A DNA stretch of 64,000 nt, from the NCBI GenBank assembly GCA_963920705.1, contig OY987226.1, forward strand, positions 23,941,636-24,005,635. The letters are read 5' to 3'. Both the position numbers and the translations under genes were made by a program. The notes beneath the pieces are model-generated. The model made no database searches, had not been told where the DNA came from, and worked only from the letters and a program-made list of their open reading frames with translations. This DNA comes from Odiellus spinosus (lineage: Eukaryota; Arthropoda; Arachnida; Opiliones; Phalangiidae). Of the stretch, positions 1 through 64,000 are shown piece by piece. The number at the start of each line of letters is the position of its first letter. Within the stretch, counting starts at the first letter, position 1.

Positions 1-865
1 TCCAGAGATATTGAGCCAAAAATATTCAATAGATTTTGAAATACTTCCCTGTTTTTTGCTGGCGGGTCATACATAAAAGTTCTATTTAATCCAAAATGTT
101 AGGTTAGAAATTGGTTTAAATAAATTAGGGTGAAGTCTACAAAAATTGGTGTAGAATCAGTTAACCCATGTTGTATCACTGCATTAGTTTGCGTGGAATT
201 ACCTAATCACATTCACTTTACAAATTCCTCTTGAATCACTTTAAAAGACTTATTACATACCTTCCCGTTTGTTATTCCTTATAATTTTGACTTTGTTTAT
301 TTTAGCTAATTCTAGACCGTCACTTCCTGTAAAAAAAAAAAAAATGTTTTCATTCATAAATACCAAACAGTCTTTAAGTGATACTTAACAGCTGCCATGA
401 GCATTTTTTATTTAGAGCATTATACCTGTATTGAAATTAACTACTGAACTCCTTAGAAATTACCAGTAGTGGGAATTTTCTAACAGCTGCCTTGGAAGAA
501 AAATATGAGACTTCCAACAACCCCCTTGAGTTTCCCATCCCACAAAAACCGCTTATGTGTCACCTCATTATTTATTTTTGATACTTCATTGTGTCATTTT
601 TCAAAAGTGAAAAAAATAAAAGTCACTGCTAGACAGCCAATTACTAAAATTTTATGCACTCTGCATCTGAATGTAGTCTCGAGAGTTCGATTCAAAGGAG
701 TTTATAATACAATTTTCTTAGAAATTCACTAAATTAGTATTTAACCAATTAAGTTAGCAGACTAGTGACCAACCTTACCGAACTGTATAGTATCTGCTTC
801 CCGAGTTCTGAGTGTAGTTTTGCTACTAGATGGACGAATGAGGATACCATTTGTGGCCATGCTCT

Positions 866-983
866 CCCTTACCAAAAAAAGTTAGTCTTAAGAGGTCTTG
901 GAGGAAGTCTTAGAGACTTCCCCAAGACTTTTGTAGCGTTCTTCAGTACCTCTTCAGATCAGACTAACTTTTTTCGGTAAGGG
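866..983 (+). mobile_element. MITE-A copy 1 (internally deleted, 118 bp)
   Basis: Short member of the most frequent repeat family in the window. It begins CCCTTACC followed by an A-run and GTTAGTCTTAAGAGG, and ends with the inverted counterpart AGACTAACTTTTTTCGGTAAGGG split over the last bases. The middle, normally rich in AAGTCTTGGGGAAGT blocks, is shortened by about 70 bp compared with the 190-bp full-length copies. It is flanked by CT on both sides, which fits a 2-bp target duplication. No coding capacity. Confidence 0.85.
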
Positions 984-2199
984 CTTACGGTGTATGCGTT
1001 TTACAAGTTTTATATCTGCTACCTATACCTAGAATTGTGCTTGGAGCTATCTAAAAATTCGTGGCTAGCGACAGCTTTAGGTGGAATAGAATATAGAATT
1101 TAAAATTAATATAAATTCAATTACCATCTCGACTAAAGTCATCAATGAGTATAATTTCTTTAATGAGCTTCTCTGGACTACGATTTAAGATGCTGCAAGA
1201 TCAGAAACACCATAGTGCTGATTAGTAAAAATAAAATACTTCAATAACCATTAGTGTACGAAAAACAGGATTCTTTAAGGCCCTACCTGCTATAGAATCT
1301 ACCCTTTGAAAATTACTTTCAATTATGCTCATATAGATAGATTTGACAGTACAATAGGCCAACACTAGTGGCTAAGCAAGAGAAGACCGGATTGGCAAAA
1401 AGCCGGCTAAAACTTGTTTTTACTGGGACATGTGGCGAAAAAGTTGGTAAAAAGCTAAAAGTGGCAAAAACTTTAATCAAGGGTAGAATGCTGTGAAAGA
1501 AATTTAAATTGCATTTGTAGGATGTTTGACAAATAAAGGAAAAGATTAAGATACATAACTCTAAAGTTAAAACTAGAACTGAAATATGGTGTTTCATATT
1601 TAGCATTTGATAACATAGCGCATCTTCAATCTGTTTCGTAGTTTGAAAACTTCTTATTTGGCTTTTTATGACTTCTTTCCAAAGTCACCCCGCAGTTATT
1701 GGATTCTATTTTAAGTGTCAGATCTTCTCCTCATACGTCATCACGTTTTTTATTTTCATCAAGAGCTTGCCTACACTAGCTATATGCATTTGTCTCTTCT
1801 AGCATCCTTTCTGTCCACTTTTATTGGGACCTTCGAAGGAATTATTGGGCCTTTTTTTTCAACTTATACTGTTTTTAACTTGCCAACCCTGAGAAAGAAG
1901 ACAACTTTAAAGGGGCTCAGATGGTCCCTTTAAGGGACCTTCTATTAGGCATATAAAAACAGATATAACTTCACAAGCAGCAAGTCCAATTGCATGATTG
2001 AAGCGACCTGTATAAACACCTTGATAGATATTTACCTGACTACTGTTCTTAATAATGTAGACCTTGCTTCATTATGAAAAGTAATTATCACACTTGTTGA
2101 TGGCAAGTTTTCTGGGTATGATTTGGAAGAACATCTGCAAAAAATTATCGCCATTATTAAAACAAAACCGTAGCTGTTGCTAGTCACTAATTGGGCTGA
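984..2199. other. Intergenic or intronic stretch with nothing recognised
   Basis: AT-rich sequence without a supportable exon, RNA gene or TIR pair. The same holds for 1-865. Around 1820-1945 there is a faint resemblance (CTTTAAGGGA context) to the middle of the solo LTR family at 6385 and 40219, too weak to call a copy. Confidence 0.4.
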
Positions 2200-3195
2200 G
2201 GTTAAAATCAAAGCCCAATTTTCAATCTATATCATATCAAAAAAAAATCAAGGATGATATAGGTTTCCTTCATATGTAAACGTGACATCAAACATAAAAA
2301 AAAAAAAAAATCTAGAAAAAGTTCAAATTTAAGTTAGCCAAAACAATTTAAAAATGCCGTAGAACCCAAAATAACAAATTACTATATTCATTGTATTAAA
2401 AGGTTTTTCAAAATTTTAAATCAAAAACGCACTGCATTAAAAAATTGGTTACTAATTTTATAATTGATAAGCTTACAGATCTATTCATTTTGAGTTATCA
2501 TTTGTAAGTAACAATGTTTTGTAATCGTTAATTGACAGTGAGATTTTTTATTACATTAGTTCAACTAAAGTTCAAAAAAGGACCCATAAACGTTACCAAA
2601 ACGTTGTTTTATTCGCTTTTTCTTTTATATTTCCAATGTACCACTGTTCATCGTCAAGCAACGCATTTACCTGGGTTTACATTCCTCCCAATCGGCCTCT
2701 TTAGCCTTAAGGGCCTTTCACACCAGCCGATTTTTCCCTTCATCTAGATGGCCCAATTAACTGTCGCAATTAGTTAGCTCAGCTCCACCGTTCATACGAA
2801 CTGTCAAGCATTATAAGTGTGAGGTCACATCTTTGATCACGCCATGTTTTCTTTCGATTGATATTTAGATTTGAAGGTTAATTTCAGTCGTTTTCAGAAA
2901 TACTGTTAATCTTTTATATGGCTTTTTAAAATTATTTAAAATTTTCACTCGCTATCAGAAATATAACTAGTCAAACAGCAGCCTAATAATCGATCGAAAA
3001 TAAAATGGCTAACAGTAGAGCACGTAGATAATTTTTCATTATGCAGATTGACCGGATAATAATCCCTAACACCTGGGGTATACGTCATAAAGTGTCTGTA
3101 GTCTTTGAAATTCTCAAAGTTGGATGATAACTTGCCTAGAAATTGGATCAGCAACCCAATTTTTCTTGGACGATTTTAATATCGCCAAATTGACC

Positions 3196-4298
3196 ATATC
3201 TAAATGCTTTTCATGGTGGGACCGAGTTTCTGGTATGGTTTTAATACCTTTCCCCCAATTTAAATTATTCTATGGGAAGTAGGACATTTTCAAACTTTAT
3301 AATCCCTGTTTAAAGGCACATACAAATTTTGTAGGTTTCAGAGAATTGTATCCAAAGCCATCCTACAAGGAGCATACTAAAACGCAAAAACCTAAAGAAA
3401 TTGTTCGTTTGCGACTTCAAACAGGGAATATAAAGTTTGCTTATCTTTCCAAAGAAGATGTCCTACATCCTGTAGAAGAATTTAAATTGGGAGAAAGGTA
3501 TTAAAACCATACCAGAAACTCGGTTCCACCATGGACTAATTAGAGTATACACAGGGACGAGTGGCAGAAGTAATTTTCTGGCTAACGATTGTTAAATGCG
3601 CCCTCCAGTGGCATTCATGGGAACTAACGACAAACCGAGTCAAAATGGGGTAGGAACGAGGGGAAAAATACTAGCACAAGATTTATAAAGTTAGGCCTTT
3701 AGGCACGTGTTTACTAAATCAATCAGTACTATGATTATCGCAATACACGATGAATTTTCAAGCTCAAACAGCGGAGACATTGTTTGCAGACTTTATACAT
3801 TATCCAGAGATGAAAAAAAGTACAATTGTACAATTAAGAGATTCAGATGATGGTAAATTTTGGTTTAAAAAAAAAAAAATAAATAAATAAAACATTAATG
3901 AACTTAACTATGGAAGTACATTGGATCGCTTTTGCAAGACTGGTAAATGCACAGCTTTTTCCTCATAATTAAGTTGTAAAACTAACCAACAAATAACTCA
4001 TTAAATTTTAACAAAAGAGACTAGAATAGTCGTTTAGAAATATAGCTAAGCAGACGAAAATTTCAAACAACATTGAATAAAATATTTCAGTTCACAGTGG
4101 AAAGATGACATTATAGCCTCATAATTCTGTTTCCTTTTTTTATGCTTTGACTCGGCTAGATTTGGTCACGACATTTAACAAGACTCGGCCGCGGCTCTAT
4201 AAGGGAAATCTGTGTCTGCCACTCGCCCTGTGTATACTCTAATTAGTCCATGGTTCCACCATGCTTTCATACCATGGTCAGAAAAGCATTTAGATATG
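3196..4298. repeat. Inner palindrome interrupted by a Mutator-like insert
   Basis: ATATCTAAATGCTTTTC at about 3196 pairs with GAAAAGCATTTAGATAT near 4282-4298. CCGAGTTTCTGGTATGG at about 3221 pairs with CCATACCAGAAACTCGG near 3508-3524. Removing 3531-4251 and one copy of GGTTCCACC reconstitutes a continuous inverted repeat, so this palindrome predates the insertion. Confidence 0.7.
3531..4251. mobile_element. Mutator-like non-autonomous element, 9-bp target duplication
   Basis: A 721-bp insert bounded by inverted repeats starting ATGGACTAATTAGAG at the left and ending CTCTAATTAGTCCAT at the right. The inverted repeat continues through CACAGGG and CGAGTGGCAGA for about 40 bp. The 9-mer GGTTCCACC lies directly outside both ends (3522-3530 and 4252-4260). 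A 9-bp duplication is typical of the Mutator superfamily. That assignment is inferred from duplication length and TIR form only, because no transposase remains. Confidence 0.75.
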
Positions 4299-4589
4299 AA
4301 GAGACTATCATTCAAAGGTCCAACTTTTTACTCCTTTTAGTAACCCGGATAAATGTGTTGCTTGCACCTATGGTGAACAGTGGTAAATAGGAAATTTAAA
4401 GGAAAATGCGAAGAAAAGAATGACGTTTTGGTAACGTTTATGGAGAGAAAGGGTGGTAACCTATCTTAGCCCAACGTATGCTGAGTCCCTTTTTAATATT
4501 ATGACTTTAGTTGAACCAATGTTATTTCAAGAAAAAAGCTCACTGTCATTTAACGATCACAAAAAAATTGTTACTTACAAATGAATCTG

Positions 4590-4779
4590 CCCTTACGGAA
4601 AAAAGTTAGTCTGATCTGAAGAGGTCTTCAAGAATGCTACAAAAGTCTTGAGGAAGTCTTTGAGACCAACCCAAGACTTCTTGACGTAATGGAAGACTCC
4701 TCCAAGACCTCTTAAGACTACATAAGACACCCAAAAGACTTCCACAAGACCTCTTAAGACTAACTTTTTTTCGTAAGGG
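4590..4779 (-). mobile_element. MITE-A copy 2 (190 bp)
   Basis: Full-length copy in inverse orientation, inserted in the right arm of the fold-back element at 2200-5035. The opposite arm provides an empty-site comparison: its complement reads through CTGTAAGCTTATC. Here CTG is followed by the MITE, then A, then TGTTAGCTTATC. That supports a 2-bp duplication of TG with one extra base at the element end. Confidence 0.9.
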
Positions 4780-5439
4780 ATGTTAGCTTATCAGTCAATA
4801 AACTAGTAACCAATTTTTAATGCAGTGTGTTTTTGATTAAACATTTTGAAAAACCTTTTCTAATGCTCATTTAATGCAATAAATATAGTAATTTATTTAT
4901 TTTGGGTTCTAAGGCATTTTTAACTTGTTTTAGCTAACTTACATTTTTCATGTTTGATGTACCGTTTACATATGAGGGAATCCTATATCTTCCTTGAATT
5001 TTTGATATGTTATAGATTGAAACATGGGCTTTCAGATGGTATATACTTTGGTACATATTTCAATTGTGGCACGGCTTCGAAGACCACCATGTTTTTATAA
5101 TTTTTCCATTTTTGGCAGTGTTCCAAGTAAAATAGCGCCACATCCGTTGGTCATACAATAAAGCTAATGCTTTTATCGTGTTCCCTGGATCAAGAACTAC
5201 CAGAAAGCTTTCTATTTGTTTAATTTTAACTTGGTATTCGAAATCCATAGATAATTATGTATATTCTACTTTTCGCGTTTATTTTGAATTCAAAGGGCAC
5301 TTTCATAATTTATAGAAATAAAACGAAACGTTCTACGCAAATTATTATTGAACTAATCTAGGCCCTACCACCCATTTGAACAGCAAATGAAAGGGTTTTT
5401 GAAATATTCATATCTTAAAATCTATATTGAATTTTGACT

Positions 5440-5536
5440 TTAAAACTTGGATTTACTGATGAAATAGTCTATATTTTAACTGATTAAAGTTTCATCAAAA
5501 TCGGTGATGGTGCTGTGGTTTCACATGGAATGACCC
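5440..5536. repeat. Remnant of the GGGTCATTCC-terminus family
   Basis: The segment ends with CACATGGAATGACCC, the complement of the terminal repeat of the element at 36391-38266, preceded by a TTTCATCAAAATCGGTGATGG block. Related ends occur near 20070, 39600 and 54727. It is probably a solo end or decayed copy of that family. Confidence 0.45.
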
Positions 5537-5623
5537 TTCAGTTAAGTCGTTCATTATAGTTAACATTTATTTAAAATGAAATATCTCAAAAATTACCTGG
5601 TCTAAGTCGCCTTTTGATAACTG

Positions 5624-5771
5624 CCCTTACCGAAAAAAGTTCGTCCTATCTGATGAGGTCCTCAAGAATGATACACAAGTCTTGGGGAAGTCTTCAAGAC
5701 TTCCCCAAGACCTCTTAAGACACCCAAAAGACTTCCCCAAGACCTCTTAAGACTAACTTTTTTTGGTAAAG
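5624..5771 (-). mobile_element. MITE-A copy 3 (deleted, damaged end)
   Basis: Starts CCCTTACCGAAAAAAG like the other inverse copies. It lacks about 40 bp of the middle and ends TTTGGTAAAGACCCC instead of GTAAGGG, so one terminus is mutated. No flanking duplication can be assigned. Confidence 0.8.
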
Positions 5772-6072
5772 ACCCCTTAAGTTCTTAACCATATTCTGTG
5801 ATTGGCTATTGAATTGTTTTTCAAAATGATAAAAACTACCTTTATTTGGACATCTAGTAGGTTCATTTAAGAGCGAAATTGATGTTTTAACCATTTTTTA
5901 AGCTTTTTACTCATTGTATAATATCCCAAAACCAAGGACTCATTGAAGCAGGAGCATATCAGTTTACCGTACAGGTCTTAGAGTAATAAAAATAAGATGA
6001 GGCAGATACTTCCTGAATAAAAATGGCATATTAAAAAAATGTGTAATTTTAAAAATAAGAGGGCTGCGGCTA

Positions 6073-6155
6073 CCATTAATGATATCTTAAATTTTACTTT
6101 CCTTTAGGGCTCTGTGGGTGGTACAAAGGAAATTTAAGATAAGGAATCATTAGTG
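6073..6155. repeat. Short imperfect hairpin
   Basis: ATTAATGATATCTTAAATTT at about 6075 pairs with AAATTTAAGATAAGGAATCA at about 6132 and continues through TTTCCTTT/AAAGGAAA, leaving a loop of about 20 bases. No other copy was found in the window. Confidence 0.5.
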
Positions 6156-6384
6156 CTTGAAAAGGGCCCATGGCCCAAAACTAGCTAGTCTTAAAACTAC
6201 AAAAAAAGATTTTATTCACAAATTATATGCTGCATCCTTTTTATTACTATCTCATGCTCCACCAGAGATGAGGTCTGGAGTAAATAACTTTTGCCATGTT
6301 TACGCATGAATATTGCTATTTCGAATTAACGTATATTTGGAAATTTGTTTCAACTAAATTAGAACTAGATATGTTGAAAACTGT

Positions 6385-6859
6385 TGTAACCGGGGGAAAA
6401 TTTGGGTTGGAAATTTCGCTACTTATTTTCTATCTAATCTTTCCCCAAGATTACGTATTTCCTTTCGGAGGAATTGGGAGGTGATCTCTTTAAGGGATAT
6501 TTTCTAAATATTATATTACCCTTGCATTGTAATTAACGTTGATCTCCTTTCCTCCAAAGCGACTGAGATGATTATTTTTTTACTTAAATAATTACAACTT
6601 TGTTCTAGCGTTTGCTCGATATTTTATTTCAAAATATTCTCTCTTTGAGAACGCGAACTTTCTCTCTATAAATCTATTATCAATCTGTTTTGAAATCCAC
6701 AATCAATCTGCTTTCTTATCTCTACAACATCTATTTTTATACAAAGAAAAAGGGGGTGGAGATTTGCAACAAGGAGTCCAGCTGGAATATTCCAGCAGTT
6801 TGCATGGAAGGAGCGCCACCTATTTGGCTAAATAACCTTCCAGCTGGACACCTGTTGCA
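6385..6859. mobile_element. Solo LTR, copy 1 (475 bp, TSD CTGT)
   Basis: Begins TGTAACCGGGGG and ends CACCTGTTGCA, i.e. the TG...CA termini of an LTR. It is flanked by CTGT on both sides (6381-6384 and 6860-6863). A second copy at 40219-40662 is clearly homologous over its length (shared TTTAAGGGATATTTTCTAAA, AAAAAGGGGGTGGAGATTTG) but has different flanks, AGTC on both sides. Two independent 4-bp duplications around the same TG...CA unit strongly suggest solo LTRs of a Gypsy-type or similar retrotransposon. No internal coding region lies next to either. Confidence 0.85.
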
Positions 6860-7083
6860 CTGTTTTCTTTATCCCTTAAATATCTCTTCACAAATATTAA
6901 CCTATCCTAGTGTCGGTTTATCAAGGATTAGTATAAAAATTCTAAATAGTTACTAAGAATGGGGATGTAAGATAAGATTTTCATCGCGAAGAATGCTTTC
7001 TAGAAGTTCCCTAAGCAGACGATGAGGAATTTCATGATTGAAAAAAAAAAAAGGTCTTCAGCATATAGTAGTGTGTCCCTATA

Positions 7084-7273
7084 CCCTTACGGAAAAAAAT
7101 TAGTCTGATCTGAAGAGGTCTTCAAGAACGCTACAAAAGTCTTGGGGAAGTTTTTAAGACCTCCCAAAGACTTCTTGACGTAATGGAAGACTTCCCCAAG
7201 ACCTCTTAAGACTACATAAGACACCTGAAAGACTTCCCCAAGAGCTCTTAAGACTAACTTTTTTTGGTAAGGG
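7084..7273 (-). mobile_element. MITE-A copy 4 (190 bp)
   Basis: Full-length inverse copy between TATA on the left and TATA on the right, consistent with a 2- to 4-bp duplication. It carries the standard blocks of alternating CTTCCCCAAGACCTCTTAAG. The open frame across it is a by-product of low stop content. Confidence 0.9.
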
Positions 7274-7852
7274 TATATACATCTTAGCTGACATCCCCAT
7301 TTATCTATTTCCATCTTGGAGAGAGTAAATAGATTACTGCGTTTACATGAGAGTCCATCCTTCTCTACAATCCTTATATCTTCAACAAACTCTGCTACTT
7401 TTTAAAAACTCACTTATTTAAAACAATAATAGTTTATTTATTTAATTTTTAACAAAACATCATTAAGGTTTGAGGAACTACAAAACATGTCTATCATGAT
7501 AAGACTAAACTAACGGTACTAAAACATAGATCAATCTAGAAAAATGACATAATTATAATATCTTCTACTCTATGAAATACAGAAGATCGTCTGCTCTATA
7601 GGATTTTAGATAAATAGACTTAACACTCATAGTACTGAACAAATTATTTTCAACGACTCTTTTGGGTATTTTTTTAGGCTTTGACATTGACAAAATCGGG
7701 AAACACTAATGAGATCGAGATTACTTAACTGGGTTCCTTTAAAGAGACAGTATTTGCTCTGTGTCAAGGATACAATGGGGACAGTATATTTATTCTCTCT
7801 TGGATAGGTAAATTATCCGTGTTGCTTAGAGTATTTTAGAAAGTGGCTTTAC
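7274..7852. other. Likely intron of the minus-strand GALNT gene
   Basis: No exon, TIR or RNA gene recognised. It follows the donor site of the exon at 8103-7853 on the minus strand, so it is expected to be intronic. Confidence 0.4.
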
Positions 7853-8103
7853 CGTGAATGTCTTGTATCAGGGACGTCTCTATTGCTGAGTATTTTGTCA
7901 CTGGCATTTTGGTTGAACTTGTTCTTTGCGTACGCATCACCACCAGGCTTGATGGCTGTTTTTTCAATGTAAGCCTCTTCATCAAAATACTGCCAAGAAA
8001 TTCGCCTATCTAATCCAATGGGTGTCAAAGCCTGAAAACTTCCCATTTTAGCTTCTTCCGGTGAATACGTCACCTTTAATCGCAAGCCCCTGTTTTCTGT
8101 ATC
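7853..8103 (-). CDS. Internal exon of a polypeptide N-acetylgalactosaminyltransferase (GALNT family)
   Basis: A 251-nt exon with acceptor TTTTTTTAG before GATACAGAA (exon starts at 8103) and donor G|GTAAAG after position 7853; phase 0 in, phase 2 out. The translation contains an aromatic DEEAY stretch, then KFNQ..SDKI, NRDVPD and TRH. GALNTs carry this F-N-x3-S-D-x-I-x3-R-x2-P-D-x-R-H signature in the segment joining the stem to the catalytic GT-A domain. These Golgi type II membrane enzymes start mucin-type O-glycosylation by adding GalNAc to Ser/Thr. The acidic residue in NRDVPD recalls GALNT7/10-type proteins, but the subtype is a guess. Other exons (membrane anchor upstream, catalytic and ricin domains downstream) were not found and probably lie beyond large introns. 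A fold-back repeat fragment sits upstream. Confidence 0.75.
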
Positions 8104-8309
8104 CTAAAAAAACGAATAGTATTATATGACTAAATGACAATTTTTCATAGCAAACAGTAAACTGCCATTACCCTGGTAATCTACCGGGTAAATAACCGAC
8201 TTAGCATGCTAGCATCAAACCAATAATATTGCCAGCTAGTTCAGCAAATGTAAGCGCAAAATGCACTTAAAACCTCCATTTTACATTTGTTTACCTCAGA
8301 TCACAATGT

Positions 8310-8480
8310 AAAACAGTAATGTTTATGAAGTTGCAACAGGACACTGTTGCGGACAATGTTTTCAAAATTCGCTCCAAATTCACGATAGTAATACACCAGG
8401 AAGCTGTTGTGGGTGATTTTTAAGAATTCACGTCTAAGAATTTATGATAGATTTTTACAGTGCAACAGGAGGTTGTTCCA
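8310..8480. repeat. Degenerate tandem repeat, about 70-bp unit
   Basis: Three imperfect occurrences of a GCAACAGGA...TGTTG block (near 8332, 8395 and 8462), each followed by an AATTCAC..ATGATAG-like segment. Too diverged to name. Confidence 0.35.
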
Positions 8481-8900
8481 GTTGAACTATCATATTTTCT
8501 CGCCGAGAGTTTTCTAGTAGACTTGAACTAAGTGTGTAAGTGACGTCATAGATTTAAACCAAAAATTAGCGATAAAAACAGGTCGCGTATTTCGTCAAGC
8601 AAGCAGTTCCTTCGAGCTTAAGTAGCCCATCTAGACGTTGCCCACCCAATCGTCATTCTACTGGAAAGTTTCTCAACTTAGTCCTTCTGTTGTCACCAGA
8701 GAATTGGGATTTCTAACTATAGGAACATGGTCTACGGGAAGGAATATGGACTGAAGAATGAAACGACTCTAAGCCTAGGACCAGCACGCAATCATAACTA
8801 AATGAAAAGTTCAACATGAGGACTGTTTTGTTTAGTAATTATTATTTTTAACAGTACCAACATATCTCTCCTTATAGACTGGCAATACCTGGGGAAATAT
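8481..8900. mobile_element. Partial arm of the fold-back family seen at 57700-59480
   Basis: Shares GCGATAAAAAC, CAAGCAAGCAGTT, TAGACGTT..CCCACCCA, GTCATTC and GGAACATGGTCTA with one arm of the fold-back at about 58600-58800, in the same order. The partner arm is absent here, so it is a truncated copy. Confidence 0.6.
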
Positions 8901-9229
8901 AGTTTTTAAGGGTGTGAGAAGCATTTCATATAACAATTGGGTAAAATACAGCCTCCTATGTTTCAGACGCAACAAACTATGAAAATATGTTGCCAAACCA
9001 AAAAATTTACAAAAGCCTGGAAATAAAGATGGCGGCCGATTTTAAACTTTTGCATAAATGGAGCTATATTCGGCCTAGAGAGGCGGTTTAAATTGCAAAT
9101 CTGTATATGTCAATGAGAATAAAGTGTGTACAATGTACTGCCCGACTCCTGAGTCACCCAAAAAATCTGCATCTCTAAAAGTGGCCATACACTATTTAGG
9201 TCCAATTTAGGGGCCTAAATAGTGGCAAT

Positions 9230-10440
9230 AGTTGACACTCGTTGCCGAGTTATTTTGAAAAAGTTTCCGGGCCTCGCAATTTTCAGGCCAAAATGTCTCA
9301 GAAAAGTGGCTACACTACTTTGGCCGGGGAAAATTCTGTTAACCAACCCCCCCCCCCCCCCAGTGAATAATTTTAAATTTTTAAAAAATATCCAACCAGG
9401 CTTGGTTAGGTTAGTTTAGATTAGGAAATCAGCAGCACAAGTCGTAATCTATGGGATTTTAATATGGGAATTTGAAAATTTCAAATACATTTTTCTCAAA
9501 CTTCAACTGGTCGGACATTTTGGCCATATTTAACAATAGCTGCCGCTGGCCTTTTAACTATATCAGTTATTGTTTCTAAATCCCAAAAATGAGAGAAAAA
9601 TTATGGTGGCAAAATTTTTCCCCGGAAACCATTATTAAGAAAGTTATAAGCGATTAATTAATGGCGTCATGCCAAGGCATACCTTCACATTTAAGAGACA
9701 TCAACGCCAGCTGAGCTTCAATTTTTGCACATTATATGACCAAAGATAAAAAGGAAACTTCCCATGTAACACATTACTATCAAAATTAACACCTTACCGC
9801 TAAAAGTTTGAAAAGAATGCAGTGACTCTTGCTTGAGAAAAAAGCCTCGAATAATTGAAAATTTATTTTATTATATAATAATAATTATTTAAAGTTTAAA
9901 AGTACCTTACTTTAAGTTAGGTTAGTTTGGGTTAGTTTAAGCTAGGTTGGGTTAGTTTAGGTATAAACACTGGCAATGTCTTGGTGAAGATGTAATAGAA
10001 TGTTCTTCGTGTAAAAAACAGACTGTATTCTATGGGATTTTAACATGTTTTTAAAATTTCAAATAGGCATAACTTTTTTAATAATGGTTTCCGCGGAAAA
10101 ATTTTGTCACCATAATTTTTGTCGCTTTATTGTCTTTAAAAATAAAATAGAAAAAATGTCGGCGGCGGCTATTGTTAAAAACTCCCTAGATTTTTTAGAT
10201 TTTTTTTTTTTTTTCCTCACAAAGTCTTAATTAGTCCAAAACTATCTTTATGGGTCTGGTCGGTTAATGGAATCCATGCCTTAATGCGGGCCAAAATAGT
10301 GTAGCCCCGTTGCCACTTCTAATTTGGCCTTTAAAATACAATGCCAGGAAACAAAGCCAAACTAATGGACACTTGTTTCTGACATATTTTGACCTGAGGC
10401 CAGGAACTGGGCCAAAATAGGGCCTCAACGAGTGTCAGCT
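9230..10440. mobile_element. TIR element with long imperfect inverted repeats
   Basis: The left end AGTTGACACTCGTTG pairs with CAACGAGTGTCAGCT at the right end. Similarity continues inward for about 85 bp through GGCC-rich blocks. A second pair of inverted blocks lies inside (AAATTATGGTGGCAAAATTT at about 9600 against its complement near 10100). The element also holds a degenerate TTAGG-type tract and homopolymers. It has no coding capacity and no clear target duplication. The GGCCAAAATAG blocks recall the palindrome at 34535-34890. Confidence 0.6.
9910..9965 (+). repeat. Degenerate TTAGG/GGTTAG-type tract
   Basis: A run of GTTAGGTTAG, GGGTTAG and GCTAGGTTGGG-like units, with a shorter run at 9405-9422. 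It resembles arthropod TTAGG repeats but is interstitial, short and inside a TIR element, so it is not a telomere. Confidence 0.5.
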
Positions 10441-11124
10441 CTTAAGGCTGTCTCACACTGGGCAGATTTTCATGTCAGCATCAGTTGTCATGGTGGATTT
10501 CCAATTTCACTTCAGCAACGAGATATCGCGCATTGCAATGACAAAACCGATGTTGTCATCGGCGTTCCGTTGCTGAAGTGAAAAACCCGTTCTCAAGAGA
10601 GTTGAAATCATCTCAACTTTTTGAAGCTCATCCCGGTTTCAAGCGTGAACGTCACATCTACGTTTTAGAATCATCCAATAGGAAAGCAAGAAAATATGGG
10701 GTGGGATTTTAGTGACGAATTACTGAGAAATTTGTTATTTTAAAACATGCTTTTTTGGATTCCAACTTCCACGTGGGGATATCACATTTCAGTAATAAGT
10801 TTAAATCTAGCTCGATCATCGATGGCTGAAAATGACATAATGAAGATGATTAGGGAAAACGAAGATTATGGTGCTGATTTTTCCCAGCTCGATTTTGATG
10901 AGCAATTAATAGAAAAAATTAAGGAAAGGCCATATTTCATTGACCCTAGCAATTACAGTTCTTTATTTTTGTGTGTTAAATGAAGATAAAACGGGATAAA
11001 AAGAAAGGCTAAAAAGTTAGCGAAACGATATAAAAAATGGCTACCGACTGAACTAAGTTCCCTCCAAGGATGTAAACAAAAATGTGCGCGCGCAGCGGCA
11101 GCTGTTGTTCGGAAGCTGGACAGT
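10441..11124 (+). mobile_element. Possible TIR element carrying a MADF fragment
   Basis: The left sequence GGCTGTCTCACACTGGGCA and the complement of the right GACAGTGTGGGATACCC agree at about 14 of 19 positions. Inside are TTTCACTTCAGCAACG and its perfect complement about 50 bp further on, then a MADF-type frame (10822-10983). PIF/Harbinger elements often pair a transposase with a MADF or Myb-like protein, which would explain the domain. No transposase was seen. Confidence 0.4.
10822..10983 (+). pseudogene. Truncated MADF-domain protein
   Basis: A 53-residue frame. After an acidic start it contains FDEQLIEKIKERPYF followed by DPSNY, matching the opening of the MADF DNA-binding domain (pattern L-I-x2-[VI]-x-x-R-P-x-[LIF]-[YD]-D). 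The frame stops shortly after, about one quarter into a normal 85-95 residue domain. The following sequence has basic KRKAKKLAKRYKKW-like residues in another frame, so a frameshift is likely. Upstream in-frame sequence to 10747 is open but does not look like MADF. Either a broken transposon accessory gene or a domain-carrying exon; I favour the first. Confidence 0.5.
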
Positions 11125-11643
11125 GTGGGATACCCGCATTTTCTGAGTTGAGGCTGACTCCAGCTTGAAGGAGAGGTCGACTAGGAAAACGAGTTTCCGA
11201 GTTTATCTCAAGCTGAGCCCGAGCTCAATTCCAAAAAAAAAAAAAAAAAAGGACAGTATGCGGTAGCCTTTAGTGCCCGGTAACTAGGTCTAAATGGTGT
11301 AGGGCTAATTTGGCTCGGAAAATGGGCCGAAATAGAAAAGTAGAAGTTTGAACTTTGATGGCTGGCAGGACAGCTGAAAGCCTGTTCCGCTGCAGGGTTC
11401 AGATGGGCCTATTCTGTAAGCATTTGGATACACACTTTAAGATCAAAATCTCCCAGTTTATCAACATAGAAATAGAGAACTTTAATGATAATATTCTTCC
11501 AATAGATTTCTACTAAGAAGACCATAGGAAATCGGAGTAATTTGTCAGTATTTCAACAAGGAAAGGGGGTGTTAGGATCAGTATTATGATAGAAATAGAT
11601 AAAAACTTATAAAATAACCCTCCCCCTTAGTAATACTACTAAC

Positions 11644-11788
11644 CTGTATATTCCGTCTGTGCAAATGTATATAGGAAATCACAGTGACAATCCATGTGCT
11701 TAGGCCCATCAGGAAAATCAAATACTTTATTTTGCGCCTCATTATTAACAAACCAAGAGTTTCGCGGAATCATAGCAGTATTTTCCAC
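11644..11788 (-). CDS. Exon 2 of an unrecognised minus-strand gene
   Basis: A 145-nt exon between acceptor CTTTTAG (exon begins at 11788) and donor ACAG|GTTAGT (exon ends at 11644). Only one frame is open: 48 codons entering in phase 0 and leaving in phase 1. The peptide has PRNSWFVNNE, FDFPDGPK, a Cys-His-Cys cluster (MDCHCDF) and TFAQTEY. I do not recognise a family. It joins in frame to the candidate first exon at 12294-12205. It cannot join directly to the GALNT exon at 8103 because the phases differ, so it is either another gene or an exon is missing between them. Confidence 0.5.
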
Positions 11789-11943
11789 CTAAAAGCTTGG
11801 ATCAATTATTTACCACCACTAAAACAATAGGGCTATTAAAATTATTACTAATAAATATAATCATTGTAAGTGTATTAACAAGTTTAAAATGATCAGTAGT
11901 CTTTGGCCACGGGCAGTGACGACTGTGACGGGCTGCATAAAGC

Positions 11944-12180
11944 CATAGAGACTTTTAATATAGGGAGTAGAAACTCCTGCCTTTGGCAAGGCAAAACAAG
12001 ATGTAGCTCCCCAAGCAACCTTTGCCAATGCTAATAACTGGCCGGGCCAACTTCCGGTCACATGACATCACCCCGCGTTAGAGGAAAGCTATACCGGAAA
12101 TCGACCCGGCCTTTTACAACGGTTGTTTTGAGCTACATCTTCGCCTCAACTTTCCACTCCCTATATTAAAAGTCTCTATG
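11944..12180. mobile_element. MITE of 237 bp with 7-bp flanking repeat ATAAAGC
   Basis: Ends CATAGAGACTTTTAATAT and ATATTAAAAGTCTCTATG are perfect inverted repeats, continuing as AGGGAGT.GAAA and later GATGTAGCTC/GAGCTACATC. ATAAAGC lies immediately outside on both sides (11937-11943 and 12181-12187). It sits in the proposed intron between the two minus-strand exons. Superfamily not determined. Confidence 0.8.
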
Positions 12181-12204
12181 ATAAAGCTAGGAATATTATA
12201 ATAC

Positions 12205-12294
12205 TCGTGCCTCTGGAACAGAAAATTGTATTCCCCCAACACGAGCTGGCGATTCATCTACGGCTGACTCGGCCGAGCCAAAATCGACGGACAT
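12205..12294 (-). CDS. Candidate first coding exon of the unrecognised minus-strand gene
   Basis: ATG at 12294 opens 30 codons (start MSVDFGSAESAV, end FSVPEAR) up to a GTATTA donor after position 12205, phase 0. The next acceptor on this strand, at 11789, begins an exon entering in phase 0, so the two join in frame over a 416-bp intron that contains a MITE. Upstream on the minus strand is AT-rich promoter-like sequence. The acidic, Ser/Ala-rich start lacks a signal peptide or membrane segment. The donor is weak, so the model is tentative. Confidence 0.35.
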
Positions 12295-13165
12295 AGTAGG
12301 TAGCGCCATCATATGATAGGCGTAAGAAGCTCGAAATATAAAATAAAATATATATGTAATAAAATTAGTCTGCTATATAGTATTTCAAATTAAAATGAGG
12401 ATATATTGCTGTTTCGATAATTGTCGTAGCGATTTTAGCTGCCAGAAGAATTTAACTTTTCATACCTTGGTACATTGGTTTACCTCAGGGATCGGTCCTC
12501 GGCCCTACACTGTTTGTGATCTTCATTAATGACCTTCCTCTGGTTATTCGAGATTCTCTCCTGAAACTCTTCGCAGATGACAATAAAGTTGGCCACAGGA
12601 TAACCACTCTTACGGACGCACACTCACTCCAAGGGGACATTAATGCTCTTGAGCGTTGGGTGTCCTCCAATGGTATGAGCTTTAACTCATCCAAATCCAT
12701 GGTGCTCCACTGTGGTCCAAACAACATTCAATTTAAGTACCGGCTTGGTGGCAAAGCTATCGAGGCCTCAACTGTAGTTTGGGACCTGGGAGTCATGCTC
12801 TCTGGGCGCGTTTTGGGCGAATCCCACAGTAAAGTGGCATCTGCCCGGGGAATGAAGGCCCTATACATGTTGCGGCGCTCCTTTTCGGACTTCAGCGCCA
12901 ACTCCTTTCAAATATTGTACCGCACGTACATCCGTCCCCACCTCGACTACTGCTCTAGTATTTGGTCGCCCCACCTGGTGAAGGACATAAACAATTTAGA
13001 ACGTGTACAGCGTTAGGCGACCAAACTTGTCTCTGGCTTGCGCCACCTACCTTACCCCGATCGTCTCAAGCGCCTCAACCTCCTATCTCTTGAAAATAGG
13101 CGTCTTCGCACGGACCTCGTGGAAACCTTTAAAATCATTCACTCCCTTTACGACGTAACACCTGG

Positions 13166-13448
13166 TCAAGGAGGATTAGACAAGGAGAGGAAATGTGGGG
13201 CTGCGTTGAGTTAGAGAGAGAAGAGCCAACCTCCCACTCGGGTGGAAAGGGGGGATAGGAAATTCTCGAGGTAAACTGTTGTCACGTGGTCGCTAGCTAG
13301 CGCGTCTCATAAAGGATTCGTTTTACCCACGTGACAACATTTTACCACGAAACGTCTCTACCCCCGTTCTCCCAGAGTGGGAGTTTAGGCCGACGCAGTA
13401 GGAACAGCGCCGTCCCCACATTTCTTCTCCTTGTCTAATCCTCCTTGA
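13166..13448. mobile_element. MITE inside the CR1-like fragment (283 bp)
   Basis: Perfect terminal repeats TCAAGGAGGATTAGACAAGG and complement, then GAGAGGAAATGTGGGG-like pairing. CCTGG occurs on both sides (13161-13165 and 13449-13453); the shared string extends to CCTGGTCA if terminal TCA is counted as target. Deleting the element with one CCTGG restores the retrotransposon frame (TPGQFF), which proves it is an insertion. Confidence 0.9.
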
Positions 13449-13724
13449 CCTGGTCAGTTTTTTACTGTCAAATGGACCGGACGTAAGGCCCCCACTATTG
13501 TAAAAAAGCGTTGTTGGGGTACGGTTCGCCGTAACTTCTTTACCCAAAGGGTGGTCAATGATTGGAACGGTCTTCCCTCTGCTATCAAGGCTAGATCGTC
13601 GGTATCTGCCTTCAAGACTCGCCTTGATAAGTTTCGTGGGTGGGACTGAAGTCGCTTGTCCCCTGTACATATGTATTTTATCGTATCTCCATTTTCTAAT
13701 TTAATTCTAAATTCACCATCTTCT

Positions 13725-13960
13725 GTGTTTTAATAATGTTTGTATATTATGTACATATATTGTGCTCATCTATTTTTGGTATATTTTATTCCAAAGTGTA
13801 TTATATTCATTTATTTATTCTTTTTTTTTTACATGTATCGTTGTTAGCGTTTGTATATTCTGTACATATATTGTGTTAATCTATTTTTGGTATATTTTAC
13901 TCCAAAGTGTCTCGTATTCATGTATTCCATTTCTATGTATCGTTGTTAGTGTCCCTTTGC
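13725..13960 (+). repeat. Two-unit tandem repeat in the retrotransposon 3' UTR
   Basis: Two units of about 110 bp, each with TTTGTATATT.TGTACATAT, CTATTTTTGGTATATTTTA and CCAAAGTGT, then ATGTATCGTTGTTAG. Part of the CR1-like element. Confidence 0.7.
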
Positions 13961-14024
13961 TTTGTCAGGGCACAATAAGTGTGTAGCTTTTTCTACCTGA
14001 CTAATAAAATTATTATTATTATTA

Positions 14025-15204
14025 TAAAGTTTAAAAACCTGTACGAAAATAGTAATATAGTTTCTAAATTTTTCCGTTAGGTGGCAGTCTATAGTTATGT
14101 CACGCACATTTCAGTATGCCGTTCATGCAACGCATGCTTTCTTCTCCAGAGGTCCCCCTTCATCCTCCTAGCATAAAGCAGCAGTGTATCAGAGTTTAGA
14201 AAAGGACGTAGCCGCAACACTACTAGAGCTTTAAAGTATTTTCGGCGGTGCTGCACACTTTTTTGGGGGTGTGTGGGATAACTGGGGTTAGGGTATTCGT
14301 TATGTAGGGTGTTCGCTCCATCATGCACCAAGACAATGAGAAAAGAAAGTTACAAAACAGAGCAGTAAACATAATTTATCTTATTTTTACTGGGGAAATC
14401 AAGCGCTCACGAGGCAAAGTCTTTTTCAAGAAAGCACATGAGCACTGGTTTGATTGGACAATATTTTATGTTACTCTGCTCGCTGCCCGAGCGAGAGCGA
14501 GAGAAGTTAGGTTCTTAGCCAGATTCAGAGCACTCTGAGAGTGGACCACTCTGAGAATTGTATAAGTGTCTCTGAATTTCGCTGAAAACGTAATTTATCT
14601 GGAACTATAAAGTATTTTCGGCGGTGCGGCACACTTTTTTGGGGTATGTGGGGGGGGGGGGGATGATCACATTTAAATAACCATGTTCAATGGAAAATTT
14701 TAATCTGAGGGGTCAGTGGTCGACGGGACTATTCAGAAAATTCAAGGATTTTCCAAATCGTTTCTTGATACTTGAATATTAGTAAGATTAAGATTGGAAC
14801 TATAAATTTTGTAGACTGAATGTCCGAGTCATTGAGACCCAATTTATTAGTCTTTGTGAAATTGTGATTCAGAATGTATTTACAAAAACATCTTTAACCT
14901 AAAAGACGACGTGCCCTCTGGTCAATGGTCATGGCACTGTTTCTTTATTCCAGGCCAGGGGTAGCGGGTCATAGGCCCACTTTAAAAAAATATTGCTCCC
15001 ACTGTTTCAGATCCTTTTGTACGTACCGGTTTGCAGGAGCGGAAATAGGCACAAGTCGCTTGACCTTGTCCTATAAATTTTCGAAATGTCCCATAACTTT
15101 TTATTTTTGAGAGTGGATCACTGGACATTTGTCCGATAAAAAAAGTACTTCAAAAGAATTATAAATAATAGTTGTATTTATGTTTAAAAGTATTCTCTTC
15201 TTTA
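14025..15204. other. Unassigned stretch with a 47-bp direct repeat
   Basis: AAAGTATTTTCGGCGGTGC followed by GCACACTTTTTTGGGG occurs at about 14234-14281 and again at about 14611-14655 in the same orientation. This could be a target or segmental duplication around about 330 bp. No exon or TIR pair recognised. A G-run lies near 14650. Confidence 0.45.
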
Positions 15205-15573
15205 TGGCTTTTTCCAATGGGCTGCTCGGAGCAGTCCGGGAGTGCTCTGAATATTCCATTGGGAAAAAGGAGCACTCCCAAGATGAAGTAACGTCTTCCA
15301 CTGGGCTGCTCACTCTATCGCGGAGCACTCCAAGGTGCTCCAGCTTGAGAGACGGAGTAATGATTCCGGAGCACTCCTTTCTCCAATGGAAGAAAGATAG
15401 AAGTAATGAGCCACCGGCAGCCAGGTGTCTCTGCGCGAAAAGAATGACTCCGGAAAAGATGTCGTTTCCTTTGGGAGGTCGTTTCGAGACCGCTTCAAGA
15501 CCCTCGGAGCGCGAGCGTTCACGTTACAAGAAAATCTGGAGCGCTCTCGGTGCAGTCCCAATGGAAAACGCCA
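15205..15573. mobile_element. Harbinger-like MITE (369 bp, TSD TTA)
   Basis: The left end TGGCTTTTTCCAATGGG and the right end CCCAATGGAAAACGCCA are inverted repeats with one or two mismatches. TTA flanks both sides (15202-15204, 15574-15576). A 3-bp TWA target duplication is typical of PIF/Harbinger. The GC-rich interior contains several GGAGCACTCC palindromes. The 144-codon open frame across it follows repeat content and is not taken as a gene. Confidence 0.7.
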
Positions 15574-15649
15574 TTAGGTACAGCTGTGCGGCGTTACGGC
15601 GTGTATTAAGCTGAAAGACAAGGAAAACCGGCCTTAGTTCAATATCCCC

Positions 15650-15745
15650 TCCCGAGTCCCAAGAACCTACGCGATACGTAACTCGAGCATCTGTCCGGGT
15701 GCAGAAACGTAATCTTGTTGGGCACTGTAAAGAAAATAAAAAGGA
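15650..15745 (+). mobile_element. 3' tail of a truncated SINE copy
   Basis: CCGGGTGCAGAAACGTAATC...GGCACTGTAAAGAAAATAAAAAGG resembles the last part of the following SINE (ACGGGTGCAAAAACTT...CGCACCGTT then A-run). It appears to be the tail of an older copy placed head-to-tail with the next. Confidence 0.4.
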
Positions 15746-16048
15746 GCCGGGAGTGGTGGCGCACTCCTGTAAACTGGCGTCTCAGTGGCAAGGTCTGGGT
15801 ATTGTCCTGATCGAATCGTAGGTCCCTTGTCCATAGGGAGTGTTGCGAATGGTCCGCAACGGTATGGTCCTCCCTCTTCCCCTTCTCCATCCGTTGCGTG
15901 GGCAATTCCCCGTCCTCATACCTGCGTAGTTTCTAAACTCATCTGACCCCCCCCCCCCCATCAGCCATCACTCGTGGCTATGAACTAAGCCCCCCGTACG
16001 GGTGCAAAAACTTCCCTGTTACGCACCGTTAAAAAAAAAAAAAAAAAA
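15746..16048 (+). mobile_element. SINE with 7SL-like 5' end, copy 1
   Basis: Begins GCCGGGAGTGGTGGCGCA then CTCCTGTAAACTGGCG, very like the Alu-domain start of SRP (7SL) RNA, including the UGUAA of the SRP9/14-binding region. It shares about 200 bp with the copy at 16512, including GTTGCGAATGGTCCGCAAC and GGTATGGTCC, then differs in its 3' part. It ends in an A-run of about 18. A possible short flanking repeat AAAAAGG is not reliable in poly(A). Confidence 0.65.
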
Positions 16049-16511
16049 GGAAAAGGAACTGGCAATTTGGCAAACATATTTTTTTTTTTTTTGGGGGAAT
16101 TTGGGAAGAACCAAACTGACAGTGGTAATGTTGACTGATAAATTATCTAATTTATACTGTTAGGGATAACATTAGCCAACATTAAATAAAAGTTTCAATC
16201 ATTGCATGAATTAAACTGTTTGTTAGGTAAGTTAAAATGTCAATTTATTTATAAATGAATATTGCATTATTTTAAGTTTGTGTGAAGTCTCTGGAATCAA
16301 CGTAATATTTGATTGTAAGTGAATTATCAACCGAATGTCTTAGATAATAGACAAATTGAACCATGGGCCCTTAAATGATAAATTTATAATTTCTCTACCC
16401 ATGATTCAAGGAAGCCTCGTTGTACAAAGTTAAATTGAGTATTATACAAATCGAAAAATCGTCTGCTTACGCTCGCGACTTCTTGTTTCTTTAAATTAAG
16501 GCCCTCCCGCA

Positions 16512-16826
16512 AGCCGGGAGTGGTGGCGCTGCTGGCGCACTCTTATAAACTGGCGTCTCAGAGGCAGAGGTTGGGTGTTGTCCTGTTTGACCTGCACGTC
16601 CCTAACCCATAGGGACTGTTGTGAATGGTCCGCAACGGTATGGTCCTTACTCTTCCAAATCCCTTCTCCATCCATTGCGTGGGCAAATTCCCAGTCCTCA
16701 TCTCCTGCGTCGTCCCATATCCCACCTGTCCCCCCCTCCCCTTCCCAAGACTGACAACAAAATTGTACGGGCTCAAGGAACCACAAGAGGGCGCCGCAGT
16801 AGCTCATTAATCCGATTAAAAAAAAA
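16512..16826 (+). mobile_element. SINE with 7SL-like 5' end, copy 2, 14-bp target duplication
   Basis: AAGGCCCTCCCGCA is present directly before (16498-16511) and after (16827-16840) the unit. The body is about 306 bp plus a short A-tail. The 5' end is AGCCGGGAGTGGTGGCG, with a small insertion relative to copy 1, then TATAAACTGGCGTCTCAG. The perfect long duplication and A-tail show target-primed reverse transcription in trans by a LINE. The 5' similarity to 7SL RNA is seen by eye (about 22 of 27 positions against the metazoan consensus as I know it). The 3' third (GACAACAAAATTGTACGG onward) is unrelated to copy 1. Confidence 0.75.
16781..16795 (+). promoter_or_regulatory. CTCF-like motif inside the SINE
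   Basis: CCACAAGAGGGCGCC fits the core CCASNAGRGGGCGC that CTCF binds in flies and vertebrates. A related string, complement GCCACTGGAGGGCGCA, lies at about 3598-3614 in the Mutator-like element. Binding is inferred from the motif only. Confidence 0.35.
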
Positions 16827-16840
16827 AAGGCCCTCCCGCA

Positions 16841-18029
16841 GCAAAAATGCGGTTTTTGTTCAATTTCATTTAAGTTTTTAATCCGTTTAAAATTTCAACA
16901 GAGCTATGAAACTTTTCTAGCAGAATTACTGAAATCATATCTTTGAACTGGTAATTTTTTAAGATCTTGAAAAAATTAGTTATTGAGTAATTTTAGTTCT
17001 AGTTAATGTCCATTTGCATTCTCGCTTGTTCATTATAATGTAACTCGTATCAAATGTATGGGCCCGAAAATTTTTGTTCTAAGCTCTTTTCAATCACAAG
17101 TGTTGTGTCAAAGTGTTAAGATACTTTCAGAAAGATCCAATTATTTATTCGGGAGTTCGTAAGTTCAAAAGCAAATTTAGTTTTTTGAAAATTTCTACAT
17201 GATTTCATACTATTATTTTTAAAATAGTTCACATAATTTTCCCTTTACTGAAACGCTTACGAACAACTTTTAAATACAGTGCTATATTCGCCATTGAAAT
17301 TAACCTTGTGCCCAAAATATTGCAAAATCTGCTCGGGGCCACCGAATTCTGCCTTACTAATAGCAGCGATTTCTTTCCTCCGTATTACACTCTATCATCA
17401 AGGGTCCCCTTGAGCGCAATTAACCAGCACGTAAGATGTCTCATCTCAGAATAAGCTGTTAGGTCATGAAAAAGAAGGGTACCCTTCTGGACTTTTCGCT
17501 GAGGGTGGAGGGGTTTTTGGGAGGCTAAGCGTTCCAAAATTACAGCAATATTTTTGGCTAAGTAAAGAAAGCATTTTCTTTGCGCGGTCCTGAAATGTTA
17601 TAGCTGATATTGATACGGCAAAGTGACACATAATATTGAACTCAATAAAGAAAGTAGTAAACACATTTTGCGACTTCTCTTATGGCTCCTCAAGGTTTCT
17701 TAAGAGTTTCAGCGAAGTTTTGAATCTTTATCTTTGTTATTCCTCTCACTGTGAGAAGAAGAGTTTCCCAATGTGTGAAAAAAGATAAGCCCACTGTCCA
17801 AAAAGCAAAATAAACGTGCTAAAGCTGTGAAACTTTTACCAATAGTTGAAAGTCGTAAAGATATGGCAGTTTCAAAAGTGGCTCAAACCCCAAAAGTGGT
17901 TCAAACCGTGAAAGGCGTGGTTCGAACCCAGAAAGAGTAAAATCCTATAAATATCTCGTCTATTGCATCAATGAAGACCTAACCAATAAACTGATATTAT
18001 GTATAAGTAATTGATGAAAAAGATGTGCT
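16841..18029. other. Unassigned stretch with a small tandem motif
   Basis: Nothing coding recognised. Near 17868-17937 there are three degenerate units of about 22 bp built on CAAAAGTGGTTCAAACC. Confidence 0.4.
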
Positions 18030-18218
18030 CCCTTACGGAAAAAAGTTAGTCTGATCTGAAGAAGTCTTCAAGAACGCTACAAAAGTCTTGGGGAAGTCTT
18101 TAAGACCTCCCCAGACTTCTTGACGTAATGGAAGACTTCCCCAAGACCTCTTAAGACTGCATAAGACACCCGAAAGACTTCTCCAAGACCTCTTAAGACT
18201 AACTTTTTTTGGTAAGGG
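18030..18218 (-). mobile_element. MITE-A copy 5 (189 bp)
   Basis: Full-length inverse copy between CT and CT (2-bp duplication). It ends 11 bp before the MITE-B copy at 18230 and may have damaged that element's left end. Confidence 0.9.
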
Positions 18219-18229
18219 CTACATAAACG

Positions 18230-18481
18230 TATTATTTAAAAGACCGATACTTCATGGTTTAACAACACCAAAACTTAAATTTTTTTGGAGAGGATTCAAG
18301 CACACACGCTCCTTTTCAACCCTCCTAATACACATGTATTAGGAGTGTTGAAAAGGAGCTAATACACATGTATTAGCAGTGTTGAAAAGGAGCGTGTGCT
18401 CGAAAGTTCCCCAAAAAAATTAAAATTTTGGTGTTGTTAAACCATGAAGTATCGGTCTTTTAAATAATAAGTTAATTTCAT
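18230..18481. mobile_element. MITE-B copy 1 (about 252 bp, hairpin)
   Basis: The right end carries ATCGGTCTTTTAAATAATAAG then TTAATTTCAT. The left end has the complement but lacks the outer ATGAAATTAACT. The centre is a nested palindrome, CTCCTTTTCAACCCTCCTAA against TTAGGAGTGTTGAAAAGGAG, with a CATG core, repeated once more. The second copy is at 58958-59094. Confidence 0.8.
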
Positions 18482-18821
18482 TTATATTTCACTGTGGTTA
18501 ATAATAATATGATTCTTTATTGAATTACAAAAGTAAAAGAAAAAGTAAAAAAGGCGTCTCTCGCTCTTTTTTTTAATTCCCGTGGTATTAATGATCGGTA
18601 GAGGGCGTAGTTTCATTTTTGGACTGTGGATAATTTTTGTGAATCGGTCTGCAAAGTTAGATTCTGTTTTCATGAAAGTGAGCTTGATCATTTTATCTTC
18701 TATGAGTTCTTAAAACATGGAAAATCTTTAGATTCATGTGCTAGAACTGAGAAGTGGTTGGGTTCTTAGCAACCTTCATTGCCCCTTGGTTATCTTTTCC
18801 TACGCATTTGTAGACGCAAGG

Positions 18822-19735
18822 GTCTGAGAGTTTAGAATAATGCTCTCTTTATTCATCTTTCATCTAGTATATGTTTGGCTCTTGGTATTTGTTTCGTATT
18901 TAAAGCAACTAGCGGTTCTAGAGTTTCTCCTAAATGCCCCCTTTTCTGCTACACAATCCATTTACCTTACCAAAGGCAGGAGGGAGGGATTTATAAGTGT
19001 ATGTGGGTCCCATTGGCTCCTGCTTTGGCAAGGCATATTTGGCGTGCATCAGGGAAGAGACTTTCGCAGGGGCTCCTCCAGAGCCGCCAGTTGCTTTAAC
19101 TGGTAATCAAAATCAAAAGTTTCAAATTTTGGAATTTTTATATTTATTTTATAATGCACACGGTGTTTCGAAAATAGAGGAAGGACCCACCTACAGTGGG
19201 CTCTATGGGCCATTTTAAGACTAAATTGATCCATGAAATTTTGTGGTATGGGGCTCCGTTTAAAAGTTACGAAATGAATCATGTGAGCATGACCCATTTA
19301 CATACATTAATAGACGCATGCTCAATGCTTAAATCAATTTTTTATCAAGTTAGTGCTTTTAAAAAAACTAATTAATTAAACGTATTTTATCATTAAGTGT
19401 GCGTTTATTAATGTACATTAAGGGTCATCCGCACATGATTCATTGCGTAACTCTTAAAGGGCGCCCCGTACAACAAAATATCATAGAACATTTTGTCTTA
19501 AAATGGCCCATATAACCCACTGTAGCTTGGTCCTACCACCATTTTCGAAACACCCTGTGTATAGTAAAATATAAAATAAATATAAAAATAACAAAACTTT
19601 TGTTTTTGATTACCAGTTAAATACGAAACAAATACCAAGAACCAAACATATACTAGACGAAAGATGTGACCTCGGCGTCTTGAATAAAGCGAAAATAGAA
19701 TTATTTTAAAAGTTGGGGCACATGATGTCACAGGA
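18822..19735. mobile_element. Palindromic TIR element split by a TTAA-flanked MITE
   Basis: Left CTAGTATATGTTTGG..CTTGGTATTTGTTTCG pairs with the complement at about 19625-19665. CACGGTGTTTCGAAAAT (19160) pairs with ATTTTCGAAACACCCTG (19542). Inner arms flank a loop near 19330-19390. The right end carries TGACATCATGTGCCCC with GGTCC outward. Removing 18904-19095 plus one TTAA restores the left arm. Frames ending in a YSGLYGPF-like peptide occur on both arms because of the symmetry. Confidence 0.7.
18904..19095. mobile_element. MITE with TTAA target duplication (192 bp)
   Basis: Termini AGCAACTAGCGGTTCTAGAG and CTCCAGAGCCGCCAGTTGCT are inverted repeats (about 4 mismatches in 20). TTAA lies on both sides (18900-18903, 19096-19099). 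The opposite arm of the host palindrome reads straight through this point (ACCAGTTAAATACGAAAC), giving the empty site. TTAA duplications are made by piggyBac and Kolobok transposases. Confidence 0.88.
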
Positions 19736-19884
19736 CCCCCCGCGAAATTTTAAAAATAAAACACAAAAAACTAAAAGAGTAGACCATTTTCGAGATGACC
19801 ATCGGATTCCTTGCATATTACTCTTTAAACATGAGTAAATTTCAAAGAATCAAGTGCCAGTAAGATATTGGTATTTTCGCTAGA

Positions 19885-20070
19885 GCATAATATTTTTTAG
19901 CTGACTTGGGGGTTAACTCTAAATTTCGCCAAAAATTCAATTATTTTTATTTTCATCTTAAAATCTGGAAATCCTAGTTTTTTAAGCATAGAAACAAGTG
20001 TACTAAATTTCATTAGGATCAGCCGACCCATGGTTGCATGCCTAGGTGGTGAAACCATGTGGAATGATCC
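19885..20070. repeat. Remnant of the GGGTCATTCC-terminus family
   Basis: Contains AAATTTCATTAGGATCAG, GACCCATGGTTGCATGCCTA and ends ACCATGTGGAATGATCC, parallel to sequences near 5534 and 54727. Confidence 0.45.
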
Positions 20071-22540
20071 AATTGATTGAATTACTGATAAAAACTAATA
20101 ATTATAAATAAAAATTAATACTAAAGAAGACAGTATGGCAGCATCGTTAATTTTTCTGGGAAAGTCGGGAGTTCGAAGAAGGATTAAGTTATTAGAGTGG
20201 CTGCCTTTGAATTCATTTAATAATCAAATTTGAAAATGAAGTTGATCTCCTCAGATGCCTTCAAATTCGTTTGTGGAACTCAGCCAAATTTTTAAGAATC
20301 TGACAATAGAAAATCATGGACTCGCTGGATTACTGACTCGATGTTGTAGAAGTGTTGCATTTCTTATACCAATATAGAAATAGTCGCTTCCTCTATATCC
20401 GAACATTTTAAATGCAGTAGTTTTGGCAAAATGCCCCACAACTACCTTGCAAATGTTTGGGATATTTTGGAGAAGATTTAGACATTTTGGTTTACAAATT
20501 AACAAGCTGAATTAGTAAATAAAAACGGCAAAATATAAGAAAGTCAGATAATTTAAAAGATTAGCCTAATTTTTAGGTACATGCCAATTCGCAAACATGT
20601 TTTGCGTGAATTTTTTATGTTTTTAAGCGTATTGCACCAATCCAAATCGTTTAATAACTTGTTATATTAGTATAATGTCCCTTTAAATAGAGAATGCAAC
20701 CTAAAAGCTAGAGATTTTTTTATCGATTCCTTATCATTTAAATAGGCCTAATCCAACAGTAAAAAAAATCAAAAACAAATATTACTAGAAATAAATTCAA
20801 AACTTACCCAGAAAATAGGCTTCGCTGGATTCATAGAGTAACTCCCCATATAAGTACTAGCGACCAATGACATTGATCGATGGCTCTTGAATGGGGGAAT
20901 GCATGATCAATGTCATTGGTCGCTAGTCCTTAAAGTGTTAGTAAAGGGATTTTCACACTTGGGCTAGTTATTTTATTTTACGAAATGTTACGTTAGAATA
21001 ATATGTGTCTAAAATTTTATACAAATCTGACGAGTGATTATTTAATTATATTGAAAAGAAAGCGATACTCTCACATAGGGAACTTTTGTTTACAAGCAAC
21101 ACGTGGCGAAAAGATCTGACGTCAATAGTGGAAGCTTACTTATTGGCTCTAAAAATGCATTGGTTTATTAAGGGTAGGTGGGCGGTATTTAGCTAGGCAT
21201 CGATAGGATTTCCTCCAGCCCACTAAGTCTGAAACAGAAAAAGTACCAAGCGGGCTACTGTTTTCCTACTAAACTCCAAGGTAGTGTTCGCTCTCGAAGA
21301 GTCAACAGTGAAAAACCTATAGAGATACTAAATTTAGTCATCCTCTTTTCTCTTTCCGTCTGGCTTCGTCTCTTTTAGCTATTACGGTCGAAAGCGTTTC
21401 TCTCTCGCGCGCCGATATATCTAATATTTTTGGCGAGCCAGCCGAGCTTCCGCCACCGGTTAATTCTTGGCGCCCCGTGATCCATAAGTCTCAGGAGTCG
21501 AGCGTGACTCTGCCAACAGGGGTCAGCAGCTGTCGAGTGGCCACTGGCCACGAGCAACAGGCACGCGTGGGAAACCACGTAATTAAAAGCAAAAGTGAAA
21601 ATTCTGTCCAGGCTCGTTCATGGGAGAGCTGAGAGACGCGACATGGCAGTAAGCATAAACGGCGCAGTTCATGGCTTAAGCCGTCACCTGCGAAAAAACT
21701 AGGCTCGCCTCGGCCGAAACTACGCCGCTGCCGGGTTTTTTTCGAGGCGTCGAACTCGAAGTCTACCGCATTTCTGTTGCCTAAACTTGCCTTCTACGTT
21801 CAAGGATGATGGGGCCTTTGCGAAATGGGGGAAAAAAACTGGGTTCCGCTCAGCGACGGTAGAATATGTAATACTACGTAGTAGGAAAAAAAAGTACCAT
21901 ATTTACAACTAAAATTGGGGTATAAACTCCTAAACTGAAACGTCAGAAATTCATAGGAAATCAAATTCGTATGGCGCCAGTTTTTTCACATAGGTTTTTT
22001 ATCAATGTTTGAACTTAATTTTAATATACTTAGACGTGGAATTTTGATGAAAACTAAATTGTACTTGAAAGAGGGGGTTATAATCTATACAAAAAAAAAA
22101 ATAGTTTAAGTGAAATCCATGAGGTAACTAACACTTTAATTGGGGAGCTCAAAATTTCTCCATGAGTCTTATATTTATTCCTAATTTAATATTTGTTTGT
22201 AAATTTTTTTACTGTTCGATTAGGCCTATTTAAATGATAGATAAAAAAAATCGCTTGCTATTATTTTGCACTCTCCCTTTAAAGCCAAGTGGAGGAATTA
22301 CAATGAAAAAGACTTTACCATGCGCAAAAATATGTTAGACAGTGGCGTCGCTTCACTTAAAAAAAGGGGCCCTGATGAGTTCTCAGCTACGCCAGGGTTG
22401 GTTTACTTGGGTTGGAACAGGAGGAGCTTTTAAAATAACTAAGATACTTCAGGACCAAAACATTAAATTTGAAATGAGAAAATCTTAAAAGCTATGGTGA
22501 AGATATCCCTTTTGACCTGCCATTTTGGTACTCTGACTGA
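20071..22540. other. Mostly unassigned; perfect 23-bp hairpin and a GC-richer patch
   Basis: ACTAGCGACCAATGACATTG (20856) pairs perfectly with its complement ending at 20927 (23 bp, 26-nt loop). A GC-richer patch at about 21290-21780 contains TTTTTGGCGAGCCAGCCGAG, which recalls a retroelement primer-binding site but has no LTR pair. No exon could be supported. Confidence 0.4.
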
Positions 22541-22742
22541 TATAAAACTTGCTGTTTTTGCATTGCTGGGATTTTCAAAGCTACTCCTAGTGTTCCAAGC
22601 TTAGTAAACACGTGAACGGTCGCGTTTTCGAATTTGACCGCGCGCTAAAAGTTAAAAGTTATTTTAACCCTATTTTTTTTCGCCAAGGCTTAGCCTCTTC
22701 AAAATTTAATATTTAAAGTTTTCTTTCATAATTTCCTTCATT

Positions 22743-23486
22743 ATGACTGAAATATCGGACTCTGATTCTACCCTTGACTTTACACTACCCAGCTGTTCCA
22801 CTCAACGTTCTTCGTCACAAGTTCACAGCCCTAATCCAAATCTTTCCAAGAAAACTCGGCTTACTAACCTCAAAACTCTCAAATTGGCCTCTGGTGTCAA
22901 GGTTAATATAAAGAACTCTTGCAAATCACGTATGTCTCCAAAGGTCACCACTGCTTCTACTAGTGGATTTGCTAAGCGTAACCCTATCCTGGCCTCCTGT
23001 TGCCCCATCTGCTCTCAGTCTGTAGCTAAGGACCATAAAGCCTTATTTTGTGAGATCTGCCAGTTCTGGTGTCACATCGAATGCGTTAATGTGTCTCAGG
23101 AACTTTATCACGCCCATGTCGATTCACCAAATGACAACTTTACATTCTTCTGTACCGCTTGCCTGAAACTGGGGCCCTCTCTATTATCTTCGGTGGCACA
23201 ATTATCAGACACCTTGGCTTCAGTGACTGCTCAACTTCGGGCCTTCTCTGATATCCAAAACGACATTTCTACTCTTACTTCAGAGCTACAGTCTCAGGAG
23301 GTTATTATCGCTGGTCTCGCTACTACCCTTCAACAATGTCAAAACTCCATTACCAGTCTACAAACCCATATCTCGACCTCATCATCCTCAGCAATGTCTG
23401 ATATTGCCGACCTACAATCTAAGTATCCTGACCTTGATACGAAGGTAGGCTCTCTAGGGCGGTTCTCTGACACTCTCCACCCCTAA
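22743..23486 (+). CDS. CR1-like ORF1 protein with PHD finger
   Basis: 247 residues. Residues 1-80 are Ser/Thr-rich and basic. Residues 87-140 form a C4HC3 PHD-type zinc finger (CPIC, CEIC, HIEC, CTAC). Residues 145-235 are a coiled-coil-like region rich in Leu, Ser and Gln (LSSVAQLSDTLASVTAQL). PHD-bearing ORF1 proteins of CR1-like elements are thought to bind nucleic acid or chromatin and form the ribonucleoprotein. The frame closes after DTLHP. The next bases look like continued coding in another frame, so the C-terminus may be cut by a frameshift. The start codon was chosen because upstream sequence is non-coding and AT-rich. Confidence 0.85.
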   Translation: MTEISDSDSTLDFTLPSCSTQRSSSQVHSPNPNLSKKTRLTNLKTLKLASGVKVNIKNSCKSRMSPKVTTASTSGFAKRNPILASCCPICSQSVAKDHKALFCEICQFWCHIECVNVSQELYHAHVDSPNDNFTFFCTACLKLGPSLLSSVAQLSDTLASVTAQLRAFSDIQNDISTLTSELQSQEVIIAGLATTLQQCQNSITSLQTHISTSSSSAMSDIADLQSKYPDLDTKVGSLGRFSDTLHP

Positions 23487-23550
23487 CCGAACGAGGTCAC
23501 TCCATCATTTTTGGGGCCTACAAATCTCGACTTACGACCTACTTCGCAGG

Positions 23551-26461
23551 ATGTCCAAACCATACAACGTGTTTTTGGTGAGCGCCTTGATATTAACACA
23601 AGAAAATAGTCTTCGGCCGCTCCAAAAAACTTCACCTCCCATTCTTCATTTGAATTCCATACCCACCCAGTTTCGAATTATTTACTTTAACGCTCAATCT
23701 TTATTGGGAAAATTGACTGAATTACGTGTCTTAGCCCCGACTTGGGGTGCTGATTGCATTTGCGTGACGGAATCTTGGGCTACTGCAAGTTGTGAAGAAG
23801 CCCTACTGAATTTACACGGATATACTCTTTGCAGGAAGGATCGTGTTGGAAAGAATGGGGGCGGTGTCCTTATATACGTGAAAGCTGATATCATTTTTCA
23901 TGAAATACAGTTCCAATCTCAATTTCCGGAGTCTATATGGCTCACGCTGAAGCCTCCTATGGGTGTTTCATGGCTTACACTTGGGTGTATCTATCGTGCT
24001 CCCGACTGTTCTCTCAACGACACCGTCCAGCTTTTTGACGACATCACAGGTGATTTTAACCTACCCAAAATTAAATGGCCTGATATGAGATTGAAACGTA
24101 ATGCGTCTCGTGAGCACCAGTTATTGCTTGACTGTCTTCTTCAGAATCTTCTATCGCAACACGTAACTCGACCCACTCGCTTTAGTCAATTGCGAACCCG
24201 TCGTTCAACTCCTTCTACCTTAGACTTCGTCATCACCTCCAACCTAATATCCCCTGATATCACACATTTTTTTAACGATTGGAGGAAGTGATCATCAATC
24301 CCTCAACATTATCTATCCGTTAACAGCCTGCGAAGGTTCCGTGAAGACTTTCCCTAATGACTTCGACTACTCTCGAGGCGATTATGACCAACTTAACTCT
24401 ATGGTGGCGCGTACTGACTGGTCTCCTCTAAGCGATATACCCATGGAGGAAGCATGGCAGTTTTTCAAGTCAACATTTTTTTGCCTGGTTGAATGTTGTG
24501 TTCCTTACTATGAGCCTCGACCGAAGACTTCACGCATTCGCCTTCCGAGGGCTATTAAACGAGAGGTTCGCATGAAGAGTAAGCTGTGGGAGAGGTTGCG
24601 CCATCTTGATCGAGCTGATCAATTAAATGCGTATAATTTTTCTTCTACAGCTTACAAGGATCAGGTTAAACTTGTTAAGGTCTTGGTCTCACAATTTCGT
24701 TCCGAACGCCAACGTAAGAAATTTCAGTCCGTCAAGACGAATCCCAAGGCCTTTTATCGTCAAGTTAAAAAAGAAATACGAGTTCCGAAATCAAGGCTTA
24801 ATATCAAGGTTGATGATAATCATTTGACTGATTCTGATCTCAGAATGGCTAATTGCTTTAATGACACATTCGCTCAAAACTTTAACCTTCAAGTCACTGA
24901 TGACTCGGATCTGCCTAACCTCGAAATACCTGCCATGGCAGATTATCTCCCTACCCTTAAGAAAGTACGGCTCACACTTAAAAAACTGAATGTGAAGTCT
25001 TCTTCTGGCCCTGACGCTATTACTAATCGAGCCCTGCGTAATTGCTCATCTACTCTTTTTCGTCCTCTCCACGTTTTGTTTACGACATCCCTACTTTCCG
25101 GAACCCTACCTGATGATTGGCGTATGAGACATATTACTCCCATCTACAAGAAGTCTGGAAAAAAATCCTGTGCTGCAAGTTACCGGCCAATTAGCCTCAC
25201 TTCCGCCATATGCAAGGTTTTAGAAAAATGCATTCGACTTCCACTCATTTCTCATTTGCGACCATATCTTTCCTCGTATCAACATGGATTTCTAAACAAC
25301 AAGTCTACGGTCTCCAACATGCTCTCTTCCTTGCAGGAATGGCTCGAAGCTTTCGATGCTCAGAAACGGGTTGATGTAATTTACCTTGATGTGTCCAAAG
25401 CGTTTGACACTGTCCCGCATCAACGCCTTCTCGCGAAACTGAACATATATGGCGTTACTAACAATCTTTTATCATGGATCACCGCTTTTCTATCAAATCG
25501 GCTGCAACGCGTGCGGGTTGAATCTACTCTGAGCGACCCACTCCCTGTTCACAGTGGTGTTCCTCAGGGCAGTGTTTTGGGCCCACTTTTGTTTCTAGTC
25601 TACATAAACGATCTTCCCGAGGTCATCAAGTCATCCGTTCGACTATATGCGGATGACCTTAAGATCTTTCGTACAATATCTTCGTTTGATGACGTCAGAA
25701 CACTACAGGAAGATCTCCGCCATCTAGAATCTTGGTCCATCCAGAACGCGTTGAAGTTTCATGAATCGAAAACAGTTCTTCTCAGTATCCAGGCTCGCAA
25801 GATTGACCTAACAATACCGTCGCCCTATTTTCTCTGTGGGTCAAACATCAAGAGAGTGGCTGAACACCGGGACCTTGGTTTCATTATCACCTTTAATCTT
25901 GATTTTCACGCGCATATCATGAACATTTCTAAACGAGCGAATAGTCTTCTAGCGGTCATCAAGTATAAACTGCCTGGCATGACACCTGCCTTCTTAACTA
26001 CACTATTCAACTCCTTTGTGCGCCCTCTGCTAGAGTCGGCTTCCTGTATATGGTCCCCTTATCATGTACGAGATATTAAGCTTTTGGAGGATGTTCAGGC
26101 AAGAGCATCTAAAATACCTTATTGGCTCCAAAATCTTCCTCGGTCACAACGTCTTCACCAACTTCGGTGAATCCCGCTAAAGACCCGACGGATGTTTTTG
26201 GACCTAACAACCTTATATAAATTGCTTCGTCATCCTACCCAGAGTTATTTCTCTTTCACCGCTTCGTCCATCACTACCCGGGGCACTAACCAAAAGCTGC
26301 ACCTCAGTCATTCGAAGAAAGACGCCATGAAGTTCTCTTTCTTCCGTCGCACCATCTTACCATGGAATTCCCTACCAAACGAGATTACGTCGGCTACCTC
26401 TGCCGCTTTGTTTAAGCATAAACTTAAAGACTTTTTATTGAAGAATATGACATCTACCTGA
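23551..26461 (+). pseudogene. CR1-like ORF2: endonuclease plus reverse transcriptase (frameshifted)
   Basis: Three frames together make one ORF2. 23551-24291: AP endonuclease with FNAQSL, CVTESW, GGGVLIYVK, GCIYRAP and GDFNLP; about 20 residues are missing before GDFNLP. A frameshift near 24290 separates it from 24341-26170: reverse transcriptase with IYLDVSKAFDTVPH, SGVPQGSVLGPLLF and the catalytic YADD (near 25650), then RPLLESASCIWSP. A second frameshift near 26165 leads to 26192-26461, the C-terminal FFRRTILPWNSLP region typical of CR1/Jockey relatives. The enzyme would perform target-primed reverse transcription in the nucleus, but this copy cannot be translated whole. Confidence 0.88.
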
Positions 26462-26753
26462 CTTAGTCACTACACGGGCTGTATGGCATCCGCCCAAGCC
26501 CATACCTGGACACCAGAGCAAAAAAAAATGGTCTCTTGGTTGCATATAGCTAATGAATGTAGCTCTGACATAGTTTTTTTTTTTTGGTCACATGGACTTT
26601 TTCCGAAAAATCAGCCTCATGTCTTTTTAATAACTTTATAAGCCTACAGGTTTTTACTAAATTTGTAATAGCAGATAGGATTTTGCTTATTATTCACCTG
26701 AATTAATCTACTTGATAAAAAATGTTCAATTTTTTTTGTTTTTTTTTCCTTAG

Positions 26754-26882
26754 TGAACAATGGCTATGGTTGTACCTACTAAAGTTGCAAAAGCAAAGAA
26801 GAAGAAAATCAGGGACAAATTAAAGACGCTCTGCGATGAAGAAGTCGAGCTATGTCATGTCTTACAGCAGTATGTCTCGGAG
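26754..26882 (+). CDS. Tudor-like protein gene, exon 1 (first coding exon)
   Basis: A pyrimidine-rich tract and TTAG precede 26754. An in-frame TGA at 26754-26756 and the ATG at 26760 mark the start, so there is a non-coding exon upstream. The coding part is 123 nt (41 codons) ending SE before a strong GTAAGT donor, phase 0. The peptide is basic (KAKKKKIRDK) then amphipathic (LCDEEVELCHVLQQY), like the beginning of a coiled coil after a B-box. Together with five further exons the gene encodes about 431 residues in this window. The last exon contains a Tudor-domain start, so I propose a germline Tudor protein of RNF17/Qin type; these help piRNA pathway partners assemble in nuage. No RING finger is present, and identity rests on domain logic, not a database match. 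Confidence 0.6.
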
Positions 26883-27440
26883 GTAAGTTTTGTTAAATTG
26901 TTACTGAAGCCAGGTGGAGCCTCGCTACAAGAGGCGTTCTTAGACATGTGTAAAAATGTATTATAGGGTCACTGGTCAGAACCTTTGAAATATTTATGGT
27001 AAAGGTCCATTTTATACACGTATTCTTTCTCACAGTCTAACATAAAGAACAACTGTTTTCAGGCAGAGTGGTTGGGCTAGGCTCTTGTTTATCTTCAGTA
27101 AATAAGATAAAATCTTACTACATAACACAGCACATCGCGCGTCATTATAAAAAATAAGCTTACTACGCTAGAAAGTGGCATCTTAACACAGACCAAAAAA
27201 TTAACATATACCGTATAATAATAATCCTAAGACGGTCAAAACTGCTTATTAAAAAATGGGTTGGTCACGGTTTTCATTTACAAAAGTCGTTTTATTCTTG
27301 AAAGTTTGCATTTACTATTGATTTTAAAAGCTTAATTGCTCAGGGAAAATAATGTAGATTGTCAGGGAAACCTGGAAAAATCTGGAATTGGGAGGTAGAT
27401 CTTCTTAACAAATATTGGGGGGCAATTCTCTAATTTTTCT

Positions 27441-27600
27441 GGATTTTTATCGTAAACGATAAGTGATAACTTTACCGGGCGGGACCTTATCGATTGTTCG
27501 CTAAATCCGTATTCTCTAACTCGCGCGCTCGATTTACGATAAGGAAATGTACGATAACTCCAAAAACGGTAAAAAACCGTACTTTCGATAAAAAAAAAAA
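27441..27600. repeat. Cluster of CGATAA/TTATCG motifs
   Basis: At least six CGATAA or TTATCG strings within about 160 bp, partly arranged as inverted repeats (ATCGTAAACGATAAG), followed by a poly(A) run. This could be the end of a small TIR element. A CAGGGAAACCTGGAAAAATC block just before (27360) recalls the element at 42098. Confidence 0.3.
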
Positions 27601-28999
27601 AATTTTCGTTAGGCTTAGCTCTGAAATGAAAACGTTTTACAAAGTTTTATTTCATTTTCATTCGGATTTATAGGATCCTTGGAATTGATTTAAATGAGAA
27701 AAAAAATTAAAGAAACAGAAAAGAAAGCTTATTTTATTTAAAGCCATTCTAAACTAATTAATAATTGTTGAACTTGCTAGTAAACTTTGATTTAAAACGA
27801 GGCTAAAGATGAAGGATTTTCAAGTATGAATGTGTTACCACTTTCTTATTTAACCTAATCCACACCGACAATATTGAAGTATTTAGCATAAAAATTTATT
27901 CTTTAGTTTTAACTTGAAATAAGGATGTATTTACAGACTAGAAATGCGATGGAGAGAGTGCTTAGAAATTAACAGTAGAAATAGTTGCAATGCCATATGC
28001 AAGAGGTTGAAAAAGCAAGCGATAAAATTGATTTCATTTATTTTTATTCAAACTGATTCGCATTAATGTTACACAAACTACATTTTATTCACTGTTACAA
28101 GAATTATTAAACCGGCTGAGGTACAGATTTTACAATTAACACGGAGAAAAAATTTAAATCAGGAAATATATTTCAAAAACAAGTTTACGGATAAATTCAA
28201 CATACCTAGCTAGAAGTTCTAATTGCCCTTGCAAAATTATTAATGTTTGCGAGTGACTTGTTTATTTTGTGACGAAACATGGCAATTCTTGATAAATGTC
28301 CAACTTCTTGAAATCGGTTGCGGTATGAGTAATATTTTCGAAATTTAGCTTTCCAAAAGTCATGAAAAATATCTTAGATCTGTACACCGAGACTTCCGTA
28401 GTTTTATCCCGTTTATTTATACGGTATTCATGGCTTTTTAAATTTTAAGCGTAGAAATAGTTTCGTTGCGGGATCTCTTTCACATTTCTAGCAAATTTAC
28501 TGTCCGTGGTACTAGTAGAATTTCCTACGGTATCTGGTATCCAACTTTTAAATCGTGATAAAATTCAGCAGAAAATCAAGGTACGCAACTCTGAAAAATG
28601 ATTAGCGTGTTACTTAGCGACGTACTGAGTTTTGAAATCACAAATATACTTTACGAATAGAAATAATGAAATAATACTTTAAAGGTACAGACCGGGATAA
28701 AAAAAAGTGTGTCTTAAATTATAGAGCGTATATTAAAACGACTAATATCATATCGCAAAAAATTTAATAGTTAGTAGATATTAAGATATTTGCGTTTATT
28801 ATAAGCAAAAAGTGATCTCTAGTGAACGCCATTTTAGTTTTTTCATACCCTTTCGATGCCTGCTGAGGATCGGCTTCGCCGATTGGTTTATTTCTCACCT
28901 AAAGTCACTTGACTCTAGCTGAAAATAGATGTGGGTATAAGCGCGCTCAATTTCTTTAGAGTCAAATAAGATATGCCGGGCCGAAACATAGGCTACTTC

Positions 29000-29056
29000 C
29001 GAAGGATCCCGCACGCGAACACTAACCCGAAGGTCGGTCGGCCAGCTGAGCTAGTA
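29000..29056 (-). mobile_element. tRNA-like promoter fragment (possible SINE remnant)
   Basis: On the minus strand CTAGCTCAGCTGGCC matches a pol III A box. About 20 bp downstream, TTAGTGTTCGCGTGCGGGAT is a weak B-box-like segment. No folded tRNA or poly(A) tail could be drawn. It may be a decayed tRNA-derived SINE. Confidence 0.3.
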
Positions 29057-29569
29057 GTAGTCAGTACTAGGTATTAACCGAGTCTTAAGTTGATTTGAAG
29101 AATTAGAAGGTAAGAACTAAACTGCATTCATTAATTACGCAATTAGGCATGTTTTCGTAGAAAGTTAGAAATCACAATCACAAAATTACGGGTCTTCTTA
29201 CGAAGTTACGAACAGACGATCCGACTGCAGCCGACTCGAATGGCCTTCGTTTAGCGAATCTTTATTGGGTGACTTAAAGGCCAATCATTGAAGCGGATCC
29301 TTATTTTTAAAACTCGAAATGCCGGGAAGCAAATATGGCGTTCTTCTAGGAACGTAAATTTCGGTTTTAAAATGATATTTATAAATTAACCAAGACTTAA
29401 ATCACTATAATGTGTTTTGATTTGTAGGTTTTTAAGCATGCACTTTCCAATGGAAGTACTTTTAAAGTTGGGTTGCCTTTCCCTTTAAGAAAGTGAAACT
29501 CAGGCAATCGTTCTATGACTTTAGATTTATTTTATCTTAAATTTTCAATTTCTAATTACGAGTCATTTG

Positions 29570-29600
<31 letters not shown>

Positions 29601-29612
29601 TAATTTGTGGGG

Positions 29613-30131
29613 CCCTTACCAAAAAAAAAGTTAGTCTTAAGAGGTCTTGGGGAAGTCTTTCGGGTGTCTTATGTAGTCTTAAGAGGTCTTGGGGAAGTCA
29701 TTCGGGTGTCTTATGTATTCTTAAGAGGTCTTGGGGAAGTCTTCAATTATATCAAGAAGGCTTGGGGAGGTCTTCAATTATGTCAAGAAGGCTTGGGGAG
29801 GTCTTCAATTATGCCAAGAAGGCTTGGGGAGGTCTTCAATTATGTAAAGAAGGCTTGGGGAGGTCTTCAATTATGTCAAGAAGGCTTGGGGAGGTCTTCA
29901 ATTATGTCAAGAAGGCTTGGGGAGGTCTTCAATTATGTCAAGAAGGCTTGGGGAGGTCTTCAATTATGTCAAGAAGGCTTGGGGAGGTCTTCAATTATGT
30001 CAAGAAGGCTTGGGGAGGTCTTCAATTATGTCAAGAAGGCTTGGGGAGGTCTTCAATTATGTAAAGAAGGCTTGGGGAAGTCTTAAAGAAGAGGTGAGGA
30101 CTTCTTCAGATAAGACTTTTTTCCTAACGGG
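29613..30131 (+). mobile_element. MITE-A copy 6, expanded to 519 bp by internal tandem amplification
   Basis: Starts CCCTTACC with a long A-run and ends CAGATAAGACTTTTTTCCTAACGGG, so both MITE-A ends are present though the right one is mutated. Inside are two 42-bp units (AAGAGGTCTTGGGGAAGTC...TATGTAGTCTT) then eleven 31-bp units. A poly(A) run of about 28 lies just upstream. All forward frames stay open because the repeat contains no stop; I do not treat them as genes. Confidence 0.9.
29741..30081 (+). repeat. Minisatellite, 31-bp unit x 11, born inside MITE-A
   Basis: CTTCAATTAT recurs at 29741, 29772, 29803 and every 31 bp to 30051. Units differ at only a few positions (TATC, TGCC or TGTA variants of TGTC). 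The unit corresponds to CTTCCATTACGTCAAGAAG plus TCTTGGGGAGGT of the normal MITE. Confidence 0.95.
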
Positions 30132-30177
30132 CAGATTCAGGGATCCATTACCAACCCCGGGTTTTTTTGCTTTACAA

Positions 30178-30735
30178 TCAGCAGAAAGACAGTACATTGA
30201 GCTTCGAGGCTGTTGTAGGAATGAACTTATGCCGTCTTCGAGTTCCAACCACAGTTGAAGCTAATGAATCTTTTTGCTTTAATAACATCGTTTGTCACCT
30301 AGATTTTAATTACATTTAGATAGTGTTGAACAGCCCATTGGTAGAAATGGTCTGGATTTGTTCTTTGACTTTCAACTGTGTTTTGAAGAACTGTACCATG
30401 TCAATCTATATTTCCATCAACTGGATTTCGGCTTGGCTTTTTTGTAATATCGTGTGGAAAAAGGTCATGTGATGGTATTGGCAATGCTCCAAAGCGCTTG
30501 GTTTCTAGAGCTGCTCTTCAAAACGCAGTTAAAACATAATAAATCTAGCCCATTTCTACCAATGGTCTGCTCAACACTTCAATTTAATGTAATTAAATTT
30601 ATCTATTTGCCAAAAGATGAAAGAAAAAATACATTAGCTTCCACTGTGGTTAGAACTCGAAAACGTCATGAGTTCATTCATACAACAGTCTCTGAGCTCA
30701 CTATGTAACGTCTTTCTGCTGATCAACTTAGTACA
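30178..30735. mobile_element. Palindromic element, arms about 200 bp
   Basis: ATCAGCAGAAAGAC (30178) pairs with GTCTTTCTGCTGAT (about 30710). GTGTTGAACAGCCCATTGGT (30323) pairs with ACCAATGGTCTGCTCAACAC (30556). The arms are imperfect with a central loop near 30450. It directly follows the expanded MITE-A. Confidence 0.7.
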
Positions 30736-30842
30736 AAAGTTAACCAATCAGATAAAGTAGATAAAAAGTGCCAGAAATATGCTTTTGAAGATATCGCTAC
30801 AGTTGACTATGTAGAGGCGATATACGACAAATTATGGTGTTT

Positions 30843-31469
30843 CCTTGGATGAGTATGTATTATGGATTCCCAACTTCGATCTAAATTGGCCACCAAATGT
30901 CGGTAGTACACTCAGTGCCATCTACAAGCGGTTTTTCGCGAAACACGGATGTGACGTCATCCTAAAATGAGTCGGAAACTGAAGTTGTTGGTTAGAAGTT
31001 CAGACGACAGTCACGACGCGTTAGATATTCACGTGGTGATGGCTGAAGAAAATACAAAGGCTTAAGAGGATATTAATTTTATAGGTAAGGTGATTTCTAG
31101 AATTACTCCTAATTACAATTTTTTTTCCTAATAGTCGACATAGTCTTATACTTATTAAATTTAATGATATACTATACGAAACTAATTACTAAACCGTTAA
31201 CCGAGACGAATAGCGATGGCGCGATCCATTGGTAACTCGCTAAGTCGCCGATGGCCTATTCCCCAAAAAAAAAAAAATGAAAAAAAATAAATACTTGAGG
31301 TTATTTCCGTCTCATTTTGGGAGGTTTTTTCCGTTAGAAGAAGAGAGGGGGAAGAGATTTGGAGGATTATCCCCTTATTTTCTCTCCTCAGAGGGAGACC
31401 ACACCGAGATGCCTCGTAGAACGTACAAGTTGGGAATCCATAATACGTAGTATTTATACTCATCCAAGG
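30843..31469. mobile_element. TIR element (627 bp, TSD TGTTT)
   Basis: CCTTGGATGAGTAT at the left pairs with ATACTCATCCAAGG at the right. After a short gap TATTATGGATTCCCAACTT pairs with AAGTTGGGAATCCATAATA. TGTTT flanks both ends (30838-30842, 31470-31474). Inside is a short ATG frame near 30967 (start MSRKLKLLV) ending after about 32 codons; no domain recognised. Confidence 0.75.
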
Positions 31470-31649
31470 TGTTTCCCTGTTACAACAACCCATAAAAGAA
31501 CTTTACTTTCTACTAGATGTAAGATAGTGAATATTGCCTTTGAACGAATCGAGACGAAAAAAATAGTACCATTATCAGCATCACAAATGGTGGTTAGGTG
31601 TAAATTTTCAGTGGAAAAGATATTTTGGCCAAATTATCACCAAATCTAA

Positions 31650-32647
31650 TATATATTATAAAAAAAACCAGTTGGGCGGATGCCCATCTAGAATGGAAGG
31701 CTATCTGTGACAGATATTACAATTCAGAATGGACAGATATAATTTTTTATTACTTCCCAGAATGGACAGATATAATTTTTTATTGCAACTCAGAATGGGC
31801 AAATATAATTTATTACAACTCGGAATGGACAGATATTATTTATTATAACTTGGAATGGGCAGATATAATTTATTACAACTGAAATGGACAAATTTCCCTT
31901 TTAAATAACTGCAATTAAGCCAAACCTCTCGCAGATAACTCTGCCCTTTATACGAAACTGTGGAATTGGAAAGGAGGTATGCAATATTTGTTGGAATATA
32001 TACAGTGTAACTTATTTATTGTGCCTGTAGTATTTATATTTAGTATTCGTTATTTTCTTAATTATAAATAATAAATTAACAATGGTGATATAAATATTTA
32101 AATTATTTTAACTACACATTCTTGCGTCAAATGATTTATTTTTCAATGAGAAACACTGCAATTCGAAAGGAACTATGAAATATTATATAACATGTGTAAC
32201 CTATTTATTGCGCCTATAGCATTTATATTTAGTGTACGATATTTTCTTAATTATTAATATAAAATTAACATTTATGATATAAATAGAAATTATTTTACTA
32301 CCCATTTTTAACGTCAAATGTTTGATTTTTCAATGAAAATGTTTTATATAAAGGGCAGAGTTATCTGCGAGAGGTTTGGCTTAATTGCAGTTATTTAAAA
32401 GGGAAATTTGTCCATTTCAGTTGTAATAAATTATATCTGCCCATTCCGAGTTATAATAAATAATATCTGTCCATTCCGAGTTGTAATAAATTATATTTGC
32501 CCATTCTGAGTTGCGATAAAAAATTATATCTGTCCATTCTGGGAAGTAATAAAAAATTATGTCTGTCCATTCTGAATTGTAATATCTGTCACAGATAGCC
32601 TTCCATTCTAGATGGGCATCCGCCCAACTGTTTTTTTTTTATAATAT
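31650..32647. mobile_element. FB-like fold-back element with tandem repeats in its arms
   Basis: Arms 31650-31955 and 32340-32647 are near-perfect inverted copies, for example AGTTGGGCGGATGCCC at 31670 with GGGCATCCGCCCAACT near 32620. Each arm contains about six tandem units of 28-34 bp of the form GAATGGACAGATATAATTT. The centre (31990-32335) contains two direct copies of a block of about 150 bp (GTGTAAC.TATTTATTG). Long inverted repeats made of short tandem units are the hallmark of Drosophila FB/Galileo-type elements. No transposase or clear target duplication. Confidence 0.85.
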
Positions 32648-32862
32648 CTGCCCCTTTGAAGAAACTATTGTGATGAAAATCACGCAAAAATGATTAAATG
32701 GTCTTTGTTCGTACACCAAAACGAATACCCGCCTCAATATCTCACTAAAAAGCTCAGATGTCTGTTTGAAAATGGAAAGGGAGCGACTTATTTTAATATA
32801 AACAACATGGTCAACCCCATAATAAGGCACACCAATTAAGATAATGCTGGATAGAGGCATTT

Positions 32863-33265
32863 GTCATGTAAAAGTTTAAAATTTTTCATGTGAAAGTTTA
32901 AAATTTTTTCATGTAAAAGTTTAAAATTTTTTCATGTAAAAGTTTAAAATTTTTTCATGTAAAAGTTTAAAATTTTTTCATGTAAAAGTTTAAAATTTTT
33001 CATGTAAAAGTTTAAAATTTTTCATGTAAAAGTTTAAAATTTTTCATGTAAAAGTTTAAAATTTTTCATGTAAAAGTTTAAAATTTTTCATGTAAAAGTT
33101 TAAAATTTTTCATGTAAAAGTTTAAAAATTTTCATGTAAAAGTTTAAAAATTTTCATGTAAAAGTTTAAAAATTTTCATGTAAAAGTTTAAAAATTTTCA
33201 TGTAAAAGTTTAAAATTTTTCATGTAAAAGTTTAAAATTTTTCATGTAAAAGTTTTAAAATTTCA
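32863..33265 (+). repeat. Minisatellite, 22-23-bp unit x 18
   Basis: Unit CATGTAAAAGTTTAAAATTTT with small variation in T-run length and two subtypes (AAATTTTT and AAAATTTT). It follows the FB-like element by about 215 bp. Confidence 0.95.
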
Positions 33266-33529
33266 CTTCAGACAGTACGGTATATAGTTAGAGCCTACAC
33301 CAATTGAAATTGGTGTGATTAAAAACGAGTAAAAAAAGATGTAATCTAGAAGATTTATTAAACACCATCTTGTTTAATAAGAAGAATTTTTAACATATAT
33401 CACGAACTGCGTTTTAAACTTTGAAACACAGAACAAAGTCTCTTCTCTACTTTGAAAAGAAATTTAATGGTTAAACTCGGAAACCATTTGGGTGGTCATT
33501 TTTCGGTATGCTACTAAAGCTGTACCGTA

Positions 33530-33640
33530 TTGACGAATTCGGAATGTTCATACTCATAAACCAACTTGCAGGGGCTTACGCCATTGAATTACAAATTTTA
33601 TGATGAATCATCTCAACAGATGGCGTTACCGACTAATAAT
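33530..33640. mobile_element. Fragment of the TIR family at 56120-56665
   Basis: GACGAATTCGGAATGTTCAT, then ACTCATAAACCAACTTGCAG and GGGGCTTACGCCATTGAATT, closely parallel 56128-56195. Only one end is present. Confidence 0.5.
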
Positions 33641-33694
33641 AATAAGGAATTAAATTATATTTAATTATACAAACAATTATTGGGCCCCGAAACG

Positions 33695-33809
<115 letters not shown>

Positions 33810-34534
33810 TAATCAAAGTTAAAATTAAAAAGTGATAAAAAATTAGGTATAGATGGCGCGGTCTGTTATAAAACGTCGTTGGGATCTATTTTTTTCGTCT
33901 GCTATTAGGCTGCTACGCTTGGTTTTTTCTGTTGCCTTCCGCGGCTTTCTTAATACTTTTTCGTCGAATTTTCCACCCGTGGTATCAACAAATTTCACTT
34001 GGCTCGCGAAGATCGTTACGGGGGGAACGGGGCCTTCCGCGTTTGTAGGCCTAGGCTCCCTGGTCTCGAGCTCCCGGCACTCGTGCTTTTTCCGTTCCGC
34101 GTAAGCATATCGCCCGTCGCTCAACGACTACGGAGAGCGGCGACCCTCTCTCCTCTCTTCGTTTTTCGTCAAGACCGGCGACGCCGCGACAGCCTTGGGT
34201 GGGAACGGAATAAGCGCGAGAGAGTCTCGCGGCGAGAACAAGGAGCCTAGACTTACTAAGGCGTCTTTACGATCTAAAACGGGCCTCGCCGAAGAATATA
34301 TTTCCGCGAACCTTATTCAACGTTGGTTTAACACGCAATATTAAGGTCAAACTTACTTTAAATAATATTAAAATTATCATATACGCAAAAGCGCCTTAAA
34401 AACCACACAATACTTGACCACCCAAATGCCGAGAGAGTTCATGATTTACCGCCAAACAGTTTGAAATTCCAACCCCCCCTGTTAGTAAGAGGGGAAAACC
34501 TAAGCTCCGCCCAGGCGTGAATACTATGTATAAT

Positions 34535-34890
34535 TTTTTGGCCGCGTCTATTTTGGCCGGTTTTTCGGGCCAAAATAGCTCCTTGCTGAGCGGGCTCTAT
34601 TTTGGCCCGAAAAACCGGCCAAAATAGCCCCAAGCCGAGACTCGGCTATTTTGGCCGTTTTTACGGGTGTCGGCCATAACCCGCCAAAATAGCGCCCTCT
34701 TGGCTGTTGACTATTTTGGCCGGTTTTTCGGGCCTCTTACTAACCTAACCTTACCTAACTTAATATTGAAATTTCAGTCGGGGAATTTAAGAGGCCCGAA
34801 AACCCGGCCAAAATAGTCAACAGCCAAGAGGGCGCTATTTTGGCGGGTTATGGCCGACGCCCGAAAAACCGGCCAAAATAGACACTTCTA
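34535..34890. mobile_element. Palindromic array of CTATTTTGGCCGG units
   Basis: Repeated CTATTTTGGCCGGTTTTTCG and complement units occur at least six times. A nearly perfect inverted repeat of about 75 bp (34668-34742 against 34790-34865, including AGCGCCCTCTTGGCTGTTGA) surrounds a loop with ACCTAACCTTACCTAACTTA. It may be a fold-back element related to 9230-10440 through GGCCAAAATAG blocks. Confidence 0.7.
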
Positions 34891-36142
34891 TTAAGGCCCC
34901 TTCATTATATTATAATATTATTTACCAAGGTTAAGATATACTTGAAATTTAGTTGTTTGTACGACATGGTTGGCATTCTATATTTGAGTTCGATGTAAAA
35001 AAACATTTTATATCTTCAGTAATAGACTCCACTATTGAGTTATAATTTAAAATAGAATATTTATCTTGGGAGCGAGCGGCAAAATAATCTCTCTCTCAGA
35101 CGGGCGGCGGGACTCGGGAGCCTGAGGCTGGCAATGGCCCGTTTAGAATAGCGTATTTAAAACCAAGACCGTAAGCCTTTGCGCCTTAAAACTCCGTTTC
35201 ATATATATTTAAGTCGAAATGGTCAACAAAACCTGCCATCAATTAAAATCCAACACTAATGTAGGGAAAATAAAACAATATGAAGGGAAATAAGTACTAT
35301 ACGGTTTAAAAAATCGTGAAATACTGTTTTAAGCGACACTTTTTAGTAGCTAAGTTCACCTCGTGAATTCAGCGAGTATAAAGGGAGCGTTTTTTCTCAA
35401 TCTCAGAATGAATGTAGAGAGCGGATGTGTAGGTCGCCTTTCAGCGCGAAGTGCATTTTCAACCTGGATGTATAGCCAGGATGTTCATTGGCTGGAGGTA
35501 GAGCCAGACGGAATTTCAACGCGTACAAACCTAGGGTCTCGTCTGAATTGGTTTCAAACCCGGGGAGTTTCTACAACCAGGAGTAGGGTCCCGTTTATAT
35601 CATACCAAGGATGTCTTATTCAAGGAGTAGGAGGTTCCTTGAGAGTAGTAGGAGGTTCCTTGAGAGTCGGCGCATTTCATGCTTCCAGTTATTATAATTA
35701 GCTTTACCTTGAGCTATGCTCGATGGGCGTTACCAATGTTAAATTGACGGACAGAGAACGATCATCATCCTCATCATCATCCTCATCATCATCCTCGTTG
35801 TTCTCCCCTCGACACAACTTAGAGAGAAAATCCCAGCTTATCGGCAGAGTCACAGATAACGTACCACGCGATCGCGTGGTCCTTAATATTTTTTTTAGTT
35901 TAAGGTCTCTTGAAGCCCTAGAATGTGGTATTTTTTTTTTTTTTTAATTCATGCTCAAAAGCAAATTTTTAATCTCAAAAAAAAAGTGTATTTCGGGTCA
36001 AAGTTGACCCCTGAATGTCAAAAAAATAAAAATCGTATTTTTGGCCATATTTTAAATACGAGACGCGGGCATCCATCTTTATCATTTATTCATAGAAAGG
36101 TGGGTTTTCATGTGCCAAGCCTTTTCATCGCGCATGGCACTT

Positions 36143-36270
36143 CCCTTACTGAAAAAAGTTAGCCTGTTCTGAAGAGGTCTATTCATGAACACTGCATACT
36201 TCCCCAAGACTTATTGACGTAATGGAAGACTTCCCCAAGACCACTTAAGACTAAATTTTTTTGGTAAGGG
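36143..36270 (-). mobile_element. MITE-A copy 7 (deleted, 128 bp)
   Basis: Inverse orientation, TIRs present, middle shortened by about 60 bp, TT flanks both sides. Confidence 0.85.
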
Positions 36271-36879
36271 TTACCTTATTTTTACTAAAGTGATTAAGTT
36301 AACAACTTTTTGAATTTAATTTAAACATTTACAATACTACAAACGTTGATTATTAAAAAATTTATACTGTAAAAAATGTTTATCTTTAGAGGGTCATTCC
36401 ATGACAAAACGTACAAGCGTGTCCACCCTCCCATCTCAGAATTGGACCAAATTTTGTACCTGAGGTTCTTTTACGTGTAGAAACCGGAATATTTTTACAA
36501 TCGGTCAAGCCGTTTTCGAGATACAGAGGGTCGGTGTTTCAGAAACTGGCCTTAAATAATGGCTCGATCACTGCGTTTCAAGAACCGAATTAAAGGTCCT
36601 GAAGTGAAGAAGAATGCTACTGAAAATTCGAAACTACTACTAGTTGGTAAAAGGGTCAAAAGTAATATTTAAATGATTGACCTTTGACCTTTTAATGAAG
36701 CCACACTTTTATTCGAGCTCTAACATTCTTTTTGAATTCCCTGCATGTGAATTAGTCGAAAAGTATGAAATCCCAAAGTATTATTTTTAGATCTTGAGAT
36801 ATTCTGATTTTAGTCAGACCCCACAAACATTATATTTATTTAAAAATATTTACATTTTAATATTCGAAAAAGCAGTTTC

Positions 36880-36949
36880 AATTTTCAATTCTATCGTTTG
36901 GCAATATGCAATATTTCGATGTTTGTGACTTGATCGTAATTGGTGGATC

Positions 36950-37002
<53 letters not shown>

Positions 37003-37113
37003 AAGTATATTTTCAGATAAGACCCACCATTGATCTTTAGTTTTTGGCCAAAACTGTTTTTCGCATGTTTCAGGTGGATGCATGAAAGATGTAAAATAAT
37101 CTTCGAATTCCAC
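36880..37113 (-). pseudogene. Left-arm copy of the FWP-type domain fragment, broken by poly(A)
   Basis: Mirror of the fragment at 37721-37936 on the opposite strand: EFEDYFTSFMHPPETC, QFWPKTKDQWWV, SENILGK, then the frame runs into lysines encoded by the T48 tract of the plus strand. Part of the palindrome at 36391-38266. Confidence 0.6.
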
Positions 37114-37720
37114 TGAATATTCTTCAAATTTTCCTACTTCTTTTCATAAACACATTCCACAAAATTACCGCAAGTTAGATCCCCTCTCTTATCCTCAGCG
37201 TAACTTTCTTTAAGATGGCGAGAAATATTAAATATTTGCATATCATCTAAAACTGAAAGGGCGGTTGCTTTTATTTGAGTTGTACTTTCAGGGATAGATT
37301 TATGAAATCTTTGGGTTCCATTAATAGCAGAAGCCGATGAAACCCTCCTTTGAAGTCTACTACTCTAATGTTCGATATAGCTCGCCTCTCTATATGGGTG
37401 AAATTCCCAATTTTACGAGATCGGAGGGGTCCTACTTCATACCCCCTGTCTACGGAAAATTGGAAATTCTCTCTCTCCACAAACGACGACGTTTTTTTGA
37501 CGAACTCTAAGGCTGCTAGAGATATTCGCTCGACGAACTCCCGCTCCGAAAATATCTAGCGTTATACAATAAACGTTATACAAATAAAAGCAACCACCCT
37601 TTTAGTTTTAGGTGATATGCAAATATTTAATATTTCTCGCCATCTTAAAGAAAGTTACGCTGAGGATAAGAGAGGTGATCTAACTTGCGGTAATTTTGTG
37701 GAATGTGTTTATGAAAAGAA

Positions 37721-37936
37721 GTAGGAAAATTTGAAGAATATTCAGTGGAATTCGAAGATTATTTTATATCTTTCATGTATCCACCTGAAACATGCGAAAA
37801 ACAGTTTTGGCCAAAAACTAAAGATCAATGGTGGGTCTTATCTGAAAATATACTTGGTAAAATCGATTCACCAATTACGATCAAGTCACAAACATCGAAA
37901 TATTGCATATTGCCAAACGATAGAATTGAAAATTGA
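37721..37936 (+). pseudogene. Right-arm copy of a small transposon-associated domain
   Basis: In-frame from about 37715: EEYSVEFEDYF, FMYPPETCEKQFWPKTKDQ, WWVLSENILGKID, then a stop after DRIEN. The order W/Y..V.F.hP......FWP...D..WV....IL..I..P is one I associate with a short C-terminal module found in many uncharacterised transposon-linked proteins of invertebrates. An upstream CGNFVECVYEKK-like piece lies in another frame, so a frameshift separates it. Probably a captured gene end inside a fold-back element. Identification moderate to low. Confidence 0.45.
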
Positions 37937-38374
37937 AACTGCTTTTTCGAAAATTAAAATGTAAATATTTTTAAATAAATATAATGTTTTTGGGGTCTGA
38001 CTAAAATCAGAATATCTCAAGATCTAAAAATAATACTTTGGGATTTCATACTTTTCCCATACTAATTCACATGCAGGGAATTCGAAAAAAATGTTAGAGC
38101 TTGAATAAAAGTGTGGCTTCATTAAAAGGTCAAAGGTCAATCATTTAAATATTACTTTTGACCCTTTTACCAACTAGTAGTAGTAAAAGAACCCCAGGTA
38201 CAAAATTTGGTCCAATTCTGAGATGGGAGGATGGACACGCTTGTACGTTTTGTCATGGAAAGACCCTAGAGCTGATTAGATGAAAAAGAATAGTAGAGCG
38301 CATAATTTTAGAGCATAATAAACAAATAAAAAAACTTATTTGTAGAACTTTCCAGACCTTTCTAGACTCTTCAA

Positions 38375-38470
38375 GCACTTTCCAGAATTTTCTAAACCTT
38401 TCAAGCACTTTCAAGAATTTTCTAGACCTCTCCAGACTTTTCTGCTATCTTCTAGAACAAAGTTCTGGAC
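38375..38470. promoter_or_regulatory. Cluster of heat-shock-element-like boxes in a degenerate minisatellite
   Basis: TTCCAGAATTTTC (38380-38392) and TTCAAGAATTTTCTAGAC (38410-38427) are alternating nTTCnnGAAn arrays of three to four boxes. TTCTAGAA (38450-38457) and GTTCTGGAC follow. The whole is a degenerate repeat of period about 35 bp. HSF binding is inferred from sequence only. Confidence 0.4.
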
Positions 38471-39439
38471 GTACGCATTGTGTTTGTTGACAAAATGTGC
38501 ATTATGGATATGTAAAAACAGTTCGTATTGCTTATTGGCGATTCTAAAATGCACATTTTTTACGCTATATAATTTTATGTGTCAACATTTGTAGTATAGT
38601 ACATGTTAAAAATAAAATCAAAAAGTTTTTTTAGATAAGATTTTTGAACAGTTATTATCCAACCAAATACCATTTCAGTACCAGCCCATGGTATTCTTGT
38701 ACAATAAGCTCACAATATATGATTAAATTAGATAAAGCACGCCCTTTAAAGTGATGACATTGGCTATAGGTGCCTTGAGTTCTGAACTTTATAGACTTCA
38801 TTTCATTTCGATAATTTAATCCAATTTTTTTATAGTAATGAACTTTATCACTTTAGTAAAAATAAGGTAAGTGGCGCAGGTGATGAAAGATTTTGGCCCG
38901 CCTTTCTATGAATAAATGATAAAGATGTATGCCCCTCACCTTTTTAAAATATGGCCGAAAATGCGATTTTTATTTTTTTTTACATTGTTCCTCATTGTAT
39001 TAAAAAACACTATATTGTAGGGCTTCAAGTGTCCTTTAATTAATAAAAAAAGTATATTAGATTTGGTGATAATTTGACCAAGATATCGTCAAAAAATAAA
39101 AACCCAAAGTATTTTTTTGAGTGATTTTGAATGTATCTTTTGAGTTGAAAATTTACACATAACTAATGTTTGTCATGCTGTTTATCGGACAATTTTTTCA
39201 TCTCTATTCGTTCAAAGGCAATTTTCACTATCTTATCTGGCTAGGCCCTTTATGAAATATTATAGAATTAACTCTTAAGTATCCAAATGACTCGTTATTA
39301 CGAATTAACTATAAAAGATAGGATAAATCTAAAGTAATATTCGAATTCTACAATACAAATACCCTTTAAATGAGAAGTTTCATGAAATTATCTCAAATAC
39401 CCAAGGGACGATTCAAATTCATGTTTAGGGGTACGAAAA

Positions 39440-39610
39440 CGAACTACCGCATAGGTCGAAAATGTGGGGTATTTTCAAAATTCTCTAATTCCTCAACCAA
39501 TCACTATTTATCACTCAAAATTTACAATTGTCCATTATTTGGCCAGAATTTAGTGTGCCTAAAATTTCATGATGATCAGCCGAACCATGGTGGGGACCAT
39601 TGTCGATCGT
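39440..39610. repeat. Remnant of the GGGTCATTCC-terminus family
   Basis: AAAATTTCATGATGATCAGC then CGAACCATGGTGG parallels 19990-20045 and 54665-54700. The 144-codon frame at 39370-39804 overlaps it and shows no domain. Confidence 0.35.
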
Positions 39611-40218
39611 GTTTTGACCCAGGTAATTACACAATGAATATGCATCTCTATACAGAGCCTGGTCCTAAATCAAATAAGCCCTCGTGGGAAGGATTTAAGG
39701 CTCTTGATGACCCCCTAAATGTTTTTTGGCACATTTTGAAGCCTCTGATTGGCTTTTTAAACCAAGTGGCTTTAGCAAAAGGACTAAGTCTCCATTCCTG
39801 TTAGGACTGCTTTTGAAAATTCTTTCAAGACTTCAACATTCCTAGAATGATAATCTATCATATTTCTGCATTTACAAATCTTGGTTACCTTAAAAGGATA
39901 CTAAACTCAAGTTGTTAATAATAATGCGTAATAACCATGTCTCAACTCATCAAAGGTAAAGGGATAGTATTAGCTGGAATGAAGTTCTTTATTTTCTGAC
40001 TATGAAAAACTATGCCCCATGAATGTTTTCATAATTTTTGAAGTGAAATTATATAAGACAATATTTATTAAAGTTTTCTATCCTAAACATGTGTTTGAAT
40101 TTTGTACTGTTGCTAAGAGACCAATTTGCAATCGTAAAAAAGATGGCCAATCCCACGAACTTTAAACATATAGATTTAATTGTTGTGTAGTCTAGTCACC
40201 AAAAATTAGGGTTAAGTC

Positions 40219-40662
40219 TGTAACCGGGGGAAAATTCTTGGGAATAACTTTCTCCTTATTTTCTATCTTATCTAATAATCTAATTTTTTCCCCAGGGTAA
40301 CTAACTTTCCTTTCGTAGGAATTGGGAGGAGATCCCTTTAAGGGATATTTTCTAAATATTATATTACCCTTGCGTTGTAATTAACGTTGATGATCTCCTT
40401 TCCTCCGAAGTGACCAAGATGATTTATTTCTTACTTAAATATTTTCAACTAATTTTTAATAGTTTAGTCAATCTTTTATTTCTCTCTTGAAATCACAATC
40501 AATCAATCTATCTGATTTCTTATCTCCACAACATCTCTTTTTATGCAAGAAAAAGGGGGTGGAGATTTGCAACAGGGAGTCCAGCTGGAATATTCCAGAA
40601 GTTTACATGGAAGGGGCGCCACCTATTTAGAAAAATAATCTTCCAGCTGGACACCTGTTGCA
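40219..40662. mobile_element. Solo LTR, copy 2 (444 bp, TSD AGTC)
   Basis: TGTAACCGGGGG...CACCTGTTGCA, same orientation and family as 6385-6859, with AGTC on both sides (40215-40218, 40663-40666). The 3' part contains the inverted pair TTGCAACAGGGAGTCCAGC and GCTGGACACCTGTTGCAA. Confidence 0.85.
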
Positions 40663-40744
40663 AGTCATTTAAGCGACAATCAGTATTATGTTTTAACTGA
40701 TTTTATGAAGACTGTGATCTCTGGAAAAGCATAATTTTGAGGTC

Positions 40745-40965
40745 AATTTCATCACCTTCTATTTCAGTTGCATACGGGGTCTTTACCTTGCGAAGCAAGA
40801 TTGTCAGAATTGATGCCCGGGGGGGGGGGGGGCGTCGTCTGCTTGCCGTCCATGGGGCTCTCAGTACGAGACCCTATTGCACCTCCTCCTTGAATGTGAC
40901 TGAGCGTGTATGCCTTGAAGTCGCTAAATGAACTGGTGCACTGGGGCTCTAGGATTTGGCATTTG
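40745..40965 (+). pseudogene. C-terminal fragment of a non-LTR reverse transcriptase/RNase H region
   Basis: With one frame change, the sequence reads LHTGSLPCEARLSEL then CRPWGSQYETLLHLLLECD, resembling the TGH..L..L....C..C...ET..HLL.EC tail common in I/Jockey/R1-like elements. A G-run near 40820 and stops break it. Confidence 0.4.
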
Positions 40966-41239
40966 AGCCTCCCATCCTTAGACGTATTCTTACATTATGG
41001 TGCAAAAATACTGCTAGTTTCCAATAAAAAGGACAGGGCAAGTTTAGTTTTCAATTAGGTCGAATACCCTCGTCGTTCTAGAGTTATTTTTTTATGAAAT
41101 TCGTTACATTATATATTTACCAGTTTTGTCAACCAGGGACTTAAATATTATAAATACTATCAATTACTAAACTACGTTGTACATTTAATGGTACCCCATT
41201 ATTCATTTTTACATTTCGTAATTCTTTCCTCCAAAGAAG

Positions 41240-41486
41240 CCGTCCTCCTATCAAAGGGTGTATTTTTGTAATACTGCTTATCATAAACCTTTAAACCTGG
41301 AACGCTCTCGTACGCAATGTTATTCCATGGATTTTTTTTTTTTGAAAATACTTGCCTTTCTGATTTATTTTCTAGTACTTCCACATATTTCTGAACCTTG
41401 GATATTCAGTGAGATATTAAAAAAGTTTCAATCTTTATTTAAATCCTAATATCATAATTTTACACACTTTAGTTGGGCCACAATCT

Positions 41487-41519
<33 letters not shown>

Positions 41520-41860
41520 CAAGAGTTAAAGCGTAGAAATTGAGTTGGAATTAAACCTAAGCCTTATCTGTATCTGCCTTGTATTTTGCAATTTTACTTT
41601 TCACCAAATTTGAAAATTAGACAGTAGAGTCAGACTCAATTTCTGTGACTTAAATTTGCTTGAGATCCAACTATCAAGTGTAGAATTATGTAATTGGTTT
41701 TAAAATAAAGCTTGGAACTATATCTCTCTGAAAATGTAAAGCAGAAAATAAATATGAAAGGTAAGTAGCTGTCAAAAAACCAAATTCCATAGAATAACAT
41801 TGCGTTTGACACCATTCCTGGTGCGAAAATAGGTACCAATGTTACGGCTAGTAAGCAATG
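41240..41860. mobile_element. Palindromic element with a poly(A) expansion in one arm
   Basis: CGCAATGTTATTCCATGGA (41315) pairs with TCCATAGAATAACATTGCG (41788). TAATTTTACACACTTTAGTTGG-like blocks pair with the complement near 41665-41690. Only the left arm carries A29 (41491-41519). Confidence 0.6.
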
Positions 41861-42222
41861 GAGTAACAGCTAACGCGGAGTGATACGCAATGTTAAACCT
41901 GGCTTAACCGTTGCTTACTCTTCTTAAACACTAGGAAATATGTTTCTAGCATATATTTTAGAGCTGGGGCTGGCTTTTGCTTTTGAAGCGCTCTAATTGG
42001 CAACAGTTTAAAACTCTGCTACCATAGCTAAGCCTAACGAAGTTCTAAAAAATTAATTTTTGCTGAAATAATTATTTCAAAATTGTGAAAAATTCAGCAG
42101 GGTTGCCACAGACCTGGAAAAGTCAGGGAATTTCAAAATTGGTCAAAAATTGTTCAAAGGTCGCGGAAAAGTCAGGAAATTTTAATATTATCCAATAATA
42201 AAATTGTGGAATCTTATGGTAT

Positions 42223-42412
42223 CCCTTACCAAAAAAAGTTAGTCTTAAGAGGTCTTGAGGAAGTCTTTCGGGTGTCTTATGTAGTCTTGAGAGGTCTTGG
42301 GGAAGTCTTCCATTACGTCAAGAAGTCTTGGGGAGGTTTTAAAGACTTCCCCAAGACTTTTGTAGCGTTCTTGAAGACCTCTTCAGATCAGACTAACTTT
42401 TTTCCGTAAGGG
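42223..42412 (+). mobile_element. MITE-A copy 8 (190 bp)
   Basis: Full-length, forward orientation, AT on both sides. A clean reference copy: CCCTTACC end, two AAGAGGTCTTG blocks, CATTACGTCAAGAAG centre, then inverted CTTCCCCAAGAC and CCTCTTCAGATCAGAC. Confidence 0.92.
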
Positions 42413-42712
42413 ATGGATTCAATTAGACCAGGGAAGCTTCCATAAATATGTGTAAAAATGTATTATATGGGATGAGAGGCTTCAAAACATTTGTGGAAAG
42501 TCCCTATTGAGAAAAGCATATTTTATGAATACTTTCTCACAGTATACTGTCTAAACAGAACACCAATTTTTGGGGAGAAGTGATTCACACAAGGAAGAGA
42601 TCCCACACGAATCTCTAGCAACCTTGGAATTCCCATACAACACAATAAGGGGTTTATTTGGACAGTTATTGAAGGATAAAAAAGGTTTTACTCTTGAAAT
42701 TGCATATTACTA

Positions 42713-42902
42713 CCCTTACGGAAAAAAGTTAAGTCTGATCTGAAGGCGTCTTCAAGAACACTACAAAGTCTTGGGGAAGTCTTTAAGACTTCCCCAAGAC
42801 TTCTTGATGTAGTGGAAGACTTCCCCAAGACCTCTTTAGACTAAATAAGACACCAGAAAGACTTCCCCAAGACCTCTTAAGACTAACTTTTTTTGGTAAG
42901 GG
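42713..42902 (-). mobile_element. MITE-A copy 9 (190 bp)
   Basis: Inverse orientation relative to copy 8, 300 bp away in the same host element. Flanked by TACTA on both sides; since other copies share only two bases, TA is probably the true duplication. Confidence 0.92.
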
Positions 42903-43480
42903 TACTAATTTAAACCTTCAAATTCGTCAGGGAAAGCGGTGTAGATGGTCAGGGAAAACCTGGAAAAGTCAGCGAACTTTGTTATGAAAAATCTGTGGCA
43001 ACCCTTTTCAGGGTAAAAAATAATTTAGGTGTGAAATTTTTAGCAAATAGTTTCGCTTTAACTATCAAGGCGCGAACTAGGCTCGTTAAGCCAAAATCTG
43101 TAAAAATTCTCGAGAAAAGCGAGTTTCTGATGCCAATGCAATATGTAAAAACTGCACATGAACCAATTAACTGTAAAACGCAAGCTATATCTTACAACAA
43201 CTCTTTTGAATCGATCACGCGCCATTTTGAGGATGAGCTCTCATTGGAATATACAATTGAGTTCTTTCAAAATAAATTTTAAGTTTCTTTGAGCCTAATT
43301 TCTCTACTTTGACTGTTAACCGCAATTCCGATGATACCTCTGACGTGTTTCTATAATAATTCTATATGTATTTTTATTCTAAATCAGTTTAAAATTACTT
43401 GTTTCCAGGGTCTGATAAAGTTAAATTCTTCCAATTGATTCAGCGCTTGAAGGTATAATACATCATTTTCCTTCTTACAG

Positions 43481-43735
43481 AGTAAAAAGGTAGCAGAAAC
43501 CTTGTATAACACGAAAAACATAGAGGAGTTCAACAAAAGCTATGAAAGTACATTGACATTGTTGGACCGCTACAGCAATGATTTGTTTTTTGTACGGGCT
43601 GATCTTACCAATAAGTTGATGGAGCATTTCAGCAAAACGTGTGCTGAAATTGATTCAGGATCAAGTGAAGATGACTGCTACAAGTCGGTCGTATCTACTG
43701 ATAACTTAGCCGAGTGTGGCGCTTCACCACTTTCT
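43481..43735 (+). CDS. Tudor-like protein gene, exon 2
   Basis: 255 nt between CTTCTTACAG and TTTCT|GTAAGT, phase 0 in and out (85 codons). The peptide is helical and heptad-rich (FNKSYESTLTLLDRYSNDLF, then LTNKLMEHFSKTCAEID), continuing the coiled-coil-like region from exon 1, and then turns acidic and serine-rich. The pattern recalls the B-box C-terminal coiled coil of TRIM/RNF17-type proteins. Confidence 0.7.
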
Positions 43736-44400
43736 GTAAGTCATTTGCTTAGATGATATTAGATCAATTAAGAAATTAATACCTAGATTTGTAACTTGTA
43801 TCTTTTGCTTAAAGTCACGCAAGGGATGACACACGTAGAATTTTTTATTACATAGGTTTGGATGAAAAAAAGTGCTGTTACGAAATTTCTCCTAAAAATG
43901 TTAAATCGTTTTCGTATCAATCATAGTAGAAATTCGCGTTTTTACAAGGTTTTTGTCGAGACAAATTTGAAGTTTTAGAAAATGGGAGTGATTTAATCAT
44001 GCTTAATTTGTATGTCCAGCCTGTTCGAATTGTAGCTATCTAGCGAGCAAACGCATGAACTTGCTTGCGGAGAAATTAGTGCTACTAGCATTTTAGCTAG
44101 CGAACTAGCAAAGCGCATGATTTTGCTCGTTGGTATAGAACAAACTTATCAGTTACGTGTATCTGATACTGTACAAATAAGATGCTACTAGAAATAATAA
44201 GGGACTCTCTTTGTTCTATTCTTATAACTAATTAGTTCCTTAACTCTTTTTCCATGGGCTAGTAGTTTTATTCTAAACTATTAGATCCCGTTTGCAATAT
44301 TATGAAATTAAAATATTTCCCTTCCTTTATGAATGAAATTGATCTCCTTTCCTCCAGACGAGATGCTTCTATAAATACAACCTAATTCTAAACTTTAGTG

Positions 44401-44496
<96 letters not shown>

Positions 44497-45757
44497 TTTT
44501 AATCCTAATTGCTACATCGGTATTCTGCTTCTTCTCTGACAGTGAAATGGTAACTGCCTTTTTTTTTAAAAAGAAATTATCTTTTTATGAGAAGTACATC
44601 GGGGAAACTGCTGGATATATTCTGAAGTTATTCTGCAAAAATATCACTTTCTAGCAGGACCTTGTTTTTAAAGTTAGCTGATAAAATTAGTGTGCACCAC
44701 CATAAATTTGTCTTTTCAATCTCTGATCTTCATCTGGCCAAACGGGCTCCGTTTTTGTTAGCAGATATTTACAGGATAATCAATAATCAAACTGATGACT
44801 CAATTTAGCTTTAATTCAATTATTTTTCACAAAATAATATAAAATTGCTTGACACTACTTCATTCTTTAAGCGACTATTCATTTAAAAAACTGTTTCACA
44901 GTTGGCTGACAAATAAGGCACGGATAAGATATAAAAAACATTATGTAAGTAATTAAAAGTTTCCTTGAGATAAGCGTTTAATGGGTATCTGTTTCTCGCA
45001 CTTAGATTAAAAGATGTTTGTACTATTTAGAACTAGTTAAGAAGCCTGTCTGTTGACCAAACAGATATCTGGCCACGGTTAAGAGCAGTAGCACCAATAT
45101 TCATTTCATCATTTTTAAGAATTCAGGCCAAACCTCTCCATAGTTACATTTTTTTTTTTTTTTTTTTTTCAAATGACAGCGTTACTTGGAGGTATTTGAA
45201 ATATGTAGTTCTGTTTGTTTTTTCTTTTTTTTCTTTATTAAGGATCGATTTGAATTGAAAGTTTTCCTTCAACAGTGCTAGCGCTTCTTGTTGGTCCATT
45301 TTACATTTCAAATAGACCCCCCCCCCCCAGTATTCCCTGTTCATATTTTTTTTTCCAGCCAACTACCTTAATGGTGGGATCTATTTGAAATAGACTGCAA
45401 CAAAATTTTTGATTTGTCATATTTTATGCGTAGCGATGGCTTAAAATGCACTTCAAGTGTATATTTATGTATGAATTTTCATGCTCTTTTGAGCATAAAA
45501 TCACATTTTTTGGGGGTTTGATGCATGACTATTTAGGCCGGATTGTGTCTAGTCAAAAGGATTGTTGCAAATATTATTTTTAGTAGTCGGCCTGAGTAGT
45601 GAATGTTCTGCATTTTTGTGTAAAAGTCATTGTTAGTAGGGGTATTTAGTTAATCTTCCACTAGTTAGCTTTTAATTTAAATTTCTTATAGTAGTCAAAT
45701 CCCTTAACTCGCGCACATTATATGTGAAACTGATTTTGACTCTTTTTCACTTTTCAG
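43736..45757 (+). other. Intron 2 of the Tudor-like gene
   Basis: Phase-0 intron of 2.0 kb. It contains (TTA)32 at 44402-44496. A weak LTR-family echo (GATCTCCTTTCCTCCAGACG) lies near 44340, and T- and C-runs near 45150 and 45320. Confidence 0.6.
44402..44496. repeat. (TTA)32 microsatellite
   Basis: About 95 bp of uninterrupted TTA/ATT. Confidence 0.97.
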
Positions 45758-46181
45758 CAGAATGGAAATCGCAGTTCTTCACACAACGCTTCCAATCATA
45801 ACACACTTGTCAAGGCCTCCTGTTTTTCTAACAATTCTGGAAGCCAAACTTTTAGCTTCGTTCCACCAATAGAGGAACCAAGTCGCCAGTTAGCTATTTG
45901 TGACTTGGATAATGGAACTATTAATGACAGTGTTAAACAGCCTGCAATTTCATCCAACTGTCAGTTACCTCCTTTCAATGACTTAAACCCAAATAACTCT
46001 TTTGCCAGTGATCGGTCTAACTTCTGTGTATCATCGCCTTCATTTGTTCCAAATTCTACACCAAATATTGAGAAATCCAATCAAGTTCAATCCCTAAAAT
46101 TGCATAATGAAATCAAAAGAGAGGATACACAATCACCAGAGGAAAGACTCTCACCAAATACTTTTCTCACTAGAGTCCAAG
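45758..46181 (+). CDS. Tudor-like protein gene, exon 3 (Ser/Asn-rich linker)
   Basis: 424 nt, phase 0 in, phase 1 out, ending GTCCAAG|GTATTT. The acceptor TTTTCAGCAG is a NAGNAG tandem site, so splicing could include or skip one glutamine codon. The peptide (about 141 residues) is low-complexity, rich in Ser, Asn and Pro (NGNRSSSHNASNHN), with no fold visible, consistent with a disordered linker in a Tudor protein. An alternative donor ten bases downstream is possible but breaks the phase to exon 4. Confidence 0.7.
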
Positions 46182-47625
46182 GTATTTTTAATGGTATTTG
46201 TCTTTTTTATATTTTATTTTATATTTTAATTTTTATTTAAGTTTCAAAAAACCTTTTTTTTTAACGTTTTAAAGAAATACTAGACTTTGATAGCAAGTTA
46301 TTTTTCATGGATATGGATTGTTGAAATATCCTTAAATTCCATATGAAGTCACTAAAGTTTTAGCGCAATTTATAATTAACTATCAAAGCAGCGAACTAGA
46401 CTCCCTAAGCCTATATCCACGGAGAAGTTATGGACTGTAATAATTCTTGAGAAAACTCAATTGTCAATGCCAATTAACTATCCAATTTAACTCTAAAGGG
46501 TGCGATATTTCTAACAAACATCTTAGGCATGCAGTTCACATGCCATTTCAAAGACAAGCTATCATTGGCCCCATCAATTGCCCTTTTGAATAAATCTGAA
46601 ATTGTTTCGGGCCTAGTTTAGCAATTTAATTAAATTACCTGCGAACTTACATAAATTGAGCAGTCGAAATTATACTAATAAGTTTAGGTGACTTTCACGG
46701 GGTGTGTTTGTACCTGGTGAATCTTAAAAGTCACTTAAAAAGTCTTAGAATTGGCAGAGATCTTTAAATTCACTTAAATTATGAAAAATAAGACTCCTCA
46801 ATTTTTTTATTTACCCCTTATTATGATCATCCTTAGCTACAGTATGAATCGTTACATCCTCTCTGAGATGCACAAATAATTTAACCCTTGGTTATTATAC
46901 AAAAATTAATTAATTAAAAAAATCATGTAAGTAAAGAAGCTTATAATAGCATTGAAAGACACTACATTATATATACATTTCATTTACATATTTGTAGGCT
47001 TTTATACAACAATTTCTTTAAAAGCGGAATGACAATAAGGCTGTTTTAATCAATTAATCAAACATAACTATGTTTATCATAAATCATCAGATGGAAACCA
47101 TTCTGAATGTGAGTAGCAATTTAAAGGTAATAGTGTTGAAGGTCTGAAACTTTTTGGAATTTTACCTTCAACCAGAGTCGAAGTAGCAGGATGAGACAAC
47201 CCTAAGGAAGCTTATTGCATAACTTTTTTATTTTTCAACTTTTCCACCTTTTGCTTTGGGGGAAAAGTTCTCTCAGAGTAAAGTTTTCTATCAATCTTTC
47301 ATTTCGCGAGAAGCTCAATTTTAAGGGGAGACTCAAGGCTATAGCAGTAATTTATACTACCTTACTTGGAATAATCATCTGCCCTTATATCATATGCTGC
47401 TAAATAAGGGGTGAAAATGGTTAGGAATTTTTGAGGTGATCTAACTGTTTCCAATCCTCTGATTTGGTTATAAACGTCCTACTTCAGTTCCAAAAATACT
47501 GCAACCAGAGAAATTTTGAACTCTGGAGAGAACAGAAAAGGGTTCAATCTATATTTCAGATAGTCCTAGTGGAACAAATCGTACTGATATATCCAGTACG
47601 ATCCCCCAGGGTTCCTACCCTACTA

Positions 47626-47815
47626 CCCTTACCAAAAAAAGTTAGTCTAAAGAGGTCTTGGGGAAGTCTTTCAGGCGTCTTATGCAGTCTTAAGAGGTCT
47701 TGGGGAAGTCTTCCATTATGTAAAGAAGTCTTGTGGAAGTCTTAATGACTTCCCCAAGACTTTTGTAGTGTTCTTGAAGACCTCTTCAGATCAGACTAAC
47801 TTTTTTTCGTAAGGG
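47626..47815 (+). mobile_element. MITE-A copy 10 (190 bp)
   Basis: Full-length forward copy with TA on both sides. Confidence 0.92.
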
Positions 47816-49056
47816 TAGCGTGCTGGTTTATAAGATAAATGAATCCTTCCCCAATACATCCTCTCCAATTACACATAATATATAATGCTGTAATATTTGA
47901 TACCGCTCTTCTAATTTCCAACAATGGCTCTCTTAAGGAGACACAATTATATAATTAAAATTAATCTATCTTTTAAGAAGACTACGCATGAAGTGGTATA
48001 TTTACGCATGAGGAAGACCTGCACTGGGACTGCACTGTTGCATGAAAACACACAGCGCAAGGGGAAATACATTCTCTCTCCCACAGCCTCATTGAAATTG
48101 GAAACCTCTTTTGGCGGGAAAATAAATAATTTTCTTTTAGTTTTAAAAACTGGAACGTATAAAACTAACAGTTGATCTAATTCAAAATAGAAACATTATT
48201 TGTTGTAACAGCGATGAATTTCTGGTCGTTTGTCACTAATATTATTAGTTACTAAACCTTGTCTACATCAAGATTGTGGACTCTGTGGAATCTGAGGACG
48301 ATAAAGCAAACTTTTGGGTATTTCAATTATTAAACTGTTAATTCCTTTGTCTAGAAAATTATCTGCCTCATAAATTATTTTCTAAATCAAGTTTTTTTAG
48401 TTTATGCTCAAAAGAATTCAACTTGTATTAAAAAATTGCTCAAATGATTATTCCAAATAAGGCGGTATAAATTTCTGGTCATAGATATTTTATATCAAGT
48501 ATATATGATCCCACTATTGATTGTACAATGGACTATCAGTCAAAATACATTTGTACTGATCTGACCCCTCTCTTGACAAATAGAAACCTTCCTAAAATAT
48601 TTTGAGTTTTTTTATATAAATTTAAATACATTTCATTGATTGAAGCCCATTGAGAAACTGCAATAGTGACAACTATCCAATAACCACATTTTATTAAAGG
48701 GGTGGGTTTGAAAAACCCCTGTTGGAAATAAATTAATGCGTGCCCGTGAAAAAATATTGCATTTTCCCGCATCATTGATAAATTTAGTTTTAAATGTAGT
48801 TGTCCATAGAATACTGTATCTGGGTGACATTGTCTAAACGGCGCCTATTGGTCGGGTGATGAACTCAGAAATTCAAACATAGGGGCTCCATGCTTTTATG
48901 AAGCAGCCAACTATAAGTTTGATCTGTAAAACCTTTTCCATCATATTTAGGAGATGCTTAAAAATAACAGTTTGTATTTTTCTCAGGCTTTCAATAATGT
49001 AGACTAAGTAAAATCAAGAAAGTGATACATCAGCTTTCATTTACCCTTTAATGTTA

Positions 49057-49112
49057 CCCTTACCGACAAAAGTTAGTCTTATGTGAAGAGGTCCTCAAGA
49101 ACACTAAAAAGG
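49057..49112 (-). mobile_element. MITE-A copy 11 (one end only)
   Basis: CCCTTACCGACAAAAGTTAG then GAAGAGGTCCTCAAGAACAC, after which the sequence leaves the family. A truncated copy. Confidence 0.8.
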
Positions 49113-50125
49113 TCAAAATTTCCGCCACATTAATTAATCTTTGTAAATATTAACATTATGGAATCATCTCTAAAATCATGGGATTATAAAATTTTCTATT
49201 TGTGTTTAAAGTTTAAGGGTGTATTACATGATGATGTATGATTCATCAATTAAGGTACAGTCATATCCACAATAAACTTTCCTTCTTATGCAAGAGGGTC
49301 ACCCGTAGTAAAAAGTTTCTTCTGCATATGACTGTACAAATGTGTGCACTATGTTATGGCTTGCGGATATAAGACTACATATATACCAATTTTAAAGTAT
49401 TTATGCGTTGTATATAAATTTGACTTATACGGAAAAGTAGTTAATTATAAAAAAAAATATGCTTCTTCATGGCTTGATAAACCACTTTACTGCGGGAGCA
49501 TTCGAACTGTGGCATTAGTCAACCACAATCGACTGATGTAGGACCACAGTCAGAAAGCTTTTGTAGTAAAGTTGTTTGTCAAGCTGCAACCGGGCTGTCT
49601 ATTTGACTAAACTACTGCGGGAAGTGTAACCGTTTAGTCTTTTCTTTTTATTTAATTCCCACTCTTGGGGAAGCCTACCACCTTCAGTTAAAATTTCTTA
49701 CTGTTCCCAAGGCCTATTTTTGACTGGCGTTATTTTCACTTAACTATTTTCATTCTCTTCTGGGAAGTGAGTTCGTTTCTTTTATTAATCTTATTCCCAT
49801 CCAGAAGGTTCAATTGCAATAAAGATTCACTTACCTTAGATGTATTAATTTCTTAATTTTACTGAAGTCTATTGGATACTAGATAATAGAAAATATGCTC
49901 GTCAAATTCCTTTTATTTAAGAAGCGTTTCTTTATGATAAGCAAAATAAATCATTCATCGCTAGAGGAATAAATAATACTTAAATTCTTAATGATCATTT
50001 TAAGTTTAATTCGCCAAAAAGAGATCTAAACAAATCCTTAAATTTTCTAAGCGCAACCGTCGGGCTGACTCACGTTTTTTTTTTTTTTTCTTCTTTTAAC
50101 TGAAAGTGTCAGATGTTAGGGAGAA

Positions 50126-50205
50126 TGCAAGAGGGCGCCACCAGTTTTACTAGGTCGAAATATTTTTTATGGACTTTTAAAACTGGTGGAGCCCCATTGC
50201 ACTTG
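50126..50205. repeat. Hairpin with AGGGCGCCACCAGTTTTA arms
   Basis: CAAGAGGGCGCCACCAGTTT pairs with AAACTGGTGGAGCCCCATTG with two or three mismatches across a loop of about 25 nt. Possibly a small MITE. Confidence 0.5.
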
Positions 50206-50239
50206 TTCTAATCAAAAATTCATATCTAGTAGCGTTCCT

Positions 50240-50930
50240 CCTTAAACTTACTTGTCGAATCAATCTCTCCAAATAGGCTTTCCCCCTTGCAGGTTCGATA
50301 ACCGAGCTAGTGTACTGATCTACCAGATTGAATTACCTTCCCAATACACCAGCGCTAATTAGAAAATATTAAAAGTAATAAATAATTAGGTAAATTAAGA
50401 ATTCTCGGCAAAGAAGTTAAAATATCAAGACCGAGTGGTAGTAGGATCTAAACTCAGACTAGAACTCATAACTCCCCCTTGCAGGTTCGATAACCGAGCT
50501 AGTGTACTGATCTACCAGATTGAATTACCTTCCCAATACACCAGCGCTAATTAGAAAATATTAAAAGTAATAAATAATTAGGTAAATTAAGAATTCTCAG
50601 CAAAGAAGTTAAAATATCAAGACCGAGTGGTAGTAGGATCTAAACTCAGACTAGAACTCATAACTCAAAAGACTTTATTCTATTAACTGCTAACATGAAT
50701 CTCTTTAAAAGATTCATGAGATACAATACAATTTTAAAACAATAAAATCATATATCTATTAAGGAGAGATATACCTGTACAATTAAAAATGATAATTACA
50801 AATCTAAACAAGGGGAATATTGCGATTGCCCTCTGATCCTAGGCTTAGAGGCTTCTAGTTCTTCTGTCCAACTTCCTTCCCTAGACCATGTTCCGATTAT
50901 TAGGATTCCTAATTCTGTGACGATGATTTT
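50240..50930. mobile_element. Single arm of the 57700-59480 fold-back family with a fresh 192-bp tandem duplication
   Basis: GGTTCGATAACCGAGCTAGT, TGATCTACCAGATTGAATTA, GGAGAGATATACCTG and CATGTTCCGATTAT correspond in order to the left arm at 57810-58200. 50281-50472 is repeated as 50473-50664 with one visible difference (TCTCGGC against TCTCAGC), so the duplication is recent. Confidence 0.75.
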
Positions 50931-52336
50931 TTTTTTTTTTTTTTATATTTGGTGGACTAAAAATTTATTTATCGAATTTCATCTTTTTCTGAAAAACAAT
51001 CTACAATGTCAAATATTTTTGATAAAATAATGTTTTGTAACTGCCATGACATTAACATTTACAACCAAACACCCTAGTTTTTGGTCTAAAAAGTACCTTA
51101 AAAGAATTCCAGCCTGCTTTCAGGGTTCAGCATTTTGCATTTCTGAAGAGAGTGAACGACCTGACCTGGGGTCCGATTCTGCCCATAAATATAAGGATAA
51201 ATCCGTATTTCCTGCCTAAGGATTGTCTAAAGGCAAATTAAGTTTTTCAAAAATATCGGTATTCTACACCATGCCCTATCCGTACGAAAAATCCTTGCAT
51301 TTAAGGATAAGAGAAAAAATTATCCTTATTCTCTCTAGCGAAAGGAGTACCGAGTTTCGTATAATAATTATTTAGACCAAGGCTTAGGGTTTAGCCGTTG
51401 GGGGCTACCGACACAAGTTTTTAACTGTTTTTGAAATTGCAGTTTGTATGGATATTAACTATAATTATGGCCAAAAGGTTAGGAAACGTTTCCAGCAATA
51501 AAAATGGAAAAAATACTAGATTTTTTTAGAAATGCATCCGGAATTGGTAAGTGGACGCTTTATACAGCCACTTTCACCAAGCAAGTACATGATATAGACA
51601 ACAGAGCGTAGCGTTCTTATTATTGGACTAGCTGGAAAAGCGAAAGAAACAAAACCTAAATCTTAAGGCTATCAAATATTAAATAAGCACACAAAAATAG
51701 TACAAATACATTAAAGAACCATGCAACAAACCTACTTCAGTGTCTACGGGAATAGCTACAGCATGATAGGCGATCGCCTAACCTATCCCATAATAGGTAC
51801 GCGATATGCTTGATTTTCGATCCCTAGCTTATAAGGCAAGGTCTAACCCTCACTTTATCATAAGGACTTTATTTTGTCCTTAGTCAGGATAATTTTTGCT
51901 AAGTACGCGTCTAGAATACCGACATTGAGATCAAGGACTAATCCGTGTTTTAAGGATAAAAATTTATCCTTCCAACTCGTAAGGACAGTTGTAGAATCGG
52001 ACCCCTGGTAAGGGTTTGTGTTGTCGCTCTTGCGAGATGGTTTGAACACTTATATGGATTGACTTATTATTGTCCTTTATAAACAATTTAATGAATTTTA
52101 CTTGACTGTGGATGTTAATGCCATGGAATACCTTTCAAATTTTTATATTAAACTATTTTTAAACTAAAAAGCAAAGCTAATCACTCCCACCAAATTTCAT
52201 GTTTTAAAAAGTTGAAAAGTGGACATATATGCTTTTAGTAGTACTTCAACTTTTGTACCAACAATTTATCCAAACATTGAAGCAATCATCGAATCTCCTC
52301 TACCTAGCTATATTTAAAGACCGAAGGAACCATCAG

Positions 52337-53843
52337 CAGTGTTGGGTAAAATACTTTACTTTCGGTATTTAAAATACTAAATACTCCTATGATAAAGTAT
52401 TTAAAATAAAATACTAAATACTCCGACTATAAAGTATTTAAAATAAAATACTTAAATACTAAATACTTAAAATACTGTAATTTTTAGGCCTAGCGTGAGA
52501 CCGACTCTAAAATTTACACCGACCTAGACAAGACCGTACGTTTCAAAAGATCGAGAAACGTCGAGAATATTCCTCGTAATACTGTAATTCTTATTGCTAC
52601 TTCAATGCCACTATGCTCAGTCCTCCTAAATCTGAACGCTTCTATTTCTGAACACTTTCATTTAAAAATGTATAACTTAGCTTTGGTTGGGTCTGTTTAA
52701 AGATGGAAGAGCTATTTTGTAGATTAAGAACGGGGCTATTCGCGGAACACAACTTCATCACTCTAGGAAAAAACCCGAAGAAGATACGACACTAATTAGC
52801 CAACCGCGATAATTAGCCTAATTAATTAGACCGTTTTTAATTTGTTTTCCTTTATAGTCCAGGAAAAAGGTTTTACGAATTTCGGAAAAAAACGTGGGCT
52901 TAGGCGCTCGGTTTGGTCGTAAAGTTTGAGTTTCCCGCTACAAAATAAACTTCTCAAATCCAGAATTTGCCCACAAACTCTTCGCCAAAACGTAATTTTA
53001 TAATATGTTCAAGAATTTCTAATTCAGAACGGTGCGAAATTAATATTTTTGAGAAACTCCCAAAATTTGCTAAAGGAACCACTTCCGCACCTCGAATCGA
53101 GAAATGAGTGCCACCAATGGATTTCTTGGCCGAATTTACTAAGTGAAAGGCGGAATTAGCGCGCTCGAGCCAGAATATGCGAAGTTATCGACGATTTTCT
53201 TTGAAATGAGGATTCCTTTATAGTTTCTACGCACAAGCAATTTTGAAATCGCCGATAACTTTGCTAGATAAATTCGGCCAAGAAATCCATTGTGACACTC
53301 ATTTCTCGATTCGAGGTGCGCAAGTGGTTCCTTTTGAAAATTTATGATTTTTTTATGTAGGTTAAAATATAGTTCAGATTTAGAAGCAGGGGGTGTTCAG
53401 AATTAAAATCGTTCGTTCAGAAATAAAAGCCGCTACTGCCGTTTTAAAACCACGTCCGCGTCAAAAGTACTCTTCATGGAATGATGAAAACTAGCGCAAT
53501 GGGTGCGCGACTATACAAACTTAATATTAAATACTTAATTTCATCGCTAACAATTCCAGAGTAATCGAGATCTCGGATTTCTTAAAATGCGTTCAGATAC
53601 AGGCGACCATACCCTACCGGCGATAACAAAAAAAAATTTTAGCGTGTTTCTTCCGCTTGCATGGAAAATTTAATTGTACGGAGATTTTTTGATAAATAAA
53701 GTATTTCGCTAATAATATTCAGTATTTTGTTTAAAATACTAGAAAAAATGTATTTAAAATAAAATACTAAATACATTTATTTAAAAGTATTTAAAATAAA
53801 ATTCAAAATACTTAAAAGGTATTTAAAATACTACCCAACACTG
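52337..53843. mobile_element. hAT-like non-autonomous element (1507 bp)
   Basis: CAGTGTTGGGTAAAATACTT at the left and AAAATACTACCCAACACTG at the right are inverted; CAGTGTTGG ends are common in hAT elements. Subterminal regions are arrays of AAATACTAAATAC and TATTTAAAATAAAATAC. Inside, CGAATCGAGAAATGAGTG (53094) pairs with CACTCATTTCTCGATTCG (53299), continuing through GGATTTCTTGGCCGAATTTA. The expected 8-bp duplication is not clear. Confidence 0.7.
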
Positions 53844-54259
53844 ATAGACATTAATTTACTGATAAAGGTAATAAAGCTACCTATATAAAATCCGTCAAAA
53901 TACCTTTATAGAATGGACCTTTAAATTATTTCAATATACCATTGTTATGGTACCGCTTTACGGACAAACCATGGAACAGCGTACAACCTAATGCTGCTTT
54001 CTCATGCCCTTTTAATGTTTCCAAAAACTTCCCCAAAATTCTGGAGCATTCTCTCCTGTTCCTACCACATTTCTAGTGTTCAAGGCATTTCTAGAAGCTG
54101 CATTCCTGAGTTTGTAATCAACCTTATAATCATTTGTATATTTGATGAAGGTTGTTTTATTTAAAGAGTGTTTTTTTTTTATGTTTTCAATTAATTTTAT
54201 CAAATTAAACTTGTTTTTCAGAGAAGTCGAAATTTCATATTAATCTGTTTTGGGTGCAC

Positions 54260-54727
54260 CAAATCAAGAAAATACAAATAGCCCAAAAAAATTGCGATCA
54301 ATAGAATGCACTGTTTCTGGGCTTTGTAATATTATGATATTAATATTGCTGTATTTGATCTTACCGCATTACTTTACCGGCCTTCGAATGTAAACCCCCA
54401 AAAACAAATTTTTTACTTTATGAATTATTAACGTAGAAACGCAAAATTTTAGAATACTTCTACTGGATTCTGCACCTTATTTTCCTAAGAAACCATTTAA
54501 CTTTAAAGATTAGATTGAAAGTTATTCAAATTTATATCAAGGGATACAAATTCAGTATAAACAGAAGCCGAAAAACAGGGATAGTTAAAGCGGCCTTATT
54601 TCATAAACTGTTTAACATTTTAAGCCCAAAATTGAGATGTGTTAGTTTCAAAGAAGTGTCTGCAAAATTTCATAAAAATTGCTTGACCCATGGTGACATG
54701 ATTGGTTGAGTTCTCGTGGAATGACCC
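54260..54727. repeat. Remnant of the GGGTCATTCC-terminus family
   Basis: Ends CTCGTGGAATGACCC, preceded by AAAATTTCATAAAAATTGCT and TGACCCATGGTGACATG, as in the copies near 5534 and 20070. Confidence 0.45.
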
Positions 54728-54927
54728 AATATGTATTTTTGTTGTTGCTGTAATTTTTATGTTTTTACATATACGTTTAATATTTTGATTAGTTTTTTAA
54801 CAATCTTTCGAAAAATGCTACTCAAATTCCATATTTGGAGTTAATGAAAAATTCGTGACAGCCTCAACCTTCCTAAACTATGAGATCATTAGAGATTTTG
54901 AATAAAATTTATGAATAATTTTTCTAG

Positions 54928-55167
54928 TGTCCCGAAACTTTTATGAAGATGAGGCCCATGAAACTCACAATTTAGAAATTATGAGTGAAGAAGATAAGGT
55001 TCATATTGAAGTTGCTAATGAAGCTCCTGAGGATATTTGCAACACCTACACGTCCTCTCCCCACGCAGAATTGTCCTTGTCAATGTCCACAACATTAAAT
55101 CCAAATGCTCCTGCTTTTGAAGCCCCGCAAGCCTCTGTCAACGATTATAATGGACCTCTCTTAACAG
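54928..55167 (+). CDS. Tudor-like protein gene, exon 4
   Basis: 240 nt between TTTTTCTAG and TTAACAG|GTATTA, phase 1 in and out. The joined codon G|TG gives Val, followed by SRNFYEDEAHETHNLEIMSE. The peptide is acidic then Ser/Pro/Asn-rich (TSSPHAELSLSMSTTLNPNA), an extension of the disordered linker. Confidence 0.65.
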
Positions 55168-55639
55168 GTATTAAAAGAGCTTAGTACTAGGTGCCCTTGT
55201 TTCATTTGCATATAAATTATACATTTTTCTGATTCAGAAAATGTGTATAGTTAGCAAAATCTCTGTTGTTTTATGCGTTATATCCTGTGCAATTCCTAAA
55301 CCAATGTATGATTTTTGTATTCAAGCCGAATACACTGAGAGATCGAGATATGTGCAGATAGTTTAAAATTTCGCGACTCCTACTAACCTAAAAATGTGGG
55401 TCAAACCTCAGGTAATTGAAGTCAGTTTTGAATCGAAGAAATGTCTTAAGCTTGAAATAGACATGCAAACTGACTCGATTCAGGCTTTGTCAAATTGGTC
55501 TCGCTCCCAAGCTCACGAATTTAATCTTTAGAAAGTAAAAAAAAAGATTCCTAGACTATTTTTACATGCTCGTTACATTGGTTTTATTTTCTTTTCAATA
55601 CTCTCCCATAGAATATATTAAGTAATTGGCTTACACAAT

Positions 55640-55860
55640 GGAGAAAAATCTTTTTATTCGGTTAAAAATGGCTCAAAATAGAAAATTCCTTCTGAAGATG
55701 ACGAAACAGACCAAATTAAAAAACTTGAATTCAGCAAAAGTGGACCAAAATATAAAATGCCATTGGTCCACTTTTGTTGAATTCAGGTTTTTTTATTTGG
55801 TCATACTCAGACCAAATTAGGTTTTTCTTCTTTGGGAAATCAATTTTCTATCGTTATTTT
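55640..55860. mobile_element. Hairpin MITE with a 37-bp near-perfect inner stem
   Basis: CCAAATTAAAAAACTTGAAT (55711) then TCAGCAAAAGTGGACCAA pairs with TTGGTCCACTTTTGTTGA and ATTCAGGTTTTTTTATTTGG (55763-55800) over a loop of about 15 nt. Weaker pairing extends outward (ATAGAAAATTCC with GAAATCAATTTTCTAT). Looks like a small snap-back element; it could fold as an RNA hairpin if transcribed in the sense intron. Confidence 0.6.
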
Positions 55861-56119
55861 ATGGGAGTTAGGTGCATGTCTGCTTAAAAGGGATAATTCA
55901 TGCACCCAATTTTGTGTTCATTTTTATTGGGTTTGAATTTCGGTAAAATTTTTTAAAATCGAGCCAATGAGAATACTTTTGCTATTGAGCTGATTAAGAT
56001 TTTTTTTAAAACCTAGTGGCATAGAACAAAACTCAAGCACTGTTGTAGGCTGGCCTGTGGTCATGAGTCCAATTCCTTATTTCCATGAAATTCAATCCTG
56101 ACCAAACTTATGAAATTTT

Positions 56120-56665
56120 AAGGGAGAATTGACGAATTCGAAATTTCCATACTCATAACCCAACTTCCAGGGGCTACGCCATTCGGGGTACAAATATATT
56201 GATGAATTATCAAAATAGATGGCGCGCCTGCGCCTCACTCTATCTCTCGCTCTCGTACCTATCCACACATTACACCCGTTGATATGGGAAACGCGTCGAG
56301 GGGAGGAATTATCGATCGCCCAGTTTGTCTCTCTCGTCATAGCGTAGCCAATCAGAATAGGCCCTTACCAAAAAAGTTATTCTTAAGAGGTCTTGGGGAA
56401 GTCTTTCAGGTGTCTTATGTAGTCTTAAGAGGTCTTGGGGGAAGTCTCTCATTATGTCAATAATTTTTGAGGAAGTCTTAAAGACTTCCCCAAGACTTTT
56501 GTAATGTTCTTGAAGACCTCTTCAGTTCAGTCTAACTTTTTTCCGTAAGGGGGATCAGAATGGGAACTACAATACTGACATATCTGAAGAGATCGGCGCG
56601 TAAAGAGTGTACCCCAATGGCGCGTTGCCCCTGCAAGTTACTCTTCAATTTCTTCTACGAAGCTT
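56120..56665. mobile_element. TIR element interrupted by MITE-A copy 12
   Basis: AACTTCCAGGGGCTACGCCA at about 56160, with GGGGTACA after it, pairs with the complement of TGTACCCCAATGGCGCGTTG and CCCCTGCAAGTT near 56617-56650. 56362-56551 is a full MITE-A. A partial relative is at 33530. Confidence 0.6.
56362..56551 (+). mobile_element. MITE-A copy 12 (190 bp)
   Basis: Full-length forward copy with GG on both sides. ATCAGAAT also occurs on both sides, slightly offset (56351-56358 and 56554-56561), so a longer duplication or local rearrangement is possible. Confidence 0.9.
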
Positions 56666-57699
56666 GTCAAAACGTGATTGTTCAATAGATAATGTCTAAT
56701 TCACAAGCAAAGAAGTTTTCGAACAAATATTAGTTCAGAACTTTTAATTTACTCTTAAAATAGGCTTCTTAAGGGTCAATGAACAGTTTGAAATCTGGCA
56801 AATGAACAACCTCAGGCAAAAGCTTTGAAAAAACCCTTAGGCTTACCTTGAACCTTGACACCTTTTCACCTATATTGTGTTGTCTGCTTTATAAAATCCC
56901 CGCCAAATCGTACCATGAAGTAATCGAGCGTTTCTCATATTTTTAGTTGCTCCTGCGGCGAAAGCCTGTCCACCAATTTTTTAAGCCCATTTAAACAGGG
57001 GTTTTATTGCCAATGAAGAGTATTACTATTTTGACTTAATCTCAGTGTCGATGAAACCTCATTTCTTTTATTCAAAATATATGAAATTACTTGACTCAGT
57101 TTGTCAGTGAACTGAAATTAGCGTGTAATAAATAAACATATCTTTAGAAAATCTTGTAACAAATAAAACCTTTGTTATCCATTTTAACCAAAGTTGTCAG
57201 TCTCTTTGATTCAATACATCTATCATTCTTAAATCTTCCTTAAAAACTGGTAATGACCCTATTTTTTTCGCTGCCATAATTGACAAGTCTCATTTATCTT
57301 CTTTGCATACCATTAAGGTAATTTAGCATTACACTTAGATTGTGAACAATCGGGAATCACACCGAAGCTTGAGCGAAACGATTTACTGTTGGTATAAAGT
57401 GGAGGCTGTTTATATATCTGGTCAGATTTCAAACTCCATAGTTCCTAACTAAACCTATTTTCTGAATTATTAATTTGTAAGTTAGTATTTGTTTGTAATT
57501 TTTTTACTGTAGCACTTTACAGCCTGCCTCTGAGTAAAAAATTATGTAGAGAACCATTTTTTCTATGCTAAATTTTACCATATAAATGTTTATGGAATTG
57601 CACAATTTTTCAGGCTTATGTCTCCCTTTAAAATTAAATATGATAATTTTATTTTACTAACAAGATCTGAGAAATACTAGACGGGCCAGGGAGTGTTGC

Positions 57700-59480
57700 G
57701 GGAAACATTTATAGAAACGTAGTTTGAAAAATTTACAGTTTATTTACAGGAATTACTGGCGTCGGAATTACCTATCCATCCATCCTAGTAAACTTTTCCA
57801 AGGTTCGCTTACCGAATTGGTGTATTGATCAACCAGATTAAATTTCCTTCCCAAAAAACCCATAGTTACCAAACCCTTAAATAAAATGTCGGATCCTCGG
57901 TAAAGATATTAATCAAGACTGTTTTGCAGCTGGATTTAAACTCGCAACTCATTTGAAAAATAAATTTTTTTAGATTTTTAACTAACATCTATGCCTTAAG
58001 GTCGAGACACATGGGATTAAGTAATTTTCATAGAACATACTTATCCCTTTAAGGAAAGATATCTAGGTACCATTTAAATTTACAATAATTATGAAACTAA
58101 GCGAGTCCTCTTTTTGAAATTTGAGGGTATTAACGTTTCCCGTAGTACTAGACCTAAGGTCGTCTCGTCTTTTCGTCCATTATCCTTCCCATAGACCATT
58201 TTCTGATTATCAGGCGATTGAAGAAGAAAGAATTTGGCAGCTGGAACAGAGCGTCGAAGTTGGGAAACTTCCTAATGGAAAGACGACCTGTCTGGAAAAA
58301 TGTCTACAATTTCTTCTTGAGCTGATTGCCTAAGAAAAGACACCACCCACTTTTATCGCGAATTTTATGGTGAAATCCGAAAAATTGTCTGACCTGTTTC
58401 AAAACACTAGTCACGTTACCTTGAACCGAAATTTGGGCAATGCCCATTTTTTTAGGTAACAATTACGATACAGGAAGTTTTCTAAATGTTTCAACAGGTC
58501 AGAAACTTTGCAGACGATCTATCTGAATTTTCGCGCCAAGAATCTTTTCGATTTTCGTCTAGACCTCCCTTAGGTCAAGGTCCCACGTATCTGACGTCAG
58601 ATTTCACACAAAAATTCGCGATAAAAATGTGTTGCGTCTTTCAGTGAGCAAGCAGTTTTCTCAGAGTTCAAGAAGAACTATTAGACGTTTTTCCCACCCA
58701 GTTGTCATTCCATTATGAAGTTTTCATCTTAGATCATCTGTTCCAGCTGCCTAAATTCTTCTTTCTTCTACTTGTCAGATAATCGGAACATGGTCTAAGG
58801 ATAGTGGACAAAGGACCAGACAACTAGGACTACAGGAAATGTCAACATCCTCAAATCTCAATTTGTAATTATTAAAATTTAATAAATTTCTAGAAATTGC
58901 TATTTGAAATTATGTAAATTTTTTAATATTAAAATTATTGACCATGGTGAAATATAAATGAAATTAACTTATTATTTAAAAGACCGATACTTCATGGTTT
59001 AAAAAAGGAGCATGTGTGATCGAAAGCTCCCAAAAAAGTTTTAAGGTTGTTAAACCATGAAGTATCGGTCTTTTAAATAATAAGTTAATTTCATGTGTAT
59101 TTTTGTTGCGTATCTTTAATTCCATATACCTCCTTAAGGGATATAATGTTAGTAGGAAATCTAAATAAAGATTTGTATAATAAAGATAAATTTGTAAATG
59201 AGTTCTGATCTTAGTTAAAATCCTACTACCACCCTCTCTTGATATTTTAATATCTTTACTGAGTATTTGTTTCTTTTAGTTTTTTCTTGTATTCTGCTGT
59301 TTTTTCGGAAGAAAATTTGATTTTGGTAGATCAGTACACCAATTCGGTTAGCGAACCTGGGGAAAGATTATTTAGGTGGATAGGAAAGTTCAATAACAAA
59401 GTTCTAGGAGGAATGCTGGAAGATTTAGAATTTTTATCCCAGATTTTTCGTAGTCGTTTAGACGAAGAATAAACCAATCC
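57700..59480. mobile_element. Large fold-back element with arms of about 700 bp
   Basis: GGTTCGCTTACCGAATTGGT (57803) pairs with ACCAATTCGGTTAGCGAACC (59337). CTAAGGTCGTCTCGTCTTTT and GGCAGCTGGAACAGAGCGTC on the left correspond to complements near 58560-58830. The centre is about 58380-58540. A MITE-B copy (58958-59094) interrupts the right arm. Related single arms occur at 8481 and 50240. The frames at 58121 and 59287 lie on arms and have no recognisable domain. Confidence 0.8.
58958..59094. mobile_element. MITE-B copy 2 (137 bp, 45-bp perfect TIRs)
   Basis: ATGAAATTAACTTATTATTT followed by AAAAGACCGATACTTCATGG and TTTAA is perfectly repeated in inverse at the other end. The loop is about 47 nt. 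Perfect arms suggest recent activity or constraint. Confidence 0.88.
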
Positions 59481-59602
59481 CTGTTACAATGCTAATCAAC
59501 ATTTAGCAATATTATATGCTTTAAGTATTATTTTTAATTTCTCATAGAAATATGATTAAGGTATTCATTTTAAAGTTACTTTTTTGTTTAGTTCAGCGTA
59601 AC

Positions 59603-60124
59603 GGTAGGATTGCACTTTATCTAACTAACCCAACAAACACTTTTTCTGACTAATTAGGCCATGCGGAGTTAAAAAAAAAAAAGTTAAAAAAATATTGGCC
59701 CGCCGCAAATATTTTTAATTTTTTTTTTGAAAATTTCAAAATTTCATGAGTTCACCAAAAATCCCCCTTACTGTATTAAGCACTTAATAATGCAATATTA
59801 GTTCAAAAAGCGATATTTTTGGAAAAGGCGTCAATTTTAAGAAGAGATATTTTGGAAAAGGGGCCTAGCTAGTTCAAAAACTGATATTTTGGAAAAACAT
59901 CGCGCCTTTTCCAAAATATTGCCTTTTGAGTTTAGCCCCTTTTCCAAGAAATTGGTTTTTCAATGTAGGTAGTTCCTTCATGCAATTTTGAAATTTTCAA
60001 AGAAAAATTAAAAATATTTGCGGTGGGCCAATATTTTTTTAACTATTTTTTTTTTAATTCCCCATGGCCTAAATAGTTAGAAAAAAGTGTTTGTTGGGTT
60101 AGTTAGATAAAGTGCAATCCTACC
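59603..60124. mobile_element. TIR element (522 bp) with aged 8-bp duplication
   Basis: GGTAGGATTGCACTTTATCT at the left pairs with AGATAAAGTGCAATCCTACC at the right, and pairing continues through AACTAACCCAACAAACACTT. Flanks AGCGTAAC (59595-59602) and AATGTAAC (60125-60132) agree at 6 of 8 bases, consistent with an old 8-bp duplication (hAT- or P-like). The inner part also folds (GATATTTTTGGAAAAGGCG with complement). Confidence 0.75.
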
Positions 60125-61209
60125 AATGTAACAATATACTTATGGTATTGCATAGTATCTTACAAATTGGATATGTGAAGTAATTAATTGTGCCTAGAAA
60201 ATTTTAATTACCTTTATATTATCAAAATGGCAAACTTCTTAGTTATGAAATTATTTAAAGTCGAGCTCTGACAAATTCAGGTACGAGCCATCGCTCTTAT
60301 TTTATGATAGTACTTCACGGTGTAATCAGGAATTCCTATATTAAACTAAAATGAAAAATAAAATTGACGGCACAAATCGTTAAGGGATCTTTTAATTCTT
60401 GAAAAGAAATTCGCGTGTTTGGCGAAAGTTCAATTTTACGAGGCTCGAAATGAGCGTGTCTGCTTTAAAGAATGAGCTTCAGAAGTAGATTGCCTACTAC
60501 TAGCTGAACTCCTCCCACTGATGGTTGAGTGAAGGACATTCCCAGTGCAATTTTCGATCATATTCTAATGTTAACCGATTAGATTAATAATGGTTTTCAT
60601 GATTAAAAATGAATAAATTTAATCCAGTTGAAAGCCATCTCCTTATTTTACCTTTAAAAATGATGACCAACTTAACAATGACCATTATCTTATTGCAATG
60701 CAAATATAGTATAAAGGGATTTGGAATTCTTAAGTAAATGTTTTACTATTTTAATTAATTCATTACTAACAGAACCAACTTCCCTGCTTGAGATGTATAT
60801 ATGCTTAGTTACTCTCAGTTCCTAAACCTAGTCCAATCTTCCTGTTTCGTAGCTATCTTGTGGAATTTTGGGTTTAATTTGATTCTTTTTAATGACGTTC
60901 TGTTAATGGCGTGTGACTGATTACTCTCGAAGTCAGGTTGTTTTGTATTTAGGCCTAGTTCACATTGCGGAGCCTGATCACGCACTCGAGTTTTTACAAT
61001 GAGGTTTTTATAATTTTACAGCTGAATGATAATGAAAATACCAGAAATATTCGAGCTACTTACGTGGGATTTTTGATTTTCATTGCATAGTTATTTACAA
61101 CTAAATTTGTGCACTTCTCGAAAAACGTGCCCCTAGCCCGTAAAATATATATTTTGTTGGAGTAAGGTTATAGTAAAGTGAACTGTAATTCTTCACTTTT
61201 TCTATTCAG

Positions 61210-61305
61210 TCTCCGGAACCTGCACTCTTTTAGCCCAAAGTATCAAAGATGAATACGTATCTGACCTCATCAAAGAGACTGAAATCTCTATGCCTGTTGC
61301 AAATA
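61210..61305 (+). CDS. Tudor-like protein gene, exon 5
   Basis: 96 nt between CTATTCAG and AAATA|GTAAGT, phase 1 in and out. The joined codon G|TC gives Val, then SGTCTLLAQSIKDEYVSDLI. A short helical piece leading to the Tudor start. Confidence 0.65.
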
Positions 61306-61444
61306 GTAAGTTCCTCTAATTCTTTGCTGGTAGGAGCATTTGGCTACGTTTTAAAGGGCCATATTTGATTAAGAAACACTTAAAAGTTTAAATATGAAGT
61401 TGGTTGTTCACAGATTTCACTTAAATATTGTATACATTTTCCAG

Positions 61445-61604
61445 GTAGTCCCGTGTCTCATTCAAACGATTCAAAAAAACATAAAATGGAACCGGCTTCC
61501 AGTGATAAATATATCAATGCGAGGGTTACACTTGTGAATAATCTCATAGATTTTTATGTGCTATTTGAACCCGATGCAGTAGACACAGCTCTAAAAGAAA
61601 TATG
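61445..61604 (+). CDS. Tudor-like protein gene, exon 6 (start of a Tudor domain)
   Basis: 160 nt between TTTTCCAG and ATATG|GTAAGT, phase 1 in, phase 2 out. After a polar stretch (SHSNDSKKHKM), the peptide reads KYINARVTLVNNLIDFYVLF then an acidic, helical DTALKEI. The V-x-V-x-x-V-x(4)-D-F-Y-V pattern followed by a helix is the usual opening of an extended Tudor domain in piRNA-pathway proteins (compare VSPxxFYVQ). The aromatic-cage residues would be in the next exon, outside the recognised sequence. The 139-bp intron before it is the only short one in the gene. Confidence 0.65.
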
Positions 61605-62149
61605 GTAAGTATTTATCTTTAAGTTTTTTCCCATCAGTATAAGCTTTTATTGGAATTTGTTAAGCCTTTTTCCTCTTTAAACTAAACAAAAATAAATATT
61701 CCTTCGCAGCAAACCAATCAGTTGATAATAGTAACGAGTGCATATTGTTTGCTGCAATGGTCATGTGATGACATACATGTATGATTTCTCAATCTCTCCT
61801 ATTTGGATGGTAGATAGATTATTGATGTTGAATTTTCTAGATTATTAAAAAAGAAATAAACCTGGAACTTGGGGCCTTAATTTAAGTTCAGTCGCGATTC
61901 AATCTTCCAATTCTAGTTTACTCGCTTGACTGCACAGGTCAAAGTTTCAATAATGAAGCCATATTATTCATACTTTTATACATATATTTTAAGGTTAATT
62001 ATATTCTTGAGGACTGCATACTAACAGTTTCCTTCTTTACTAACCGCCTGCCCTGATGATTAGTAAACGTATTTGTCATTATAATGTTTTAGTCTAAGCT
62101 GCACATGGATTAAGTTTCAAGCGCAGTCATACTTAAGGATGTGAAGAGG

Positions 62150-63005
62150 TTTGGAATCAATGACACTGTGTCTTTGGATCAAATTAATGCTATCTAAGCG
62201 GATGGTTGTAGCCTCTCTGCTTGGAGAACCCTTTAATGTCTCCACTAGCCTAGGTATATGCGTGCCCATAGGTTGTACCATCATGGGTGGTGGTGGCCTA
62301 CAAATTTGGAATGTAGCCACACCAATTTATTCCAACAATATTATAATCAGCTACCCATTTTACTTTGTACAAGCCTTTAGATGTGAGCTTTCCTAGCCGC
62401 ACCGATTGGTCTCTTGGAACCATTAGTGTAACAAAGGCGATTCAGTCTGCTTGACTAATAGCTCCAACAACATCTCAGGCGTAGGCGTTGGGGTCTACTG
62501 CCAAACTGTAAAGTTTTGTTTTTACGAAAGCCTAGTGGTTCTTTTTAGCATCTTTCAGTTGGAAATATATGCCATATGCTTCTGTGTTGACTTCTGTCTT
62601 ATGAAAAACTATCGTGGCTAGGTTATTTAGATTTTCTCTGATAGCCAGGCTGCTCTAAGGCTATAAATAGGTTTGATATTGCCTCGAAACTGGTTTGTAG
62701 CTGCTTGTATCTGCTCTCAATGCTGGGTACCCATAATTAGGCTGAGTTTTATTGAGTACCTTTATTGTCGTGGCAGTAAGGAGGCCTATATCCTTGCCAT
62801 GAGGGTAGGCTTTTTTAAACCCAAACCCACTGTCCCTATACCGACTGGCATGGTGCCAGGCAGAGAGCGAGAGACTTACTCGCTCTTTCTATGTTGATCA
62901 GTGGTCTATTAACTGAACACTGTCAACTTAACAAGCACCTCCACTTGATTGATATTGAGGACATCCTCTCTGCAGGAGAAAATCTCCTCTCATGTTCTGT
63001 GTAGC
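62150..63005 (+). pseudogene. Decayed RNase H and C-terminal region of a non-LTR retrotransposon
   Basis: Read across frames: SGVGVGVYCQ near 62475, FQLEIYAICF near 62555, IFSDSQAAL near 62635 (the typical RNase H S/D-S-Q-A-A-L block), WVP near 62715, a GSKEAYILAMR match to GNEEADxLA near 62775, and TEHCQLNKHLHLID near 62910 (like TGHCxLNKHLHxIG). This order is that of I/Nimb/Jockey-type elements. Multiple stops and frameshifts; no reverse transcriptase part recognised upstream. Its position relative to the Tudor-like gene is intron 6 or later. Confidence 0.65.
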
Positions 63006-64000
63006 CGCATTTCAAAATTCTTCATGATCATTTGAGGAACTCACAAGTCACGACTTACCGTTTATGCGGCGCCTTCGCCAAACTTTCAAGCCAATCAGAA
63101 GCGAGATAGGTTTTCAGTTTAAACATTAATGGTTTTAAGATCCTTGTTTGAAGTCAGTGTCGAAGTTAGTTTGATTTATTATTTTAGTGGAGTAAATTAA
63201 ACAAATAATTTTTTTAACTCATAATAAAGCAAAATCATACTTTTAATAAGTCTCATTAGATCAGCGCGTCATTGAAACGTGATTTCAAAAAACATTTTGT
63301 CCGTTATGAATTTGAGCCTAGCGTACGTATGAAAAATACTGTCTCGTATTCCCGTAGAAAAGTACAGTAGCGCTGTCTCCGTGTCCCCCCCCTTTTCCCT
63401 CTCTATCTCATGCCCTTACAGCTGCCGCTCCTGGGAGTGTTGATCATGCGCAATTCACAGAATTTTTGCCTGCGAATCAAAACTTCAAAACTGCCATCAT
63501 GTGAAACACTACATTCTATAGCGCCGCGTTGTGGCAAAAAGGCAATTTAAAATGACCCAAAAAAAAAAAAAAAAATTAGCGTGCTTAGGCCTTTTAAACA
63601 TAATGTAGGCGTTGGTCTGGGATTGATCGATGAGCTACTAGTCAAAGTGCACAGCAGGATTTATCCGGCCACCAAGTTTTTAATAATAAGTCACTTGTAC
63701 TATTAAACCAGCAAGAAGTGTCAGGCACATTTCGTAGGCCTGTATACTTGACATTTTTTCCATACATATTAAATGTTTGTCATGGAAAATTAACTTTTAA
63801 CTCACACAAGTCAGTTCTGAAGTGTTTGATAGTGCTAATTTTAAGAAATCATGTAATATATTACTTTCCAAATAAACTTGAGGATACATTAATTGAATCC
63901 ACATAGTGCTTGTTTCTCATGTAGCTGTTCTCTGTTCAAAAGTTTTATGGTTTTTCTTTTTCTCACCTTAAGAAATCGCAATTAACTTGAAAGTAATCAT
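63006..64000. other. Unassigned end of window
   Basis: No exon or TIR pair recognised. A C-run near 63387 and an A-run near 63559. It probably continues the intron after exon 6. Confidence 0.35.

Follow-up and report, generated by a model that had tools for sequence, protein, structure and literature searches.

SINEs derived from 7SL RNA

Well-defined SINEs derived from 7SL RNA have been recorded in primates, rodents and hagfishes, the only groups named in the accessible parts of a recent account (Kojima 2024, PMC10886601). The hagfish family was presented, in the sections available, as the first evident SINE1 outside Euarchontoglires (Kojima 2020, PMC7245038). In arthropods, a 2019 survey listed 'Alu' in 48 genomes, the basis being RepeatMasker annotation together with an AluJo profile that was aligned to canonical Alu (PMC6327564). 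Three other papers, as far as their available text goes, contain 7SL only as background or in references (PMC9783078, PMC3160391, PMC8010984).

Here we describe a family encountered in a stretch of 64,000 nucleotides (the window), which lies on contig C2 of a host assembly of 443,074,358 bases in 286 contigs. The evidence makes it very probable that this is an arthropod SINE family in which the 5' Alu-domain end of the host 7SL RNA is followed by a structured body unrelated to it and by a 3' tail resembling those of LINEs. It resembles SINE1-1_EBu of the hagfish Eptatretus burgeri in its 7SL head with an Alu-domain fold, the deletion of the middle of 7SL, the non-7SL 3' part, the young copies and duplications of similar length (~17 bp in hagfish) (PMC7245038). 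In SINE1-1_EBu, however, 7SL can be recognised in the 5' 96 nt and in a 3' part, and the tail is of RTE origin and carries AAC repeats, according to the portions available, whereas here the homology ends near nt 44, several tails and an A-tail occur, the host is an arthropod and the body forms a paired structure of its own (PMC7245038). With Alu and B1, the SINE1 elements of Euarchontoglires, the family shares the 7SL Alu-domain head, the A-tail and the target-site duplications. Those two elements contain nothing but 7SL sequence and are mobilised by L1 (PMC7245038), while the body and tails described here are not 7SL-like. The marsupial P7SL_MD also has the 7SL start, the A-tail and multiplication by retroposition, but it comprises full-length 7SL retrocopies, whereas the present elements have no S domain and carry a new body and tail (PMC7245038). 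Finally, the 2019 survey likewise claims an Alu-type SINE in arthropods, although its available passages come without a comparison to host 7SL, subfamilies or duplications (PMC6327564).

The preliminary description of the locus had named primates, rodents and tree shrews as the holders of well-known 7SL SINEs. To these the hagfish family published in 2020 (PMC7245038) has to be added. A real 7SL-headed SINE of this kind may already have been catalogued, for example in Repbase or Dfam, since RepeatMasker-type surveys list Alu in arthropods. We regard this as unlikely, though with a chance large enough to be kept in mind, given the three groups named by Kojima (2024) and a literature search that returned no characterised invertebrate 7SL-derived SINE; most subscription papers and Repbase/Dfam lay outside the scope of that search, and priority is unproven.

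Two SINE copies in the window

The flagged element, a SINE at 16498–16840 with a perfect 14-bp duplication and an A-tail, was borne out. The 14-mer AAGGCCCTCCCGCA occurs exactly twice in the window, as the 5' duplication at 16498–16511 (+) and the 3' duplication at 16827–16840 (+), and encloses copy 2 at 16513–16826 (+). This copy ends in a run of A's, from which the first two A's of the duplication are indistinguishable, so that 12 bp are unambiguous. Its head GCCGGGAGTGGTGGCGC occupies 16513–16529 and is followed by a 9-nt insertion TGCTGGCGC in the head hairpin (16530–16538, +), placed by inspection of the alignment with copy 1 and present in 0/23 aligned heads of the A2 set, which excludes copy 2. 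The tail, assigned to class A (16704–16816, +), matches class-A tails at other loci and has a weak terminal hairpin (GGGCU ... AGCUC) before the A-run; the last 60 nt fold at -9.8 kcal/mol.

Copy 1, with a tail of class B, lies upstream at 15746–16048 (+) including its A-tail (15746–16047 by nhmmer). The A-tail itself was read from the sequence at 16031–16048 (+) and is preceded by a 3' hairpin (15999–16028, +) that has a similar counterpart in tail C; the last 60 nt of this copy fold at -13.7 kcal/mol. The flanks of copy 1 are A-rich, with GGA common to both, and a candidate duplication is ambiguous there. Both copies have the same orientation and are 80.75% identical over 213 alignment columns; they share the first ~210 bp and diverge at a C-rich stretch into different tails. 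With R1, a covariance model of 23 SINE heads, copy 2 scored 166.2 bits and copy 1 scored 214.1 bits, the latter being among the model's own sequences. Of the strings quoted earlier, those with GCGCA and CTCCTGTAAACTGGC belong to copy 1 (15746–16048).

Directly upstream of copy 1, the stretch 15646–15742 shows a weak likeness to the class-B tail (nhmmer E 1.2). A genome search with 15640–15745 matched only itself.

Several other features were observed in the window. A repeat of ~190 bp is present in at least 7 copies, about 87–96% identical (4590–4781, 7084–7273, 18030–18218, 42223–42412, 42713–42902, 47626–47815 and 56362–56551), and looks like a short inverted-repeat DNA transposon with CCCTTAC.. 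ends. A 31-bp part of it is amplified about 11.7-fold at 29723–30084. At 50281–50666, a 192-bp unit forms two tandem repeats (99%), and at 26760–26882 an exon-like stretch comprises a T-rich acceptor, an ATG, ~41 Lys-rich codons and then GTAAGT.

Origin of the head

Copy 1 matched the Metazoa_SRP model RF00017 with 40.7 bits in searches over 4227 Rfam families (E 1.9e-8 in a 2.6-kb search; E 4.6e-7, the top line, over the whole window). This score, obtained with open thresholds, lies below the curated Rfam cut-off of 70 bits, so the default search of the window at curated cut-offs gave no matches. The alignment runs from the first to the last model position with a large S-domain gap. The SRP Alu-domain-like head of copy 1 covers 15746–15918 (+), with a helix-5-like closing stem and another body in place of the S domain. 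Copy 2 on its own did not match RF00017 at E ≤ 10, and the fold of minimum energy predicted for it differs from the Alu fold (z -1.44; 13/200 shuffles as good), while copy 1 folds somewhat better than its shuffles (3/200 as good). On these two points the preliminary reading of the flagged element needs correction; copy 2 is a derived member of the family. Among 18 loci drawn from the 39 further SINE loci (L002–L008, L035–L066), RF00017 matched 13 in cmscan at E ≤ 0.01 (35–45.1 bits), and no match was obtained at L002, L036, L040, L052 and L055.

On the host genome, the same model recovered the host's own 7SL genes, with a best score of 228.2 bits and all 26 scored places above the cut-off (26 scored of 2761 candidates). 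These genes are arranged as a tandem array, L011–L034 (G000:C4:16573823-16627040), which contains 24/26 of the scored matches. Counting scored units only, 20/23 steps between neighbours are near multiples of 457 bp.

In the reverse direction, R1 was run on the window and 6/26 of the 7SL loci. It found both window copies and the host 7SL loci (29.6–40.9 bits, best E 5.9e-9), the 18 matches on the latter representing 15 distinct places, as L021 and L034 overlap. The consensus of the young subfamily C, compared with the own 7SL consensus without gaps, agrees at 24/27 positions over nt 1–27 and at 33/44 over nt 1–44, compared with 21/27 and 25/44 for human 7SL. The preliminary description had doubted a 7SL origin if the match to the species' own RNA ended at about 20 nt; it continues past that point. 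The homologous stretch corresponds to 15746–15789 (+) in copy 1, which matches the host locus L011 locally over 37 nt (score 44). In nt 1–60 of the SINE, the local score against own 7SL was 39, a value that none of 1000 dinucleotide shuffles reached. Neither nt 60–190 (234/1000 shuffles as high) nor the tail (820/1000) rose above shuffles in this comparison, and the body showed no similarity above shuffles to own or human 7SL. The best hint of likeness past nt 44, at nt 51–100 of copy 2 (40/1000 shuffles), was not counted as evidence. Judged from these alignments, homology to 7SL ends near nt 44, and beyond that point only a helix-5-like pairing remains. Within nt 1–44 the 7SL origin of the head is clear, and the comparisons support its derivation from the host's own RNA.

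No tRNA or 5S family matched at E ≤ 10 in 15000–17600 or in the flagged stretch (Rfam), and ARAGORN found 0 tRNAs in the window. A tRNA or 5S head, as in SINE2 or SINE3, was ruled out on these grounds, and the better fit to such a model considered earlier was not seen.

Two other sources of the likeness deserve consideration. A head of different origin could have come to resemble the Alu domain by convergence, a reading to which the shortness of the homology (44 nt) and the purely structural character of the remainder lend some room. It is nevertheless improbable in view of the identical start point, the closer agreement of the hairpin letters with own 7SL (33/44) than with human 7SL (25/44), the model matches in both directions and the lack of any tRNA or 5S match. 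Contamination or an artefact, by which Alu of a primate or B1 of a rodent would have entered the assembly, is a doubt to which reports such as the survey of 48 arthropod genomes are open, as judged from its available passages (PMC6327564). In the present case this is hardly credible: the head is nearer to host than to human 7SL by the same counts, and the copies are spread over many contigs and have duplications of their own.

RNA structure and putative promoter

RNAalifold, applied to 23 copies with no SRP input, returned helices 2, 3 and 4 arranged as in the Alu 5' domain; the covariation term was nil (0.06). The SRP model additionally aligns a helix-5-like stem closed by the 3' arm, and the RF00017 alignments of copy 1 and of the matching loci skip the S domain. 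In the consensus structure, 96.7% of cells pair. Double changes were found in 11 cells against a shuffled mean of 4.2 (0/500), with at most 3 when partners were slid, and in 4 pairs against 2.1 (17/500), the tested structure having been derived from the very same sequences; further pair types showed no excess over shuffles (386/500). The strongest covarying pair, supported by 7 sequences, sits in the body, outside the 7SL part. The alignments and predicted structures indicate an Alu-domain fold that was kept while the S domain was lost, with modest covariation support.

A B-box-like site, TGATCGAATCG, was observed at 15808–15818 (+), nt 63–73 of copy 1, and could be a Pol III promoter element. 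The match is weak, with 8/11 positions agreeing with a B-box consensus, and the site also fits an A-box pattern at 10/11. Subfamily C likewise has an 8/11 site. In copy 2, no B-box-like site was present at the corresponding place, the best being 7/11 elsewhere. All sites from the box scan were weak, and the 7SL position showed no clear A box. A six-frame genome search for SRP14 yielded no match at E ≤ 0.001, and control genomes likewise gave none.

Dispersal, target-site duplications and age of the family

With copy 2 as query, all 40 scored places in the genome matched, one being the query itself (40 scored of 389 candidates), and the elements form a dispersed SINE family in the host genome. 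In an automatic scan, exact duplications of 9 bp or more were found around 18/41 copies, compared with 7/2000 mispaired-flank controls; the 41 comprise 39 fetched and 2 window copies, a few of which are segmental duplicates of one another. The duplications are about 13 bp long, and the copies have common 5' starts. The copies are thus dispersed, bounded by target-site duplications and provided with a 3' A-tail, as expected of a SINE, and the earlier claim of retroposition is confirmed. Flanks are segmentally shared among L003–L005, between L007 and L008, and among L040, L042, L043 and L044. Segmental duplication as the sole cause was ruled out, because most other copies have their own flanks.

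Of 194 candidates returned for a 103-base query from tail C, 40 were scored; 22 of them are 100% and 18 are 99% identical. All 33 of those examined beyond the earlier copies carry the 7SL head. The start pattern recognised it in 29/33; of the rest, L087 and L096 are truncated at the 5' end, and L093 and L100 are near-complete copies whose start has a changed base. Exact duplications of at least 9 bp flank 27/29 young copies, and L070 and L091 have near-duplications by eye. The duplication begins with A in 23/23 listed young copies; its overlap with the A-tail accounts for part of this pattern, and nothing about the nick site can be read from it.

Subfamily C (n = 38, these 29 and nine earlier copies) lies on average 0.49% from its consensus, gaps counted. 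The largest divergence is 5.1%, and 13 copies are identical to the consensus. It is the youngest subfamily seen and was very recently amplified; such near-identity is a sign of activity that is very recent and may be continuing. The differing flanks and duplications of the young copies argue against assembly duplicates of a single insertion. At L077 (G000:C8), the 3' duplication of one young copy directly abuts the head of another copy.

Retrocopied 7SL pseudogenes like the marsupial P7SL_MD, which do not constitute a separate SINE family, would also have a head starting at 7SL nt 1, and A-tails and duplications occur in retropseudogenes as they do here. We consider this very improbable, as the S domain is absent, the copies have a common body with no detectable 7SL similarity, and the recurrent tail classes, subfamily-specific letters and 38 copies near one consensus indicate a family in its own right.

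A 90-kb sample (18 stretches of 5 kb) contained 0 SINE copies, so two copies in 64 kb are atypical and the family is dispersed rather than dense. Exact-pattern scans of the viral_contigs and genome_contigs collections gave no matches; these collections may omit the host genome.

Tails and the partner LINE

Unrelated 3' parts, of at least two kinds, follow the same head: class A, in copy 2 and its relatives, and classes B, C and D. Tails C and D have their last ~40 nt in common (score 63), and B and D are weakly alike there (score 22). The folded tail ends form hairpins, and the stems of B (CGG-UGC/GCA-CCG) and C (CGG-CGU/ACG-CCG) show, by inspection, a compensated difference. The tails are exchangeable.

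The partner LINE was not found among the tail-C places, as 33/33 of those examined carry a SINE head, and the LINE remnants recognised in the window with Pfam (12456–13013 and 22710–26167) are without SINE tails. The LINE at 22710–26170 has a PHD finger in its first ORF, followed by endonuclease and reverse transcriptase, with broken frames. A second reverse-transcriptase fragment, at 12456–13013, ends in an ATT-repeat tail near 14026.

Identity of the host

The mitochondrial genes of the host were identified on contig C286. COX1 (Pfam COX1, 440.9 bits) contains 10 internal TGA codons. In the 4,338 of 16,074 bases covered, translation with the invertebrate mitochondrial code (table 5) gave open reading frames for ND2, COX1, COX2 and part of ATP6, all on the same strand; ND2, COX2 and ATP6 were presumptively named by reading of the proteins. 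The mitochondrial modes of ARAGORN gave trnM, trnW, trnC and trnY (both reverse), trnK and trnD, in the order trnM-ND2-trnW-(C)-(Y)-COX1-COX2-trnK-trnD. A trnV inside COX1, reported in one ARAGORN mode, was taken as false. COX2 starts 3 nt past the last COX1 codon read, which leaves no space for a tRNA. We take this gene order to be the ancestral arthropod one, lacking the tRNA-Leu between COX1 and COX2 that presumably marks Pancrustacea. Code and order together indicate an arthropod, probably outside Pancrustacea, and because the arthropod order lacks that tRNA-Leu, the host is probably a chelicerate or a myriapod. The invertebrate host assumed earlier is in agreement with these genes.

Contig G000:C17 (L068 and other places) contains 9/13 of the COX1 matches, several with in-frame TAG or TAA; these are probably nuclear mitochondrial copies.

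Proposed origin and significance

The family probably arose by fusion of an Alu-domain 5' end, taken from the host's own 7SL RNA, with an unrelated body and a LINE-like tail. RNA polymerase III would transcribe the SINE from a 7SL-type internal promoter, and the Alu fold may bind SRP9/14 and thereby bring the SINE RNA to ribosomes. A LINE reverse transcriptase would presumably recognise the 3' hairpin and the A-tail and copy the SINE RNA into nicked DNA by target-primed reverse transcription. With exchangeable tails, a single head could make use of different LINEs.

We consider it likely, with less assurance than the composition of the family itself, that a 7SL-derived SINE lineage arose independently in this arthropod, which is likely a chelicerate or myriapod, and that the lineage is probably active to this day. 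No SINE1 outside vertebrates would have been well characterised before it, its Alu-domain head would move between several LINE-like tails, and the Alu strategy would have originated independently for a third time. Since the near-identical copies speak for very recent activity, insertions could be useful for marking populations. SINEs with tRNA heads are widespread, whereas the arthropod family would repeat the Alu strategy independently, and it makes testable whether the Alu fold itself, through SRP9/14 and ribosome docking, aids the use of LINE machinery by SINEs. If the proposed lineage is real, retroposition would generally favour the SRP Alu fold as a vehicle, and this use of the fold would not be peculiar to mammalian L1.
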